Shown piece by piece: positions 1 to 64,000 of a stretch of DNA of 64,000 nt. Position 1 is the stretch's first letter, and every line of letters begins with the position of its first letter. The notes beneath the pieces are model-generated. The model had not been told where the DNA came from. It ran no database searches and saw only the letters and a program-made list of their open reading frames with translations. The DNA is from Bacteroidota bacterium (GTDB taxonomy: Bacteria; Bacteroidota; Bacteroidia; Chitinophagales; LD1). The translations under genes were made by a program, and so were the position numbers. The stretch is taken from assembly GCA_018267365.1 (NCBI GenBank), contig JAFDYQ010000001.1:248001-312000 (forward strand), written 5' to 3'.

Positions 1-278
1 AGTGCATACATGACATATACACTATTGATCACATTCATGCGCCGGGGCTGATAGCCGGCAGAGTTGAGGAGGAGTTTCCACCTTTCGGCACGGACCACAT
101 TGCTCAGCATACCGATCAGCGGACCCAGGATTAGCCACTTGTAGTCAGCACGGGAGAAAATACCTTCGATATCTGATATATCCTGCGCTGTCAGCTTGCG
201 TGTGGTGAGCCACACGATCAAAATACCCAGACCGAGGGATACGACGAGTTTCAGTACGTTGCTGAGGGTTTTGGACAT
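1..278 (-). CDS. Flippase-like (LPG synthase TM domain family) membrane protein, partial
   Basis: The first 92 codons of a membrane protein whose 3' part lies outside the window. The start is the ATG at 278. The visible part has a hydrophobic N-terminal helix (residues about 8-24, LKLVVSLGLGILIVWL) and a second hydrophobic stretch around residues 50-63, followed by a basic NVVRAERWK segment. This pattern matches the lysylphosphatidylglycerol synthase transmembrane/YbhN-like flippase family, whose members move lipids or lipid-linked sugars across the inner membrane. It lies 27 nt downstream of panD on the same strand, so the two are probably cotranscribed. The family call rests on about a quarter of the protein; no substrate can be assigned. 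Confidence 0.6.
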   Translation of the reverse strand, partial: MSKTLSNVLKLVVSLGLGILIVWLTTRKLTAQDISDIEGIFSRADYKWLILGPLIGMLSNVVRAERWKLLLNSAGYQPRRMNVINSVYVMYA

Positions 279-305
279 GGGCCATATAATTGTGGGCGCA
301 GGCGC

Positions 306-656
306 TTAGTCCGTCACCTGGTTAGACGCATTGACGTGGATAGTGACCGGCTTGTGATTTTTATATTCCTCCAGTGTGACCTGGCAGTAGCTGATCACGA
401 TGATAATATCACCCAGAGATACCTTGCGGGCAGCAGGACCATTCAGGCACATGATGCCGGAGCCGCGCTCGCCTTTGATCACATAGGTCTCCAGGCGCTC
501 GCCATTGTTTACATTCACTATCTGCACGCGCTCGTGCTCGTAGATATTAGACGCATCCATCAGGTCCTCATCTATGGTGATAGAACCGATATAGTTGAGG
601 TCTGCCTGCGTCACTGTGGCGCGGTGTATCTTTGATTTATATACTGTGAGAGTCAT
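306..656 (-). CDS. panD: Aspartate 1-decarboxylase
   Basis: Pyruvoyl-dependent enzyme that converts L-aspartate to beta-alanine for pantothenate and coenzyme A synthesis. The 116-residue protein has the family's usual length. The self-cleavage site Gly24-Ser25 is intact in the motif YIGSITID; Ser25 becomes the pyruvoyl group. The segment [15 protein letters not shown] and the C-terminal [12 protein letters not shown] are also family hallmarks. The reading frame stays open upstream to 746, but the ATG at 656 gives the family N-terminus ([13 protein letters not shown]), and a -7 promoter box at 665-672 rules out a longer start. It precedes the flippase-like gene by 27 nt. CoaX, which acts later in the same pathway, is encoded at 17496-18218. 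Confidence 0.95.
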
Positions 657-664
657 AGCGCGGG

Positions 665-696
665 CAAAAGTAGACTTATTTTTAAAATATTGCCAA
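665..696 (-). promoter_or_regulatory. panD promoter, leaderless type
   Basis: Read on the minus strand there is TTG at 696-694, a 21-nt spacer and TACTTTTG at 672-665, an exact match to the Bacteroidota -7 consensus TAnnTTTG. Only 8 nt separate the box from the panD ATG at 656, so the transcript should start within a few bases of the start codon. Confidence 0.65.
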
Positions 697-827
697 TCGG
701 TACAAACCACGTAAAGCGTGCTAAAAACTAATAAAATATACAGCACCTGTCATGCCGCCATATGCTATCTTAGCTCCGCAAAATATACCGGCCAGTGCCG
801 CCATCTAACATCTGAAATCAGACACAA

Positions 828-2078
828 ATGCCACTCTGCACCATACTCACCATAGGCGATGAGATACTCATAGGCCAGACCATAGATACCAACTCTGCCT
901 GGATAGGCCAGCAGCTCAACGGCGTAGGCGCCAAAGTACACGAGATCATATCCGTGAGCGACAATGCTGACCACATCAAAGACGGTCTGCGGCGTGCTGC
1001 CAAACAATCTGAGATAGTACTCATCACTGGCGGCCTGGGACCGACTAAGGATGATATCACCAAGAAGACGCTCTGCGAATACTTTGAGGTGGGTGAGGTC
1101 TTTCATGAGGATATCTTTGAGCACCTGAAGACGATCTTTGCTAAGCGGGGACTGGCGGTACTGGAGATCAATAAGAAGCAGGCCCTGCTGCCTATGAACT
1201 GTACCGTAGTGCCCAACGAGCGCGGTACAGCGCCGGGGATGTGGTTTGACGAGGGGGGAGTGATCTATGTATCCATGCCGGGCGTGCCGCATGAGATGAA
1301 GCACATGGTGACTAATCATGTCCTGCCAAGGCTGGCGGCGCAGTTCAAGTTTCCGCATATCATACACCGCAACCTGATGTTGTGCGGTATAGGTGAGTCC
1401 AGTGCGGCCAAGCTACTGGATGAGTTTGAAAACAAACTGCCCGCGCACATCAAGCTGGCCTACCTGCCGGACCTCGGCATACTAAAGCTGCGCCTCTCTG
1501 CCTATGAGGTGACTACGACCGAGGGCGAAGCAGAGATAGACCAATACTTTGCCGAGATGAAAAGCATCATGAAAGAGTACGCCTACGCAGAAGAAGACAT
1601 CAAACTGGAAGAGCTGATCGGCAGGCTATTTCTGGAGCGGGATAAAAAATTTGCGCTGGCAGAGAGTTGCACGGGTGGTTATGCGGGCCACCTGGTCACA
1701 AGCATAGCAGGGAGTTCGCGGTATTTTGAGGGGTCTACAGTGACCTACTCCTATGATATGAAGCAGACGATACTCGGCGTGAAGCCTGAGACCCTCGCTA
1801 ATCAAGGTGCCGTGAGCGAGCAATGCGTGAAAGAAATGCTGGAAGGACTACTGAAGATCAGCAAGGCTGACTACGGTGTATCAGTCTCAGGAATAGCCGG
1901 TCCTGATGGCGGCACGGCAGATAAGCCTGTAGGCACGGTTTGTTTCGCCGTAGGCGATAGGAATAAGATCGTGACAAAGACGTATCAGTTCTTCCCGCGT
2001 AGGATGGAGAATATCCGCATCTCCTCAGTGACGGCGCTCAACCTGCTCAGGAAGTTTGTGCTAGGTGAGTTAGAGTGA
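828..2078 (+). CDS. cinA: CinA-family protein (NMN deamidase / competence-damage-inducible protein A)
   Basis: 416 residues, the normal length of two-domain CinA. Residues about 4-170 form the MoaB/MogA-like molybdopterin-binding (COG1058) fold with TGGLGPTKDD at 67-76. The C-terminal CinA domain (about 265-410) carries LAESCTGG and the SVSGIAGPDGG loop, which belong to the nicotinamide-mononucleotide amidohydrolase (PncC-like) active site. Known family roles are recycling of NMN and ADP-ribose in the pyridine nucleotide cycle. It is transcribed divergently from panD. A weak -7 box, TATCTTAG at 766-773, lies 54 nt upstream of the ATG. It ends convergently towards the MATE gene. Confidence 0.93.
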   Translation: MPLCTILTIGDEILIGQTIDTNSAWIGQQLNGVGAKVHEIISVSDNADHIKDGLRRAAKQSEIVLITGGLGPTKDDITKKTLCEYFEVGEVFHEDIFEHLKTIFAKRGLAVLEINKKQALLPMNCTVVPNERGTAPGMWFDEGGVIYVSMPGVPHEMKHMVTNHVLPRLAAQFKFPHIIHRNLMLCGIGESSAAKLLDEFENKLPAHIKLAYLPDLGILKLRLSAYEVTTTEGEAEIDQYFAEMKSIMKEYAYAEEDIKLEELIGRLFLERDKKFALAESCTGGYAGHLVTSIAGSSRYFEGSTVTYSYDMKQTILGVKPETLANQGAVSEQCVKEMLEGLLKISKADYGVSVSGIAGPDGGTADKPVGTVCFAVGDRNKIVTKTYQFFPRRMENIRISSVTALNLLRKFVLGELE

Positions 2079-2090
2079 GACTCAGGACAT

Positions 2091-2138
2091 AATACAGTTT
2101 TGAATCATATAGATCACAATAGAATACATAGAAATACC
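2091..2138. repeat. Dispersed repeat, copy 1 of 3 (TTTTGAAyCA...CATAGAAA type)
   Basis: The intergenic sequence has the core AATACAGTTTTGAATCA followed by ACATAGAAA. Related sequences occur at 32599-32635 and 32706-32743. It fills the 85-nt gap between the convergent cinA and MATE genes. No coding potential is visible. Confidence 0.55.
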
Positions 2139-2163
2139 TTCCCGGAATTTCAGAGAAGAGCAT

Positions 2164-3546
2164 TTAGTGTGCGGCTACTTTTTTGCCGGCTTCGATATTG
2201 TCGAACAGATCTTTTCTCCTGACCAATACGCGGAAGCGGGCCAACTGCAATACGGCTGCTATAAACAATCCTATGATAAAGCCGATCCATATACCGGATA
2301 GCCCCATGTGATAGTGAAAAGCCAGCAGGTAGCAGCCGGGTATCATCACTACTGTATAGGACAGGAAGGCTATGACAGCCGGGAAGGATGCATCCTGCAT
2401 GCCGCGCAGGGCACCGGCAGCAGCCGACTGCAAACCGTCACTGACCTGAAAGATGGCGGCAAAGATCAGCATAGTGGAGGCAATGGAGATGACCTCTGCG
2501 TTATCAGTATAGAGCAGGGGCAGGAGATGGTGACAGGTAAGGAAAAGAACAGCAAAGACAGCCTCCAGAACGACCACCAGTACGAAGATCGTATTGCCGG
2601 CCTGGCGTATACCCTCGCGGTCACGCGCGCCATACGCATAGCCTATCATGATAGTACCTGCCGAAGAAAAACCCGTGACCACCATAAAAGTAATAGAGGC
2701 CAATCCAATAGCTATCATGTGTGCCGCCTCTGCCGTGGTGCTGATCCAGCCGCTCATGATCTGACCACCATTGAAAGCCGCGACCTCTGCAAAAAACTGG
2801 AAGCCGACCGGTAGCCCGATGGCCAGAATAGGCCTGATATGAGCCAGTGCAGGATCAGCGAACTCCTTGAACTCCCTGCGCAGCCTGCGCACCTCCTCAT
2901 CCCGCCAGATGAATATCAGTATGGTAGCCGCCATCAGGATGCGCGCAGTGGTGGTGGCGATAGCTGCGCCGGCAATGCCGAGTTTGGGTACACCCAGATG
3001 TCCATAGATCAGCACCCAGTTGAGAAAGATATTCAATGCCAGCCCGCCGAGCGTGATGTACATGCCGATACGCGTACGCTCCATACCATCCAGAAACTGC
3101 TTGCCTGCCATAAAGAGGAAAAGAAAACCCGTGGACCAGTTGACAATATTGAGGAAGCGGGATGCCAGCATATTGTCCATCTCCGTATGGCGGAAGACGG
3201 CAATATTCCAAGACAGCGCCTGTATCACGATCATAAAAACGACCGTCAGGCCTACAGCTATCACGAGGCTGGATATGAGCACGCCGATGCTCTTGTGACC
3301 ATTGCCCTCTCCAAAGGCCTCGCTGACCAGCGGCGAGACAGCATACATCACACCGAGTCCCAGGAGGACAGTCATCCAATAAATACCATTGGCAAAGCCG
3401 GATGCGGCGATGTACTCATGGCCCAGGCCACCTATCTGTACGGTATCAAAAAAACCCATCAATACCTGGCCCAGCTGACCGGCTATGATGGGCATGGCCA
3501 GAGAGAGGGCTTCTTTGATCCGGGAGCGGTAGAGCGGTGAGAGCAT
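2164..3546 (-). CDS. MATE family efflux transporter (NorM/DinF type)
   Basis: 460 residues with about twelve hydrophobic segments and two internally related halves. The N-terminus (IKEALSLAMPIIAGQLGQVLMGFFDTVQIGGLG) and the start of the second half (ILAIGLPVGFQFFAEVAAFNGG) match the MATE fold. The family exports cationic drugs or metabolites in exchange for Na+ or H+ across the inner membrane. The substrate cannot be read from the sequence. The ATG at 3546 sits about 50 nt below the preceding CoA-transferase gene on the same strand, separated by two hairpins (3560-3600), so it may be expressed partly by read-through. Confidence 0.92.
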   Translation of the reverse strand: MLSPLYRSRIKEALSLAMPIIAGQLGQVLMGFFDTVQIGGLGHEYIAASGFANGIYWMTVLLGLGVMYAVSPLVSEAFGEGNGHKSIGVLISSLVIAVGLTVVFMIVIQALSWNIAVFRHTEMDNMLASRFLNIVNWSTGFLFLFMAGKQFLDGMERTRIGMYITLGGLALNIFLNWVLIYGHLGVPKLGIAGAAIATTTARILMAATILIFIWRDEEVRRLRREFKEFADPALAHIRPILAIGLPVGFQFFAEVAAFNGGQIMSGWISTTAEAAHMIAIGLASITFMVVTGFSSAGTIMIGYAYGARDREGIRQAGNTIFVLVVVLEAVFAVLFLTCHHLLPLLYTDNAEVISIASTMLIFAAIFQVSDGLQSAAAGALRGMQDASFPAVIAFLSYTVVMIPGCYLLAFHYHMGLSGIWIGFIIGLFIAAVLQLARFRVLVRRKDLFDNIEAGKKVAAH

Positions 3547-3559
3547 GATGGTTTAGGTG

Positions 3560-3600
3560 CCGCAATGATAATGATTGCGGTTGACTCCCGTTAGACGGGC
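3560..3600 (-). other. Two tandem hairpins between CoA-transferase and MATE genes
   Basis: CCGCAAT (3560-3566) pairs with ATTGCGG (3574-3580) over a 7-nt loop. A second short stem, CCCG/CGGG, lies around 3587-3599 and abuts the stop codon of the upstream gene. Neither is followed by a T-tract on the minus strand, so a strong Rho-independent terminator is unlikely. An RNA processing or stabilising role between two cotranscribed genes is possible. Confidence 0.45.
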
Positions 3601-4874
3601 TACCAGCATTTGCCATACAGGTCGTATGAAGCACGCTCCAGCTCCTCTCTGTGATCAGGATGCGAGATGGCTATGAGTGCTCTGGCGCGCTGTGCTATAT
3701 TGCGCCCGTAGAGGTCTGCCACGCCATACTCTGTCACTACATAGTGCATATGTGCGCGCGTAGTGACTACACCAGCTCCGGGCTTGAGTGTAGGTGCTAT
3801 TTTGGAAACACCTTTGGCAGTAGTGGCCGGCATAGCAATGATAGGGCAGCCACCCTGGCTGAGAGCAGCGCCGCGCATGAAATCCATCTGCCCTCCCACG
3901 CCGCTGTAGATACGAGGACCGATAGAGTCGGCGCATACCTGACCGGTGATGTCTATCTCTACCGCTGTATTGATAGCCGTCATTTTATCATGCCCACGTA
4001 TTACTGTAGTATCATTCACATAGGCTACATCCATCATAGCTACCTCAGGATTGTCATGTATAAAGTCGTAGAGCTTCCTGCTACCCATAGCAAATGAGGA
4101 AACGATCTTGCCTGTATTGTACCGCTTCAGCCGACCATTTATCACTCCTTTGTCTATCAGGGGCAGTATACCATCAGAAAACATCTCTGTATGGATGCCC
4201 AGATCCTTGTGACCATCCAGAAACTTCAGCGCCGCATTGGGTATACCTCCTATACCCATCTGCAGGGTAGCGCCATCCTGTACCAGCTCGGAAATATAGC
4301 GGCCTATAGCCAGCTCCCGATCAGAAAGTGGTGGCTCGTCTACTGTGATGACAGGCTCATCCGTCCATACAGCGGCGCTGATGCGCGACTCATGTATGAG
4401 GCCATCTCCGAGTGTACGTGGCATATTGGGATTGACCTGTGCTATGATGGTGCGGGCTACATCACAGGCAGCGCGGGTGATATCTACCGAGATGCCCAGC
4501 GAGCAGAAGCCATGTATGTCCGGAGGGCTGACCTGTATGAGCGCTACATCCAACGGAAAACTGCCACTACGAAAATATAGCGGAATCTCACTGAGAAACA
4601 TAGGTATGTATTGTACATTGTCATGGTCGATATACGGCCGTACATTGCCTGCTACGAAAAATACATTGACCCGGAATGCCTCTGCCAGCTCTGGCCGGGC
4701 ATAAGGTGCACCGCCCTCCGTATGCATATGTGTGATCTCCACGCCGTGCAGCTCCTGGTGCCGGTCAGTGAGCGCTCCTATGAGTACCTGCGGCGCCGCC
4801 GCTGCACTCTGGATAAACACGCGCTGGCCACTCCGGATTACGCCCACCGCCTCTTCTGCTGAAGTAAATTTCAT
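3600..4874 (-). CDS. Acetyl-CoA hydrolase/transferase (4-hydroxybutyrate CoA-transferase-like)
   Basis: 424 residues, the typical length of family I CoA-transferases of the acetyl-CoA hydrolase/4-hydroxybutyrate CoA-transferase group. Glu230 in HTEMFSDG is the expected catalytic glutamate that forms the enzyme-CoA thioester. QMGIGGIPNA (205-214) fits the CoA-binding loop, and VVTEYGVADLYGRN near the C-terminus is a family signature. The enzyme moves CoA between short acyl groups such as acetate, butyrate or succinate; which one is not decidable here. A near-consensus -7 box, TATTTTAG (4897-4890), ends 15 nt before the ATG and overlaps the T-tract of the carB terminator. Confidence 0.88.
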   Translation of the reverse strand: MKFTSAEEAVGVIRSGQRVFIQSAAAAPQVLIGALTDRHQELHGVEITHMHTEGGAPYARPELAEAFRVNVFFVAGNVRPYIDHDNVQYIPMFLSEIPLYFRSGSFPLDVALIQVSPPDIHGFCSLGISVDITRAACDVARTIIAQVNPNMPRTLGDGLIHESRISAAVWTDEPVITVDEPPLSDRELAIGRYISELVQDGATLQMGIGGIPNAALKFLDGHKDLGIHTEMFSDGILPLIDKGVINGRLKRYNTGKIVSSFAMGSRKLYDFIHDNPEVAMMDVAYVNDTTVIRGHDKMTAINTAVEIDITGQVCADSIGPRIYSGVGGQMDFMRGAALSQGGCPIIAMPATTAKGVSKIAPTLKPGAGVVTTRAHMHYVVTEYGVADLYGRNIAQRARALIAISHPDHREELERASYDLYGKCW

Positions 4875-4890
4875 CTGTATAGCTTTCCTC

Positions 4891-4929
4891 TAAAATAAAA
4901 AGAGGTCATAGCGTATACTGCGACCTCTT
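4891..4929 (-). terminator. Rho-independent terminator downstream of carB
   Basis: On the minus strand AAGAGGTC (4929-4922) pairs with GACCTCTT (4907-4900), and the stem runs directly into a T-rich tract (4900-4891). It lies about 130 nt beyond the carB stop and just before the CoA-transferase gene. Confidence 0.75.
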
Positions 4930-5062
4930 ACAAAAAATAACCGTATCTGTTTAAACCCGGGGCAAAGCTAAAATGGCAATAACCGATATACCATGAATAT
5001 CCCTACATGGTCTTATGACTTTTATCATTGAAACTGTGGCGTGCACAGGCAATACACCCATG

Positions 5063-7909
5063 CTACTTACTCAGCATCATGCTCTTCTTCTTATACAGAT
5101 CACGGAAGTGCGGATCATAGAGGTCTTTGATAAAGTAGATGGCCTCACCGGTACTCTTCATCTCAGGGCCCAGCTCGCGTGATACGCCGGGGAACTTGTC
5201 GAATGAGAACACAGGCTCCTTGATGGCGTAGCCGATCAGGCGCTTGAAGTAGGTGAAGTCCTGTATCTTATTGACACCGAGCATCACCTTGGTCGCATAG
5301 TTGAGGTATGGTATGTCGTAGGCCTTGCAGATGAATGGCGTGGTGCGTGACGCACGAGGGTTGGCCTCTATCACATAGACCTTTTCATTCTTGATGGCAA
5401 ACTGGATATTGATCAGGCCGCGTATGTTGAGCGCGCGGGCTATTTTCTCCGTGTACTCGCGCATCAGCTGGATCACCTTCTCAGAGAGGTTGTATGGCGG
5501 GAGTACGGCGTTAGAGTCGCCGGAGTGGATACCTGCAGGCTCTATGTGCTCCATGATACCCATCACCTCTACCGTCTCACCATCGAATATCGCATCTACC
5601 TCTGCCTCCTCTGCACGATCGAGGAAGTGGTCTATCAGGATATTATTATCAGGGAAATGCTTTACGATCTTGAGGACTGATTTGGTCAGCTCCTCATCGT
5701 CTATCACGATACGCATGCGCTGGCCGCCGAGTACATACGATGGACGTACGAGTACCGGGTAGCCTATCTTATGTGCTACCTCGAGGGCATCCTCTGCATT
5801 CTTGGCAGCGCCATACTCAGGGTACGGGATATTAAGCGCCTTCAGCATATCGCTGAAGCGCTCGCGGTCCTCCGCAATATCCATGCTGTCATAGCTGGTG
5901 CCTATGATCTTGATGCCAGCCTCTTGCAGGTTCTTGGCGAGCTTCAGCGCTGTCTGGCCGCCCAGCTGCACGATCACACCCTCCGGCTTCTCATGCTCGA
6001 TCAGCTCGCGCAGGTGCTCCCAGAATACCGGCTCAAAGTAGAGCTTGTCTGCTATATCAAAGTCTGTGGATACGGTCTCAGGGTTACAGTTCAGCATGAT
6101 GGCCTCATAGCCTGCCTCCTTGATAGCCAGTACGCCGTGCACGCAGCAGTAGTCAAACTCGATGCCCTGGCCTATACGGTTGGGACCTGAGCCGAGTACG
6201 ATGACTTTTTTCTTTTGTGTAGACGGAGATTCATTGGTAGGCACATTGCCCCCCCCGGCTTCTGCTCCCTTCTCAAAGCTGGAGTAGTAGTATGGTGTCT
6301 GCGCCTGAAATTCTGCGGAGCAGGTGTCTACCAGCTTATAGATACGGCGGATGTTTTGGCCCTTAGTGCGGTGCTCATAGACTTCATCTTCTGTGGTAGA
6401 GGTCATGTAGGCTATCTGCAGGTCGGAGTAGCCTTTCTGCTTCAGCTCCAGCATGAGCTCTGCATCTATATCGTGCAGCTGTATCTTGCGGATCTTGCGC
6501 TCTGTCTCTACCAGGTCCATGATCTGGTGCAGGTACCAGGGGTCTATACGCGTGATATCCTGTATGGTCTTCAGCGGCACGCCGAGCTTCAGCGCATCAT
6601 ATATCCTGAAGATACGATCCCACGATGGCACCTTGATACCCTGCAGCATATTGTCTGCGCTCACCCAGGTCTTGCCGTCTGCGCCGAGGCCTATGCGGTT
6701 ATTCTCCAGTGACTGGCAGGCCTTCTGCAGTGCCTCCTGAAAGCTGCGACCTATGGCCATCACCTCTCCTACTGCCTTCATCTGCAGGCCCAGGCTATCA
6801 TCCGCGCCGAGAAATTTGTCGAAATTCCAGCGAGGTATTTTGACTATGGTGTAATCCAGCGCCGGCTCAAAGAATGCGGACGTCGTCTTGGTGATCTGGT
6901 TCTTCAGCTCATCCAGGTTGTAGCCTATGGCGAGCTTGGCAGCGATCTTTGCGATAGGATAGCCTGTCGCCTTAGAGGCCAGCGCAGAGGAGCGTGATAC
7001 ACGGGGGTTCATCTCTATGGAGATGATATCCTCTGTGACCGGATCTATGGCAAACTGTATATTGCAGCCTCCGGCAAAACTGCCGAGATCAGTGATCATC
7101 CTCTTGGCATATTCACGCATGCGCTGGTAGGCGGTATCGCTCAGCGTCATGGCGGGGGCCACGGTGATCGAGTCCCCGGTATGCACACCCATCGGGTCAA
7201 AGTTCTCTACGGTACAGATCACTACGAAATTGCCCACCGCATCCTTCATGACCTCCAGCTCATATTCCTTCCAGCCGAGAACGGCTTTCTCTATCAGCAC
7301 CTCATGTGTAGGGGAAGCATCCAGGCCGCGCTGCAGCTTCTCATCAAATTCCTCCTTGGTGTGTACGAAGCCGCCGCCTGCGCCACCTAGTGTATAAGAA
7401 GCCCGGATCACAAGCGGGAAGCCAATCTTTTGCGCAGCTTCTTTGCCCTCCAGAAAGGAATTGGCTGTAAAAGCAGGCGAAGTACCAATGCCAAGATCTA
7501 CCATCCACTTGCGGTATTCCTCCCGGTTTTCGGTCTTCTCTATCGCCTTGAAATCGGCGCCAAGAACGCGTACGTTATATTTCTCCCAGATGCCCAGCTC
7601 ATAGGCCTCCATGCACAGATTCAGCGCGGTCTGACCACCCATAGTAGGCAGTACGGCGTCTATCTTTTGCTCCTCCAGTATCTTGACCACTGACTGCACC
7701 GTGATAGGCAGCAGGTACACATGATCTGCGACCACCGGGTCGGTCATGATAGTAGCGGGATTGGAGTTGAGGAGGGTGACTTCTATGCCTTCTTCGCGGA
7801 GGCTGCGGGCTGCCTGAGAGCCGGAGTAGTCAAATTCGCAGGCTTGTCCTATAATGATGGGGCCGGAGCCGATGATGAGGACAGACTTGATCGAGGTGTC
7901 ACGTGGCAT
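5063..7909 (-). CDS. carB: Carbamoyl-phosphate synthase large subunit, lacking the MGS-like domain
   Basis: Makes carbamoyl phosphate from bicarbonate, ATP and glutamine-derived ammonia for pyrimidine and arginine synthesis. The 948 residues contain both ATP-grasp halves. The first begins VLIIGSGPIIIGQACEFDYS, the second around residue 570 with IVLGSGPNRIGQGIEFDY. Each half has its own NPR motif (EMNPRVSRSSALASKATG; EANPRASRTTPFICKAYD). The protein stops shortly after GPEMKSTGEA, so the roughly 130-residue C-terminal allosteric domain of E. coli CarB is missing. This shorter form is known in Bacteroidota. carA is not nearby. A near-consensus -7 box, TATTTTCG (7932-7925), lies 15 nt upstream of the ATG. 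Confidence 0.96.
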   Translation of the reverse strand: MPRDTSIKSVLIIGSGPIIIGQACEFDYSGSQAARSLREEGIEVTLLNSNPATIMTDPVVADHVYLLPITVQSVVKILEEQKIDAVLPTMGGQTALNLCMEAYELGIWEKYNVRVLGADFKAIEKTENREEYRKWMVDLGIGTSPAFTANSFLEGKEAAQKIGFPLVIRASYTLGGAGGGFVHTKEEFDEKLQRGLDASPTHEVLIEKAVLGWKEYELEVMKDAVGNFVVICTVENFDPMGVHTGDSITVAPAMTLSDTAYQRMREYAKRMITDLGSFAGGCNIQFAIDPVTEDIISIEMNPRVSRSSALASKATGYPIAKIAAKLAIGYNLDELKNQITKTTSAFFEPALDYTIVKIPRWNFDKFLGADDSLGLQMKAVGEVMAIGRSFQEALQKACQSLENNRIGLGADGKTWVSADNMLQGIKVPSWDRIFRIYDALKLGVPLKTIQDITRIDPWYLHQIMDLVETERKIRKIQLHDIDAELMLELKQKGYSDLQIAYMTSTTEDEVYEHRTKGQNIRRIYKLVDTCSAEFQAQTPYYYSSFEKGAEAGGGNVPTNESPSTQKKKVIVLGSGPNRIGQGIEFDYCCVHGVLAIKEAGYEAIMLNCNPETVSTDFDIADKLYFEPVFWEHLRELIEHEKPEGVIVQLGGQTALKLAKNLQEAGIKIIGTSYDSMDIAEDRERFSDMLKALNIPYPEYGAAKNAEDALEVAHKIGYPVLVRPSYVLGGQRMRIVIDDEELTKSVLKIVKHFPDNNILIDHFLDRAEEAEVDAIFDGETVEVMGIMEHIEPAGIHSGDSNAVLPPYNLSEKVIQLMREYTEKIARALNIRGLINIQFAIKNEKVYVIEANPRASRTTPFICKAYDIPYLNYATKVMLGVNKIQDFTYFKRLIGYAIKEPVFSFDKFPGVSRELGPEMKSTGEAIYFIKDLYDPHFRDLYKKKSMMLSK

Positions 7910-8120
7910 TCCGTATAATTTGCGCGAAAATAATAGAAATCTGAATTAATGCAGGATGAATGCATATATGGATAGCAGCTTTCGGCCCATAGGTTTTTAT
8001 CATACAGATAATCAATTAAATAGAATAATTTACACCTAAACTCTATCCATCCGCCAATCCAATTGTCATGGAATTGTCGTAACTGTTAATAAGCTGTAAT
8101 AAGCCCCAAAATAGAACGAC

Positions 8121-8546
8121 ATGAGTACCAAACGGATCACAAAGATACTACTAGCATGTGCAGGCATAGTGATAGTTCTCTCAGCAGCACTGGTGATACA
8201 TATAGCTGTCGTGAGCAGGCCAAAGGCAGATGCCTCTACAGTGGCCTTGGCACGGATAGACTTCAAACAAGATATCAATCAGGAGGATGCTGATCGGATC
8301 ACGAGCTGGCTATCTCAGCAGCCGGGAGTAGATCACGTGCTGTGCAACGCCTCTACTGAAACAGCGGTATTTTCCTTCTATCCCGTCAAAGCATCTGCCG
8401 ACCGTATAGCCGCTGACCTCAGGGACCAGCTGCACTACAATGGCGTGCGCTATGTACCGGACCAGAAAGCGCTCATGAGCGGCTGCCCGGTGAGCAATCA
8501 TTCCCTTAGCTATAAAATATATAGTACAATAAAACACCTTCTTTAA
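8121..8546 (+). CDS. Membrane-anchored small protein with HMA-like fold, no CxxC
   Basis: 141 residues, not recognised by name. An N-terminal hydrophobic helix (residues about 9-31) looks like a signal anchor. The following segment, ALARIDFKQDINQEDADRI through AVFSFYPVKASADRIAADL, has the beta-alpha-beta-beta-alpha-beta rhythm of ferredoxin-like heavy-metal-associated domains. The CxxC metal site of true HMA proteins is missing; the only cysteines are isolated (VLCNAS, SGCPVS). It is followed 29 nt later by a lipoprotein globin, so the two probably form an operon acting at the periplasmic face. The function is unknown; the fold call is from pattern only. Confidence 0.6.
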   Translation: MSTKRITKILLACAGIVIVLSAALVIHIAVVSRPKADASTVALARIDFKQDINQEDADRITSWLSQQPGVDHVLCNASTETAVFSFYPVKASADRIAADLRDQLHYNGVRYVPDQKALMSGCPVSNHSLSYKIYSTIKHLL

Positions 8547-8575
8547 TTTTTTCTAACTCCCGTAAAAAACTCCAA

Positions 8576-9097
8576 ATGAAAAAGACGATCACAAAGACCA
8601 GCATACTCACCGCACTGCTTTTAGCTGTCGTAGTACTGGCGCTCACTCCCACTATGCAGTCCTGCAAGAAGGACAATAACAACACCTCTGCTACCGCCAC
8701 GCTCTATGACTCACTGGGTGGTACTACGATGGTGAGTGACCCATCTCACTCCGGCACTATGATAGAGAAGGGCCGCCTGGGCATACGCTCGGTAGTAGAT
8801 AGTACGATCTTTGTGATCGCAGCAGATACAGCGCTGAACGGACACTTCACCGTACTGCTATCTGAGGTCACAGCCGGCAATACCAGCGGGCTCACGGCTC
8901 TGAGCAATAACCTGACAGACTTTTTCTGCTATGCTACAGGTGCACAGCACTTCACCTATACCGGCAAAAGCATGACAGCAGCCCACGATCCTGCTCAAAA
9001 CTCCCGCATGAACGGCAAGGCAGACAACCATGACTTTGATGTCTTCGTGGCTGATCTCGTGCAGGCGCTAATAAAGTGGGCCTTTCCAGCCAGCTGA
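8576..9097 (+). CDS. Lipoprotein-type group 1 truncated haemoglobin-like protein
   Basis: 173 residues. A lipoprotein signal ends at Cys30 in TPTMQSCKKD, so the mature protein should be lipid-anchored in the envelope. LYDSLGG (43-49) is the start signature of group 1 truncated globins, and FTYTGKSMTAAH places the proximal haem-ligand histidine at His137. DFDVFVADLVQALIKW fits the last helix. Two oddities stand out. About 18 extra residues are inserted between LYDSLGG and the B helix. The usual B10 tyrosine (VVDDFY in relatives) reads VVDSTI here, suggesting altered oxygen or NO chemistry. It follows the HMA-like membrane protein and is closed by a strong terminator at 9177. Confidence 0.75.
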   Translation: MKKTITKTSILTALLLAVVVLALTPTMQSCKKDNNNTSATATLYDSLGGTTMVSDPSHSGTMIEKGRLGIRSVVDSTIFVIAADTALNGHFTVLLSEVTAGNTSGLTALSNNLTDFFCYATGAQHFTYTGKSMTAAHDPAQNSRMNGKADNHDFDVFVADLVQALIKWAFPAS

Positions 9098-9176
9098 TAG
9101 GCCAGGTAGGCCGGGTGGTCAATACTACCCGCAGCCAGGTAGTACAGCAATAAGATCGCAGTAATTTTTTATAACC

Positions 9177-9209
9177 GCCCCCGGAGAATTGATCCGGGGG
9201 CTTTTTTTT
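9177..9209 (+). terminator. Rho-independent terminator of the globin operon
   Basis: GCCCCCGG (9177-9184) pairs with CCGGGGGC (9194-9201) over a 9-nt loop, followed by eight T residues. Confidence 0.9.
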
Positions 9210-9363
9210 GCCCGACTCCGCTCTGCCGCAGATCTATATCAGCCCATATGGGCAGCGCTTCCACACCAGGCTCATGCTCTGATACATTTTATACTCATAT
9301 ACATCTGATAATTTATAAAAAGGCAGATGGCGTGGATATTGCTCCGATGAAAAGAAAAGTTGT

Positions 9364-10887
9364 ATGAAAAGAGATGGATTCAACGTGAGCCTCTGGCAGG
9401 GACGTCCGGCTTTTATCCCAAAAAATACTACCCTGCCTGCGGGTAAACAGGATGTGGTGATCGTAGGGGGTGGCATCACCGGCATCACCACAGCACTACA
9501 GCTACAGAAAGCGGGAAAAAAGTGTACGCTGATAGAAGCGCAGGAGATAGGATTTGGTACTACGGGCGGTACCACAGCGCATCTCAATACCATGATGGAC
9601 ACGCCGTACTATGAGATCAGGCAGAAGTTTAACAGCGAAGCCGCAGATAAGATAGCCCGCCTGAGCGAGAGCGCTATCACACTGATACGATCCAATGTAA
9701 AGGAATACGGCATAGACTGCTCTCTGAGCACTAAGCCCGGATATCTCTGTGCCAAAGATGATAAGCAGGCAGACCTGCTGGACAAAATACTGCAGAGCTG
9801 CCAGGAGGTGCATCTGCCGGCTACTTGTGCCACTAGTGTACCGACACCGACGCCATACATCAAGGCCATGCAGATACAAGAGCAGGCGCAGTTTCATCCC
9901 CTGGACTATATTTTAGCACTTGCGCAGCACTTTGAGGCGATAGGAGGTCATATCATACACGACTGCAGGATGACAGGATTTTCAGAAGAAGACAAGTTGC
10001 TGACGATACAAACATCTAAAGGCGACGTGAAGGCGGATGCTCTCATCTACGCTACACATATACCGCCGGGTGTGAACATGCTGCATTTCCTCTGTGCGCC
10101 CTATCGCACTTATGCCATAGCAGTGAAACTGAAAGGTGACAACTATCCTGATGCATTGATATATGACCTGGATGATCCGTACCACTATTTCCGCACTCAG
10201 GAGGTAGATGGAGAGCGCTACCTGATAGCTGGTGGCGAGGACCATAAGACCGGGCATGAAGAAAACACACATGAAAGATTCAAATGCCTGGAAGCGTATG
10301 TGAGGAAATATTACGATGTGGACCATGTAGCATACCAATGGTCCTCGCAATACTATGAGCCCGCAGATGGCCTGCCATATATCGGGCACCTGCCCGGTAA
10401 TCCCGACAATGTGTATGTAGCGACAGGCTTTGGTGGCAATGGGATGATATATGGTACAGCCTCGGCGGTGATACTGACGGCGCTCATCACAAAGGGAGAA
10501 AGTGAATATGGCACGCTGCTCTCGCCTGACCGTGTGAAACCGATGGCGAGCATGGGCAATGTGATGAAAGAAGGGGCTACTGTGACCAAGGATATGATCA
10601 CGGGCTGGCTATCCATACCAAAACTGGAAGAAGCAGCGGGACTCGCAAAAGGTGAAGCAAAAGTGGTAAAATACGAAGGAAAAACGGTGGCGCTATATAA
10701 AGACAACAACGGCGCGCTACATGCAGTCAATCCCGCCTGCCCTCATATCAAGTGCTCGGTAGGCTGGAACAATGCTGAGAAAAGCTGGGACTGCCCGTGC
10801 CACGGATCGCGTTTCTCCTATACAGGTGAACTGCTAACCGGGCCATCGAGCAGCGATCTGGAGAAGATAGACCTGAGGGAAGAATAG
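9364..10887 (+). CDS. FAD-dependent oxidoreductase fused to a C-terminal Rieske [2Fe-2S] domain
   Basis: 507 residues. A DAO-type FAD domain begins with the dinucleotide motif VVIVGGGITG (31-40) and continues with EAQEIGFGTTGGTTAHLN. The middle has YHYFRTQ and the DGLPYIGHLPG loop of glycine-oxidase-like enzymes. The last 100 residues form a Rieske domain with CPH at 459-461 and CPCH at 477-480 (CPHIKC...CPCHGSRF), so all four cluster ligands are present. Electrons probably pass between flavin and iron-sulfur cluster, but the substrate is unknown. No signal peptide is visible, so it should be cytoplasmic. It converges with the serine hydrolase gene with 2 nt between them. Confidence 0.9.
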   Translation: MKRDGFNVSLWQGRPAFIPKNTTLPAGKQDVVIVGGGITGITTALQLQKAGKKCTLIEAQEIGFGTTGGTTAHLNTMMDTPYYEIRQKFNSEAADKIARLSESAITLIRSNVKEYGIDCSLSTKPGYLCAKDDKQADLLDKILQSCQEVHLPATCATSVPTPTPYIKAMQIQEQAQFHPLDYILALAQHFEAIGGHIIHDCRMTGFSEEDKLLTIQTSKGDVKADALIYATHIPPGVNMLHFLCAPYRTYAIAVKLKGDNYPDALIYDLDDPYHYFRTQEVDGERYLIAGGEDHKTGHEENTHERFKCLEAYVRKYYDVDHVAYQWSSQYYEPADGLPYIGHLPGNPDNVYVATGFGGNGMIYGTASAVILTALITKGESEYGTLLSPDRVKPMASMGNVMKEGATVTKDMITGWLSIPKLEEAAGLAKGEAKVVKYEGKTVALYKDNNGALHAVNPACPHIKCSVGWNNAEKSWDCPCHGSRFSYTGELLTGPSSSDLEKIDLREE

Positions 10888-10889
10888 GA

Positions 10890-12056
10890 TCAGTCCTCTT
10901 CCTTCCAGGCTGTAGTATCCGGTGTAGCACTCAGGATATTAAATACCGGCTGTATGTCATACACGCCGCGGTTGTATCTGTTGCTGAGAATGATGACTGT
11001 CAGGGTATCGGGTAGATAGCGGTAAAATACAGTGTTATTGCCATGCCACCAGCCATTGTGGTAGATCAGGCTGCTACCGTTGGGCTGCCGCATCAGGCGC
11101 CAGCCGTATCCATAGTTGCGCACCCCTTTGTGCTCCAGGCTGCGGGGAGTGTATGCCTCCTCCTGCATCGCTGCGCTGAGGTTGGTATGCTCGTAGAAAG
11201 CCCGGTCCCAGATCATGATATCCTCTACCGTGGAGAACACATTTTTATCGCCATAGATACCATCATACGGGTCTTCCTTTTGTATTTCCCATTTACTATT
11301 GTAGCTGATAGCGTGCCTGCGCTCAGAGGTATCATTGGTCACATCGCGTATCCATGTATTCTTCATGCCGAGGGGCTCAAAGAAGATAGTGCGCATATAA
11401 TCCGGGAACTTCTGCCCGCTGACCTTTTCTACTATAGAGGCGAGTAGCGCGTAGTTAGTATTGTTGTACTGAAAGTGCGTGCCGGGCCGGCTGGTGCCCT
11501 CGATCTTTTTATTGTCCATCATTAGCGCTAGCAGTCCATCATTCGTCAGGTACTCTTTGCTCTTCCACAGCTTATCGCCAAAGTAGAGATAGTTAGCCAA
11601 CCCGCTGCGATGAGAGAGGAGCATAGCCACGGTGATGCCGTGATAGGGGAAGCCCGGAAAAAACTTGCCCAGGGTATCTGTCAGGTTTAGTTTGCCCTCA
11701 TCTGCGAGGCGCAGGATGGCGCTGGCGGTAAAGGGCTTGCTGGAGGAGGCGATCTGAAATGGCGTCTGCGCCGTGAGCGTATCTTTGGCCTTGTAGTCGC
11801 AGTATCCGAAGCAAGCTTTATAGAGCACCCGGTTTGCTTTGAGAATGAGGACATTGCCATTGAACCCTGCCCGATGCCGTCTGGAGAAGAGACTATCCAG
11901 GCGATGATACATAAGCCCCTGAAGCATCTGGAGAGAGTCAAGGCACTCTGGGCTTTTGCATGCCGGTGCCACTACCACTGCCGTCTTTGTTTTGGCCGGA
12001 TTATGACATGAGAACGAAAGGCTTAGCATAAAAAGCGCCGCGAGGCTGTACTGCAT
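10890..12056 (-). CDS. Beta-lactamase-family serine hydrolase, lipoprotein
   Basis: 388 residues from the ATG at 12056. This start gives a clean lipoprotein signal (MQYSLAALFMLSLSFSCHNP, lipid-anchored Cys17). An in-frame ATG at 12074 would overlap a -7-like box (12072-12079, TTGTTTTG on the minus strand) and is less likely. Class C beta-lactamase/DD-peptidase motifs are present: SSSK (Ser104, Lys107) for SxxK, YNNTNYALL for YxN, and HNGWWHG for the third motif. Enzymes of this group hydrolyse peptides, esters or beta-lactams in the periplasm; resistance cannot be claimed. It is transcribed towards the FAD/Rieske gene. Confidence 0.85.
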   Translation of the reverse strand: MQYSLAALFMLSLSFSCHNPAKTKTAVVVAPACKSPECLDSLQMLQGLMYHRLDSLFSRRHRAGFNGNVLILKANRVLYKACFGYCDYKAKDTLTAQTPFQIASSSKPFTASAILRLADEGKLNLTDTLGKFFPGFPYHGITVAMLLSHRSGLANYLYFGDKLWKSKEYLTNDGLLALMMDNKKIEGTSRPGTHFQYNNTNYALLASIVEKVSGQKFPDYMRTIFFEPLGMKNTWIRDVTNDTSERRHAISYNSKWEIQKEDPYDGIYGDKNVFSTVEDIMIWDRAFYEHTNLSAAMQEEAYTPRSLEHKGVRNYGYGWRLMRQPNGSSLIYHNGWWHGNNTVFYRYLPDTLTVIILSNRYNRGVYDIQPVFNILSATPDTTAWKEED

Positions 12057-12186
12057 CCACTTCACAGCGGGCAAAACAAAGAAATTGTATGAATTGGCCG
12101 CCTCTTTTAACTAACGCCTGCGCGCCAGCAATGTTGAAATCCTGCTGAAACCCAAAGTGCCATTTGTACGTATGATCTGAAAGATC

Positions 12187-13008
12187 ATGGCCAGAAAATT
12201 TTTATTGCTTGGATTACTGGTAGCCTGTCGGCTTTGCATACAGGCAGAGCCCGCGGAAAAAGTATATACCAATCTACCACAAGCGCTGACCAGCGCGCCT
12301 GCAGTGACCAGCCTCAGTCTGAAGGGACAGAATCTAAGGCAGCTGCCGGAGGATATCACAAAGCTGGTCAACCTGGAGACGCTGGACCTTTCCTACAATG
12401 AATTTACCTCCCTGCCACCGCAACTCTTCAAACTGAAAAAGCTCAAAAAGCTTCTGCTGAATAACAATGCGATGACTACGCTGCCGGCAGACATGTCCGC
12501 TCTTTCTGCGCTGACCATCATACGGCTCGATGCTAATCCATTCGCATCTCCGGCTACGGAGCTGAAGAAAGTGGCTACTATCGCTAATCTGGCCGAACTG
12601 AATTTCTCTGCCAATCACGTCAATACTTTTCCCGCGGAGCTGCTACAGCTATCGCATCTCACAGATCTCGACCTGGGATATGGTACGATCAAAGAACTAC
12701 CAAAAGATATAGACAAGCTGACCCATCTGAAAAGACTGGTGCTGACCAAAAACCTTATCACGACCTTCCCCCCATCTTTCTTCAAAATGGCCAGCCTCAA
12801 TAACCTAGACCTGAGCTATAACAACTTTATAAAGCTTCAGGATGAATTTGGACAGCTATCTCTGGATGTCCTGGATATCAGTTTCAATAAAAACCTGACC
12901 AGCATCCCGGCCATACAAGGCCTACGCTACATCAATATCAAGAGTACGCATCTCGACTCCGAGAAGCTAAAAATAGCGCTCGGAGAGGGAAGTATGATCC
13001 TGATGTAG
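12187..13008 (+). CDS. Secreted leucine-rich-repeat protein
   Basis: 273 residues with an N-terminal signal peptide (RKFLLLGLLVACRLCIQA). About eight leucine-rich repeats of roughly 23 residues follow, with the phrase LxxLxxLdLsyNxftxLP (for example LETLDLSYNEFTSLPPQL and LNNLDLSYNNFIKLQDEF). The spacing resembles the bacterial/plant-type LRRs of Bacteroidota surface proteins. No C-terminal sorting domain, enzyme domain or membrane anchor is seen, so it is probably periplasmic or released, binding other proteins. It runs in the same direction as the SRPBCC gene 35 nt downstream. Confidence 0.8.
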   Translation: MARKFLLLGLLVACRLCIQAEPAEKVYTNLPQALTSAPAVTSLSLKGQNLRQLPEDITKLVNLETLDLSYNEFTSLPPQLFKLKKLKKLLLNNNAMTTLPADMSALSALTIIRLDANPFASPATELKKVATIANLAELNFSANHVNTFPAELLQLSHLTDLDLGYGTIKELPKDIDKLTHLKRLVLTKNLITTFPPSFFKMASLNNLDLSYNNFIKLQDEFGQLSLDVLDISFNKNLTSIPAIQGLRYINIKSTHLDSEKLKIALGEGSMILM

Positions 13009-13043
13009 ATGAACTTCTTACCTTGGAGCTTGTTTATGATCAT

Positions 13044-13502
13044 ATGAGCTCCTACGTCCTCACCCGCACACAAAGACTGCCGATAGATATCGCCACTGCC
13101 TGGGATTTTTTCTCCGCGCCGGATAATCTCGATGCTATCACACCGCCTGATGTCCGGTTTCGCCAGCTGAGCCCCGCAGAGCGTATGTATGAGGGGCAGA
13201 TCATACGATACTACATCAGCCCGATACTGGGCATTCCGCTCTTTTGGATGACGGAGATCACGCATGTGAGAGACCGGGAGTACTTCGTAGATGAGCAGCG
13301 CTTCGGTCCATACGCCTTCTGGCATCACAAGCATTTCTTCGAAGAGATACCCGGCGGTGTAGAGATGCGGGATGTGGTAGACTATAAACTGCCACTAGGG
13401 CCACTGGGCGCTATAGCACACGCGCTATTTGTAAGGCGCAAGCTGGATGCTATCTTTGACTATCGCTGCCGGGTGCTGGAGGAGCGGTTTGGCCGCTACT
13501 AG
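13044..13502 (+). CDS. SRPBCC family (START-like) ligand-binding protein
   Basis: 152 residues from the ATG at 13044. The frame opens earlier (13023), but [26 protein letters not shown] is the standard N-terminus of this family, in which LP...AW.FFS.P.NL starts the helix-grip fold. [25 protein letters not shown] and the C-terminal [16 protein letters not shown] also fit. These proteins bind small hydrophobic ligands in a cavity and are often annotated as cell-division-inhibitor-like. Its last 53 nt overlap, on the opposite strand, the 3' end of the DUF2256 gene. Confidence 0.8.
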
Positions 13503-13638
13503 CCTTCGGTCTTTTGGCAGACCTGCACCTGTCACTGCAATATTTCACCTCATCCCATACCCGTTCCCACTTTTTGCGCCAGGTGAATGGCCTGTGGCAG
13601 GCTGCACACACCTTCTGCGGGAGATCTTGCTTTTTCAA
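13450..13638 (-). CDS. DUF2256 zinc-ribbon-like small protein
   Basis: 62 residues. The core, [20 protein letters not shown] then [11 protein letters not shown], is the DUF2256 signature. It has four cysteines in a CxxC...CxxxC arrangement that should bind zinc; the function is unknown. The start is a TTG at 13638 that overlaps the gldA stop (TTGA), so translation is probably coupled to gldA. The 20-residue tail after SAKRPKAS is proline/serine-rich, longer than usual, and encoded antisense to the end of the SRPBCC gene. A protein this short with an unusual start is easily missed in automatic annotation. Confidence 0.8.
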
Positions 13639-14549
13639 TTTTTTTGCGTGACCTGCTTAAATACCTCCTCGAGTGAAAACTGCTCCCGCTCCAGGCCAAG
13701 AAGAGTGAGGTTTTTGTTTTTAGCAAAGAGGAAGATCTCCTCCCGCACATCACCCCTGCCTGCAGATACGAAGCTCCAGCGGCCGTCATTGAGTTGCTCA
13801 TAGTGCTTCACGCCTTTGATCTCACCGAGCATAGCGCGTTCTACTTTTTGTTTAAACTCAGCTACGATAGTCACTTCGTTATTCAGCTTATTCTGCAGTC
13901 CGGCGGCGGTATCGTTGGCTACTATCTTCCCTTTATTGATAATAATGATGCGGTCAGCTACCGCCTGTACCTCCTGCATGATATGAGAGGAGAAGATCAC
14001 AGTCTTATTGCGGCCCAGGCTACGGATCAGCTCCCGGATCTCTATCAGCTGATTGGGGTCCAGACCAGAGGTGGGCTCATCGAGTATCAGTACCTCGGGG
14101 TCGTGTAGCATAGCCTGTGCCAGGCCCACACGCTGCTTGTATCCTTTGGAGAGCTGCCCTACCAGCTTGCGCCTCTCAGCGGTGAGACCGGTGGCCTCTA
14201 TCATAGCCTCTATGCGCTCTTTTGTTTTATCTCCCAGCCTGTGCAGGCCAGCCATAAACTCGAGGTACTCCTGCACATACATATCGTAGTATAGAGCATT
14301 GCTCTCCGGCAGGTAGCCTATCCTGCGCCGCACCTCGATAGAGTCGGTCAGTGTATCCTGTCCGCATACCAGGGCCTGGCCAGCAGTCTGAGGTATAAAG
14401 CAGGTGAGGATCTTCATGGTCGTAGACTTGCCGGCACCATTGGGCCCGAGAAAGCCAAGTATCTCTCCTTTATTTACTTCAAAAGAAATATCATCTACAG
14501 CGCGCTGGGTGCCATATACTTTGGTGAGACCTGTGACTTTGATAGACAT
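13635..14549 (-). CDS. gldA: ABC transporter ATP-binding protein, gliding-motility GldA type
   Basis: 304 residues. Walker A is GPNGAGKST (35-43), the signature loop is [13 protein letters not shown], Walker B is [13 protein letters not shown] and the switch histidine is in [32 protein letters not shown] and the C-terminal extension ([10 protein letters not shown]) match the GldA subfamily, the ATPase of the GldAFG exporter linked to gliding in Bacteroidota. Partners GldF and GldG are not within the window, and GldA-like ATPases also occur in non-gliders, so motility cannot be concluded. The gene is preceded by a consensus promoter 4 nt from the ATG and followed, with overlap, by DUF2256. Confidence 0.82.
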
Positions 14550-14553
14550 ACAG

Positions 14554-14584
14554 CAAATATACCCTACGCAACCATTTGTGCAAA
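14554..14584 (-). promoter_or_regulatory. gldA promoter, leaderless
   Basis: Minus strand: TTTG at 14584-14581, a 19-nt spacer, then TATATTTG at 14561-14554, an exact TAnnTTTG. The box ends 4 nt before the gldA ATG (14549), so the transcription start should fall on or next to the start codon. Confidence 0.75.
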
Positions 14585-14770
14585 GGCTGCATCTTTCTCA
14601 TTCAGTCATTTTTTCGTCAGAAGACGCTCAGCAAAAATGACCTACAAAAAGAATGATGTATGTTAACTGTTAATTACAACTAATTGGTACACAAAAAAGT
14701 CTCATTCATCGATATGTTATACACTTCAAAATATTTTTTGCCTAGCATCGCAAATTGAATTTAAATAGTA

Positions 14771-15787
14771 ATGCCCTCTTACATCAAAGCCATTCAGATG
14801 ATCGGCACCCAACGATCAGGCTCGAATCTGCTGCGTCTGATGCTCAGTCAGCTACCAGGCGTATTTGCACCGCATCCTCCACACATTCTCCTCCACTTTT
14901 ATCCCCTTATGGACCGCTATGGCGATCTGGAGCAGGACGACAATTTCGGCCAGCTCATAGATGATGTGTGCCGGATGATAGAGCTGAATCCTGTACCGTG
15001 GGAGGGTGCCGCACTGGAGCGCCGGCGTATCCTGGATATGTGCCGGCGCCGCTCACTGCTGGAGGTTTTCATCCGGGTGCATGAGCTGCAATGCATAGGT
15101 CATGAGCTGGATACGTGGTGCTGCAAAAGCCTGGAGACAGTAGCATATATAAATCAGTATGCGGCAGAAGGCCTGTATCCCCATATCATCTATCTCTACC
15201 GAGATGGCAGAGATGTGGCCTTGTCCTTTCGCAAAGCTATAGTAGGAGAAAAGCACTTCTACCACCTGGCACGCAAGTGGCGGCAAGACCAGCAGCAGGC
15301 CTTAGACTTTCTGGAGACTATCCCTGCTGAGCGATTCGTATCGCTGCGATACAAGGATCTGATCAGCGAGCCGACCGCATGTATTCACCATATCTGCGAC
15401 AAATTTGGGCTGCCATATAGTGATAGTGTGCTGGAATACTATAAATCACCAGAGTCGCAAAGAACGGCACTATCCGGACATATGTGGGAAAACGTAGCCA
15501 GACCTATCATGAAGGACAACGCGGGCAAGTTTCTAAAGGAAATGAGCTACGATGACCTGGTCATCTACGAGAGTGTAGCCGGAGATATGCTGGAGCGCCT
15601 GGGCTTTGACCTGGTGACCGATATCTCGGATCGGCGCATATTTTCGGCTGAGGAGATCGCTGTATTTGACGCAGACAATACACGAATGAAGCAGGAGACA
15701 CTACGCAATGCAGACTCTCATGATCTGGCGCTGCGCCAGCCACAGGCAGACTTTATGCAAAAGCTACGTGACAGGCCGGCCCGGTGA
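14771..15787 (+). CDS. PAPS-dependent sulfotransferase
   Basis: 338 residues. The 5'-phosphosulfate loop GTQRSGSNLL (12-21) and the 3'-phosphate motif YLYRDGRDVALSF (about residue 138-150) identify the sulfotransferase fold that uses PAPS as donor. HLARKWRQDQQQALDFLE and RFVSLRYKDLISEP are common to this family. The acceptor (carbohydrate, lipid or peptide) cannot be told. No signal peptide or membrane segment is visible, so it is cytoplasmic. It sits alone, divergent from gldA and convergent with the rhomboid pair. The C-terminal 50 residues are charged and show no known domain. Confidence 0.82.
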   Translation: MPSYIKAIQMIGTQRSGSNLLRLMLSQLPGVFAPHPPHILLHFYPLMDRYGDLEQDDNFGQLIDDVCRMIELNPVPWEGAALERRRILDMCRRRSLLEVFIRVHELQCIGHELDTWCCKSLETVAYINQYAAEGLYPHIIYLYRDGRDVALSFRKAIVGEKHFYHLARKWRQDQQQALDFLETIPAERFVSLRYKDLISEPTACIHHICDKFGLPYSDSVLEYYKSPESQRTALSGHMWENVARPIMKDNAGKFLKEMSYDDLVIYESVAGDMLERLGFDLVTDISDRRIFSAEEIAVFDADNTRMKQETLRNADSHDLALRQPQADFMQKLRDRPAR

Positions 15788-16642
15788 TCACTTATTACTG
15801 TATTTGAAAAGAAAATCCTTTTCTTCTTTAGACAGGCTATTGTAGCCGGACTTAGATATTTTGTCCAGTATCTCATCGAGACGCCTCTGCTCAGAGGTAG
15901 GCCGCTCGGGTTTTGACGCTGTGTCTCTACCACGGTTGACGTGTGTAGCCTTCATATTGCGGCCACTCCGGCTGAAGAGGCGCGAGACCCAGTCCAGCGG
16001 GCTAAACCAGTCTACTCCCGCCTGTAGCGACTTGATATAGCTGAAACCGAAGATGGCGCCGCCTATGTGTGCTATTTCACCACCGGGATTGCCATAGGTG
16101 ATAGCTACATAGTTGAGTATGAAAACTCCGATCGCTACAAATTTCAACGGTACCTCTCCTATAAAAAACAAGCGGATGCGATGATCAGGATTGAGCGCCG
16201 TGGCAGCAAACATGATAGCCTCTATGCCGGCAGATGCTCCTACCAAAGTAGCGTCAGGTATGAGCGGCTTTAGTGGAGGCAGGAGATGGTAGGCGATGAT
16301 GCTGAGTGCAGCGCCGGCCAGACCACCACCTATGAATACGGCCAGGGCGCGCCTGTCACGCATATAGAGCTGATAGATCTCACCAAACCAGTATAGCCAA
16401 AGCATATTGTAAAGAATGTGCCCAACACCGGCGTGTATGAACATGTAGGTGATAACGGTCCATGGTCTACGGATGAGCAGAGACAGATCATACGGCAGGG
16501 CAAACCAGTAGTATATCTCTGCATAAAGATCCCCCCGCTGGCTACCCCACAGGATCAGGTGCAGCGTCTCCATACCTACAAAAATGGCAAGGCATATAAT
16601 GATGAGCCTGATGATCACGCTCCCCATCTTAAACTGGTGCAC
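15788..16642 (-). CDS. Rhomboid family intramembrane serine protease with DUF6576-like tail
   Basis: 284 residues if the GTG at 16642 is used; an ATG at 16627 (MGSVIIRLII) is an equally good start and gives 279. Six transmembrane segments are followed by a soluble tail. The catalytic serine is in LVGASAGIE (Ser137 from the GTG) and the histidine in EIAHIGGAIFGF (His192). WTVITYMFIHAGVGHILYNMLWL is the conserved loop and TM2. The tail (LDEILDKISKSG then YNSLSKEEKDFL) is typical of Bacteroidota rhomboids. It follows a second rhomboid gene by about 30-45 nt, so the two form an operon. It cleaves membrane-spanning substrates that cannot be predicted. Confidence 0.9.
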   Translation of the reverse strand: MHQFKMGSVIIRLIIICLAIFVGMETLHLILWGSQRGDLYAEIYYWFALPYDLSLLIRRPWTVITYMFIHAGVGHILYNMLWLYWFGEIYQLYMRDRRALAVFIGGGLAGAALSIIAYHLLPPLKPLIPDATLVGASAGIEAIMFAATALNPDHRIRLFFIGEVPLKFVAIGVFILNYVAITYGNPGGEIAHIGGAIFGFSYIKSLQAGVDWFSPLDWVSRLFSRSGRNMKATHVNRGRDTASKPERPTSEQRRLDEILDKISKSGYNSLSKEEKDFLFKYSNK

Positions 16643-16671
16643 TATATCTTCCCAAAAAACTTTTGAGCATA

Positions 16672-17373
16672 TCAGTAGAGCGTAGTGCGATTCCTATTCC
16701 AGATACGCACAATGATGAAACCAAACAAGGCACCGCCCAGATGGGCAAAGTGGGCTACATTGTCAGAAGGATTATTGCTCACACCACTGAGTAGTTCAAA
16801 TACTACGTAGCCGCCGATCGCATACTTAGCCTTGACCGGTATGGGGATAAACATGAGGTACAGCTCCGTATTGGGAAACAGCAAGGCGAAGGCAGTCAGG
16901 ACGCCAAACACTGCACCGGAGGCTCCGAGTACAGGTGTATTGATAATCTCCCAGGCCTGAGAGCCGGGCATGACGAGTAGATTGGGCGGGGCGACTGAAC
17001 CCGTGAGCTGGTAGATCTGGATGGCCTGTACCAATGTGTGAATGGCCAAAGCCCCGAAGCCTGTCATAAAATAAAACTCCGTAAATCGCTTTGGCCCCCA
17101 GACGCGCTCGAGTATCTCGCCAAACATATAGAGACCAAACATATTGAAGAAGATATGGCCTACATTGGCATGCATGAACATATACGTAATGATCTGCCAT
17201 GGCCGGAAATACTCTGAAGAAGGGTAGTGCATAGCCAGCATACCTGGACCGAGCGGCAAAATGCCCGGCAGAATATTGGTAAAGGCGAAGAGTGCTATAT
17301 TGGCCACTATGAGATAGAAGACAGCACTATTCGTATTGATGCGGTTATTGTTATAGTTATCCCTATTGTACAT
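16672..17373 (-). CDS. Rhomboid family intramembrane serine protease
   Basis: 233 residues with an asparagine-rich N-terminus (RDNYNNNRINTN) and six hydrophobic helices. The active-site dyad is complete: Ser152 in LGASGAVFG and His211 in AHFAHLGG. YMFMHANVGHIFFNMFGLYMFG holds the conserved HxxxNM region. It is first in an operon with the second rhomboid. Paired rhomboids are common in the phylum. The two proteins differ mainly in their ends: this one has a longer loop between TM3 and TM4 and lacks the soluble C-terminal tail. Confidence 0.93.
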   Translation of the reverse strand: MYNRDNYNNNRINTNSAVFYLIVANIALFAFTNILPGILPLGPGMLAMHYPSSEYFRPWQIITYMFMHANVGHIFFNMFGLYMFGEILERVWGPKRFTEFYFMTGFGALAIHTLVQAIQIYQLTGSVAPPNLLVMPGSQAWEIINTPVLGASGAVFGVLTAFALLFPNTELYLMFIPIPVKAKYAIGGYVVFELLSGVSNNPSDNVAHFAHLGGALFGFIIVRIWNRNRTTLY

Positions 17374-17495
17374 GCAGTAAAATTAAAAAAGCCTGTGAGA
17401 AGTGCTCCTTATGTAAACGAACCGTGCAGAGCTGCATTGTATACTTGCTTTAGCACAGATGCGCTTTTGGCAAAACATAGTATTTTAGCCCGAGT

Positions 17496-18218
17496 ATGCA
17501 GCTCGTAGCAGACATAGGCAATACGGCCATAAAGTTCGCCGCCTTTGATGGTGAGAGCATGCTATACGCTGGTGTGGGTATAGCCGCGCTGTCAGCACAT
17601 CTAAGGGATGGCCCCCTGCCAGATGCCTGTCTGATAGCTGCCGTGGCAGACTATACCCCGCTGGCAGATCTGCTAAAAAACCATAATGTACCGTTTGAGC
17701 TGCTGTCTGCCTCCACACGACTGCCCACTGCCAATCTGTATCAGACTCCGGAGACACTGGGGGCCGACAGACTGGTGCTGGCTGTAGCAGCGCAAAAAGC
17801 CTATCCCGCCAGGCCGGTGCTGGTGATAGCGGCGGGCACCTGTATCACATATAACTTTGTGGATCCTGCGGGTTTTCGTGGCGGAGCCATCTCGCCCGGT
17901 ATCACCATGCGCCTGAAAGCGCTGGAGCACTATACATCGGGCTTGCCATACATAGAGTGGGATGCCTACCGGCAAAATACCTTCGAGCAGCTGATCGGCA
18001 CAGACACTACCAGCTCGATACTCTCTGGTGTGCTGAATGGAGTGATACAAGAGGTAAACGGCACAATAGAACAATACAAACACCGTTATACCGGCCTGCA
18101 TGTAGCAGTGACGGGCGGTGATATGGGATTCTTGGTTAAGAACCTTAAAAATGGCATATTTGCCCGCCCTGATATGGTACTGGAGGGGTTGAATTATATC
18201 TTATTATACAATGCGTAA
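17496..18218 (+). CDS. coaX: Type III pantothenate kinase
   Basis: 240 residues. Phosphorylates pantothenate, the first step from vitamin B5 to coenzyme A. The ASKHA-fold markers are DIGNTAIKFA (phosphate-1 loop, with the catalytic Asp), ETLGADRLVLAVAA, IAAGTCITYNFVD and GGAISPGITMRLKAL. A -7-like box, TATTTTAG (17481-17488), ends 7 nt before the ATG, again leaving almost no leader. Its end overlaps the start of the next gene by 8 nt, so the outer-membrane protein is translated from the same mRNA. Confidence 0.94.
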   Translation: MQLVADIGNTAIKFAAFDGESMLYAGVGIAALSAHLRDGPLPDACLIAAVADYTPLADLLKNHNVPFELLSASTRLPTANLYQTPETLGADRLVLAVAAQKAYPARPVLVIAAGTCITYNFVDPAGFRGGAISPGITMRLKALEHYTSGLPYIEWDAYRQNTFEQLIGTDTTSSILSGVLNGVIQEVNGTIEQYKHRYTGLHVAVTGGDMGFLVKNLKNGIFARPDMVLEGLNYILLYNA

Positions 18219-19503
18219 ATACTTTTCGGCTCTTGTCCTGGTGGTCCTCCTATGCTCCTCTGGCGCCGCTTACGCACAGGTGTTTTCGCCGTTTTCGCGC
18301 TATGGTCTGGGGTACCTCTCCTCCGATGTATTTTCTGTGACGCGCGGTATGGGTGGTATAGCCACGGGGTACTCCAGCCCTATACATATCAATCATAATA
18401 ATCCCGCATCCTATTCGGAGATCACCTCTACGACCTTTGAGATAGGTGTCAATGCTGACGCAGCTACCGTACGCACCAAAGATTCTCTCTACAACGGTGT
18501 CAATGGTTCTATAAACCATATAGCCCTCGGTATCCCGCTCCTGCGCAATAAGCTGGGCATGAGCTTTGGTTTGCTACCTTACAGTGTTCTCAATTATAAT
18601 TTTACCAATAGTGATGTAGATACCAACAAGGTGTACACCGGCCAGGGCTCTCTCTATCAGTTTTACCTCGGTACGGGGTATCAGATCAAGGGTTTCTCGA
18701 TAGGTGTCAATGCAGCTTATCTATTCGGCAGGCTGGATTACAACCGTGGTTTTGCTTTCACGGATTCTATAGATGCGTTCAATGTGCAAAATGCGACCTC
18801 TATGCGTGTGGGGGGCTTCATGTATAATGTAGGTGTACAATACAAAAAGCGCCTGCTGAAAAAGACAACCCAGAATACACTGAAGACAGACGTGTTTCTG
18901 ACAGTGGGGGCACAGGGATCGTCTAATGTGAAAGTCAACACCAGCACCTCGAGCCAGTGGGAGCGCTATATCAATATCTCAGACGTGCCGACGACAGTAG
19001 ATACGCCCCTGACCTACAAAGAGAAGCACAGCCAGATGGTCATCCCCTATAATTTTTCTGCCGGCTTTACAGTAGGAAATGAAAACTGGTGGCTGGTGGG
19101 TGCTGACTTTCGCTATGCAGGCTGGAGCCAGTTTGCCTATGATCTGAATAATAACAAACTCGCAGATAGCTGGCGCCTGATGGCAGGTGCGAGTATCGTG
19201 CCCAACTATGACTCAAAGAAGTTTCTGGACCGCGTGCAGTATAAGGTGGGCGGCTACTATGGCAAGAGCGAGGTGATATACCAGAATGTGCAGCTATCAG
19301 AATACGGCGGCACGGTAGGTCTCAGTATGCCTATACCTATCCCCATGGCTGTGCAGTACAGAGAGGCTGCCCGCTTTCACTTCAATGCTGACATAGGCTC
19401 GCGCACGCCAGGCGGCAAAAATCTGCTGGCTGAAAACTACTACCGCTTCAACTTCGGCTTTACGCTGAATAACGTGTGGTTTCAGAAGCGCAAATTCGAC
19501 TAA
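18211..19503 (+). CDS. Outer-membrane beta-barrel protein (FadL/PorV-like)
   Basis: 430 residues with a signal peptide ending in AYAQ. FSRYGLGYLSSDVFSVTRGMGGIATG and NNPASYSEITSTTFEIG are typical of FadL-like barrels of Bacteroidota, and the rest alternates short amphipathic strands. The C-terminus (RFNFGFTLNNVWFQKRKFD) resembles a last barrel strand. The gene starts inside coaX. A coaX-barrel gene pair is a recurrent arrangement in this phylum as I recall it, though no functional link is known. It may move hydrophobic molecules or be a structural porin; there is no sign of a plug or SusD partner. Confidence 0.75.
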   Translation: MRKYFSALVLVVLLCSSGAAYAQVFSPFSRYGLGYLSSDVFSVTRGMGGIATGYSSPIHINHNNPASYSEITSTTFEIGVNADAATVRTKDSLYNGVNGSINHIALGIPLLRNKLGMSFGLLPYSVLNYNFTNSDVDTNKVYTGQGSLYQFYLGTGYQIKGFSIGVNAAYLFGRLDYNRGFAFTDSIDAFNVQNATSMRVGGFMYNVGVQYKKRLLKKTTQNTLKTDVFLTVGAQGSSNVKVNTSTSSQWERYINISDVPTTVDTPLTYKEKHSQMVIPYNFSAGFTVGNENWWLVGADFRYAGWSQFAYDLNNNKLADSWRLMAGASIVPNYDSKKFLDRVQYKVGGYYGKSEVIYQNVQLSEYGGTVGLSMPIPIPMAVQYREAARFHFNADIGSRTPGGKNLLAENYYRFNFGFTLNNVWFQKRKFD

Positions 19504-19584
19504 AAGAGGACGAATGGCGAGGGACAATGAAACCCTGATGCCCACAGTCATTTGCAAATCACTATTCATATCAACTCCCGACCT

Positions 19585-20040
19585 ATGCTAGACAAACTCC
19601 TATATGAAAAGCTCTGCCGCTACTGCGAGTATCAGGAGCGCTGCAGGTATGACGTACAGAAGAAATGCTATGCCCTCAAGATCCCAAAGACGGAGATGCA
19701 GCCCTATATAGACCAGCTGGAGCGGTCCGGCTTTCTGGATGAGAAGCGGTATGTGAGAGGCTTTGTAGAAAGTAAGTTTAACAACAAGAAATGGGGCGCT
19801 GCCAAAATCAGGGCTGCCCTTGGTGCCAAGGGAATCAAGGAAGCGATATACAAGCCATACCTGCAGGAGCTCGACCAGGAGGAGTACTACGCCACAGCCC
19901 TGCGGCTGGCAGAAAAGAAAAGCCTTACAATCAAGGCGAAATCACCTCAGGATCACAAGCAGAAATTGATGAGATTTCTAATGAGTAAGGGGTACGAGAT
20001 GGCAATAGTGAGTAAGGTGTTGAAAGCACTTAAAGATTGA
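19585..20040 (+). CDS. recX: RecX-family regulatory protein
   Basis: 151 residues from the ATG at 19585 (a TTG at 19552 is in frame but less likely). Three-helix tandem repeats typical of RecX are visible: YIDQLERSGFLDEKRYVRGFVESKF in the middle and KQKLMRFLMSKGYEMAIVSKVLKAL at the end. The N-terminal CRYCEYQERCRYDVQKKCYAL replaces the usual leucines with cysteines. RecX proteins inhibit RecA filament growth. recA is not in the window. It is followed at once by an AT-rich orphan gene. Confidence 0.85.
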   Translation: MLDKLLYEKLCRYCEYQERCRYDVQKKCYALKIPKTEMQPYIDQLERSGFLDEKRYVRGFVESKFNNKKWGAAKIRAALGAKGIKEAIYKPYLQELDQEEYYATALRLAEKKSLTIKAKSPQDHKQKLMRFLMSKGYEMAIVSKVLKALKD

Positions 20041-20063
20041 AGTCTTTTGTGTATCTTAAATGT

Positions 20064-20651
20064 ATGACTAAACGAGATAAAGAGATTTTCTTTCACTTTA
20101 TTGTCCGAACCGGTATGTACATTTCTACTGTTGACGACCAGAACATTGTTTCCTTTGTACATGGGTATGAATGCGGATCTAGAAGTAAAGTTAGATTCAC
20201 ATCACAGATAGAAAATCACTTCTCTAATAGACTTCACGTCGCTTACGGTAGCACCGGATGGCCTGGTCAGATCACTGCCTATGCAAAGAAAAAAAACAAA
20301 GACTGGGTGACTATTTTTAAAGAGGAAGCTCTGGATATGTTGTTTAACACATGGCCTGACGATCTTATTGTTTTATACAGGTCTCGCTTCTTTTTCATGT
20401 TAAAGGGCTTTGATGACAAAACATTATTGACTAGGAAATACTGGATAAAGGACTGGAACCTTCTTTGTAGCCTCCGAAAGCCATGGTTCAGATCAATGTG
20501 GTCGGACAAAGAACTTAAGGCCATTAGAGCGATTAGTAAAGAGTTAAACTATCTCCTGGATAATAAACCCTCACAACTAGTCAGTGCCAAACTCGTCGGC
20601 AGGATAAACGACTTTAGTAAATTCGACACACTCCAGCGATATAGGCTATAG
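20064..20651 (+). CDS. Hypothetical protein, AT-rich orphan
   Basis: 195 residues from the ATG at 20064; not recognised. It is soluble, basic and rich in aromatic residues ([24 protein letters not shown]), with no signal peptide. In the lines I counted by hand G+C is about 37-42%, against roughly 60% in a line of the neighbouring mutase gene, which suggests recent acquisition. It lies between recX and the mutase gene with no repeats or integrase near it. Its codon use (TTT, AAA, GAT, ATT) also differs from its neighbours. Confidence 0.6.
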
Positions 20652-20692
20652 GCACTTATATTTCCTGACTTTTATAGTCTCCACATTTCGGC

Positions 20693-20700
20693 TAATTTTG
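20693..20700 (+). promoter_or_regulatory. -7 box of the mutase gene
   Basis: TAATTTTG is an exact TAnnTTTG match and ends 6 nt before the ATG at 20707. A TTG at 20698 that is in frame overlaps the box and therefore is unlikely to be the start codon. No clear -33 TTG is seen. Confidence 0.55.
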
Positions 20701-20706
20701 ACCCTT

Positions 20707-22647
20707 ATGCTGACAGAACTCCGCCAGAAATATAAAGAACTGGAGCTACGCCTCCACCCTGACTGCAAGGCCCTGCTCGATACATGGCAAACGACCAAAG
20801 AAAAATATTCCGGCGAGACATTTGCCTTTGGCGTGCGTGACAAGACGATTCAACTACCATTCACCTATAAGAGTCTTTCAGGCACGAGTATCAGAAAGGT
20901 TTATCTACCTAAGTATCATGACTGGGGAGATATATTGCAATGGCAGCTACAGGAAAACGTACCAGGAGAGTTCCCTTATACAGCAGGGGTGTTTCCACTC
21001 AAAAGAGAAGGCGAAGACCCTACAAGGATGTTCGCCGGTGAGGGTGGCCCGGAGCGTACCAACAGGCGTTTCCACTATGTATCTCTGGGCCAGCCGGCTA
21101 TCCGATTGTCTACAGCATTTGACTCAGTGACACTGTATGGAGAAGACCCGGCACACAGGCCCGATATCTATGGCAAAGTGGGCAATAGCGGCGTGAGCAT
21201 CGCTACAGTAGATGACGCCAAGAAGCTGTACAGCGGCTTTGACCTCTGCGATCCGAAGACATCTGTGTCTATGACGATCAATGGACCCGCCCCGATGCTG
21301 CTGGCTTTCTTTATGAATGCGGCGATAGACCAGGAGTGCGAAAAATATATCAAGGAGAAAGGACTGGAGAAAGAGGTAGCTAAGAAACTGGATGACATAT
21401 TCAAAGCTACCGGCAGGCCAGCCTATAACGGAGCGCTGCCGGAAGGCAATAATGGCTTGGGGCTCTCGCTACTGGGTGTCTCGGGAGATCAGGTGCTGCC
21501 TGCAGATGTATATGCGCAGCTCAAAGCCAAAGCGCTCGCTGCGGTGCGCGGTACGGTACAGGCCGACATACTAAAGGAGGACCAGGCACAGAATACCTGC
21601 ATCTTCTCTACTGAGTTTGCACTGAAGATGATGGGTGATGTACAGCAGTATTTCATAGAGCAGAAAGTACGGAACTTCTACTCTGTCTCGATCTCCGGCT
21701 ACCACATAGCAGAGGCTGGTGCCAATCCGATATCGCAGCTGGCATTTACACTGTCCAATGGCTTCACCTATGTAGAGTACTACCTGAGCAGGGGTATGCA
21801 TATAGATGATTTTGCGCCGAACCTGTCGTTCTTCTTCAGCAATGGTATGGACCCTGAGTACTCTGTGATAGGGCGCGTGGCGCGCCGTATCTGGGCCAAG
21901 GCGATCAAGTACAAATACAAGGGTAATGACCGCTCGCAAAAGCTGAAATACCACATTCAGACATCGGGTCGCAGCCTGCATGCTCAGGAGATAGACTTCA
22001 ATGACATCCGCACCACGCTGCAGGCACTATACGCTATTTATGATAACTGTAACTCACTGCATACTAATGCCTATGACGAGGCCATCACTACGCCCACGGA
22101 GGAGAGTGTACGTCGCGCTATGGCCATACAGCTCATCATAAACCGGGAGCTGGGTACTGCCAAGAATGAGAATCCTAACCAGGGTTCCTTCCTGATAGAG
22201 GAGCTGACCGACCTGGTAGAGGAGGCCGTACTGAATGAATTTAAGCGCATCACGGATCGTGGTGGCGTACTCGGCGCCATGGAGCGCATGTACCAGCGCA
22301 ATAAGATACAGGAAGAATCTATGTACTATGAACATCAAAAGCATACCGGAGAATATCCCATAGTAGGTGTCAATACCTTCCTGAGCAAAAACGGCTCCCC
22401 TACCATCATACCCGGTGAGGTAATCCGCTCTACCACAGAGGAAAAGGAATACCAGATAGAGTCTCTTGCAGCATTCAAGGAGCGCCATAAGGACACCTCT
22501 GTTACTGCTCTGCGCCGCCTCCAGCAGGTAGCCATGGACAATGGCAATATCTTCGCAGAACTCATAGAAACCGTAAAGCATGCCTCTCTGGGCCAGATCA
22601 CCCACGCGCTATATGAGGTAGGTGGACAGTACAGGCGTAGTATGTGA
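20707..22647 (+). CDS. Isobutyryl-CoA mutase-type (IcmF-like) large subunit without cobalamin and GTPase domains
   Basis: 646 residues that match the C-terminal mutase part of IcmF, the fused isobutyryl-CoA mutase. The TIM-barrel begins near residue 80 ([18 protein letters not shown]). Phe96 in GVFPLKR and Gln295 in [10 protein letters not shown] occupy the positions that are Tyr and Arg in methylmalonyl-CoA mutase, so isobutyryl/butyryl-CoA is the likelier substrate. [13 protein letters not shown] and [14 protein letters not shown] are active-site loops. The C-terminus ([10 protein letters not shown]) is complete. The N-terminal B12-binding (DxHxxG) and MeaI GTPase domains of fused IcmF are absent and do not occur elsewhere in the window. 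It has its own promoter box. Confidence 0.88.
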
Positions 22648-22769
22648 CAACCTATCTTAATATCTACTTTCGTTTGATGCCGGCTATCATGGATTTGTAA
22701 TTTTTTTGATGGGTTTATTATGATTTAGAGATAAACTCTTTAGATTGGTACGACCAAAAAATCCAAATC

Positions 22770-24110
22770 ATGAATATCAGACTGACCCATATATGCTGCT
22801 GCATAGTCCTGTTATTTGCTTTTACTGAGGCTTTTGCGCAAAAGGACGTAGAAAAAGGTAAAGAGAAGCTGAAGGAAGCTTTCTCACAAAAAGACAATGC
22901 CAAGAAGAATGAACTGATACAAAAAGCTATTGAGACTTTTCAGAAAGGGGGACTCAAGCAGCAAGAGATCAATGTGATACTGGGCAATGCATTTCTGGAG
23001 CATGGTGAGCTGCAGCAGGCTGAGACTAAGTTTGGCAGCGCGGACAAGGCCAGTAAGGCCGAAGGTCTGGGCAAGGTGGGAGACGCATGGGTAGAGCAGG
23101 CTATGAGCGATGAAAAGCAAGAGACTAAGATGCTGGACAAAGCCATGAAAGACTACAATAAGGCCGGCAAAGCAAAAGAAGGAGCTACAGGCATAGGTGA
23201 TAAGTTTTATGAGCGCGGTGAAAAATACTATGCCAAGGCTGTAGACTACTACTTTCGCGGGCAGGATACGCCCTCAGTGACCAAGGTAGCACGCGACTAT
23301 GAGAAGCAGGGTACTACAGAAGGTGTCAATCAGGCATTTGAACTATATAAGCGCTCAGGCCTCTATAAAAAGGCGGGAGATCTGGCATGGGACAATAAGC
23401 AATATCTCAAAGCATATGATGCCTACTCTACAGGAGAGATCACTGAGGGCATGCGCAAATGTGCCGAGCAGTTTTATGCGCTGGGGCAAGAGAGCGAGGC
23501 TCAAAATATCTACCTGAAAATGGTAGAGTCTTATACCAAAACTGCTAATACCGAGGCCATCGAGAAGCTAGCGCAGGAAAACGTTTCTGTAATGAATTAT
23601 GGATTTGCATCACGTATCTATGATAAGGCGGGCAATCTGAATGCTGCCAAAAAATATCATGGCCTATACTGCCTGATGAATCTGGAACTGGACAGCGCCA
23701 AAGAACTGCTGCAAGGGACCGACCAGGCAGGTCTGATCAAGGCTATAGATGCCAATACCAGGAATCTGAATGCACTGAAAGATGTCAAAATGCAATTTGA
23801 CGACTGGGTGAAGCAGCAACCTCCGGTATCTATAGAGATAGACCCCGAGACCAATAAATACAAGGTAGCAACTAAGGACGAGCAAATGCTGGTAGACTAC
23901 TATAAGGTACTGAAGGATCAGATATCTGACCAATGTGGTGTGATATCAAAGAATACTATGGCTATCAGCAATCCGGAGATCAAAAAGATGGTCATGAGGC
24001 GTTTTCTCGACTATCCGGCTGTAGGCAAAATACTGGATAAACAAACATTTGCCGTGAAGCTGACCAAATCTACTACTCAGGTCAAGGACGTATACCTCAA
24101 GAAAATCTAA
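22770..24110 (+). CDS. Secreted helical-repeat (TPR-like) protein
   Basis: 446 residues with a signal peptide (MNIRLTHICCCIVLLFAFTEAFAQ). The mature protein is almost all helical, with about eight degenerate 30-35 residue repeats of TPR character (FYERGEKYYAKAVDYYFRGQ, LYKRSGLYKKAGDLAWDNKQ, FYALGQESEAQNIYLKMVES). The last 100 residues form a different, unrecognised region. It is likely a periplasmic protein-binding scaffold. It converges with the outer-membrane gene at 24167 over a bidirectional terminator. No function can be named. Confidence 0.7.
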   Translation: MNIRLTHICCCIVLLFAFTEAFAQKDVEKGKEKLKEAFSQKDNAKKNELIQKAIETFQKGGLKQQEINVILGNAFLEHGELQQAETKFGSADKASKAEGLGKVGDAWVEQAMSDEKQETKMLDKAMKDYNKAGKAKEGATGIGDKFYERGEKYYAKAVDYYFRGQDTPSVTKVARDYEKQGTTEGVNQAFELYKRSGLYKKAGDLAWDNKQYLKAYDAYSTGEITEGMRKCAEQFYALGQESEAQNIYLKMVESYTKTANTEAIEKLAQENVSVMNYGFASRIYDKAGNLNAAKKYHGLYCLMNLELDSAKELLQGTDQAGLIKAIDANTRNLNALKDVKMQFDDWVKQQPPVSIEIDPETNKYKVATKDEQMLVDYYKVLKDQISDQCGVISKNTMAISNPEIKKMVMRRFLDYPAVGKILDKQTFAVKLTKSTTQVKDVYLKKI

Positions 24111-24128
24111 GCACCTACCCCTAAAGAG

Positions 24129-24166
24129 AATCAAAGAGGACCGCTATCTACCGGTCCTCTTTGATT
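24129..24166. terminator. Bidirectional Rho-independent terminator
   Basis: A perfect 15-bp stem: AATCAAAGAGGACCG (24129-24143) pairs with CGGTCCTCTTTGATT (24152-24166) around an 8-nt loop. It is T-rich on its 3' side in both directions and sits between two convergent genes. Confidence 0.85.
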
Positions 24167-24901
24167 TTAGAAAGTACCGAAGCGCAGGAAAACCCCACCG
24201 TAGACAGAGCTGACATTATAGCTTTTCACATTCAGATAGTTTCGTCCCATCACTGCATGGCCACCTATCACTATACCGGGACGAAATACTTTGGTCGCAT
24301 TCCATATCATACTGATAGATGGGCTGATACAGGCGTAGTGGCCGGTGAAAGTCTCGCTCTTATTTTCTGTGGGGTCCACCCAGCCCGCACGTGGATCGGA
24401 GAAATGAATATAAGCCCAGCCGAGCCCTAGCTGAGGCTCAAAGGCGAGTTTTTTGCCCGACCGGAATATATAGCCACCGGTGAGACCGGCTGACATCACC
24501 TGGGGCGTGATATTATTGGGTGTCACGCCTATGGCGCTGTTGCTATTGACGTACTGATTTACAGTTACGTTATTAGATGTCAGTATGCTGAAGGCAGCCC
24601 CGATAGATATCCTGTGATTGATGACCCAAGCCACCTGAAAGCCGGTGACTGCCCCCACCTCGCGAAACATATATGCCGCCTCTCCCTCAAACTGGACGTG
24701 AAAAGAACTATGGAAGCGGGAAGCATGAAAAAATCCATTGCGGGTCGAGTCGGGCCGGGAGTCTACGCGGTGCTGTATGGCCCTGGAGCTAGAGTCAGCC
24801 ACGGTACTCTGCGCTCTGAGCTGTGCTGTCGGGATAGATAATATGACCACAAGGGCAGCCAATAGTTTCCGTATTTGCTTATGCCTTACTATAAAAACCA
24901 T
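24167..24901 (-). CDS. Outer-membrane beta-barrel protein, unassigned
   Basis: 244 residues from the ATG at 24901, which gives a proper signal peptide (KLLAALVVILSIPTAQLRAQ). An upstream ATG at 24985 would add a 28-residue non-hydrophobic extension and is rejected. The mature part alternates strands with aromatic girdles (FHVQFEGEAAYMFREVGAVTGFQVAW, GGYIFRSGKKLAFEPQLGLGWAYIHF) and ends in VYGGVFLRFGTF, with the terminal Phe typical of outer-membrane barrels. It resembles small 8-10 strand barrels. The function is unknown. Confidence 0.7.
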   Translation of the reverse strand: MVFIVRHKQIRKLLAALVVILSIPTAQLRAQSTVADSSSRAIQHRVDSRPDSTRNGFFHASRFHSSFHVQFEGEAAYMFREVGAVTGFQVAWVINHRISIGAAFSILTSNNVTVNQYVNSNSAIGVTPNNITPQVMSAGLTGGYIFRSGKKLAFEPQLGLGWAYIHFSDPRAGWVDPTENKSETFTGHYACISPSISMIWNATKVFRPGIVIGGHAVMGRNYLNVKSYNVSSVYGGVFLRFGTF

Positions 24902-25027
24902 AATACACTGATATACAGAAGGATTTGAATTTTGCGATATAGTGGGGACTGTCCAGTCAATACTTCTAAAGTACATTTTTTTCAACCAATCTTAACAATC
25001 GGCGGGTCTGCGGTTCTTATAATTCCG

Positions 25028-25035
25028 TACGTTTG
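25028..25035 (+). promoter_or_regulatory. -7 box of the exonuclease gene, leaderless
   Basis: TACGTTTG is an exact TAnnTTTG, ending 7 nt before the ATG at 25043. No convincing -33 TTG is found at the usual distance. Confidence 0.5.
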
Positions 25036-25042
25036 CCCCCCG

Positions 25043-26383
25043 ATGTACGCCGTCATAGATGTAGAGACCACAGGTGGCAGCCCCTCTGTAGACAGGATCA
25101 TAGAGATCGCTGTGATCGTGTTTGACGGCGAAAATATCCTGGAGCAGTACTCCTCTCTGGTCAATCCGCACCGCAATATAGATAAATATGTGACCCAGCT
25201 GACCGGTATCACTGATAAAATGGTACGACATGCACCATCTTTTGAAGAGATACAGGAGAAGATACTGGAGATCACGCGTGAGAAGATCTTTGTAGCGCAC
25301 AATGTCAAATTTGACTACGGCATGGTACGCAGCGAGTACAAAAGGCTCGGTATAGACTTTGTGCGCAAACAAGTAGATACGGTCAATCTAGCCCGCAAGG
25401 TATTGCCGGGATTTACCTCCTACAGTCTAGGCTCTCTCTGTGAGTCCCTGGGTATCACTATAGAGAACCGGCACCGGGCGCTGGGAGATGTAGAGGCTAC
25501 TGTCAAACTGCTCAGGCTCATTCTCAAGCAAAGCAATGCCAAAAAGTATCTGGAGATAGAGATGAACCACGGCATAGACCCTTCTATCCTGCCGCCCAAT
25601 ATCACTCTCGGCGAAATAGAGAAACTACCGGAAGAGCCGGGATATTTCTACCTAAAGGATGCCACAGACAAGATACTTTTCATAGAAGCCTCAAAGAATG
25701 TTCGCCGGGAGGTGATCAAGTTTTTTAATAAAGCAGAAGGGATGCCGGAGCGCCAGAGGGCGCAGGAGGCTATCACCCAGATAGACTATCATCCTACCGG
25801 CAATGAGCTGATGGCGCGTCTCGGCGCCTATCATGAAGTCAAAAAGCTACTGCCTGAATTCAATAAGCGGCCAAAGGAATACAAACTGACCTCGGCCATC
25901 TTTATCACTACAGATCAGGAAGGGTTTAAGCATCTGCGTGTAGAAAAGATAGAGTTTGAGGGCGGAGAAATGACGCTCAAATTTCAAAGCAGAGGTACAG
26001 CGCAAAAGGTGCTGCACAAGATCATAGTAGAGGGGCACCTGCAGGTACAGTTCTCACTGCTGAAAAAGATAACTGAACCTGAGCAGCGCGAGAACTTCAA
26101 GAAATCCTACAACGAGAAAATAGACAAGGCCGTCAGGAAATACCTATACAAGAACTCCAATTTCTTTATAGTAGGTGATGGCCGCCGCCCCGATGAGAAC
26201 TCAGTGATCTGCGTAGAAAATAGCGTCTATCTCGGCATGGGCTACATCTGCCCGGAGCTGACACCTGTCAATACAGAGACCCTCAGGGCGAGCATCCAGC
26301 CCTACGAAGATGATCTGGAGATACAAAAGATCATCCGCCAGGAGCTACGGAAAGGAAAGGGCCTTAAGATCATTAATTTCTAG
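25043..26383 (+). CDS. DEDDh 3'-5' exonuclease with degenerate GIY-YIG-like domain
   Basis: 446 residues from the ATG at 25043. Residues 1-165 are a DnaQ/epsilon-type exonuclease. Exo I is AVIDVETTGG (Asp6, Glu8), Exo II is FVAHNVKFDYGM and Exo III is NRHRALGDVEAT, so all acidic residues and the His are present. From about residue 195 a UvrC/Cho-like region follows, EEPGYFYLKDATDKILFIEA then NVRREVIKFF. It aligns with the GIY-YIG nuclease but the GIY and YVG elements have decayed. The rest of the C-terminal half is lineage-specific. It may act in replication proofreading or repair; the second nuclease site is probably dead. Confidence 0.85.
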   Translation: MYAVIDVETTGGSPSVDRIIEIAVIVFDGENILEQYSSLVNPHRNIDKYVTQLTGITDKMVRHAPSFEEIQEKILEITREKIFVAHNVKFDYGMVRSEYKRLGIDFVRKQVDTVNLARKVLPGFTSYSLGSLCESLGITIENRHRALGDVEATVKLLRLILKQSNAKKYLEIEMNHGIDPSILPPNITLGEIEKLPEEPGYFYLKDATDKILFIEASKNVRREVIKFFNKAEGMPERQRAQEAITQIDYHPTGNELMARLGAYHEVKKLLPEFNKRPKEYKLTSAIFITTDQEGFKHLRVEKIEFEGGEMTLKFQSRGTAQKVLHKIIVEGHLQVQFSLLKKITEPEQRENFKKSYNEKIDKAVRKYLYKNSNFFIVGDGRRPDENSVICVENSVYLGMGYICPELTPVNTETLRASIQPYEDDLEIQKIIRQELRKGKGLKIINF

Positions 26384-26392
26384 GCTAGCCGG

Positions 26393-27151
26393 CTAATCCC
26401 CACCCTCGTCCAGTGTGAAGCGAGTCCATACACTCCTGGCCCTCCGGCCGTTTTTGATATCCAGACGTATATACATAGTAGTTCCTTTGCTCACCTTGTG
26501 CACCTCGCGGATCATCTCATCGGTGGGTACGTCTCCTTTTACATAAAAATTTTTGGACAGATGTCTATTGACCAGGGAGATCGTGATGCCCGTGATCACA
26601 TTGTCCTTATTGAATCTTCCATTTTCTTCATATCCGAAGGAACATTTTTCCGGAAAGTCCTTTTTGCTATAGATCATACCCCGCTCCAGTGCCAGGTGGC
26701 CCACGGTAATATTGTTATTCTTATTGGGGTTTAAAACCGGGAATACCCTGACATGTGGCAGTAGGATAAACCTGTGATATAGCAGTATGCGGTTATTGTT
26801 TGAGAAGCCTATGATACGCAGTGTGGCGGTATCTACACCTTCCGTCCGGGCCGACCGCGGCCTGATAGATAAAAAAGAATCTACCCTCGTAGCCAGGCCC
26901 TTGTCAAAGAACAGCTCAGAGAAAGTATACTTGGATGCAAACCGTAATCGGAAAAGGTACTCCTTCTCACAGTCCAAAGTATCCACCAAAGGAATGACCT
27001 GCACCTCATCCCGCTCACGTAGAGGGATGTATATCTCGCTATTGATTTTTGTCGTCCCTTTGACGGAAGATGTCGTGCCCCTGGTCTGAGCATATAGAGC
27101 CGGCGATGCTGATACGAGGAGCAGAAGTATGGCAGATCTCAGCCGGTGCAT
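26393..27151 (-). CDS. Secreted protein of unknown function
   Basis: 252 residues with a signal peptide (RSAILLLLVSASPALYAQ). The mature part is beta-rich and not recognised. Its last 80 residues (ITGITISLVNRHLSKNFYVK then KVSKGTTMYIRLDIKNG) faintly recall the repeated beta-domains of GldM-type proteins, but the resemblance is too weak to name it. It begins 9 nt after the stop of the TerB-like gene, so both are in one operon. It converges with the exonuclease gene (9 nt apart). Confidence 0.6.
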   Translation of the reverse strand: MHRLRSAILLLLVSASPALYAQTRGTTSSVKGTTKINSEIYIPLRERDEVQVIPLVDTLDCEKEYLFRLRFASKYTFSELFFDKGLATRVDSFLSIRPRSARTEGVDTATLRIIGFSNNNRILLYHRFILLPHVRVFPVLNPNKNNNITVGHLALERGMIYSKKDFPEKCSFGYEENGRFNKDNVITGITISLVNRHLSKNFYVKGDVPTDEMIREVHKVSKGTTMYIRLDIKNGRRARSVWTRFTLDEGGD

Positions 27152-27160
27152 GTATCGTAT

Positions 27161-27523
27161 TTATTCTACTGTCTCAGTCCATTCGTTGTAGAGCTCGCTG
27201 AGGTAGATGTTTTCTTCTTTGGTGATAGGTCGTGTAGCTTTGGTCAGCTTGATAGCAAAGTCTATGAGGTGCAGGCGCTCCTTCTCCGTAGAGTCTTCAT
27301 AGAAGTCATCCATACATTTCTGAAAGTGGCTCATATAGTCATCCTCATTCAGATTGCTTATATATTCCAGTTCTTTGTCCAGACTCACGGGTATGGGAAA
27401 GTTTTCAGCCACATATTCTGCTATGATCCTATCCTCGGCCACGCTAAACTTGTGGTCTACTGCAGAGAGCAGCATCAGGATATGGTATCCTGCTATAGGT
27501 TTGTTTTTCCTTCCGTTTGGCAT
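27161..27523 (-). CDS. TerB-like domain protein
   Basis: 120 residues. GYHILMLLSAVDHKFSVAED, the segment RLHLIDFAIKLTKATRPITKEE and LSELYNEW form the five-helix TerB/DjlA-N-like fold (COG3793 type), usually found with stress or membrane-associated systems. The ILMLLSAVDHKFSVAEDRII segment has the acidic pair seen in metal-binding TerB members. It is soluble with no signal peptide. It is followed within 9 nt by the secreted unknown protein and preceded, 38 nt upstream, by the stop of the WYL regulator gene on the same strand. Confidence 0.65.
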   Translation of the reverse strand: MPNGRKNKPIAGYHILMLLSAVDHKFSVAEDRIIAEYVAENFPIPVSLDKELEYISNLNEDDYMSHFQKCMDDFYEDSTEKERLHLIDFAIKLTKATRPITKEENIYLSELYNEWTETVE

Positions 27524-27561
27524 GACGTTGATTTTGAGAGTAAATTAAGCAATATTTCCGT

Positions 27562-28560
27562 CTACGGATATTGATCCAGAGATTTTTTTAACTCTGCTTT
27601 AACCTTTTCTACGAGGGAGGCCGGACGCAGCACGCGCACATTGGCACCATAGCTGAGCAGCTGGCTCACCAGTTCATGATTGATCATGACGCGGAGGCTG
27701 ATATGGGTCTCCGTTTTAGTTTCTTTCACTACCTGCTGTGAGTGGTGCAGCGGCTGCGACTGTATATACCTGGCCTGTACGGGAGTGAAGGCCAGCACCA
27801 CGGTCTCTGCCTGCCCCGCGCCCTCAGATATACCATATACATTCTGAAAGTACCTCTCACTGTCAAAGGCCTTGCCGTCAAAGGTCTTGTCTGTGACCTG
27901 CAGGTCTGTGAAGCGGTCAAAGGCATAAGTCTTGACCTTTTCAGTTTTGCCTTCATGCACATTGCCCAGCAGGTAGAAGCGGCCCCGGGATTCACGGAGG
28001 ACATAGGGGTCTATCAGGTGCTCCTTGACGGCTTCTCCGTCAAATTTGCGGTAGTATAGTTTTACCCTTCTACGCTCACGTATAGCCCGCACCAGCGGCT
28101 CAAAGTACTCTATACCCTTGTAGCTATTGGGACGGTCAAACTGGATGATCTTATCCTCGCCGCGTGACTGCTTATTGAAGCGTACTGTCTCCGCTATTTT
28201 CTGTATGGCTTCTTCAAATTCCTTTATGGCCGGCAACTCTTTGAACTGGTCCAGCAGGCTGATAGCAAACTCGAGTCCGTGCAGGTCGTCTGCCGTGACC
28301 GGAAGGTTGTTGATAGAGTAGCTCGTGTCCGAATAATAATAGCTGTGCGCACCCCGGTCAAAAATGATGGGTGCTTCAAAGCGCAGGATCTGGCTATACC
28401 TCATATCCTGTATATCGAGCTGAATGGTACGGCGCGATACGGGCTTGCCGATCCCTTCGCTCACATATCGGATAAGGTGATCCAGTGTGGGATTTGGCTT
28501 TTTGCGCAGGCGCTCATCGAGCAGGCGGTAGCGGGCAAAAGCATCTTTATTCAGTGACAT
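27562..28560 (-). CDS. WYL-domain transcriptional regulator
   Basis: 332 residues. The N-terminal 70 residues are a helix-turn-helix of HTH_11/DeoR type (GKPVSRRTIQLDIQDMRYSQ). The WYL domain spans about 150-215 (AIRERRRVKLYYRKFDGE, then HLIDPYVLRESRGRFYLLG) and is followed by the usual C-terminal extension (VLAFTPVQARYIQSQPLHHSQ). WYL domains bind nucleotides or nucleic acids, and such regulators are common in DNA-damage and phage-defence contexts, although no defence genes lie beside this one. It is first in a run with the TerB-like gene. Confidence 0.9.
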   Translation of the reverse strand: MSLNKDAFARYRLLDERLRKKPNPTLDHLIRYVSEGIGKPVSRRTIQLDIQDMRYSQILRFEAPIIFDRGAHSYYYSDTSYSINNLPVTADDLHGLEFAISLLDQFKELPAIKEFEEAIQKIAETVRFNKQSRGEDKIIQFDRPNSYKGIEYFEPLVRAIRERRRVKLYYRKFDGEAVKEHLIDPYVLRESRGRFYLLGNVHEGKTEKVKTYAFDRFTDLQVTDKTFDGKAFDSERYFQNVYGISEGAGQAETVVLAFTPVQARYIQSQPLHHSQQVVKETKTETHISLRVMINHELVSQLLSYGANVRVLRPASLVEKVKAELKKSLDQYP

Positions 28561-28833
28561 AACTATGAGTGGTGGTGTCAGGTCTGGCCCTCCTATCCGT
28601 CTATCTAAAGAGCATATCTATACACCATGGTATAATATAACACGAAAAATCAGGCTTTCAAAAAAAGTTTCAGCTAGCTGTGCATATATAATGAGCACGT
28701 TTCCTACCCTCTGGCATCCCCATTGACGTACATACAGTAGCTGAGCCACAGAAAACTAAAAAATATTTTTTACTACGCAAATAGATTGCGCAGTGTGCTT
28801 GTTATTTCGTGTTATCATTCAAAACTAATCGAG

Positions 28834-29265
28834 ATGAAAGCCATAGAACAAAAACAACCATCCATCGTTCGCAATAAGATCCATTTCTCTGAGATAGAGT
28901 TCTTTACGTCTGAAGAGGTGACTCTGATAGGCGAGATCGAGGTCAATGGCAAAATGGAATTTGCGCAGTATATCACCAATAAGAAAAACCTGTATCAACT
29001 GCTGAAGCACTCCGGCAAGGTGGGCCAGGAGATCATCTACCTGATCATGGATGCCTTCAAGCGTCCTCACGCAGTACCGGTGAACCTGAACCTGAAGCAC
29101 ATCTTTGGCAAGCCTGTGTGCCTGCAGCACTGTATGCTGAAGCTGGACCGCTCTTTCTACGAGAATGAGCTGGGTGAATGGAAGGTAGACTACAACACCA
29201 ACCTTTTCTTTATCGATGCGGTGAAGCCTGTGGAGGCTCAACCTGTAGCGGCAGGTCTTTTCTAA
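28834..29265 (+). CDS. Hypothetical protein
   Basis: 143 residues from the ATG at 28834; an earlier in-frame start at 28786 adds a poor sequence. Soluble, mixed alpha/beta, not recognised. NKIHFSEIEFFTSEEVTLIGEIEVNG starts like a beta sandwich; LKHIFGKPVCLQHCMLKLDRSFYEN holds two cysteines. The 270 nt upstream lack genes, are AT-rich and contain a short CGCAA/TTGCG inverted repeat (28776-28790), probably the control region. A hairpin terminator (29291) and a tandem repeat array follow. Confidence 0.6.
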   Translation: MKAIEQKQPSIVRNKIHFSEIEFFTSEEVTLIGEIEVNGKMEFAQYITNKKNLYQLLKHSGKVGQEIIYLIMDAFKRPHAVPVNLNLKHIFGKPVCLQHCMLKLDRSFYENELGEWKVDYNTNLFFIDAVKPVEAQPVAAGLF

Positions 29266-29273
29266 GACTAAAG

Positions 29274-29725
29274 ATAAACTTGTATTGACACCCCGGTTTC
29301 TTCCCGAGAGAGGCCGGGGATTTTCACCTCATCCCTCTGCCTTCGGCATCTCCCTTCTCCAAAGGAGAAGGGAGAACCTGGTGTGCGTAAGGACGTCGCT
29401 TGATTTTACTCACCGGATTAAGGGTGATGGAGGAGAAACCGGAGAGGTACTTTCGGCCTTTTAAAATATAAACTTGTATGGACACCTTTCGTCCTCATCC
29501 CTCTGCCTTTGGCATCTCCCTTCTCCGAGGGAGAGGGGAGAACCTGGTGTGTTTAAGGAGGTCGCCTGATTTAGCTAACCGATTAAGGGTGATGGAGAAG
29601 AACCCGGTGAGGTACTTCCAGCCTTTTAAAATATAAACTTGTATGGACACATTTCGTCCTCATCCCTCTGCCTTTGGCATCTGTCTTCTCCGAGGGAGAA
29701 GGGAGAACCTGGTGTGTTTAGGCGC
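29274..29725. repeat. Tandem repeat of about 165 bp, nearly three copies
   Basis: The phrase CCTCATCCCTCTGCC recurs at 29327, 29493 and 29658, giving periods of 166 and 165 bp. The phrase ATAAACTTGTAT precedes each copy (29274, 29468, 29633). Each copy carries a hairpin CTCCCTTCTCC/GGAGAAGGGAG (29350-29374 in the first) then AACCTGGTGTG. The first copy has an extra 28 bp holding a GC stem; the third is truncated and ends near 29725. No open frame of note. It fills the 468-nt gap between the two hypothetical genes. Confidence 0.85.
29291..29324 (+). terminator. Probable terminator after the 28834 gene
   Basis: CCCCGG (29291-29296) pairs with CCGGGG (29314-29319), followed by ATTTTC. The T-tract is short. 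It lies 26 nt after the stop codon, inside the first repeat copy. Confidence 0.5.
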
Positions 29726-29733
29726 GTCCTTTA

Positions 29734-30150
29734 TCAGCTTACAGGATTTAATGTAATAGAAAATATTTTGTATTGATTCATGTCGCGCTCGTAGTAGAAT
29801 TTATCGAGGGCGTCATACATATTCTTGGCGCGGAAGTAGGAGGTGTGGAGCTTATTGTCTCCTATCTTGATCCACTGGATGGTCATGCTGCCTTCTTTAG
29901 CGTAGTGCTCATTGATATACTCCAGCATCTTGCGCAGGGCGTCTACCTTGTCCGTACCGTGTACGGTGTGAAATAGGAATGACTGCTCATGCTTGGGATT
30001 GATAGTGACGAGGTCAAAGCGGACCACATCATTCTTTTGCTTGAAATTGAATATCGCATTCTCCTGGCTGATGCCCAGACGGCTGATAATGTCCTTCTGC
30101 AGCTTTGCGATCTCTATATTCTGGTCGTTGAGCGCCATACTACTTTTCAT
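29734..30150 (-). CDS. Hypothetical conserved-looking protein
   Basis: 138 residues, soluble, not recognised. IEIAKLQKDIISRLGISQENAIFNFKQKNDVVRFDLVTI suggests a helix followed by beta strands, and KVDALRKMLEYINEHYAKEGSMTIQWIKIG a small alpha/beta domain. A second ATG four codons later is also usable. The clpP terminator lies between it and clpP, so it has its own transcription. Composition is like its neighbours. No function can be proposed. Confidence 0.6.
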   Translation of the reverse strand: MKSSMALNDQNIEIAKLQKDIISRLGISQENAIFNFKQKNDVVRFDLVTINPKHEQSFLFHTVHGTDKVDALRKMLEYINEHYAKEGSMTIQWIKIGDNKLHTSYFRAKNMYDALDKFYYERDMNQYKIFSITLNPVS

Positions 30151-30162
30151 GTGAAAATAAGA

Positions 30163-30214
30163 AATAAAAAACCGCAGCTCACAAAAACCGGTCTATCGGC
30201 CCCGTCAGCTGCGG
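30163..30214 (-). terminator. Terminator downstream of clpP
   Basis: Minus strand: CCGCAGCT (30214-30207) pairs with AGCTGCGG (30179-30172), followed by a T-rich tract. The 27-nt loop contains a smaller CCGG-type stem. Confidence 0.7.
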
Positions 30215-30237
30215 ATCGAAAATATTATCAAATCAAA

Positions 30238-30846
30238 TTAGATCAGCTTGTCAGCTATGCCGTCTACGATACCGTATGTTACCGCTTCTTTGGCTCCCAT
30301 CCAGTAGTCGCGATCAAAGTCTGCCAGGATCTGGTCTACAGATTTGCCTGTATTCTCGGCGAGTATCTCTGCGCTCATCAGGCGCGTCTTGTCTATCTCG
30401 CGCGCTGTGATCTCTATATCCGTAGCCTGGCCATACATACCGCCTATAGATGGCTGGTGTATCATCACACGGCCATGCGGCCAGATCAGCCTTTTACCCT
30501 TCACCCCGCCGCTGAGCAGGATAGAGCCCATGGAGGCTGCGAGGCCCATGCAGATAGTATGTACGGGAGAGGAGATCATCTTCATCGTATCATACACCAC
30601 CATGCCCGATGTCACGACACCACCCGGAGAGTTGATATAAAAGAAAATGTCCTTGCCCGGATCGTTTGCCTCCAGGAAAAGGAGACGGTTTACGACGCGC
30701 TCTGATGATTCATCCGTGACCGGGCCCCACAGGAATACCCTGCGCTGCTCCAGAAATTTATTGTCAAACTTGGCACCTCCGGCAAATTTCTCGATCAGCT
30801 CGTCGGGCTTGCCTGGCACCTGTGGTTCTTCCATTCTTATGTTCAT
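30238..30846 (-). CDS. clpP: ATP-dependent Clp protease proteolytic subunit
   Basis: 202 residues. Serine peptidase that forms the barrel of ClpXP/ClpAP and degrades unfolded and tagged proteins. The catalytic triad is complete: Ser105 in GLAASMGS, His130 in VMIHQPS and Asp180 in [25 protein letters not shown] is the conserved oxyanion/substrate region. clpX is not beside it, which differs from the usual clpP-clpX pair. A consensus promoter lies at 30873-30902. It is divergent from the zinc peptidase gene. Confidence 0.96.
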
Positions 30847-30872
30847 GATTAACTATTTGATGTATAGACGTT

Positions 30873-30902
30873 CAAAAATAGAATAAATTTTATCACAGCC
30901 AA
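30873..30902 (-). promoter_or_regulatory. clpP promoter
   Basis: Minus strand: TTG at 30902-30900, a 19-nt spacer, then TATTTTTG at 30880-30873, exact TAnnTTTG. The leader to the ATG at 30846 is about 20 nt, longer than at gldA or panD. Confidence 0.75.
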
Positions 30903-31002
30903 TCGCTGATTTGGCCAGTATGTCAGGGGCCTTTGCGCACTGTTTTGTTGAAAAATATAAGGATGGGCTTGAGGGCTTTTGACGATTTTTGTGACGCTAT
31001 AT

Positions 31003-31797
31003 ATGCTGCTGTCACTGTTTGATAATCTGTTTGAAGAGAAGAAGCCGAAACCGGAAGCGCCAAAGAAGCTGGAAAACTTTGAGCTGGAGGTGAATGGCCG
31101 TATCGTGCCGGTGCGTATACAGGAGGAGCGGCGGTTTAATAACCGCATCATGGTGAACGCCAATGGTGTGCTGATCCGACTGGCTGCCAACCAGCCTATC
31201 GAGGAAAAGAAGAAGCACATTGACAACTTCCTGAAGTGGGCGAAGACCAAGCTGGACAAGAACCCGCAGCTACTGGACTACCTGCCGCAGCGCAAGTACA
31301 CCAATGGTGAGATACTGGAGATAGGCAAGCACTCCTTCCGCATCAACATTTTCTATCACGATAACCCGAAGAGCTCTGCCAAGCTCTTTAATGACCAGAT
31401 AGTGATCAACCTGACACGTGGGCTGACCAAAGAGGCGGAGGACAGCACCAATAGCTACCTGGTGGCGCGCTGTCTCTCGCGCTTCTACACCCCTATAGTA
31501 TCGGAGCGGCTGCACGAGCTAAACCGCAAATACTTTGGCAAGACGATCAACTCTGTGCGGATGAAGTACAATACCTCTAACTGGGGTAGCTGCTCTACCC
31601 AGGGCAATATCAATATATCCGTGCGCCTGATGTTTGCGCCGGATGAGGTGATAGACTATGTGCTGATACATGAGCTGGCGCATCTGGTGCATGCGGATCA
31701 CTCACCACGCTTCTGGACGCTGGTGGAGAAGATAGATCCGGACTACTACTCTAAGGAGAAGCATCTGACGGCGAATAATTTTAAGTATTATCTGTAG
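31003..31797 (+). CDS. YgjP-like (DUF45/M48-type) zinc metallopeptidase
   Basis: 264 residues from the ATG at 31003; a TTG at 30979 is in frame but less likely. The zinc site is HELAHLVHADHSPRFW, an HExxH followed by a third His, as in the SprT/YgjP-like family. Before it stand MKYNTSNWGSCSTQGNINISVRLMFAP and the family's characteristic NWGSCS box. The N-terminal 120 residues are lineage-specific with a basic and charged segment. No signal peptide, so cytoplasmic. It is divergent from clpP, which shares the 156-nt control region. Confidence 0.85.
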   Translation: MLLSLFDNLFEEKKPKPEAPKKLENFELEVNGRIVPVRIQEERRFNNRIMVNANGVLIRLAANQPIEEKKKHIDNFLKWAKTKLDKNPQLLDYLPQRKYTNGEILEIGKHSFRINIFYHDNPKSSAKLFNDQIVINLTRGLTKEAEDSTNSYLVARCLSRFYTPIVSERLHELNRKYFGKTINSVRMKYNTSNWGSCSTQGNINISVRLMFAPDEVIDYVLIHELAHLVHADHSPRFWTLVEKIDPDYYSKEKHLTANNFKYYL

Positions 31798-31842
31798 GTC
31801 AAATCCACCTTTGTCTCTCCTGTAGAAGGGGGAGTGTCAACA
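31798..31842. repeat. Dispersed inverted-repeat element, copy A
   Basis: GTCAAATCCACCTTTGTC, then CCTGTAGAAGGGGGAGTGTCAACA, starting 1 nt after the peptidase stop. The same frame, with an extra 35 nt in the middle, recurs at 33869-33948. TCCaCCTT and AAGGGGGA are near complementary, so it can fold. Confidence 0.6.
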
Positions 31843-31904
31843 TTTTGCGAATTTTGGGCAAAGCTGTCAGATGATGTCTTTGATGCAGGGATAAACGAAC
31901 TAAA

Positions 31905-32537
31905 TCAGGAGTTTGGTGCGAAGAGGTCTTCGGCGAACTGGATGTAGGTACAGTGTAGTGGTGGCTTGGCGGTGTAGAGGTGTGGGTGCTTTGCTGCATC
32001 GGCGCGGAGGGCGGCGATGACCTCATTGTCGGTCTCGCGAGGGCTAAAGTCTTTGTAAGCTGGATCATTTACATATTCCTGCTCGTAAAGTTCCTCGGCT
32101 GTGAGCGGTTTAGGAGCCTTTTCCTTTTTTGTTTTTGAACCGGAGAGGGGTTTTTCAATTTGCATCTCCGGAAACTCATGGCTGAGGTGGGATGGCAGCT
32201 CTGGCTCTCCTTTAGCGCCGTAGCCGTAGTTGTTTTTCAGAATGAAATGGCAGGTGGAGGCGTTGAGGCGCTTGAAGAGGCCACCGTGCTCCAGTTTCTC
32301 TATAAAGAGGGACTCGATGAAGTAGATGTGGTCCATGATGTCTTCATCGGCTTCAAATTTCTTTTTCCAGTAGCTCCAGATCTGCTTGTAGCAGCGGACT
32401 TTATTAAGCGCCTGGGTGAGGGTGTAGCAGAGGTCGTACTCGTGGAGCGCGACGGCTTCGATCTTGCAGAGCATTTGAATGGTTTTTTCGCGGGTCCATT
32501 TGGAGGCGTTTTGATTGCCGAGTTGTGTGGTGGACAT
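31905..32537 (-). CDS. Orphan terminase-small-subunit-like protein
   Basis: 210 residues. NQNASKWTREKTIQMLCKIEAVA with a following helical region through NKVRCYKQIWSYWKKKF and FIESLFIEKLEHGG resembles phage DNA-packaging (gp3-like) terminase small subunits, which bind packaging DNA. The 90-residue C-terminal part is charged and unrecognised. No large terminase, portal, capsid or integrase gene is near it, so this would be a relic or a domesticated copy. The gene contains a 22-nt sequence (32128-32149) found again in the intergenic region at 32928. The assignment is from pattern only and is uncertain. Confidence 0.4.
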   Translation of the reverse strand: MSTTQLGNQNASKWTREKTIQMLCKIEAVALHEYDLCYTLTQALNKVRCYKQIWSYWKKKFEADEDIMDHIYFIESLFIEKLEHGGLFKRLNASTCHFILKNNYGYGAKGEPELPSHLSHEFPEMQIEKPLSGSKTKKEKAPKPLTAEELYEQEYVNDPAYKDFSPRETDNEVIAALRADAAKHPHLYTAKPPLHCTYIQFAEDLFAPNS

Positions 32538-32598
32538 AGGTATTTATTTAGAGTAAAAGAATCAAGCCTCTAAATCCCCAAAGGGGACTTTAATACAG

Positions 32599-32635
32599 AA
32601 TACAGTTTTGAACCACGTAAAGGCATAGAAAGATT
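32599..32635. repeat. Dispersed repeat, copy 2 of 3
   Basis: AATACAGTTTTGAACCA then GGCATAGAAAGATT, related to 2091-2138 and 32706-32743. It lies in the 493-nt gene-free stretch 32538-33030, next to a CCCC/GGGG hairpin (32575-32587). Confidence 0.5.
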
Positions 32636-32705
32636 GTGCCTGATGCGGCTATTTACTTAAGTGAAAGATTGCTTCGAGAAATGTTGCTATCTATTTTTTA
32701 AGATG

Positions 32706-32743
32706 AAATACGTTTTTGAACCATGCAGGACACATAGAAATGC
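32706..32743. repeat. Dispersed repeat, copy 3 of 3
   Basis: AAATACGTTTTTGAACCA then GACACATAGAAATGC. It has the same orientation as the copy at 32599 and lies about 107 nt downstream of it. Confidence 0.5.
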
Positions 32744-32837
32744 AGGGAGATATAGGTTCCTTGTGATGATGCAAATATGCTAAAAAAGAGCGAATTTTTG
32801 CAGGGGATTTATTCACAAAGGTGGCGCATGATGGTTT

Positions 32838-32882
32838 GCGTAGGGCGATGCCCTACGCTAGGGCGTATCGCCCCTTCGGGGC
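32838..32882. repeat. Paired GC-rich hairpins, REP-like
   Basis: GCGTAGGGC (32838-32846) pairs with GCCCTACGC (32850-32858) over a 3-nt loop, followed by GCCCC (32870-32874) with GGGGC (32878-32882). It is in the gap between the terminase-like and exonuclease genes and looks like a REP-type element. No gene content is seen in this gap. Confidence 0.6.
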
Positions 32883-33030
32883 TTAAATACAAAAGTAAGT
32901 ACTGTAAAGTTTACGTGTTATAAATAATTTGTTTTTGAACCGGAGAGGGTGTTTTGGATGGTTGATTTGCGAGGGTCTTACCCATTAGATGTATTCATCC
33001 TATTGATCACATGAATCAAACAAATCATAG

Positions 33031-33774
33031 TCAGGGTTGGGTGGCGATGATGACGTCTTTATCTTCGAGGAAGTCTGGCTCATAGCGGAAGCGCATGAGG
33101 AGGCGGGCTACGGTCACGACGTCGCGCTGGCAGTATTCTACTATGCGCTTAAGGCCTTGCTGCTCGTAGTAGACCATGCAGACGTCCTTGCCCTCTATGT
33201 CCTCCTTGGGACTGGGTATGCCGAGGACGTGGGTCAACAGTTTGAGTGAAGTATAATTTTTATTGTCGCCAAACTTCCAGAGCTGGAGCGTGTCTACCAT
33301 CTCTGTCTCCCAGGGTTTCTTGCCGGAGATATCAAAGAGGGCAGGCAGGCGCAGGTTATTGATGACCATGCGGCGGCAGAGGAAGGGGATGTCAAACTCG
33401 CGGATATTGTGGCCGGAAAATTTGAAGCGGTCAGGATTGGGGAAGTGGCGGTTGAACAGCGTGACCACATCACTGAGCAGCTGGTGCTCGTCATCGCCGT
33501 AGATGGAGCGGAGGCGAAAGGTATCTGCATTGGCCTCGCGGTCGTACCAAAAGAAGCCGATGGACATACAGATCACCCGGGCAAACTCTGAGTAGACGCC
33601 TGCGCGTTTCAGATAGCCCTCTTCGGCGGTCTCATCGGGTATTTTGAGCGTGGCGTGCTTGATGGCCCATAGGTCCTTCTCCGCCTCGGGTAGTTCGTGC
33701 CAGGAGCCGACGCGCGGTACGGTCTCGATATCGAGGAAAAGGAGGTTGCGCAGGTAGCCGTTTTGCAGCAGCAC
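33031..33774 (-). CDS. DEDDy-type 3'-5' exonuclease (PolB-like)
   Basis: 247 residues, GTG start at 33774. Exo motifs are LLFLDIETVPR (Exo I), FSGHNIREFDIPFLCRRM (Exo II) and VEYCQRDVVTVARLL (Exo III, Tyr type). These match the predicted 3'-5' exonuclease family related to the proofreading domain of B-type polymerases. There is no polymerase domain. It probably trims DNA ends, but the pathway is unknown. It is flanked by repeat-rich non-coding DNA on both sides. Confidence 0.85.
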   Translation of the reverse strand: MLLQNGYLRNLLFLDIETVPRVGSWHELPEAEKDLWAIKHATLKIPDETAEEGYLKRAGVYSEFARVICMSIGFFWYDREANADTFRLRSIYGDDEHQLLSDVVTLFNRHFPNPDRFKFSGHNIREFDIPFLCRRMVINNLRLPALFDISGKKPWETEMVDTLQLWKFGDNKNYTSLKLLTHVLGIPSPKEDIEGKDVCMVYYEQQGLKRIVEYCQRDVVTVARLLMRFRYEPDFLEDKDVIIATQP

Positions 33775-34101
33775 GACAGATGATTTTAAAATGAAAGTAT
33801 AAAAAGTCTGGAATTAAAGGCGGGGAGTGATAGCGGTTTTGTGGTACTGCATTGCTTTGTGGTACTGTGTCAAATCCCCCTTTGTCCCCGGACACCTGTA
33901 TACTATGTCTCCGGTTCATACACCCCTGTAAAAGGGGGAATGTCAACAATGACTGCGTGTGGGCTCAAGTGCCATACGATATGTTTGAACTTTACCGTAG
34001 GTTCATTCCTCGCATTGTCTCTTGTCTGACGTCTATCGCCGCCTGTCGGTAGGCAGGTCTCAAGTCTATTTCTTATATTCACGCTCCCAAATTTTTCATA
34101 T
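33775..34101. other. 327-nt gene-free interval between exonuclease and lysS
   Basis: Contains the dispersed element copy B (33869-33948) and a small CCTG/CAGG palindrome around 34040-34055. Nothing else is recognised. The lysS control signals lie at its 3' end: an imperfect TATATTCA, a poor -7 match, occurs shortly before the ATG at 34102. Confidence 0.5.
33869..33948. repeat. Dispersed inverted-repeat element, copy B
   Basis: GTCAAATCCCCCTTTGTC, a 35-nt insert, then CCTGTAAAAGGGGGAATGTCAACA. TCCCCCTTT can pair with AAAGGGGGA. The counterpart is at 31798-31842. Confidence 0.6.
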
Positions 34102-35652
34102 ATGAGTGAGCATCTGAATGATCAGGAGATAGCCCGTCGCGAGAAGCTGAAGGGCCTGATAGAAGCGGGGATAGACCCCTACCCTGCCCCTATGTGGGAG
34201 GTAAACGCGACTGCCAAAGAGATACTGGATGCTGTAGAGAAACACAAAGCTGCGCACCCCGGCGAGGAGGTGCATGAGGTGGAAGGCTACAAGGATATCA
34301 GCATAGCCGGCCGTATCATGAGCATCAATGCCAAGGGCAAGGTGACCTTCATCAAGATACTGGACAATACGACCCGTATACAGCTCTTCATCTCGATAGA
34401 TAATATCTGCCCGGGTGAGGACAAGTCTCTCTATAATAATGTGATCAAAGGACTGCTGGATCTCGGTGACTTTATAGGTGTGAAGGGTGAGGCCTTTGTG
34501 ACCAAGACGGGTGAGACGTCTATCCGTGTGAAGGAATTTAAAGTGCTGGGCAAGGCGCTGCGCCCTATGCCGGTGGTGAAGGAGAAAGATGGCGAGGTGT
34601 TTGACGCCTTTACCGATCCGGAGCTGCGCTGGAGGCAGCGCTATGTGGACCTGGTGGTCAATCCTGATGTAAAGGAGACATTCCTGAAGCGTACGCAGAT
34701 GGTAAAGACGATCCGCGACTTCCTGAATGAGCATGGTGGTGTGGAGGTAGATACGCCGGTGCTGCAGGGGATACCGGGTGGCGCGGCGGCGCGCCCATTC
34801 ATCACCCATCACAATGCGCTGGATACACAGCTCTACCTGCGTATAGCCAATGAGCTATACCTGAAGCGCCTGATAGTAGGTGGTTTTGACTTTGTGTATG
34901 AGTTCAGCCGCAACTTCCGCAATGAGGGTATGAGCCGCAAGCACAATCCGGAGTTTACGATCCTGGAGTTCTACGTGGCATATAAGGACTATATCTGGAT
35001 GATGGACTTTACCGAGCGGATGCTGGAGAAAGTAGCAACGGCTATGCACGGTACTACAGAGCTGACGGTAGGTGAGAATAAGATCAACTTTAAGGCACCA
35101 TTCAAGCGCATCACGATCTATGATGCCATCAAGGAATATACGGGCCATGATGTGAGCACTATGACCGAGGAGCAGATCTACGATGTGTGCAAGTCACTGC
35201 GCCTGGAGGTGGACAAGACGATGGGCAAGGGCAAGCTGATAGACGAACTCTTCAGCGCGAAGTGTGAGAAGAACTTCATACAGCCGACCTTTATCACTGA
35301 CTACCCGGTAGAGATGAGCCCGCTGACCAAGAAGCACCGCAGCAAGCCGGGCCTCGTAGAGCGCTTTGAGCTGATGGTGAACGGACAGGAAATAGGCAAT
35401 GCCTACAGCGAGCTGAACGACCCGCTGGACCAGCGTGCGCGCTTTGAGGAGCAGGTGCGGCTGATGGAGCGCGGCGATGATGAGGCGATGTTCATAGACT
35501 ATGACTTCCTCCGCGCGCTGGAGTATGGTATGCCGCCTACAGCGGGTATCGGTATCGGTATAGACCGTCTGTGCATGCTGATGACCAACCAGCCTACGAT
35601 ACAGGAGGTGCTGTTCTTTCCTCAGATGAGGCCGGAGAATCTGACGTCGTAA
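34102..35652 (+). CDS. lysS: Lysyl-tRNA synthetase (class II)
   Basis: 516 residues. Charges tRNA-Lys with lysine. An N-terminal OB-fold anticodon-binding domain (DISIAGRIMSINAKGKVTFI) is followed by the class II catalytic domain. Motif 2 is EFSRNFRNEGMSRKHNPEFT and motif 3 is GIGIGIDRLCMLMT. LVVNPDVKETFLKRTQMVK and TPVLQGIPGGAAARPFITHHN are lysS signatures. It is of normal length and intact. No tRNA genes are adjacent. Confidence 0.97.
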   Translation: MSEHLNDQEIARREKLKGLIEAGIDPYPAPMWEVNATAKEILDAVEKHKAAHPGEEVHEVEGYKDISIAGRIMSINAKGKVTFIKILDNTTRIQLFISIDNICPGEDKSLYNNVIKGLLDLGDFIGVKGEAFVTKTGETSIRVKEFKVLGKALRPMPVVKEKDGEVFDAFTDPELRWRQRYVDLVVNPDVKETFLKRTQMVKTIRDFLNEHGGVEVDTPVLQGIPGGAAARPFITHHNALDTQLYLRIANELYLKRLIVGGFDFVYEFSRNFRNEGMSRKHNPEFTILEFYVAYKDYIWMMDFTERMLEKVATAMHGTTELTVGENKINFKAPFKRITIYDAIKEYTGHDVSTMTEEQIYDVCKSLRLEVDKTMGKGKLIDELFSAKCEKNFIQPTFITDYPVEMSPLTKKHRSKPGLVERFELMVNGQEIGNAYSELNDPLDQRARFEEQVRLMERGDDEAMFIDYDFLRALEYGMPPTAGIGIGIDRLCMLMTNQPTIQEVLFFPQMRPENLTS

Positions 35653-35741
35653 TCAATGCTTTGCATACGGATAACGCGAATGATAAGGGTTCTTTAGTAT
35701 ACCTATGTCTGGTTCGTGAGGATACGACCTACTGATAGAGA

Positions 35742-35763
35742 GTTCAAGCGTGGACGCTTGAAC
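35742..35763. repeat. Perfect palindrome after lysS
   Basis: GTTCAAGCGT (35742-35751), a GG spacer, ACGCTTGAAC (35754-35763): ten perfect base pairs. No T-tract follows, so it is not a typical terminator. It lies in the 172-nt gap between lysS and the next membrane protein. Confidence 0.65.
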
Positions 35764-35824
35764 TAGCCAGAAAACGAGAATCACGTCGATAGACTTTTCT
35801 ATATTTAAGTCTAAATAGGATATT

Positions 35825-36412
35825 ATGAAAACTCCTACCTGGGCCTATATTGTTGGGATCTTAATGATGCTGCTAGGCGGCTGCAATACATTGAAGAATA
35901 TTCAACTAGTGCTGACTCCAACTATCATGGAGAATCAAAAAGCAATGATGAAAAGCTTTACATCTACAGCATCTGCAAAAGCGGATACTGTAAGGGAAAG
36001 CCACGGTGATTCCAGTGTCATCGTCATACAAAAAACTCAATCTCCCTTTGCCAATAAAGAGATGAGCCAGACTATGGAAAAGATCTTTTTTATGTCTGAC
36101 TTCCAAAAGAAATGGGTGGTAAGGCTTGGGTGCATTGGCTTTATTCCAGCACTGATATACATATTGGCTGGTTTGTTTTTTGTAATGCGAAAATGGTTTG
36201 CAGTCAAGGTAGCTTATCTGGCTTTAGTGTTAGCTACCTGCTTCAGTATTGCCAGAACGCTGATATTATCCCATGATGCCTCGACCGGGTTTCTGGCCAT
36301 GAGCGCAGGATTTGGTACGCTATTCGGTATCATGATCGATGTAATTTTATTGATCGTAATAATTGCATCTGACAAGTCCGCCTATAGAAAGGCAGAAGTA
36401 TCTACATACTGA
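35825..36412 (+). CDS. Four-TM membrane protein, unassigned
   Basis: 195 residues, not recognised. A hydrophobic N-terminal helix (WAYIVGILMMLLGG) precedes a 90-residue charged extracytoplasmic region, followed by three transmembrane segments (LGCIGFIPALIYILAGLFFVM, VAYLALVLATCFSIARTL, GTLFGIMIDVILLIVIIA). Local composition is more AT-rich than lysS. No partner genes. It ends against a bidirectional terminator shared with the DUF4476 gene. Confidence 0.6.
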   Translation: MKTPTWAYIVGILMMLLGGCNTLKNIQLVLTPTIMENQKAMMKSFTSTASAKADTVRESHGDSSVIVIQKTQSPFANKEMSQTMEKIFFMSDFQKKWVVRLGCIGFIPALIYILAGLFFVMRKWFAVKVAYLALVLATCFSIARTLILSHDASTGFLAMSAGFGTLFGIMIDVILLIVIIASDKSAYRKAEVSTY

Positions 36413-36431
36413 ATCCATATCATAACAAATG

Positions 36432-36461
36432 AAAAGCCCGAAGTTTTCACTCCGGGCTTTT
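36432..36461. terminator. Bidirectional terminator
   Basis: AAAAGCCCG (36432-36440) pairs with CGGGCTTTT (36453-36461). It is T-rich on both 3' sides, between convergent genes. Confidence 0.85.
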
Positions 36462-36481
36462 ATATTTCTGTATACTAATGC

Positions 36482-37408
36482 TTACTGTGCAGTGAAAGTG
36501 CTCAGCTCATCGCGGCTGGCGTCGAACTCAAACACATCATTTATCTTGAAGTAGTTGTTCTTGTCATAGCAGTACTTGTAGGCAAACTTGGCGAAATCCA
36601 GCTTTGATGCCTCAAAGGTGAAGAGCCGGCAGATTGATCTGATCTGATCCGCATACATACAGTTGTTAGAAATGATAGACTTGGCTGATTTCAGTTTAGT
36701 CTCTTCAAAAGTAGCTTTCTCTATGGAAGCCTTGGCAGAAGCATAGTCTGCTGATGTCATAGCATAAGCACATGGACCGGCTGCCGCAGGTGGCGGAGGC
36801 GGAGGAGTAGAGCCGGTAGTGGTAGTAGTGGTGTATGTGGTAGTAGTGGTAGTCTGCTGGGTACTGAGGTTAGGATCATTGATATGCACATTCATATTGA
36901 CGCCCATGCCGCCCATATTGACACCTACATTAGCGGCATTGGTGCCGGTGGTAGTGGTGGTGGTTTCTGTCACAGTAGTCTGTACTACCGGTATGGTAGT
37001 GCCATAGTTATATACTACTACATCGGGAGGTATGACTGGTGTAGCGGTGACCACTACCGGAGTAGCAGAGAAATAGCGGAGTACCTGCTTACCATTCTTG
37101 TCCGTTTTAATTTTGTATGTCACATCCATAGACTGGGTCTGATTGCCGGGATCTGTGACAGGCAGGTAGTTTTTGCTGACCTCTCCGAGCGCCTTGTCAT
37201 CGAAAAGAATCTTGCAGTTATAATACGGTTGCGTTAGATTCTGCAGGCGTATATTGGTCTCCGGCTTGTCATTCATCCGGGTGCCATTCAGAATGAGATA
37301 GAACTTGTGTCCGTCTTCGGAGAAAATAGTGAGTGTAGAGTTGATCAGCTGCGCCATAGATGCAGTATAGATCAGCACACAGCTCATGAGGAGTGTAAGC
37401 TTCTTCAT
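36482..37408 (-). CDS. Secreted DUF4476 protein with threonine-rich linker
   Basis: 308 residues with a signal peptide (LLMSCVLIYTASMAQ). An N-terminal beta-domain (about 20-115) is followed by a low-complexity linker with threonine tracts and a PPPPPP run, ending in the C-terminal DUF4476 domain (about 215-305: YAMTSADYASAKASI, then LFTFEASKLDFAKFAYKYC). This domain occurs at the end of many Bacteroidota secreted proteins; its function is unknown. The linker repeats are encoded by GGTAGT-rich DNA, which can slip. It converges with the four-TM gene. Confidence 0.85.
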   Translation of the reverse strand: MKKLTLLMSCVLIYTASMAQLINSTLTIFSEDGHKFYLILNGTRMNDKPETNIRLQNLTQPYYNCKILFDDKALGEVSKNYLPVTDPGNQTQSMDVTYKIKTDKNGKQVLRYFSATPVVVTATPVIPPDVVVYNYGTTIPVVQTTVTETTTTTTGTNAANVGVNMGGMGVNMNVHINDPNLSTQQTTTTTTYTTTTTTGSTPPPPPPAAAGPCAYAMTSADYASAKASIEKATFEETKLKSAKSIISNNCMYADQIRSICRLFTFEASKLDFAKFAYKYCYDKNNYFKINDVFEFDASRDELSTFTAQ

Positions 37409-37512
37409 TTTGTGGGTATTTTAAGTAATTGAATTGGTTATATCCCGAGGGAGATAACAATCGTACCAAATATAAAAAGTAATGGCAGCTTTTACTTTTT
37501 TTGGCTTACACC

Positions 37513-37800
37513 CTATTTCTTACCTATATAAGATTTGATAGCATGGACATAATCTTCAAAAGCTTTGATCCCGGCTTTTGTGATCCGGCAGGTGGTCTGG
37601 GGGTAGTTGCCCTTGAAGGATTTCTCTATCGTAATGTACCCCCCCTCGGCCAGCTTATTGAGCTGTACGCTCAGATTGCCGGCGGTGGCGCCGGTCTTTT
37701 CCCTGAGAAATGTAAAGTCAGCCTCCTGCACACTGATCAGCAGTGACATCACAGCGAGCCGCAGCTCAGAGTGCAGGAGGGGATCGAGGGGTTTAAACAT
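37513..37800 (-). CDS. Winged-helix transcriptional regulator (HTH_34 type)
   Basis: 95 residues from the ATG at 37800, overlapping the upstream membrane-protein gene by 8 nt, so the two are translationally coupled. LDPLLHSELRLAVMSLLISVQEADFTFLREKTGATAGNLSVQLNKLAEGGYITIEKSF is a winged helix of the PF13601 type. Such short regulators often form a unit with an integral membrane partner. A palindrome lies in the shared promoter (see 38413-38444) and is a plausible autoregulatory operator. The ligand is unknown. Confidence 0.8.
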   Translation of the reverse strand: MFKPLDPLLHSELRLAVMSLLISVQEADFTFLREKTGATAGNLSVQLNKLAEGGYITIEKSFKGNYPQTTCRITKAGIKAFEDYVHAIKSYIGKK

Positions 37801-38383
37801 CCGACTGAGATTTGTATAGCCGGCGCAAGATAATACCGGGTATGATATATCCAAGAAGCACACCGAGCGCCTCCAGCAGGAGCTGGTCTACCGGCTGCAC
37901 CCAGAGGCAGGCTATGGTCAGCGCAAAAAAGACAATACCACCTGCTATCATGGGCCGGAAACGCAGCATAAGGCCGGAGGCGAAAGTGACGAGGCCAGTG
38001 ATAGTAAGTATATAAGGGATAGGCGAAATCTGGGCTGTGCCACTCATAAAAAGCACCAGGAATAAGGCTGCGCCATAGGACCACCAGAGGTATTTGATAT
38101 TGGTGTCTACTACAGTGCGTACACCGCTATTTTTCCTGAACTTTCGCTCATATAAAATCCCCAGCGGAACGCCGACGACAGGCATAAAGAGCCACGGAAG
38201 TCCTGCTATACTGGTGTACCCGGCCAGAAATAGAAAATAGTTTAGCAGGCAGCAGATGATCACGATCACTCCCCAGAGTATAAGGTGAAATCCGTCATCC
38301 GCTACCTTATTGCGGGCAGTATTGATCATAGATTGTATGAGCTCCAGGCTCTCCTCGTGGGTCATTGGTTTTTCTTGTGTCAT
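37793..38383 (-). CDS. Six-TM membrane protein paired with a winged-helix regulator
   Basis: 196 residues from the ATG at 38383. N-terminal soluble part EKPMTHEESLELIQSMINTARNKVADDG, then about six hydrophobic segments (FHLILWGVIVIICCLLNYFLF, LPWLFMPVVGVPLGILY, YGAALFLVLFMS, IPYILTITGLVTFASGLML, GGIVFFALTIACLWV, LLLEALGVLLGYIIPGIIL). The ESLELIQSMI-type start is common in the DUF that accompanies winged-helix regulators in this phylum. It may sense or transport; no family function is known. Confidence 0.7.
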   Translation of the reverse strand: MTQEKPMTHEESLELIQSMINTARNKVADDGFHLILWGVIVIICCLLNYFLFLAGYTSIAGLPWLFMPVVGVPLGILYERKFRKNSGVRTVVDTNIKYLWWSYGAALFLVLFMSGTAQISPIPYILTITGLVTFASGLMLRFRPMIAGGIVFFALTIACLWVQPVDQLLLEALGVLLGYIIPGIILRRLYKSQSDV

Positions 38384-38412
38384 GATAGTTGGTTTTAGTT
38401 TGAATAGTAACG

Positions 38413-38444
38413 CAAACATAAACTAGTTTACATTATAAACCAAA
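38413..38444 (-). promoter_or_regulatory. Promoter with palindromic operator candidate
   Basis: Minus strand: TTTG at 38444-38441, a 20-nt spacer, then TATGTTTG at 38420-38413, exact consensus. Overlapping the box, TAAACTAGTTTA (38419-38430) is a perfect 12-bp palindrome, and GTTTA/TAAAC (38426-38440) adds a second inverted pair. The regulator encoded in the same operon is the natural candidate to bind it. Confidence 0.65.
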
Positions 38445-38452
38445 TTTGAATT

Positions 38453-38480
38453 AAAAAATCCTTAGGCATATCCTAAAGAT
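38453..38480 (-). terminator. Terminator of the acyl-CoA dehydrogenase gene
   Basis: Minus strand: ATCTTTAGG (38480-38472) pairs with CCTAAGGAT (38466-38458) allowing one wobble pair, followed by six T residues (38458-38453). It ends just upstream of the next promoter. Confidence 0.7.
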
Positions 38481-38500
38481 CTTTTAATATCCTATGCGGA

Positions 38501-39640
38501 TCAAGCCAATACGCTGCGGGATATCACGATACGCTGCACCTCTGAGGTGCCCTCATATATCTGTGTGATCTTGGCATCGCGCATGAGGCGCTCTACATGG
38601 TATTCCTTCACATAGCCGTAGCCGCCGTGTATCTGTACTGCCTCTACGGTGGTTTTCATAGCCACCTCTGATGCAAATACCTTGGCCATAGAGCTGGCGA
38701 TGTCATAGTTCTCACCTGCATCCTTCAATGCTGCGGCTTTATATACCAGCAGCCTGGCTGCCTCTATTTCTGTAGCCATATCGGCCAGTTTGAAAGCAAC
38801 TGCCTGGTGGTTGATGATCTCCTTGCCGAAGGCAGAACGCTGCTTGGCGTAAGCCGCGGCCAGCTCGTAAGCACCGGCAGCGATACCCAGTGCCTGCGCG
38901 GCGATACCGATACGGCCACCCGCCAGCGTCTTCATGGCAAACTTGAAACCGAAGCCATCCTCACCAATGCGGTTTTCCTTAGGGACTTTCACATCATTGA
39001 AGAGGAGCGTATGTGTATCTGAGGAACGGATACCGAGCTTGTCTTCCTTCTTGCCTACTACAAATCCGGGCATACCTTTCTCTACGATCAGAACATTGAT
39101 GCCGCGGGAACCCTTAGATGGATCTGTGTGTGCGATCACGAGGTAGACTGATGCACAGCCGCCGTTTGTGATCCAGTTTTTGGTGCCATTCAGGATGTAG
39201 TGGTCGCCCATGTCTACTGCGGTGGTGCGCTGGTGGGTAGCATCGCTACCGGCCTCTGGCTCAGACAGGCAGAAAGCTCCTATCTTTTCACCCTTGGCCA
39301 GCGGCTCGAGGTATTTCTTTTTTTGCTCCTCTGTGCCAAACTTTTCCAGGCCCCAGCATACGAGGGAGTTATTGACCGACATGAGTACAGAGGATGAGTT
39401 ATCTATTTTAGATATTTCCTCCAGGGCTATCACATAGCTGAGGGTATCGAGGCCTGCGCCACCGTACTTAGGGTCTACCATCATACCGAGGAAGCCCAGC
39501 TCTGCCATACCCCTCACCTGCTCTGCCGGCCAGGTCTGCTCAGAGTCACGCTCTATCACACCCGGTTTACATACATTCTGTGCAAAGTCGCTGGCGGCCT
39601 TGCGTATCATCTTATGCTCTTCTGACAGAGAGAAATCCAT
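38501..39640 (-). CDS. Acyl-CoA dehydrogenase (short-chain/butyryl type)
   Basis: 379 residues, normal length. FAD-dependent first step of beta-oxidation, making enoyl-CoA and passing electrons to ETF. The catalytic base is Glu363 in QIYEGTSEVQR, the position used by short- and medium-chain enzymes. FCLSEPEAGSDA and NWITNGGCASVYLVIAHTD are the two conserved FAD/substrate signatures. It lies near a CoA-transferase and an isobutyryl-CoA mutase in this window, but not in an operon with them. A perfect -7 box, TATTTTTG (39678-39671), and TATATTCG nearer the ATG compete as promoters. Confidence 0.93.
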   Translation of the reverse strand: MDFSLSEEHKMIRKAASDFAQNVCKPGVIERDSEQTWPAEQVRGMAELGFLGMMVDPKYGGAGLDTLSYVIALEEISKIDNSSSVLMSVNNSLVCWGLEKFGTEEQKKKYLEPLAKGEKIGAFCLSEPEAGSDATHQRTTAVDMGDHYILNGTKNWITNGGCASVYLVIAHTDPSKGSRGINVLIVEKGMPGFVVGKKEDKLGIRSSDTHTLLFNDVKVPKENRIGEDGFGFKFAMKTLAGGRIGIAAQALGIAAGAYELAAAYAKQRSAFGKEIINHQAVAFKLADMATEIEAARLLVYKAAALKDAGENYDIASSMAKVFASEVAMKTTVEAVQIHGGYGYVKEYHVERLMRDAKITQIYEGTSEVQRIVISRSVLA

Positions 39641-39767
39641 ATCGTAAAAAATTTAGTGTGGCGAATATAGCAAAAATAGACTGCGCGGGAGTCGTCCGGG
39701 CGGCCTACTTCACCTCATTGCTTGAAGTCTCATGGACCTGCTGCCACCAGCGTGACCACCTATCTGC

Positions 39768-39811
39768 CTTCAGGTTCCTTCCTCCCCAGAAGGAGAGAAA
39801 AGAACCTGAAG
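39768..39811. repeat. Long imperfect palindrome between two genes
   Basis: CTTCAGGTTC (39768-39777) pairs with GAACCTGAAG (39802-39811), and inner TTCC/GGAA segments extend the stem. It lies after the T9SS hydrolase gene, without a T-tract, and resembles the hairpins of the array at 29274. It could be a stem for RNA end protection or a REP-like unit. Confidence 0.55.
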
Positions 39812-39875
39812 TCTGCAAATCAGTTTTATATGCCCGTGTATGGTAAGAGAAGGAAACAGTCCTCTACGAGGCGGC

Positions 39876-41312
39876 CTACTTCTGTATAGTGATGCGGCTC
39901 ACTTTATTGAGGCCGTTCTCGTCAGTGACGCGGATCATATAGACACCGGTGGTGAGGGCATCTGTGGTGATCGTATTGACACCGGTATTAAGCGTGCTGG
40001 TAGATACCAGGCGGCCCATAGCATCATAGATAGATGCGGATGCAAACTCACCTGCGCGGTACAACTCTATAGTGAAGCGGTCGTGCGCAGGGCTAGGGTA
40101 GACTGACACGATGGCTGCATTGTCAACATCAGCTATGCCGGTAGAGCAATCTATCCTTCTATATCTATCAAAGAAGAATTTGGCATTTAGAATAGAATAT
40201 TGTGCGCAGGGTACGTGATCCAGGTCAGGATTGACATCCATAGTGTCGCAGTCTGCGCAGCCGTTTTGCCTCATTTTATTGATCGCTACGCAGGAATTCT
40301 GATAGGGTACATAGGTATCACCTTTGCAGAAAAATATCCTGGTAGGTGCTCGTGGTGCCCAGTCGTAGTCATCGTTATCCCGCAGGGCTACGCGCATGGC
40401 GGAGTTTGGATTATTGACAAAGGTGTCCAGCTCGGCACGGGTGAATACACGCTTAGGGATATTGGGCATGGCATTATTCAGGTCATTGGTACCATGTGTG
40501 CCATCCAGCAGTAGTGGCAAGATAGAATCATACGGATGTACAAAGGCCTGAGAGAAAGAATCGCAGAGGTGGTAGATAGGATTCCAGGATACGACGAGGA
40601 AAGCCAGATAGGCCGGCTGAGAGTAGGGCGTATCGGTCAGCATCCTATTGATCATGACACCTGACATATCATAGGCCCCTGACATAGGCACGGCGGCGGT
40701 GACGGTCATCTCGCCCTGCAGCTGCTGCTCTATAGCCCTGTGTGTGGCCATGCAGGCGTGGCCGCCCTCAGAGTAGCCCATGAGGAAGAGCTGGCCGTTT
40801 TGGCGGATGCCTGCGGAGTCGCAAAACTCGCGTGCAGATCGCAGCATATCTATAGAGGCGCTGGCTTCTGTCTGCGCGTGCTGATAAGGATGTATGCCGG
40901 GACCATCTCCCAGTCCCAGGTAGTCGGGCTCGACTACTATGTACCCGACTGATGCCATTACCATCCCGATCATCGGCTCCTGGCCATTGAGATAGGATGG
41001 TGCATCATGCTTGGCTGTGACCGTGCCATGCTCATAGGCTGCGAGAGGAAAGCGGCAAGTAGTATTGTGAGGCACAGCCAGCATACCGGAGGCAGTGATA
41101 GCCGTACTATCATAGTTGACTGTATTGTATATGATCCTGTATACATCGATATCATAGGCAGTGCCCAGCACTGCAGGTATACCATTGGCACTGAGTATAG
41201 AGTCCAGTTGCACTTTAGTATATGAACGAAGGAAGATCCGATTGACGATTCTCTGAGAATAGACGGAGGAAAAAGCGATCAGGAGAAAAACCGAAAGTAT
41301 GATCTTTTTCAT
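39876..41312 (-). CDS. Secreted alpha/beta hydrolase with T9SS type A sorting domain
   Basis: 478 residues. Signal peptide KKIILSVFLLIAFSSVYSQ. Residues about 60-395 form an alpha/beta hydrolase with the nucleophile elbow GYSEGG (Ser) and DYLGLGDGPGIHPYQHAQ before it. HVPCAQ near 370 may supply the histidine. The last 75 residues (VYPSPAHDRFTIEL to the terminal SRITIQK) are a type A (Por_Secre_tail) C-terminal domain, so the enzyme should be exported by the type IX system and fixed at or released from the surface. Lipase or esterase substrates are likely but not established. Confidence 0.88.
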   Translation of the reverse strand: MKKIILSVFLLIAFSSVYSQRIVNRIFLRSYTKVQLDSILSANGIPAVLGTAYDIDVYRIIYNTVNYDSTAITASGMLAVPHNTTCRFPLAAYEHGTVTAKHDAPSYLNGQEPMIGMVMASVGYIVVEPDYLGLGDGPGIHPYQHAQTEASASIDMLRSAREFCDSAGIRQNGQLFLMGYSEGGHACMATHRAIEQQLQGEMTVTAAVPMSGAYDMSGVMINRMLTDTPYSQPAYLAFLVVSWNPIYHLCDSFSQAFVHPYDSILPLLLDGTHGTNDLNNAMPNIPKRVFTRAELDTFVNNPNSAMRVALRDNDDYDWAPRAPTRIFFCKGDTYVPYQNSCVAINKMRQNGCADCDTMDVNPDLDHVPCAQYSILNAKFFFDRYRRIDCSTGIADVDNAAIVSVYPSPAHDRFTIELYRAGEFASASIYDAMGRLVSTSTLNTGVNTITTDALTTGVYMIRVTDENGLNKVSRITIQK

Positions 41313-41397
41313 GGCAGATTTTTATGGACAGTTGATTTGCAGCCTTAATAATACTGGATTTTAAGGGAATGTTACGTTAAAAAGGCCCCTCGGAATG

Positions 41398-42195
41398 CTA
41401 TTTAGCTATTTGCCTCTGACGGAGAGCCTCATAGAGCAAAACGGCGGCACTCACGGAGACATTGAGCGAATCTATACGGCCCCGCATAGGTATCTTGATG
41501 TGCTGTGAGGCGGCCTGCATCCAGAGTGGCGAGAGGCCTGAGGCTTCATCTCCTACTACGATAGCTGTGGCGGCGGTGAAGTCTTTTTGATAGTGCGCCT
41601 CAGTGGCTGTCAGCTCTGCTGCATACGAAGTAATGTGCCGCTCTGCGAGAAATGCGATCACATCTTCCGATGAGGCAACGGCTATCTGATTGGTAAAGAC
41701 AGTCCCGACACTGGAGCGGATGGCATTGGGGTTATAAACATCCGTTTTAGTATCGCATACGATCACCGCATCTACGCCAGCCGCATCGCAGGTGCGGAGC
41801 ATCGCGCCAAGATTGCCCGGTTTCTCTACTCCTTCTATCACCAGAATAAGAGGATCAGCCGGTAGCCTCAGATCTTCGAGCGTATGGGTACGTGGCCTGG
41901 CCAGCGCTATGACGCCCTCCGTAGTGCCCCTGTAGGCCACAGATCCATACACCTCTGCGGTGATCTGAAAGATCTCGGTACCATCCAGCTTACACTTAGC
42001 GAGATTATATTCCTCTGTTTCTTTTAGCAGCTCCTCACAAACATATAGCTGGTATATCTCGTATCCAGCCTCATCTGCCAGGCAAAGCTCCCTCATGCCC
42101 TCCAATGGGAATACACCCTGCTCTCTACGCTCAGCGGCTTTGTCGAGCTTTTTGAGCACTTTGATACGGGGATTTTGAGGACTGGTGATGAGCAT
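41398..42195 (-). CDS. TrmH/SpoU-family RNA 2'-O-ribose methyltransferase
   Basis: 265 residues from the ATG at 42195; an earlier ATG at 42327 would add a 44-residue non-conserved tail and overlap nadD, so it is rejected. The N-terminal RNA-binding part precedes the knotted SPOUT domain with motif 1 KPGNLGAMLRTCDAAG, motif 2 IVVGDEASGLSP and motif 3 IPMRGRIDSLNVSVSAAVLLYE. It methylates a ribose in rRNA or tRNA; the exact target (RlmB-like or TrmH-like) cannot be told. It is divergent from nadD. Confidence 0.9.
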   Translation of the reverse strand: MLITSPQNPRIKVLKKLDKAAERREQGVFPLEGMRELCLADEAGYEIYQLYVCEELLKETEEYNLAKCKLDGTEIFQITAEVYGSVAYRGTTEGVIALARPRTHTLEDLRLPADPLILVIEGVEKPGNLGAMLRTCDAAGVDAVIVCDTKTDVYNPNAIRSSVGTVFTNQIAVASSEDVIAFLAERHITSYAAELTATEAHYQKDFTAATAIVVGDEASGLSPLWMQAASQHIKIPMRGRIDSLNVSVSAAVLLYEALRQRQIAK

Positions 42196-42262
42196 GACCG
42201 AAACAGATAAAGTTGAAAATTGAAAATTATAATTGAATTTAGTAGCAGATAAACGTCTGATA

Positions 42263-42838
42263 GTGAAAATAGGCCTCTTTTTCGGTTCCTTCAATCCGGT
42301 ACACACCGGCCACCTGATCATAGCCAACTATATCCGCGAAACAACTGAACTGGATAAAATATGGCTGGTGGTCTCGCCACAAAATCCATTCAAAGAAAAA
42401 CAGAGCCTGCTGAATGAATATGACCGGCTGCACCTGCTGCGACTGGCTATAGAGGGCAATGATGGCCTGCTGGCATCAGATATCGAGTTTAAACTGCCTA
42501 AGCCATCCTACACCATAGATACGCTGACGCACCTGAAGGAGAAGTACCCGGCGTATGCGTTTAGCCTGATCATGGGGGGCGATAATCTGGCCTCGCTGCA
42601 CAAGTGGAAGAACTACGAGCTGATACTCAATCACCACGACATCTACGTGTATAAGAGACCTGCTGCGGGAGAAAATCCATTTTCAGACCGGTCATCGGTA
42701 CACCTGCTCGATGTACCGATGCTGGACATCTCGGCGACCTTTATCCGCGAACACATTCAGAAAGGTCACTCCATGCAGTACTTCCTGCCCGACAAAGTAT
42801 GGGAATACATCCGTGACTATAACCTCTATAAATCCTGA
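42263..42838 (+). CDS. nadD: Nicotinate-nucleotide adenylyltransferase
   Basis: 191 residues from a GTG at 42263. Converts nicotinate mononucleotide and ATP to deamido-NAD in NAD synthesis. The nucleotidylyltransferase motif is FFGSFNPVHTGHL near the N-terminus, and ISATFIREHI is the C-terminal SxTxIR motif. A TTG at 42233 is in frame but gives an unusual extension, so the GTG is preferred. Its stop overlaps the next gene (TGATG), coupling it to the LTA-synthase-like protein. Confidence 0.93.
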   Translation: MKIGLFFGSFNPVHTGHLIIANYIRETTELDKIWLVVSPQNPFKEKQSLLNEYDRLHLLRLAIEGNDGLLASDIEFKLPKPSYTIDTLTHLKEKYPAYAFSLIMGGDNLASLHKWKNYELILNHHDIYVYKRPAAGENPFSDRSSVHLLDVPMLDISATFIREHIQKGHSMQYFLPDKVWEYIRDYNLYKS

Positions 42839-44688
42839 TGCGCATGCTCAGGTACCTGGTCAGGCTCTTTGTGCTGCTGCTATTCATATTTGCCATCAGC
42901 CGTATTATATTTCTGGTAGCTGCACATAATGCCTTTGCGGCAGAAAGCTGGCAGACGATACTTGCATCCTTTTACTATGGACTCAAGACGGATGTTTCTG
43001 CTGCCTGCTATATCCTGCTCCTGCCTGCGCTGCTGGCGGGTATTGAGCTAATATGGGAGTCTTCTCTTTTGTACTACCTCCGGCTGTACTATATATGGCT
43101 CGTCATCTTTGTCAATGCGCTGGTAACCTCTTCAGAGGTGGGCCTCTATCCGGAGTGGGGCACCAAGATGAACTATAAGGCGCTGCTGTATCTACAGCAC
43201 CCCTCTGAGATATTTCATACGGCCTCGGTATATCTGCTGGCAGGCTTTGTAGTGCTGACCCTGATACAATGGATATTTGGGCGCATCCTTTATCGCGCTA
43301 TAGTGGCTCCATCGGATACGGTGAGACGGAAGCCACTGGCAGCTATCCTGATAGTGCCTGTGGCAGGGCTACTCTTTATCGGTATCAGGGGTGGTGTGCA
43401 GGAGATACCTATGTCTGCAGGTGACTCATACTATACTGCCAATCCTGCACTGAACTGGGCAGCTGTCAATTCACTCTGGAACCTCGGCCAAAGCGTACTG
43501 GCGGGCAGGCAGTATGGCCGTGTCAATCCATATAAACTAATGCCGGAAGCGGAGGCAGAGAGAATAGTAAATGAAATGCAGGTATGCCCGAATGATACAT
43601 CAGCTCCTATCCTCACTACGCGCAGGCCTAATATCGTTTTGATCGTATTTGAAGGGTGGTCGGCTGAGCTGATATCATCTATATCGGGCAATATGGAGCA
43701 CTCCTGCACGCCGCACTTTGACCAGCTGGCTGCATCGGGTCTGTTGTTTACCAACTGCCTGGCATCGGGTGAGCGGTCAGATCAGGGGCTGACAGCTATA
43801 CTGTCCGGGTTTCCGGCCTTGCCGCTTTCGTCTATCGCCAACTATACAGCAAAGGTAGACAGGCTGCCATCGCTCCTACAACCATTTAAAAAAGAGGGCT
43901 ACAGTTCGCTCTTCCTATTTGGCGGGCAGCTGAGCTATGGCAATCTGAATACGCTGATCTATCACAATGGATTTGACAAGGTGATAGAGGAGAAAAATAT
44001 AGACCCGCAGCTATACCGTGGCCGGCTGGGGGTGCATGACCAGCATACATTTGAGGTATTGCGTAAAGAGCTGAATACGATGCACCAGCCTTTCTTTGCT
44101 GGCTTCTTTACACAGAGTACGCACTTCAGCTATGACTATCCGGGTGTCAAGAAAACACTATCATGGGCCGGCGGTGAAAGTGACTACGCGAACTCTCTGA
44201 TGTATGCCGATAGCTGCCTGGGAGATTTTATAGATAAAGCAAAAAGAGAGCCGTGGTTTAGCCATACGCTATTTATCCTCGTAGCAGATCACAGCCATGT
44301 GGTGCCCTGGTGCGATGATCACCGCACGGCGGCTATGCACCATATCCCGCTGCTACTGTATGGAGATGTCTTGGCGGATGCGTACAGAAGCAAGCGTATA
44401 GTGTCCATCGTCTCGCAGCAGGATATACCAGCTACGCTGCTGACGCAGACGGGCCACGCACATAGCGAGTATACATGGAGCCGCGACATGCTATCATCCT
44501 GTAGCAGTCATTTTGCGTATTGGACCTTTACAGAAGGGATGGGCTTTACGACAGATAGCAGTGAGCTAGTGTATGATCTGGCTGGGAGGAAAACTATCAG
44601 CAGTCATTGCAATGACGATAGTGCCTTAGTGAAAAAAAAGGCTTTCTCCTATATACAGATGGTGATGGAGGATTTTCTGAGGAAGTGA
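42838..44688 (+). CDS. LTA synthase/sulfatase-type membrane phosphoglycerol transferase
   Basis: 616 residues. Five hydrophobic segments occupy the first 200 residues, followed by a large alkaline-phosphatase-fold domain outside the cytoplasm. RRPNIVLIVFEGWSAELI starts the domain (metal-binding Glu). The nucleophile region is SGERSDQGLTAILSGFPA, with Ser where LtaS has Thr. ILVADHSHVVPWCDDHRTAAMHHIP carries the metal ligands (AD and H). Relatives add glycerol phosphate or other groups to envelope polymers; in a Gram-negative the acceptor is likely a glycan or lipid. It converges with the M28 gene at abutting stop codons. Confidence 0.87.
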   Translation: MRMLRYLVRLFVLLLFIFAISRIIFLVAAHNAFAAESWQTILASFYYGLKTDVSAACYILLLPALLAGIELIWESSLLYYLRLYYIWLVIFVNALVTSSEVGLYPEWGTKMNYKALLYLQHPSEIFHTASVYLLAGFVVLTLIQWIFGRILYRAIVAPSDTVRRKPLAAILIVPVAGLLFIGIRGGVQEIPMSAGDSYYTANPALNWAAVNSLWNLGQSVLAGRQYGRVNPYKLMPEAEAERIVNEMQVCPNDTSAPILTTRRPNIVLIVFEGWSAELISSISGNMEHSCTPHFDQLAASGLLFTNCLASGERSDQGLTAILSGFPALPLSSIANYTAKVDRLPSLLQPFKKEGYSSLFLFGGQLSYGNLNTLIYHNGFDKVIEEKNIDPQLYRGRLGVHDQHTFEVLRKELNTMHQPFFAGFFTQSTHFSYDYPGVKKTLSWAGGESDYANSLMYADSCLGDFIDKAKREPWFSHTLFILVADHSHVVPWCDDHRTAAMHHIPLLLYGDVLADAYRSKRIVSIVSQQDIPATLLTQTGHAHSEYTWSRDMLSSCSSHFAYWTFTEGMGFTTDSSELVYDLAGRKTISSHCNDDSALVKKKAFSYIQMVMEDFLRK

Positions 44689-45696
44689 TCACCCTTTTGC
44701 CTTTTTCTCACTATCGTACTGATAGATCACCTGGATCATCACCTTGCCTACGTAGCCGAGGGTGTTTTTGCTGATGAGGTCTATGTTGTCTTTGTGCGTG
44801 TGGTGATGGTGGCCGAAACCGTCCTCGCCGTAGCGGATCACATCTATGGTAGGGATATGCAGGATCTGATTGACATAGTAGTGATCATCTGTGACCTGGC
44901 CGAAGATGCGATTGACAAAGAGGCTGCTGTAGCCCAGGCGCTCAGCAGTGTGCCATACATACTGGCTGACCCAGTCGGCCATGGTAGCAGATACGCCCTC
45001 TCTCGGGAATGCCGCATCAGCTGTACCGACCATATCCAGATTGATACCAAAGTCTGCGCGATAGCCGGGTACGTGAGGATGGGAGGCCCAATACTGCGAG
45101 CCGAGGCACCAGGAGTTTTGCATCTTAGGTAGCTTGCTATCGTCCGGCTGGCCGTAGTCCTCGCTATCAAAGAGGATGATATCTACGCCTATCTCCGGCC
45201 GCTGCTGATGGATAGTGCGGGCGATCTCCATGGCTACAGCGGTGCTGCTGCCGCCATCGTCTGCACCATTGATAGGTTTGTCGCGGTCTTGGTCATCCTC
45301 ATCTGCTATGGGGCGTGTATCCCAGTGGGAACTAATAAAAATACGTGTGGTAGCCTTAGGGTTGAAAGATGCAATAATATTAGTAGACTTCATCTTCAGG
45401 CCATCAAAAGCAGTGGCGGTATATTTCTGAATATAAACCGTATCGGCCCAGCCTTGTAGCTTGTGTGCTATCCAAGAGGCACATTTGTCGTGAGCCGCAG
45501 AGTTGGGTGTGCGCGGGCCGAAGTCTACCTGAGCCTGCACGTAGCTATAGGCAGAGTCTGCGTTGAAGGCTGGCACACTGACCAGTGCCGGCTCCTGTGG
45601 GGGCGCAGGTGTACCGGCTGCGTCTTCATTAGCCTTAGGATTATTACACGATGCAAGAAGCAAGGCGAGCACAGCAGTGATGCAAAGTTTATTCAT
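44689..45696 (-). CDS. M28-family lipoprotein, glutaminyl cyclase-like
   Basis: 335 residues from the ATG at 45696. A lipoprotein signal ends in LLASCNNP (Cys17). Metal ligands run in the M28E/glutaminyl-cyclase pattern: SSHWDTRP (His), GADDGGSSTA (Asp), FDSEDYG (Glu), NLDMVGT (Asp) and HHHHTHKDNID (His). The order and spacing fit glutaminyl-peptide cyclotransferases better than aminopeptidases. Such enzymes form N-terminal pyroglutamate on exported proteins, which is common on Bacteroidota lipoproteins and T9SS cargo. The stop codons of this and the LTA-synthase-like gene abut exactly. Confidence 0.85.
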   Translation of the reverse strand: MNKLCITAVLALLLASCNNPKANEDAAGTPAPPQEPALVSVPAFNADSAYSYVQAQVDFGPRTPNSAAHDKCASWIAHKLQGWADTVYIQKYTATAFDGLKMKSTNIIASFNPKATTRIFISSHWDTRPIADEDDQDRDKPINGADDGGSSTAVAMEIARTIHQQRPEIGVDIILFDSEDYGQPDDSKLPKMQNSWCLGSQYWASHPHVPGYRADFGINLDMVGTADAAFPREGVSATMADWVSQYVWHTAERLGYSSLFVNRIFGQVTDDHYYVNQILHIPTIDVIRYGEDGFGHHHHTHKDNIDLISKNTLGYVGKVMIQVIYQYDSEKKAKG

Positions 45697-45763
45697 GTAG
45701 CTTTCGGGCTTTAGCTTTATCAATTTTTAATGACCATCTGAAACTTTACATCACGATAGCTTG

Positions 45764-45824
45764 AACCGCCAAGAACGCTAGGGCATTTTATCTATTCTCC
45801 GCGTTCTTAGCGTTCTCCGCGGTT
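45764..45824. repeat. Interspersed hairpin repeat after cysS
   Basis: AACCGCCAAGAACGCTA (45764-45780) pairs imperfectly with TAGCGTTCTCCGCGGTT (45808-45824). This AACCGC/AAGAACGC theme is a familiar interspersed repeat in Bacteroidota genomes. It separates cysS from the M28 gene. Confidence 0.6.
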
Positions 45825-45860
45825 AATTATTCGCTATGGTACAAAGTTCCAGATATGCAG

Positions 45861-47354
45861 TTAGTTTTTGCTCCAGGTAGTTCCTTCTTTACCATCTTTC
45901 ACCTGTATGCTGAGCCGGAGCAGGGCATCGCGAATTTTGTCCGATGTGGCAAAGTCCTTCTTGTCACGGGCATCTTTGCGCAGAGACAGGATCAGGTCCA
46001 TCAGGCCTTCCGCTGTATTGTCATCCTGAGCGTCTGCCTTGTCTATGGCCAGTATATCACGGACGAAGGCTATAAAAGTATCTTTCAACCTTTTGAACGT
46101 AGCCTCGTCAATACTGCTGATCGCGATATGGCCTTCCTTGAAGGAGTTTATCTTCTTGCTCATCTCAAAGAGGATGGCTGTGACCTCAGCCGTATTGAAG
46201 TCATCATTCATTTTGTCATAGATCTGCTCGCACAGGTCATTGACCTCTTTGTCCTCGGCTTCGCTCCCGGTGCCCTGGCCGGCAGTGTAAACTAACGCTT
46301 GTAAGTTTTCGTACGCATTCATAAGCTTGGCGTATCCCTTCTCGGCAGCCTGCAGGGCTTCATTGGAGAAATCAAGTGTAGAGCGGTAGTGGCTCTGCAT
46401 CATAAAGAACTTGACCGCCATGGGTGCATAGGCTTTATCCAGCATCTTGTGCGCTCCGGCGAAAAGCTCTTTTGGCAGGAAAGAATTTCCTTTGGATTTG
46501 CTCATTTTCTCGCCGTTCACGGTGAGCATATTGGCGTGCATCCAGTAGCGTACGGGATTGACACCATCGGCGCCTACGCCCTGTGCTATCTCACACTCGT
46601 GGTGCGGGAACTTCAGATCCATACCACCGCCGTGTATGTCAAACTGCTGGCCCAGGTACTTGCCACTCATGGCAGAGCACTCCAGGTGCCAGCCCGGGCA
46701 GCCATCTCCCCATGGAGAAGGCCACTTCTGCAGGGCATTGTCCGGTGTCTTGATCCAGAGGGCAAAGTCGTAAGAATTTTTCTTGTCGCCGGTGCCAGAC
46801 AGCTCACGTGTCACCTCCATCAGATCATCTACATTGCGACCGCTGAGCTGGCCATACGGATGCGTCTCCATATACTTCTTGACATCAAAGTACACGGAGC
46901 CATTCACCTCGTAGGCATAGCCATTGGCCAGTATGCGCTTCACCATCTCGATCTGCTCTACTATGTGGCCGGTAGCGGTCGGCTCTATACTGGGAGGCAT
47001 CAGATTAAATATATCACACACTTCATGGAAACTGGTCGTATACTTCTGCACGATCTCCATGGGCTCGAGCTGCTCCAGCTTGGCGCGCACTTCGATCTTG
47101 CTCTCTCCGGCATCTGCATCATCTGTCAGGTGGCCGGCATCGGTGATATTGCGCACATAGCGTACTTTGTATCCGATATGCGTGAGGTAGCGATAGACTA
47201 CGTCAAAGGTTGTAAAGCTTCTCAGGTTGCCGAGGTGCACTTCATTATATACAGTCGGGCCGCAGGCGTAGAGGCCTACGAAAGGCGGATTTAAGGGTTG
47301 AAAAACTTCCTTCTCCCTGCTCAGGGTATTATAGATCTTCAGAGTTGATGGCAT
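45861..47354 (-). CDS. cysS: Cysteinyl-tRNA synthetase
   Basis: 497 residues from the ATG at 47354. Class I synthetase with zinc: ACGPTVYNEVHLGNLRSF supplies the first Cys and the HIGH-like HLGN, GCPGWHLECSAM and FPHHECEIAQ complete the site, and MSKSKGN is the KMSKS loop. A TTG three codons earlier (47363) is excluded because it lies inside the -7 box TATATTTG (47361-47368). The C-terminal anticodon-binding helices are complete. Confidence 0.97.
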   Translation of the reverse strand: MPSTLKIYNTLSREKEVFQPLNPPFVGLYACGPTVYNEVHLGNLRSFTTFDVVYRYLTHIGYKVRYVRNITDAGHLTDDADAGESKIEVRAKLEQLEPMEIVQKYTTSFHEVCDIFNLMPPSIEPTATGHIVEQIEMVKRILANGYAYEVNGSVYFDVKKYMETHPYGQLSGRNVDDLMEVTRELSGTGDKKNSYDFALWIKTPDNALQKWPSPWGDGCPGWHLECSAMSGKYLGQQFDIHGGGMDLKFPHHECEIAQGVGADGVNPVRYWMHANMLTVNGEKMSKSKGNSFLPKELFAGAHKMLDKAYAPMAVKFFMMQSHYRSTLDFSNEALQAAEKGYAKLMNAYENLQALVYTAGQGTGSEAEDKEVNDLCEQIYDKMNDDFNTAEVTAILFEMSKKINSFKEGHIAISSIDEATFKRLKDTFIAFVRDILAIDKADAQDDNTAEGLMDLILSLRKDARDKKDFATSDKIRDALLRLSIQVKDGKEGTTWSKN

Positions 47355-47360
47355 AGGCCT

Positions 47361-47368
47361 CAAATATA
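47361..47368 (-). promoter_or_regulatory. cysS -7 box, leaderless
   Basis: TATATTTG on the minus strand (47368-47361), exact consensus, ends 6 nt before the ATG at 47354. No convincing -33 TTG. Confidence 0.55.
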
Positions 47369-47395
47369 GGAAAAGCGGCCCACGGCTCTAAATAC

Positions 47396-48499
47396 CTAAG
47401 GCTGTACCGGTAGTGACAGGGTGGTGACGATAGGATAATGATCTGACAGCCTGCGATGGATAGTCCTGCACGAGAGGATAGATATACCGGGATCTGTAAG
47501 CATAAAATCTATGCGGTAGACACCCAGCTTGGTAGCAAATGAGCTACCAAAACCTGCCCCTTTCTCTACAAATGCATCTTTCAGGCCCCGGCTGATCGTG
47601 TGGTAGGTGTAGGACACCGGAGCGTCATTAAAATCGCCGCAGAGGATCTTTGGCCCTTTATATTGACCAATGGCATCTTGTAGCATACGTGCCTGATGTG
47701 CGCGAGCTGATGTGGCACGCTTCATTTTGCCCAGTATATTTTTGAGCTTGTACCAGCTGGTACTTTGGTTTTCGCTCAGCTCCTCTATTGTGTCGTAGTC
47801 GTCATAACCCAGATGGATAGACTGCAGGTGGGTATTGTAGACCCTGAGCAGGCGGCCATCTACGCGCAAGTCCGCATACATGCATTGATTAGCCATAGAC
47901 CGACCTATCTGGACCAAGCCCTTATCTACTATCTCATAGCGAGAAAATATAGCCAGTCCCCACTGCATATGGTTTGTCTTGCTCCTAATCTCTTTGGGAT
48001 GATTCTTGTCAAATGTGATCCTCATATAGTGATGCTGATAGCCGAGGCTATCGCGCAGATACTCTGTGTCCCGAAATTCATTTTCATCCGTATAGTATTC
48101 CTGAAAACAAATGATGTCGGGGCTTTCTGTACGAATGAGCCGCATGATGGCAGACCTGGTATCCTTATTCCCAGACCAATTGTACAGGTCAAAGTTGCGG
48201 ACATTATAGCTCATTATCTTAATGCCCTGGGTCTCTTCTGATCCTAAATGAAAGGAGACTACTGTGTGTATAAAGGGCCATGCCAAGAAGATAGCAGCAA
48301 GGTTGACCCAGAAAATAAACATACGGGCTCCGGCAGAAATAAAAAGAAAAATAACGGCCAAGCCCGCTATGAAAGGAAATGCCAGACCCAAAAACTGCAA
48401 GGGCCAAAATACTGAGGGATCTATATAGCAAGCCAGGCAGGATGCGATCAGTCCTATGAGGACCAGAATATTGGCTATATAGAAAATCTTTTTGATCAC
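47396..48499 (-). CDS. Endonuclease/exonuclease/phosphatase (EEP) family protein, membrane-anchored
   Basis: 367 residues. Three hydrophobic segments in the first 85 residues anchor an EEP domain outside the cytoplasm or at the membrane. Its motifs are KIMSYNVRNFDLY, DIICFQEYY (metal-binding Glu), VYNTHLQS, LCGDFNDAP and RLSDHYPIVT. Substrates in this superfamily range from DNA to phospholipids and sphingolipids, and nothing here decides between them. It starts 14 nt after the epimerase stop, so the two are one operon. Confidence 0.87.
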   Translation of the reverse strand: MIKKIFYIANILVLIGLIASCLACYIDPSVFWPLQFLGLAFPFIAGLAVIFLFISAGARMFIFWVNLAAIFLAWPFIHTVVSFHLGSEETQGIKIMSYNVRNFDLYNWSGNKDTRSAIMRLIRTESPDIICFQEYYTDENEFRDTEYLRDSLGYQHHYMRITFDKNHPKEIRSKTNHMQWGLAIFSRYEIVDKGLVQIGRSMANQCMYADLRVDGRLLRVYNTHLQSIHLGYDDYDTIEELSENQSTSWYKLKNILGKMKRATSARAHQARMLQDAIGQYKGPKILCGDFNDAPVSYTYHTISRGLKDAFVEKGAGFGSSFATKLGVYRIDFMLTDPGISILSCRTIHRRLSDHYPIVTTLSLPVQP

Positions 48500-48513
48500 A
48501 GATACGGAGCTAT

Positions 48514-49521
48514 TTAGGATAGAATAGCAAATGCCTTATGATCTCTGTGGCTCTCAAGATAGAGTGCAGCTACGTCGCCAATGGTCTCCCTGAGAGGTCG
48601 GAAGGTAAAATCTAATGCCTTCTTGACTTTATCATTGCTGTAGTAAAAATCATTCTGACCTATCTCTACACTATCATGGGTGATGATGGCCGACGGTTTA
48701 GAAAAAATGGACTTTATGGCTTCAAACCGCCATGCCAGCGATCCGAGTAGCTTGCCAGAATGAATAAATGGCCTGCGTACTTTCATAGCATCTGCTGCCA
48801 TCCACATTACATCGCGAAAAGAGGCATTTTCTGCTGAGACTATGAATTTCTCTGCCTGAATGCCAGAATGCATCAGCCTGATCGCGACCTCTACTACGTC
48901 TCTGACGTCTACGAAACCATTAACCCCTGTAGTATAAAAAGGTAGTCCGCTATAGACATGACTAAATATCCCATTGGGTGGAATATTCCAGAATCCGCCG
49001 CCGAGAATGGTAGATGGATTTATGATCACAGCATTGAGCCCTTCCGCTATTCCCCGCCATACCTCGCGCTCTGCATATAGTTTGCTTTTGTAGTAGGCAA
49101 AGTTGTCTTTAGAATCTTTGACATCGATATTTTCATCTATGAGCCTGATAGCTCCCTCAGGGCGGCCAAATGCTGCCACACTACTGACATACAGGAATTT
49201 TTTGATGTCACTGCCCAAAGCGGCATTGACCACATTGGCGGTACCTTCTGCGTTGACTCCCATCATCAGCTCCTGATCGCGCGGCTGCATGGAGATCATG
49301 GCCGCTACATGATATACCTGGTCTACACCGAGCATGGCCTCCTCCAGTGCATAGATATCCCGCACATCTCCTTCTACCCACTCTATGCGATCCAGGTATC
49401 CATCCAGCAGGCTCATATCACTCGTGGCCCTGCGCAAACCCCGTACATGCTCACCGCGCCTGATCAATTCCTTGACCAGATAGGAGCCTAGCAGCCCATT
49501 TGCACCAGTGACCAATACCAT
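48514..49521 (-). CDS. NAD-dependent epimerase/dehydratase (extended SDR)
   Basis: 335 residues. Rossmann motif VTGANGLLGSYL at the N-terminus, VYHVAAMIS, the catalytic YYKSK (YxxxK) and INPSTILGGGFW. This resembles extended SDRs acting on nucleotide sugars or on dihydroflavonol-like compounds. It lies between anmK and the EEP gene, all transcribed on the minus strand. The substrate is unknown. Confidence 0.86.
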   Translation of the reverse strand: MVLVTGANGLLGSYLVKELIRRGEHVRGLRRATSDMSLLDGYLDRIEWVEGDVRDIYALEEAMLGVDQVYHVAAMISMQPRDQELMMGVNAEGTANVVNAALGSDIKKFLYVSSVAAFGRPEGAIRLIDENIDVKDSKDNFAYYKSKLYAEREVWRGIAEGLNAVIINPSTILGGGFWNIPPNGIFSHVYSGLPFYTTGVNGFVDVRDVVEVAIRLMHSGIQAEKFIVSAENASFRDVMWMAADAMKVRRPFIHSGKLLGSLAWRFEAIKSIFSKPSAIITHDSVEIGQNDFYYSNDKVKKALDFTFRPLRETIGDVAALYLESHRDHKAFAILS

Positions 49522-49579
49522 AGTTCTGAAATGTGATGCCGCGAATATCGAATATTCATGCCTCTTTCAGGCAAATAGT

Positions 49580-50674
49580 TTAGGGAAGGTAGACAGCGCC
49601 GGCTATAGCACTTCTGGCGGCCCCTGTGACCGAGTGGAGTATATTGACCTCGCCACGCAGGCGCAATACTCCTATCAGGGCCATAATAAGGGCTTCTTTA
49701 TAGTTGACGATGTTTGCATCAGGCACCACCAGCTGTATATCCATATAATGCCCGAGCCGTTGTATCAGATATGTATTGAAGGCGCCTCCTCCCGTAGCAA
49801 GCATTCCCGCAGGAGTGTCTAAAGATGTCCTAATGCTATCGAGCTGCATCCATATCTGCATGGCGATATGCTCTGTATAAGTGGCCAGCTTGTCCCGGGC
49901 GCTGACGTCATATCCATCTATGAGGGGTAATATGGCCTCAGCCGTGAAGCCATTATCCAGGGATTTGGGTGGTGCCTTTTTGTAGTACTCCAGATCGTTT
50001 AGTGCATGAAGTAACTCCGGGTGAATATTTCCTCCGGCTGCGAGATGGCCATTGACATCAAACTCGTGTCCCATCTGCTGAGCATAATGATTCAATACCT
50101 GATTGGCGGTGCATATATCAAAAGCTATAATCCCTTGTTGGGCTTTCACAGTGACGTTTGCTATTCCACCCAGATTGAGCAGGTGTGAATAATCAGGAAA
50201 TAAAAGCTTATCGCCTATCGGGACGATCGGAGCACCGGTACCACCGAGGGCTACATCGCTACTCCGCAGGTCACATACTACCGGTATACCAGTGATCGCC
50301 GCTATAGAGGCGCCATCTCCTATCTGTGTAGTATAATGCTGATCCGGATAGTGAAATATCGTGTGTCCGTGAGAGGATATCAGATCCACCTTGCCTCGCA
50401 GCCCACTGTCATCTACAAACTGCGAGATCATGCCCCCTAGTAAATGTCCATAGGCTGAGTGCAGATGCCATAGTCCGCGTCCATCACGGTCGCGCGCACT
50501 ACGCAGTCTTTGGACCCACTCCTGAGTGTAGGCCACACAAGTGGTTTGCTCTATAGAAAAATGCCAGCGACCATCAGATACCGTGAAAGTGCAATAGGCT
50601 ATGTCCACACCATCCAGCGAACTACCTGACATGAGCCCTATAACACGATATGAATCCTGAAGCGGCATCGTCAT
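49580..50674 (-). CDS. anmK: Anhydro-N-acetylmuramic acid kinase
   Basis: 364 residues. Phosphorylates 1,6-anhydroMurNAc during peptidoglycan recycling. GLMSGSSLDGVDIAYC at the start is the ATP-binding signature; HGHTIFHYP, LNLGGIANVTV, FDICTANQVLNHYA and ATGGGAFNTYLIQRL are the remaining AnmK blocks. The N-terminus may start two codons later (50668). A TATGTTTA box at about 50686 is one mismatch from the -7 consensus and near the start. It is preceded by the giant PKD protein gene. Confidence 0.95.
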   Translation of the reverse strand: MTMPLQDSYRVIGLMSGSSLDGVDIAYCTFTVSDGRWHFSIEQTTCVAYTQEWVQRLRSARDRDGRGLWHLHSAYGHLLGGMISQFVDDSGLRGKVDLISSHGHTIFHYPDQHYTTQIGDGASIAAITGIPVVCDLRSSDVALGGTGAPIVPIGDKLLFPDYSHLLNLGGIANVTVKAQQGIIAFDICTANQVLNHYAQQMGHEFDVNGHLAAGGNIHPELLHALNDLEYYKKAPPKSLDNGFTAEAILPLIDGYDVSARDKLATYTEHIAMQIWMQLDSIRTSLDTPAGMLATGGGAFNTYLIQRLGHYMDIQLVVPDANIVNYKEALIMALIGVLRLRGEVNILHSVTGAARSAIAGAVYLP

Positions 50675-50720
50675 ACCTTAAACATAATTAAACTTTTGAG
50701 GAAAAAGCGATCAGCTCCTA

Positions 50721-53700
50721 TCAGCGTACAAGGGTCACATTGCCGGATCGGACTATATCCTCTCCATCGTATGTTTTGGCAGCTATGGTCCATACGTAGG
50801 TGCCTATGCCGAGGTCGTGGCCGTTGTAGCGGCCATCCCACCCGATGTTGATGTTTTGTGTCGAGAAGACTTTGGCACCCCATCGATCATAGACTGCAAA
50901 TTCCTGGAGCGTCTCGATATTAAGGTAGCGAGCTACCCTGAATACGTCATTGAGGCCGTCATCGTTTGGAGAAAAAGCAGTAGGAAGAAGCAGCTCCGTA
51001 TGGCCGTCTACTGTGACCAGCACAGAGTCATAATTGCTGCAGCCATACTCTGAGATGGCATATAGGTAATAGGTAGTCGTATGGAGCGGAGTGGCCGGTG
51101 TGGTCAGCTGAAAGGGTGACTCAATATACTGACCCGGATACCAATAGATGTAGGACACGTTGGCGGTACCGCTGAGCGTCGCCGGTGTATTGCGATAGAT
51201 GAGCGTATCCAGGCCGGCATCTACTATGGGCAATGGACGAATAGTGATATCTACCTCAGCCGTATCGGAGAAACAATCATTAGACACGCGCACATGATAT
51301 ACGATAGAGGCGAGGGGGATAGCTACCGGGCTGGAGTCTGCAGGGTGATTGATCCAGGTAGATGGATACCACTGATAGTAAAAGCCACCCGCGGCGTGGA
51401 GCCTGATCGACTTACCCTCGCACACGTCATATGGAGATTGGGCTACCGCCTGCACAGGCAGCTGCACATTGATAGTGATAGACGTGTCTGCATGGCACTG
51501 GTGTATGTTGAATACACGTACATGGTACGTATCCGTATCCATGGGATTAGCCGTTGGGTCGGCTATAGTGGTAGAGCTGAGACTTGGATCTGGCTGCCAC
51601 TGGTAGTCTACGCCACCGGTAGCCAGTAGCTGTATCGGGTGGCCCTGACATATATATGGCACATCGGGACCTATACCGGGCAGAGGCAGCGGATAGACAT
51701 GCACCAGTACAGAATCCCTGTTTTTGCACCCGTATGTGGTCTCTGTACCGGTCACATAGTACATATGATCACTGACGGGATAGACCAGGGGATCAGCTAT
51801 AGTGGTATCTGAGAGTGTAGCATCGGCACGCCAGTGGTAAATATCTGCACCAGATGCATGTATCTGTACCGTATCTCCGATACAGACAGAATCTATATGC
51901 TCTGTGGTGAGCGGTGGCAGGAGGTGTACCACTACCGTAGCCGTATCCTGCTTGGAGTAGCAATAGTTTTGTACCGTAAAGATGTATGTAGTAGTAGAAA
52001 GCGGAAAAAAGAATGGGCTGTTTGAGTTTGGGTCGCTGATGCCCACATTAGGGCTCCAGTTGTAGTATGAGTTGCCCTGTTTCAAAACATTGAGTGTCGT
52101 AGTATCATACTGACAGATGGCCTTGGCGGTGTCTACTATCAGGTTGAGGGCCGGATCCAGATCATATACGGTGACAGAATCTGTGAGACGGCAGCCGTTA
52201 GTATCAGTGCCGGTCACATAGTATGTTTGATTGCCGGCAGGCGGGGTAGCGACAGGATTGGGTATGGTGGTACTGGACAAACCGGTAGCAGGAGTCCAGG
52301 TATAGCTGACACCACCCGTGGCGGTGAGCTGCACACTCGTATGAAAGTTAGATCCTGCCTTGCATACAGAAGTGTCGGGCCCGGCATCAATTTGCGGGTT
52401 GGGGTAAGTATTGACCGTCACAGAATCAAAATTGCGGCAGCCGTTGCCATCCGTCACCGTGACATGGTATACTGTGGAGACTGTAGGTGTGGCTATGGGA
52501 TTACTGATAGTAGAGTCACTCAATGTAGTGCCTGGGGACCAGCTATAGCTCACGCCTCCTGTTTCACTGAGCTGGGTAGAGGTATTTGGACAGATCTTGA
52601 CTGTAGGCGAATGCGTGACGGAAGGCAATGGGTATACAATGACTGATTTTGTCACTGTATCCCTACAGCCATCTGATGTCACTGTGATAAGAGAAACCGT
52701 CTTAGTGCCCGGAGAACTGTATTTTATGACAGGGTTCATTTGGGTGCTCGTGCCGCCATTCCCAAAGTTCCAATAATAATTTGTCACCGGACCGGTGCCG
52801 GTATATGTGAAATGTACGGAATCGGACAGGCAGGCAGGTGGTGCCGAAAAATCGGGAACGGGTAGTGGCTTTACGGTGATGCTATGAGTAGCGGTGACAG
52901 CGCAGCCCACCACATTGCGTGCCGTCAGGGTGACACTATAGGTGCCCGGAGTACTATAGATGTGTGCAGGATTTTGAGTACCGCTGCTCTGACCATCTCC
53001 AAATATCCAGCTCCACGAGTCCAGGGGAGATGAGGTAGAAACAGACAAATCATGAAAAACTACAGCAGAATCCTGGCATACATCGACAAAAGAAAAATCG
53101 CTGGTCAGTGTAGGGTATATCCTGACCAGTGCATGTGAGGAGTCCACACAGATCCCCTTTCGTATGATGACCGTGACAGTATAGGTACCTGTATCAGGAT
53201 AGGTAAAGGCGGGATTTTTAAGATTTGAAGTATCGCTATTGATGCCTGCTACACCAAAGTCCCAGTGATACACCGGCGAGACATTGGTAGGCGGCGGGTT
53301 CATCGTACTGATATTATTAAAGTTGACGGTCCTGTCGGTACAGTTGAGTTCATAAACGCCAATGTTTAGGTGTGGATTATAAGTACCCGGTTGATACGGT
53401 ATAGTGACCGTAGGAATATTGCACGGGACTACGTTAAACTGATAATCCCTTATGACTTGACCTATGTAGACTCCGTTTCGATATTCTGCCACAGCTACAG
53501 CCACGACGAAGATCCCGGTCTGATTAGGTGTGCCTGTGAGGAGGCCCGTAGATGGGTCTATGGTGAGATCTCCTGCGCTGGAAGGACTGTTTAGTGGATT
53601 GGTAGCTCCATATGGTGTCAGATACACCACAGAATTGTATGGCGGCGCTGATGCTTGAGTAGGACACCCCGTACCCACATTTTGAGGTCCCGGGCTGGGA

Positions 53701-54326
53701 CAATTACCATCTGCACCATCCAGTGCGTTTACCAGAGAGTAGACCAGGGAGTCACCGTCAGGATCCGTAGCCGAATTGTCAAACTGCAGATAGTAGCCTG
53801 AGCAGATAAAAAGTGGCGGACGCTGAGCGAATCTGGGACTACTATTAGTCGCAAAAAGATCATTAGAAATATGGGCTACATATGTCGAGCCGGTGTTGCC
53901 GGCAATAGTTTGTATGGCCGAGTTGCGACAGCAGCGCTGGTACACCAGCGTGTAGCCACCCGGTCGCGGAGGCAGATTGACTACGCCGGTATAGAAAGCC
54001 TGCTCTATACAGACATTCACATTGGAGAGGTCCATACAAGAGTTGGTGATAGCAGATGGAATCGTATCGCTAGGCGGCTCAGGCAGGGATAGGTACTGGA
54101 GATAATTGCCCTGGGCATCGAACACGTGAATATAGGCGACACTATCATACGCAGCACATTGCTGGCCGGGAGCACACTCGCCACAGTTGCGGTATAGCTT
54201 TAATGTAATCCTAAAATTATTACCGCCCAGATAGTCGTAGAAGAGCTCACCGCCCGCAATATGCGAGGCCATGGCTGCTGTGCTCAAAAGCATAGTGGTC
54301 AGGAGTGGCAGTAAAAGTCTCTTCAT
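50721..54326 (-). CDS. Large PKD-domain surface protein with T9SS type B sorting domain
   Basis: 1201 residues with a signal peptide ([18 protein letters not shown]). The N-terminal 300 residues are a unique [17 protein letters not shown] domain of the Bacteroidota gliding-type proteins. PKD domains follow ([64 protein letters not shown]), then about six repeats of 75-85 residues marked by [26 protein letters not shown] and [13 protein letters not shown]. The C-terminus ([18 protein letters not shown] to RSGNVTLVR) is a CHU_C/type B sorting domain. It is likely an adhesin or structural protein exported by the type IX system. Confidence 0.92.
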   Translation of the reverse strand: [1201 protein letters not shown]

Positions 54327-54677
54327 AAAAAAGGAGGACTAAGATACGGTATAATACGGGCTCAAAATGAATTTTAGCATTTAATAAGTACATATACGCC
54401 AAAGCGCTACACAGTTAAGACGAAAGGATAGCAAATATGGTGGCTCATAAGATGGCAGACAGGACATTGAACCGCGAAAAATCGGCGAAATACAGATTTG
54501 AATAGGCTTAAAGCATATCGGTTTTTAATTTGCCTATATTATTTAACAAAAAAATCAGTCACCTTCGTTAAACCATTGCAGCGGTGCATGGTCTATAGCA
54601 GAAAAAAGATCTTATACAGATAAAATTTTTAAGGTGGTTTTAGGGTGAATGGGCTTCTTCGGGAGCCCTTTCATATT
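54327..54677. other. 351-nt gene-free interval
   Basis: AT-rich sequence between the PKD protein and WecA-like genes, both on the minus strand. It holds the PKD gene's TATCTTAG -7-like box (54346-54339, 12 nt from the start) and a GGGCT/AGCCC hairpin near 54651-54668 just after the WecA-like stop, which may help end the exopolysaccharide transcript. No other structure was recognised. Confidence 0.5.
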
Positions 54678-55778
54678 TTATGACTTTGCCGCATCCCGCT
54701 TTTTCACCCCCTGGTTATACACCACCTGAAAGATAATAAAGGCAGTCCCAAAATATACAAAAGCGGCAAGGGTCATAACCCAATCCCAACGGACCAGGCC
54801 GGTCAATAATGCCAGACATAGCGGTATGGATAATAGCGAAATGGCGACTAGTGTATAAACCACCCCCCTCTCGCGCAGGCCAAAGTAATACAACATATGC
54901 GTGATATGATCCTTGCCTCCTACAAACGGTGATTGCTTTCTCAGTAGCCGGCGAAATGTGACCGTGATCGTATCTATCAGAGGCACTATAAACATGAGCA
55001 TAGGAATCACAAATTGCTTAAACTCCAGTATGTCATTAGGATTGTCCTTGTACTGCCATAGATATTCTATACCACAGGCAGCCAGAAAGACCCCGAGAAA
55101 CTGGCTCCCCGTATCACCCATAAACATTTTGGAGGGGTGCCAGTTAAAAAAAAGAAATCCAACCAAAGCTCCGAGTACGCCGACCATCATCACCAGGTTA
55201 AAATTATTCTGGTTCATTTCCTTTGCAAAAATCACTGCTATCAGACCTATGATAATGGAGGCGGAGATCGATGTGGTAATCCCATCCATATTATCGAGCA
55301 TGTTGATAGAATTCATAAGGCCGATGACCCAGAATACCGTAATAGCGAAATCCAGTGCAGGCTGCCCAGTGACCCGAATGTATACATCCGACAGGATAAG
55401 AATAAATGCGCATGATAGCTGTCCTATAAACTTAACTAGTGGATTAGTATTGTAAGCATCATCTGCCAGGCCCAGTATAAATCCGAGGCTGCTCGCTGCC
55501 ATGATCCCCATCAGGTGCTTGTCCAGAAAGAGAGGGTTCTCTCTGGGCAGCACTCCTATGACCGAGATAGATATCAAAAAGACGATGAAAAAAGAAAACC
55601 CTCCGATGGCTGGTTTCACATTGGCCGACCACCGCTCCTGCTGCAGCTCCGTATTATTTCGCGTACCCAGATTGAAAGAAACCTTTAGAAATAGCCAATT
55701 GATCAAAAACGAAAACAGTATACTGACTACAAAAAATGTAGCGAGGAAGAGGACTGAGTATTTCAGATCAAAAAACAT
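54678..55778 (-). CDS. WecA/MraY-like polyprenyl-phosphate glycosyl-1-phosphate transferase
   Basis: 366 residues with ten or so transmembrane segments. Starts a glycan by moving a sugar phosphate from a UDP-sugar to undecaprenyl phosphate. MLDNMDGITTSISAS is the conserved Asp/Asn loop, WHPSKMFMGDTGSQFLG the second site, and GGKDHITHMLYYFGLRERG the His-containing cytoplasmic loop of WecA-type enzymes. It is the last gene of the exopolysaccharide operon, 3 nt after wzc. This member initiates export polysaccharide rather than peptidoglycan, to judge from context. Confidence 0.9.
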   Translation of the reverse strand: MFFDLKYSVLFLATFFVVSILFSFLINWLFLKVSFNLGTRNNTELQQERWSANVKPAIGGFSFFIVFLISISVIGVLPRENPLFLDKHLMGIMAASSLGFILGLADDAYNTNPLVKFIGQLSCAFILILSDVYIRVTGQPALDFAITVFWVIGLMNSINMLDNMDGITTSISASIIIGLIAVIFAKEMNQNNFNLVMMVGVLGALVGFLFFNWHPSKMFMGDTGSQFLGVFLAACGIEYLWQYKDNPNDILEFKQFVIPMLMFIVPLIDTITVTFRRLLRKQSPFVGGKDHITHMLYYFGLRERGVVYTLVAISLLSIPLCLALLTGLVRWDWVMTLAAFVYFGTAFIIFQVVYNQGVKKRDAAKS

Positions 55779-55781
55779 ACT

Positions 55782-58259
55782 TTATTTTTTACTAAAAATA
55801 CGCTTGAGCAGTGGCAGTCTTTTCCGGTTTTTTTCGTCATCGCCATAGTATCCATACCCGTGAGAAGATCCATAGCCATAGCCGTACCCGTACCCGTAGC
55901 CATATCCATAGCCATAGCCTGATCCGTAGCCATAATAATAACCATAACTAGATGCACCCCGGCCAAAGTCATTCAATACACAAGATAACCGGGTGATATG
56001 GTTCTCTTCTATCAGTCTATTGATATTAAGTATAAAGGACCTATTTGAAAATGCAGCTCTTAGTATATATATAGGAAAATCGGAAAGGCGCAATATCTCC
56101 AGTGCGTCTGTGACCAGGCCTATAGGCGGTGTATCTATGATCACAAAATCGTACTGTGCTTTGAGCTCGTCGATCAGTTCCTGTAGCTTGGGCTGGAGTA
56201 TCAATTCTGACGGATTGGGTGGTACAGGCCCTGATGGTATGAAGTCGATATTAGCAATATTACTCCTCAATATGCAGTCTGATGTCGGGGTTTGATTACT
56301 TAGTATAGTACTAACACCTTTAGAGTTGTCAGATTCGAATATCTTATTGAGACGCGGCTTGCGCATATCGCAGTCGATGATTATCACTCGCTTTTCCAGC
56401 ATGGAGAGTATAGCAGCGATATTCAGTGCAGTAAATGTTTTGCCCTCGCCTGGGATAGTAGAGGTAGTAGATATGACCTTAGGGCCCGGACTATTGTCTA
56501 TAAACTGAAAATTGGACCTGAGGGCACGGTACGCCTCAGATATAGTAGACTTGGGATCCTTTGTGACGACTATCTGAGATCTCTCCAGCGTTTCATTGTA
56601 GCTGGGAATGATGCCGAGGATAGGGGCACGACTCTTGAACGATATCTCCTGAATAGAAATAATGGTCTTGTGCAGCAGGTATCTGATGACTACTATGACC
56701 AAACCTATCAAAAGACCTATTAAAAGGCCGGCAAGCCTGATAATAGTAACCTGAGGTGAGACTGGAGTGACGGGAAGATTAGCATGCGATAAGATGGTGT
56801 AGTCGGAGACGACCCCGGCATTCGCTATCAGGTAGTTTGATTTCTGATCTATCAGGCTCAGAAAAAAGTTTTCTTTTGAGGCCCTTACTTTGTCCATCCG
56901 ATTGAGATCAGATGCTATCTGAGGGATTTTAAAAAGCTTGGCAGTACCTTCCGCAAATTGATTCCTAAGGTTCTTGATCTCCTGCTCTGTAAAGCTAATG
57001 GTATTATCTATATTCTGCAGGAGTTCGGTTTGCCGCTGTGCAATTTTCTGATCGATCAGAACAATATCAGGATGGGCATGGGTCACATCGAGCAACTCTA
57101 CATTACGTGCTTCTTTTAAGCTATTCAATTCTCTTATAGGCTCATTAAAATTTAGATGCTCCGATCTGAAATGCACGTAAGGTATATTGCCCTGGCCTTT
57201 GCTATCCGCTATTTCCGCTTTGAATATTTTTAGTCCCATCAGGTCCGCACCTAGCTCGTCTATCTGATCGGATAGCTTGCTATTCTCTTCATTGAGCTTA
57301 CTCTCCATTTTATCATCAGTGAATCCATTGATGGTCCTGATGTACGATATGGAATCTTCAAACTGGGAGAAATTCTGTGAGAAAGTATCAATCTGCTCCG
57401 ATATGTAGTTTAGAATATTAGTGATACTCTCTCTCTTTTTTTCTATATCATATTCTATAAATGATGTAGCCAGTGCTTCCGTTACATTCTGTGTTTTCTC
57501 CGGATTTTTATCTTCATAGGTGATGGTCACCAGCTTAGTTTTGGGGTCGAGGGCATTGACCGTGGTATGAGCCATGATGTCGTGTATGACATATCCCTTG
57601 TCCATAAACTTGAAGAAATAATTAGCATTCAACTGGTCGCCCGTGAAGCGTCCGACATTTTTTTTGACATAAGCCCGAAAGAGGGGCGTGACTACGAGAT
57701 CCCCGAAGTTATACACCTTCTCAAAACTGCCGCTCGTGTGATTATATGATAGGGAAAAAGATTTTTGATTGATGATAGTAAGATAGATCGGTTCATTTTC
57801 CAGCCGTGTAAAGCCGGGAACTTCCTCCACGCGAAAGGGGCTGGCAAGATACAGGTCCGAAGAAACAATCTTGGATCTTCCCTCTTTAAAATAAGCCACT
57901 CTCAATGGCAGCTTATTGTAAACTTTCTCCGCCATCAGCGGTGACTGGATGAGTTTTATTTCTCTGTTTATCTCTCCCTGATCTTGCTCCTGAGTGATTT
58001 TCTCTACCCCCAATATCTGAGCCTCCTTATTGGCGGTCAGAAATAATACAGAAGCATTAGATTGATATATATTAGGTGAATACCGGATATACAGCCAGGA
58101 TAGCAGCACACTGATAATGGTGACGACCATTATCCATACTACCGATTTATTGAGCACATAGAGAAATAGACCTAAATTGAAGTTTTCCAACGGATTAGTA
58201 AACTCCTCCTCCTGACCAGACTTTGCCGACGGTGCTATATTGTGTGTGTTGCTTTCCAA
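55782..58259 (-). CDS. Polysaccharide co-polymerase/tyrosine autokinase (Wzc type)
   Basis: 825 residues. Wzz domain with two membrane helices (about 30-55 and about 510-530) around a long periplasmic coiled-coil. The cytoplasmic BY-kinase has Walker A TSTIPGEGKTFTALNIA, A' VIIIDCDMRKPRL and B FVIIDTPPIGLV. The tail is a run of about ten Gly-Tyr units starting SSYGYYYGYG, which carries the autophosphorylated tyrosine cluster. It controls length and export of the exopolysaccharide with Wza, the preceding gene, 10 nt away. The tail is encoded by a hexanucleotide-type repeat (about 55875-55925). Confidence 0.93.
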   Translation of the reverse strand: MESNTHNIAPSAKSGQEEEFTNPLENFNLGLFLYVLNKSVVWIMVVTIISVLLSWLYIRYSPNIYQSNASVLFLTANKEAQILGVEKITQEQDQGEINREIKLIQSPLMAEKVYNKLPLRVAYFKEGRSKIVSSDLYLASPFRVEEVPGFTRLENEPIYLTIINQKSFSLSYNHTSGSFEKVYNFGDLVVTPLFRAYVKKNVGRFTGDQLNANYFFKFMDKGYVIHDIMAHTTVNALDPKTKLVTITYEDKNPEKTQNVTEALATSFIEYDIEKKRESITNILNYISEQIDTFSQNFSQFEDSISYIRTINGFTDDKMESKLNEENSKLSDQIDELGADLMGLKIFKAEIADSKGQGNIPYVHFRSEHLNFNEPIRELNSLKEARNVELLDVTHAHPDIVLIDQKIAQRQTELLQNIDNTISFTEQEIKNLRNQFAEGTAKLFKIPQIASDLNRMDKVRASKENFFLSLIDQKSNYLIANAGVVSDYTILSHANLPVTPVSPQVTIIRLAGLLIGLLIGLVIVVIRYLLHKTIISIQEISFKSRAPILGIIPSYNETLERSQIVVTKDPKSTISEAYRALRSNFQFIDNSPGPKVISTTSTIPGEGKTFTALNIAAILSMLEKRVIIIDCDMRKPRLNKIFESDNSKGVSTILSNQTPTSDCILRSNIANIDFIPSGPVPPNPSELILQPKLQELIDELKAQYDFVIIDTPPIGLVTDALEILRLSDFPIYILRAAFSNRSFILNINRLIEENHITRLSCVLNDFGRGASSYGYYYGYGSGYGYGYGYGYGYGYGYGSSHGYGYYGDDEKNRKRLPLLKRIFSKK

Positions 58260-58269
58260 CGTGTAATGG

Positions 58270-59067
58270 TTATTTTAAAGTTCTGGCCAGCAGTGTAAAG
58301 GATGTGACTAAGCCGATCAGGCTGATGATAGGAGTGATGATAGGAAGAATCTGCCTGGAAAAGTCCAAAGCCACATTCTTGCGTTGATCTATATATATGA
58401 TATCATTAGATTGTACTATCAGATCTGCTGTCCTGAGCCCTTCTAATGTGGAAAGATCTATCAGCCTCACTTCCGGATTAGATAGATCGCCCCTTATTAT
58501 TTTGATTTTGTAAGCTTTGAGTGGACGGTCCAAGCCACCTGATTTCGCCAGCACTTCTATTAGAGTAGTAGGTGCTTTATTCAGCATTACTACGGCCCCT
58601 GCATCCCCTTTGAATAGGAATACCCGCCTGTTAGTGACGCCAAGGACGACAAATGGATTGACGAATAAGGAAGCGTAACGCGCTGACAGCAGGGTCTGTA
58701 GCTCATTCTGTGTGTATCCTTTCACAAACATTATTCCCAAAACCGGAAACTTTACGAATCCCTCTTTGTCTACCAGATATTCTATACCTACGCCTCCTGC
58801 GCCGCTGGTAGCACCGGCGGCGGTACCAGCGGCACTACTATTATTGCTGCCTCCAAGTACATCCACCAGTTTAAACCCGTCTCTGGAATATACCTGTAGC
58901 GTCAGCTCATCTCCGGGCTGGATCACATACTCCTCTATCTTCTTTTTAGATAATTCAAAATACTGATAATCCTTTTGCTGAAACATTGTATTGGGGTAAA
59001 ATATCCGGCACGATGACAATGATAGCAATGCCAGAAGCCCCAGAAAGCAATAGAATTTCTTTATCAT
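58270..59067 (-). CDS. Polysaccharide export lipoprotein (Wza type)
   Basis: 265 residues from the ATG at 59067, which gives a clean lipoprotein signal (KFYCFLGLLALLSLSSCRIF, lipid-anchored Cys20). An in-frame ATG at 59286 would put the signal at residue 74 and is rejected. IQPGDELTLQVYSRDGF starts the Poly_export domain, GYTQNELQTLLSARYASLF is part of it, and a SLBB-type domain follows (VFLFKGDAGAVVMLNKAPTT). A C-terminal helix (LPIITPIISLIGLVTSFTLLARTL) may span the outer membrane. It channels the polymer outward with the Wzc protein. Confidence 0.9.
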   Translation of the reverse strand: MIKKFYCFLGLLALLSLSSCRIFYPNTMFQQKDYQYFELSKKKIEEYVIQPGDELTLQVYSRDGFKLVDVLGGSNNSSAAGTAAGATSGAGGVGIEYLVDKEGFVKFPVLGIMFVKGYTQNELQTLLSARYASLFVNPFVVLGVTNRRVFLFKGDAGAVVMLNKAPTTLIEVLAKSGGLDRPLKAYKIKIIRGDLSNPEVRLIDLSTLEGLRTADLIVQSNDIIYIDQRKNVALDFSRQILPIITPIISLIGLVTSFTLLARTLK

Positions 59068-59131
59068 ATATTTATACAAACCTACGATAATTGGGATAAT
59101 TAACACAGTAGCAGCCTGTATATCGTAAACA

Positions 59132-60322
59132 TTAACGCCTGCTACTGAGCAATCTCCTGTACAACGCTCCCATGTCACCAGCCAGGCGCAAATGACTGAA
59201 GTTTTCCATGACATGCCGGACTCCTTTGCCCGACATTTCATGGCGGAGGGAGCTATCTTCCACCATTCGTAGCAGATTGGCTGCAAAATCGTCGATATTG
59301 CCGGAGTGGCTCAGGAGGCCGGTTTGCCCCTCCACTACTATATTGGCTATGCCACCCACTCTGGTACTGACTATAGGTATGCCAGAGGCCTGGGCTTCGA
59401 TGAGGCTCACAGGAGTACCTTCATTCAGTGAGGTGAGTGCAATAATATCGGAACCGGCATTTGATACATCGATATCGCGTATCCAGGATGTAAAGGTCAG
59501 CAAGTTTGGTGCCCTTGGGGCTGCATTGTCAAACGGAAGTCCGATATCTCGTGCCATCTGCTCCACCTGAGGACGCAGTTCACCATCGCCTATGATGAAG
59601 GCGCGAATCCTTTTTGTGGTTTTTTCAGACACCCGTTTTATAGCATGGAGAAAGAGTTCATGGTTCTTGACTGGTACCAGACGGCCTACTATACTGATCA
59701 CAATGTCCTGATCCGATACACCATACTCTTCACGAAACTGCCTGCGCTTGCGCTCTTTATCTTCAGTAAACTTGCTAAGATCAAATCCCAGGGGTATGAT
59801 CTCAAACTTATCGCGGGGAGCCACTTTAAACTGATCTGCCAGTTCATTTCTCTGTATTTCACTCAGTGTCACGATGGCGCTACTCCTGCGAGCCAGATAG
59901 CGCTCTATTTCCAGAAATGCCCTCGTTTTGAGCGGGCCGAAATAGGAGTGAAATACATGACCGTGAAAAGTATGAACAATGACTGGTACGTGCTCATGCC
60001 ACGCGGCCAGCCGGCCCACAGCTCCTGCCTTGGCGGCGTGTGTATGGACAATGTCCGGCTTGAAGTGCCTGATGATCTCCCTTATTTTGAAATAGGCCTT
60101 ATAATCCTTCAAAGGATTCAGCTCCCGGTACATTTCTTTTATATATACCGGATGGAGATCAAGATTATCCAGTATGAATTGTGAGCTTTGCTCCGTACCG
60201 TCGGTCATGCCGGATACGAGCATCGTCTCAAAATCGCCATCCAGATACTTTGTCAGATTGGCAGCATTGTAAGTCGGACCGCCCAGATTGAGACGATTGA
60301 TAATGCGTAGAACTCGGGGCAT
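59132..60322 (-). CDS. GT4-family glycosyltransferase
   Basis: 396 residues, GT-B fold. The N-terminal Rossmann half holds INRLNLGGPTYNAANLTKYL and DIVHTHAAKAGAVGRLAAW; the C-terminal half carries the sugar-nucleotide site IIALTSLNEGTPVSLIEAQASGIPIVSTRVGG. The EGTPVSLIEA pattern is the EX7E motif of GT4 enzymes. It is the first gene of the exopolysaccharide operon, 64 nt upstream of wza, and probably adds a sugar to the lipid-linked repeat. The donor and acceptor are unknown. Confidence 0.88.
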   Translation of the reverse strand: MPRVLRIINRLNLGGPTYNAANLTKYLDGDFETMLVSGMTDGTEQSSQFILDNLDLHPVYIKEMYRELNPLKDYKAYFKIREIIRHFKPDIVHTHAAKAGAVGRLAAWHEHVPVIVHTFHGHVFHSYFGPLKTRAFLEIERYLARRSSAIVTLSEIQRNELADQFKVAPRDKFEIIPLGFDLSKFTEDKERKRRQFREEYGVSDQDIVISIVGRLVPVKNHELFLHAIKRVSEKTTKRIRAFIIGDGELRPQVEQMARDIGLPFDNAAPRAPNLLTFTSWIRDIDVSNAGSDIIALTSLNEGTPVSLIEAQASGIPIVSTRVGGIANIVVEGQTGLLSHSGNIDDFAANLLRMVEDSSLRHEMSGKGVRHVMENFSHLRLAGDMGALYRRLLSSRR

Positions 60323-60409
60323 GAAGGGCTTGTTGTCTCTGACGAATCAAACAAATTTCCTCCACAAAAGCAATGGATATGGGATCAGGATGGCAAAAGG
60401 CATGAAGCC

Positions 60410-61369
60410 TTACATCAGATCAGTCAGTATTTTCTCTATAGTGAGTCCCTCCGCTTCAGCTTTATAATTCTTAAATACTCTATGCCGCAAAATAGGTAGC
60501 GCTACTGCCTTTACATCATCTATATCAGGTGAGTATTTACCCTTAGTGGCAGCGTGACATTTGGCCCCGAGCACCAGATATTGCGAAGCTCTCGGACCTG
60601 CGCCCCATGCTACATAGTTATTGACCATAGACAGTGAATCCTTGCGATTAGGGCGAGTCTTAGCGGCCAGACGTACTGCGTATTCCAGTACATTATCCGC
60701 TATAGGTATACGCCGCATCAGCTGCTGGAAATAGAGGATTTCTGTGGCAGACATTTTTTTCTGCAGCTCTACCTTCGCCCCCGCTGTAGTGCTCTTGACC
60801 ACCTGCAGCTCTTCTTCAAAGCTCGGATAGTCCAGCGATATAGAAAACATAAAACGGTCCAGCTGCGCCTCGGGCAGTGGATAGGTGCCTTCCTGTTCGA
60901 TTGGGTTTTGAGTGGCCAGTACAAAGAAAGGAAGTTCCAGTTTGTGGCGCTGGCCCGCTACGGTCACTGTGCGCTCCTGCATCGCCTCCAGCAGTGCAGA
61001 TTGCGTCTTGGGTGGTGTACGGTTGATCTCATCGGCCAGCACGATATTGCTGAATACCGGGCCACGGGTAAACTTAAAATTACGGCTCTCATCCAGTATC
61101 TCCGATCCTATAATGTCGGACGGCATCAGATCCGGGGTAAATTGTATACGGCTGAAGCTAAGATCCAGTATCTGGGCTATAGTGTGTACAGTCAGGGTTT
61201 TGGCCAGGCCGGGCACGCCGATGAGCAGGGAGTGGCCATCACTAAAGACAGAGATAAGAATATTAGAAACGACTTCATCCTGACCCACTATCACCCGCGC
61301 TATCTCCGCTTTCAGGTCTTTATATTTCTGCGCAAATGCGTCGAGTGCTTCTACGTCTGAGTTGTACAT
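60410..61369 (-). CDS. MoxR-family AAA+ ATPase
   Basis: 319 residues. Walker A GVPGLAKTLTV, Walker B NIVLADEINRTPPKTQSALLEAMQE, and sensor/arginine-finger blocks FVLATQNPIEQEGTYPLPEAQLDRFM. MoxR proteins act as chaperones in assembly of enzyme or envelope complexes, usually with VWA-domain partners; those are not visible within the window. It lies 63 nt downstream of surA on the same strand and may share its transcript. Upstream is a one-mismatch -7 box near 61391-61398. Confidence 0.92.
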   Translation of the reverse strand: MYNSDVEALDAFAQKYKDLKAEIARVIVGQDEVVSNILISVFSDGHSLLIGVPGLAKTLTVHTIAQILDLSFSRIQFTPDLMPSDIIGSEILDESRNFKFTRGPVFSNIVLADEINRTPPKTQSALLEAMQERTVTVAGQRHKLELPFFVLATQNPIEQEGTYPLPEAQLDRFMFSISLDYPSFEEELQVVKSTTAGAKVELQKKMSATEILYFQQLMRRIPIADNVLEYAVRLAAKTRPNRKDSLSMVNNYVAWGAGPRASQYLVLGAKCHAATKGKYSPDIDDVKAVALPILRHRVFKNYKAEAEGLTIEKILTDLM

Positions 61370-61432
61370 TGCTATCCGTGGTTTAGCTCAAAGTAAGTGA
61401 AAAGCACCGAGAGGCTGTATCCATCCCGGTAT

Positions 61433-62824
61433 TTATTTTACTGACCCGCTGTCAGTGGCTATCCATTTCTTTATCACATCGCACCCATAGTAGGATTTAT
61501 CGATTTTGATAAACACATGCCCTTTATTCAATTTGATCCAGTTTACCAGTTCATCCTGCTGCTTTTTCTGTTTTGCCGCAGCCTGTATTTTGGTATAGTC
61601 GGTAGAGGGATCTGCCTTGTGGGGTTTAGTCTCAGACTTGAGATATATGATCCTGTATCCTTTTCTTTCCTGACCTGTCTTGTCCATACTCGTGAAAGGG
61701 AGTACCTCTGAATACTGACCTACCTTCATCCTGTCCAATGTAAAAATCAGCGTCCCATCTATCTCAGACTTCTCAAAAAATGTGCTTTGAGTTTTCGGAT
61801 TGGTCATGAGTCCTCCATTGAGCCTGAGATTTTCATCATCCGAATACTGATTTACAGCCTCACGAAAGCTCATCGAGTCTACGGCCAGCTGATGCTGCAC
61901 ACTATCTATCTTTACCTTCACCGCCTCCAGATCGTCCAGGGTGGTCTTGGGCTTTATCAGAATATGGCGGAGTTTCAACTTATTACCCCGCTTTTCGTCC
62001 AGCAGGATCAGGTGATAGCCGAATGGCGTTTCCACTATATCACTCATTTTATGTGGGTCCAGCCGATAGGCTACTGCCTCAAACTCAGGTACCAGCTCCC
62101 CACGCTCTATGATACCCAGGTCGCCCCCATTGGATGCTGAGCCTGGGTCCTCAGAATAGAGTATGGCCTGAAGCGAGAAATCTGCACCCCCCTCTATGTC
62201 TTTTTTGATTTTTTCGAGCTTTTTGCGCGCTATTTCCTTTTCCTCTTCAGTTATTTTAGGAAACATGATGACCTGTCCTATCTCCAGCTCCGAGTTGAAA
62301 TATGGGATGCTGTCCTTGGGGATCTTGGCAAAGAACTCGTATACCTCCTGAGGACTGACCTTGAGTCCGGTGAAAACCTTGCCTTTCATTTTATCACTCA
62401 GCAGCTGGTTTTTTATATCCTCGGTGAAATCTTCTTTCATCTCCGCCACACTCTTGCCATAATAGGCTTCCATCTTTTCCCTTGAGCCATCAAATATGCT
62501 GATGAAGTACTTTACACGACGGTCCAGCTCGGCCTCTACCTCCTCTTGTGAAACTGTAAGGCTGTCCAGATTGGCCTGTGCCAGAAACATCTTATCCAGC
62601 AAAAGTCCGTCGAGGATACGGCAGCGCGTATCTTCTGTGTCTATTGCATTGCCCTGAGCATTGTGCAGCTGCTGATTGAGCTGTATATCTACCTCTGACT
62701 GCAGCACAATATTATCTCCGACTACGGCTATGACACGGTCGGCTGTAGTATGCTGAGACCTTACCGTATAGCTCACCGCCACCATGAGCATCAGTGTACA
62801 TATATGTTTTATTGATTTCTTCAT
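61433..62824 (-). CDS. surA: SurA-type periplasmic peptidyl-prolyl isomerase
   Basis: 463 residues from the ATG at 62824, which places a signal peptide (IKHICTLMLMVAVSYTVRSQ) at the N-terminus; the in-frame ATG at 62890 would hide it. The N-terminal SurA chaperone domain starts DRVIAVVGDNIVLQSEVDIQL, followed by two PpiC/parvulin domains (ELEIGQVIMFPKITEEE... and LKLRHILIKPKTTLDDL). It folds outer-membrane barrels on their way to the BAM complex. It sits with two other foldase genes in the same direction. Confidence 0.9.
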   Translation of the reverse strand: MKKSIKHICTLMLMVAVSYTVRSQHTTADRVIAVVGDNIVLQSEVDIQLNQQLHNAQGNAIDTEDTRCRILDGLLLDKMFLAQANLDSLTVSQEEVEAELDRRVKYFISIFDGSREKMEAYYGKSVAEMKEDFTEDIKNQLLSDKMKGKVFTGLKVSPQEVYEFFAKIPKDSIPYFNSELEIGQVIMFPKITEEEKEIARKKLEKIKKDIEGGADFSLQAILYSEDPGSASNGGDLGIIERGELVPEFEAVAYRLDPHKMSDIVETPFGYHLILLDEKRGNKLKLRHILIKPKTTLDDLEAVKVKIDSVQHQLAVDSMSFREAVNQYSDDENLRLNGGLMTNPKTQSTFFEKSEIDGTLIFTLDRMKVGQYSEVLPFTSMDKTGQERKGYRIIYLKSETKPHKADPSTDYTKIQAAAKQKKQQDELVNWIKLNKGHVFIKIDKSYYGCDVIKKWIATDSGSVK

Positions 62825-62923
62825 TTTAGGAATTGCAAAATAGCAATTTATCTCTTTCATCCTGTTATCGCTCCGCGTGCAGGTCACCATGATTTGACAA
62901 GTAATAACAAATAGAGCAGGGAT

Positions 62924-63826
62924 TTATTGTGCAGCCTTCCTGACGAGTACCTCACTCTTGCCGGATTTTTGAGCATCGGCGTAGATGCCATCATATATTT
63001 TCTGTATGAGGACTACCTTCTTTTTATTCATCACTATCTCTCTGATCTGCGTACGGATATACTCCAGCGGCGATGGCTCGCCCTGATGCCTGACGGTTCT
63101 GATATAGATGAAATAGGAGTCAGGCCCTTTTTTGAGTTCGGTAAAACGCCCTGCGGCACCTATTTTTTTCAGCTCATCCGGCGTAATGGGAAAGCGCTTC
63201 ATCACCGCCGCGGCAGACAGCCAGTTGCTATCGGCAAAGGAATAACTCTGGGCATATGCTTTGCAGTAACCTTCGCGCTTATTTATATCATCGTCCGTCC
63301 TAGGGTTGAGGATGGTAGGGCGCATCTTATCCAGATCAGGCGCATCAGTAGGTATCTCTACATACTGCAGGTCATAGATATCGCTCTCCAGCGTAAACTT
63401 TTCTTTATTCTGATCATAAAAAGCCTGGACCTCAGCATCAGTCACGCTTTTGTCCAGTTTCTGATTGATGAGCTCCTTTTCATATTCGTATAGCAGTAGG
63501 GACTGCCTGTAGTCCTCTACCTTTTTGTCTATGCCCAGCTCGTCTGCCGGCACATTTTCCTCCGCCTTTTTGAGCAGGAGCTTGCGACGTACCCATGATT
63601 CGCTATACTTTACTACAAAGTCTGCTGAATCCTTTGGTGACATATTCCTGGTCATGCCCGTGACATCTGAGAGATAGAGATAGTCATCGTTCGCGCGGGC
63701 CAGCACGATCTCACCCTGGTTGGGAGAGCTTTTCTTAAAATACCTGCAGGAAACGGTGCTACCTGCCATCAGTATGATGAGTACCCAGAGTCCTCCGTAT
63801 GATCTATATCTGTATCTGCCTGTCAT
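62924..63826 (-). CDS. SurA/PpiC-like foldase lipoprotein
   Basis: 300 residues from the ATG at 63826; a lipoprotein signal ends at IILMAGSTVSCRYFKK. SurA N-terminal-like helices (VRRKLLLKKAEENVPADELGID, EYEKELINQKLDKSVTDAEVQAFYDQNKEKF) are followed by a parvulin-like region that lacks the clear GxxxPF... active-site block. It is likely a chaperone more than an active isomerase. It stands between a partial foldase gene and surA, so three envelope foldases are in a row. Confidence 0.78.
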   Translation of the reverse strand: MTGRYRYRSYGGLWVLIILMAGSTVSCRYFKKSSPNQGEIVLARANDDYLYLSDVTGMTRNMSPKDSADFVVKYSESWVRRKLLLKKAEENVPADELGIDKKVEDYRQSLLLYEYEKELINQKLDKSVTDAEVQAFYDQNKEKFTLESDIYDLQYVEIPTDAPDLDKMRPTILNPRTDDDINKREGYCKAYAQSYSFADSNWLSAAAVMKRFPITPDELKKIGAAGRFTELKKGPDSYFIYIRTVRHQGEPSPLEYIRTQIREIVMNKKKVVLIQKIYDGIYADAQKSGKSEVLVRKAAQ

Positions 63827-63832
63827 ATCAAT

Positions 63833-63862
63833 AAAAAAGGTGCGACCCGAGACCGCACCTTT
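63833..63862 (-). terminator. Terminator downstream of the partial foldase gene
   Basis: Minus strand: AAAGGTGCG (63862-63854) pairs with CGCACCTTT (63844-63836) over a 9-nt loop, followed by further T residues. It lies just upstream of the 63826 start. Confidence 0.8.
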
Positions 63863-63888
63863 CAAAAATAGTATTAAACACTAATTAA

Positions 63889-64000
63889 TTACTTCTTAGG
63901 CTTGATCAGGGAGCGGAATACAGCCTCATCTACCTCTATCGGATACTTCCGGCGCAGCTCTGCCAGCCAGTTCTTCTCCAGATACTCCTGATAGTCGGAT
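63889..64000 (-). CDS. Peptidyl-prolyl isomerase-like protein, C-terminal fragment
   Basis: The last 37 codons of a gene cut by the window edge, ending TAA at 63889-63891. The peptide (DYQEYLEKNWLAELRRKYPI, then VFRSLIKPKK) matches the end of Bacteroidota periplasmic PpiC/SurA-type isomerases, which close with a W...LRxKYPV... helix. Its place before two other foldase genes supports this. The N-terminal domains cannot be seen. Confidence 0.55.
   Translation of the reverse strand, partial: SDYQEYLEKNWLAELRRKYPIEVDEAVFRSLIKPKK

Follow-up and report, generated by a model that had tools for sequence, protein, structure and literature searches.

A predicted lipoprotein truncated globin and its HMA-like membrane partner: a conserved gene pair behind a putative ECF-type promoter in Bacteroidota

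The locus and its two proteins

The window, by which we mean the whole stretch of 64,000 nucleotides analysed, is part of a 4.6-Mb genome of 76 contigs. Two genes, ORF1 and ORF2, were found as the original prediction had placed them, adjacent on the plus strand with a gap of 29 nt, and the strong terminator described behind them does close the unit. That description overlooked a putative ECF-type promoter before ORF1 as well as an invariant Cys-Pro motif in the ORF1 product. The features of the locus are as follows.

5063-7909, minus strand: carbamoyl-phosphate synthase large-chain gene, flanking the pair on the ORF1 side
8056-8085, plus strand: putative ECF-type promoter (-35 AATCC at 8056-8060, 17-nt spacer, -10 CGTA at 8078-8081, then ACTG)
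8121-8546, plus strand: ORF1, 141 aa, from the ORF call
8481-8492, plus strand: GCPV motif of ORF1, Cys and Pro invariant (35/35 and 33/33)
8576-9097, plus strand: ORF2 as read, 173 aa, from the ORF call, C-terminus altered by a frameshift
8663-8665, plus strand: lipobox Cys30 of ORF2, invariant in 38/38 ORF2 members
8723-8773 (limits approximate), plus strand: 17-residue insertion of ORF2 after LYDSLGG, from alignment with canonical-length relatives, with conserved D-P and G
8984-8986, plus strand: proximal His137 (F8) of ORF2, in 38/38 insertion-type members and 9/9 other TrHb1
9061-9062, plus strand: site of a 1-nt deletion (frameshift), from DNA alignment with three same-genus relatives and three-frame translation
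9062-9153, plus strand: conserved coding stretch for the ORF2 C-terminus, now in another frame, with its stop codon TAA at 9151-9153
9177-9209, plus strand: intrinsic terminator (stem 9177-9201, 9-bp stem, 7-nt loop, T8)
9364-10887, plus strand: FAD-dependent oxidoreductase with C-terminal Rieske domain, directly past the terminator

The FAD/Rieske oxidoreductase was observed to adjoin the pair within the genus only. The reading frame originally given for ORF2 was sound as far as the deletion site, which had gone unnoticed, and its C-terminus was not. The three same-genus relatives encode proteins of 191-192 residues with the C-terminus ...GLSSQLIGQVGRVVNTTRSQVVQQ; because of the 1-nt deletion, residues 163-173 of the listed ORF2 are foreign to the family, and the 30 residues with which family members end are missing. 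The out-of-frame C-terminus was recovered as a separate profile match (G000:C11:257061-257150, E 1e-8). The deletion may be genuine or may have arisen in the assembly. Outside the frameshifted end the window pair is under strong purifying selection, with within-genus values of dN 0.08-0.09 and dS 1.2-1.6 for the ORF2 globin core and dN 0.16-0.18 and dS 1.0-1.5 for ORF1.

Profile comparison of the ORF2 family (A4) with the PDB recovered the Tetrahymena truncated haemoglobin 3aq7 (E 9.2e-9, over the E-H region) and hhalign matched the family to nine other TrHb1 sequences at 99.8% (E 7e-29), so that ORF2 is predicted to be a divergent, lipid-anchored member of the group 1 truncated haemoglobins, the type originally proposed, by an assignment that rests on profiles and not on structure. 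Searches with Pfam and NCBIfam returned no globin match for ORF2, and PF01152 matched none of the 38 ORF2 members at E<=1, which we regard as a detection limit rather than as a defining feature of the family. An AlphaFold model made from a 4-row alignment only had a pLDDT of 41.6. Both the lipoprotein signal at Cys30 and the proximal histidine claimed for the window copy proved to be invariant across the family, and Tyr128, Gly130, Met133 and Arg144 were each present in 38/38 members of the alignment. The original prediction had also described an 18-residue insertion after LYDSLGG; an insertion does stand there, but it measures 17 residues in the alignment, and a second one of about 7 residues directly past His137 had not been reported. 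Two further truncated globins above the Pfam cut-off, L001 (G000:C10) and L002 (G000:C55), were observed in the window's genome, neither with an evident lipoprotein signal.

The B10, E7 and E11 places of ORF2 were carried over from alignment with the Tetrahymena protein, in which these positions have the B10, E7 and E11 roles. At B10 the family has Ile in 32 and Leu in 6 of the 38 members (Ile78 in the window copy, in agreement with the claim that the B10 tyrosine is missing), at E7 Leu in 38/38, and at E11 Leu in 32 and Phe in 6 (n=38); the distal side is therefore apolar. A polar distal pocket of Tyr B10 with Gln at E7/E11 is usual, if not universal, in group 1 truncated haemoglobins and is absent from the ORF2 family. 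Since 7 of the 9 other TrHb1 of the alignment also have Ile at B10, this residue is common to other exported relatives. ORF2 is proposed to bind haem with His F8 as its ligand, in a pocket that is unusually apolar. No match to the ORF2 globin was found on the plasmids searched.

ORF1 is predicted to be a single-pass membrane protein with an HMA-type fold that lacks the HMA metal site, much as first proposed. A single hydrophobic segment covers residues about 9-31, with a nearly invariant His at its outer end, and the invariant Cys-Pro lies near the C-terminus. The ORF1 family (A5) profile matched PDB HMA domains (2.7e-10 summed; 1cpz 4.4e-4), copper ATPase domains among them, and in the model residues 42-104 follow a ferredoxin-like beta-alpha-beta-beta-alpha-beta order with block pLDDT values of about 65-81. 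Foldseek with this model gave MerP 1osd as the best match (prob 1.00, TMt 0.76, E 0.035); its matches also included the YAM domain of YajR, which we take to have no metal site. CxxC was present in none of the 35 ORF1 homologues. The window ORF1 fell below the PF00403 cut-off (14.9 bits vs 24.8), and when PF00403 was run against the 35 members, 9 gave E < 1, the best being 0.0036.

Conservation of the pair

Using profiles built from the genus, we found globin matches in 42/396 genomes of the order, and 38 of these 42 hold the insertion-type globin. ORF1 lies directly upstream on the same strand in 37/38 insertion-type genomes, those of G178 and G286 having been detected in follow-up inspection only. 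The exception (G240) has a decayed globin fragment of 93 residues (L101:8053-8349) at the groES-nusB place. The remaining four globins, including those of G315 and G378, are of canonical length. ORF1 without the globin was limited in the order to a single weak match inside a 798-residue frame (G166). In the phylum survey 22/395 genomes matched the globin, 14 with the insertion type, and ORF1 stood upstream in 14/14. The ORF1 profile, run against 296 phylum genomes, gave 14 strong matches (E 3e-25 or better), all adjoining the globin; weaker matches began at E 2.5e-7, and the ten inspected were ordinary HMA proteins with CxxC or CxxC-like motifs. The pair is a conserved two-gene module and not a chance reading, and these counts uphold the original suggestion of a conserved, unnamed envelope module; the absence of the pair from all other genomes, named at the outset as grounds for refutation, is clearly contradicted. 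A single-protein search in a small family (f1; 5/30 and 4/30 genomes) had limited the pair to the genus, a view that was overturned by the profile searches of order and phylum. A scan of named genomes with signal-peptide patterns matched only the same-genus MAGs Bacteroidetes bacterium UBA1941, SZAS-56 and SZAS-58.

Canonical-length exported globins without the insertions were also found behind a small membrane protein ending in Cys-Pro at L125, L107 and L106. The upstream proteins of L125 and L107 are weak ORF1-profile matches (E 9e-6 and 3e-9), and that of L106 was recognised by eye. These cases suggest that the canonical-length pair is an older form of the insertion-type pair. At L107 (G296) the canonical-length pair lies between groES and nusB, the place taken by the insertion-type pair at L078, L080 and L081, as if one pair type had there replaced or given rise to the other; the GroES/NusB setting seen in some genomes is itself housekeeping synteny. 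Seven other distant globins of the phylum survey (L126-L132) had no ORF1-like partner by profile. No third constant partner gene was found near the pair in a scan of 121 neighbours of 32 loci, which considered proteins of 80 to 1200 residues and left aside the decayed fragment L101, the near-duplicates L076, L093, L095, L096, L098, L103 and L104, and the window.

A putative promoter common to the pair and oxidative-repair genes

The element AAWCC-N16/17-CGTAnnT upstream of ORF1 (at G000:C11:256056-256085 in the window's genome) is a predicted ECF-type promoter, AAWCC-spacer-CGTA being an arrangement of the kind read by ECF sigma factors. A sigma-70 promoter scan gave no convincing match. A relaxed form of the motif was found in 47 of 49 ORF1 upstream regions (L107, with no anchor for its start, was left out), with a spacing of 16 in 34 and of 17 in 13, and T occupied the third base past CGTA at 46 of the 47 sites, though it had not been a selection criterion. 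Before ORF1 genes the relaxed motif occurred in 34/36 cases, against 22/776 for other ORFs of the same loci; wrong spacings gave 0-3/36 and the reversed motif 4/36.

The same motif was found before MsrB genes (14/30, p 7e-13), MsrA genes (8/30, p 5e-6), fasciclin genes (5/6, p 2e-7) and ECF sigma genes (6/32, p 5e-4), Fisher p values which overstate independence because many of the sequences are close relatives; the Msr genes were sampled as 30 of 53 MsrB and 30 of 50 MsrA matches, and the six fasciclin genes were taken from the surroundings of the pair or of ECF/RskA genes and do not make up a genome-wide set. With the motif before only 6 of 32 ECF genes, autoregulation is not general. The motif was rare before globin starts (2/41) and RskA genes (1/34). 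Most of the Msr genes examined start with a signal sequence. In the window's genome the motif stands before the pair and is absent before the one MsrB and the one MsrA examined (L220, L268). An attempt to define a genome-wide regulon with a strict motif was too noisy, matches in 5 genomes not rising above the reversed control. Two MsrB lipoprotein-type genes (L163:3352-3873 and L168:6086-6604) were observed beside an ECF/RskA/fasciclin set with the pair's promoter motif 52-55 nt upstream, and at L073 (G250:C1) the pair is immediately preceded, on the same strand, by an MsrA gene whose product starts with a signal sequence.

A gene for an RskA_C anti-sigma factor was present in 34 copies in 32 genomes and is thus near single-copy. 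Together with its ECF gene it lay no more than two genes away from the pair in 7/32 genomes from 5 genera, placed downstream, upstream divergent or convergent, compared with about 0.03 genomes expected by chance under a rough simple model. RskA was carried by 31/32 pair carriers and 15/34 non-carriers, a contrast partly explained by kinship since most non-carriers without RskA belong to family f1 (RskA absent in 15/19, vs 4/15 in the other two families). Its presence in 15/34 non-carriers means that RskA must serve other genes too. The test set was composed without the window's own genome, and the same-genus genome G021 has RskA. In carriers the ECF sigma gene adjoins RskA, and the RskA-linked ECF factor is the candidate reader of the pair's promoter.

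Comparison with known systems and possible function

ORF2 shares with group 1 truncated haemoglobins (TrHb1/HbN, PF01152; Tetrahymena 3aq5-3aq9, cyanoglobin 1s69) the LGG start motif, the Y-G-M block and the proximal His. It differs from them in being a predicted lipoprotein with 17- and about 7-residue insertions and apolar B10, E7 and E11 residues, in lying below Pfam detection and in having an obligate partner gene. ORF1 in turn resembles HMA metallochaperone domains (MerP 1osd, CopZ, ATP7B) in its beta-alpha-beta-beta-alpha order and fold match, but it has no CxxC in the 35 members and carries an N-terminal membrane anchor and an invariant C-terminal Cys-Pro. Peroxidase activity and a link to oxidative stress have been described for one truncated haemoglobin (PMC4319818). 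Truncated haemoglobin domains are exported and fused to multihaem cytochromes in cable bacteria, according to PMC11976967; on that account ORF2 would be alike in its place outside the cytoplasm and would differ in having no cytochrome fusion, being instead a lipoprotein with a separate HMA-like partner.

For the regulon the comparison is with SigK/RskA of Mycobacterium, a system also studied in Yersinia, whose regulon includes the FAS1 proteins MPB70/MPB83. Control of FAS1 proteins by SigK and RskA in mycobacteria is described in PMC10540498, and the presence of SigK/RskA in several genera in PMC7509140. The likeness consists in an ECF gene with an RskA_C anti-sigma factor, a fasciclin target and a small regulon; the host, in contrast, belongs to Bacteroidota, MsrA/B and the globin pair are among the targets, and the likeness is set by gene content and not by ECF group or promoter match. 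The components are divergent forms of known families. No published description of the pair or of its regulon was found in the open-access literature searched, and to that extent their combination is new.

With moderate confidence we read the pair, a haem protein and its membrane partner, as a single transcription unit that an ECF sigma factor controls in response to oxidative damage at the envelope. The promoter common to the MsrA/MsrB, fasciclin and ECF genes points to envelope oxidative damage rather than to NO in particular. Envelope oxidation would free the ECF factor, and Msr repair, fasciclin and the ORF1-ORF2 pair would be switched on. The exported, lipid-anchored ORF2, with haem on His F8, would then encounter reactive oxygen, similar oxidants or products of these at the membrane, and ORF1, seated in the inner membrane with its HMA-type domain outside, would serve the globin. 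Its Cys-Pro and membrane-end His would most simply deliver haem to the globin or keep that haem reduced. The sigma link, haem binding, the choice of oxidant and the role given to ORF1 are the conjectural parts of this scheme. Counting against this reading are the apolar ORF2 pocket, without the polar distal residues that peroxidases usually have, the frameshift of the window copy, the poor structure model of the globin, the missing motif before the MsrB and MsrA examined in the window's genome, the failure of the strict motif to exceed its reversed control, the low count of the motif before ECF genes and the presence of RskA in non-carriers.

The invariant Cys-Pro of ORF1 (35/35) with its near-invariant His, the HMA fold without a metal CxxC, the apolar pocket with His F8 kept and the strict pairing would also suit a haem relay or sequestration system, in which ORF1 picks up haem at the inner membrane and passes it to, or removes it from, a globin that stores or hides it, and oxidative-stress control would follow from free haem being itself an oxidant. 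We think this unlikely, as no recurring haem-uptake or haem-synthesis family stood among the 25 commonest neighbour families (TonB-receptor Plug made up 3/121 neighbours) and CP motifs occur also without haem. A phylum-wide haem relay, in which an ORF1 Cys-Pro haem ligand replacing CxxC charges the apolar-pocket globin under SigK/RskA-like sigma control with Msr and fasciclin, is in our estimate doubtful without being negligible. NO chemistry is a known property of group 1 truncated haemoglobins, and an apolar pocket would be expected to favour NO or CO over O2; a module for NO or reactive nitrogen, as originally suggested, whose globin would bind NO at the envelope or convert it there, is nevertheless quite unlikely, given that the B10 Tyr and distal Gln which support O2-dependent NO dioxygenation are absent from the ORF2 family, that none of the 25 commonest neighbour families, out of 149, is a denitrification family and that the regulon partners are Msr and fasciclin.

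The globin might also have lost haem binding and kept a degenerate fold, serving in the envelope as a structural or binding component. A rebuilt distal pocket, two insertions, the failure of the Pfam globin model in all 38 members and the lack of a usable fold model (pLDDT 41.6, 4 rows) fit this idea, which we judge very unlikely in the face of strong purifying selection and of an invariant His F8 (38/38) with its neighbouring Tyr, Gly and Met (38/38). We hold it highly improbable that the globin is a haem-based detector informing the ECF/anti-sigma pair of oxidants or gas: the pair does lie near ECF/RskA genes in 7/32 genomes, but it is located elsewhere in 25/32 and itself bears the target promoter.

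Both proteins lie below detection by the Pfam and NCBIfam models searched and would probably be annotated as hypothetical, and yet ORF1 and ORF2 stay side by side both inside the window's class and outside it. Should the envelope oxidative-damage reading be true, Bacteroidota would possess a defined response to envelope oxidation under sigma-factor control, an apolar-pocket globin would join the proteins active outside the cytoplasm, and the HMA fold would be found with a possible haem site.
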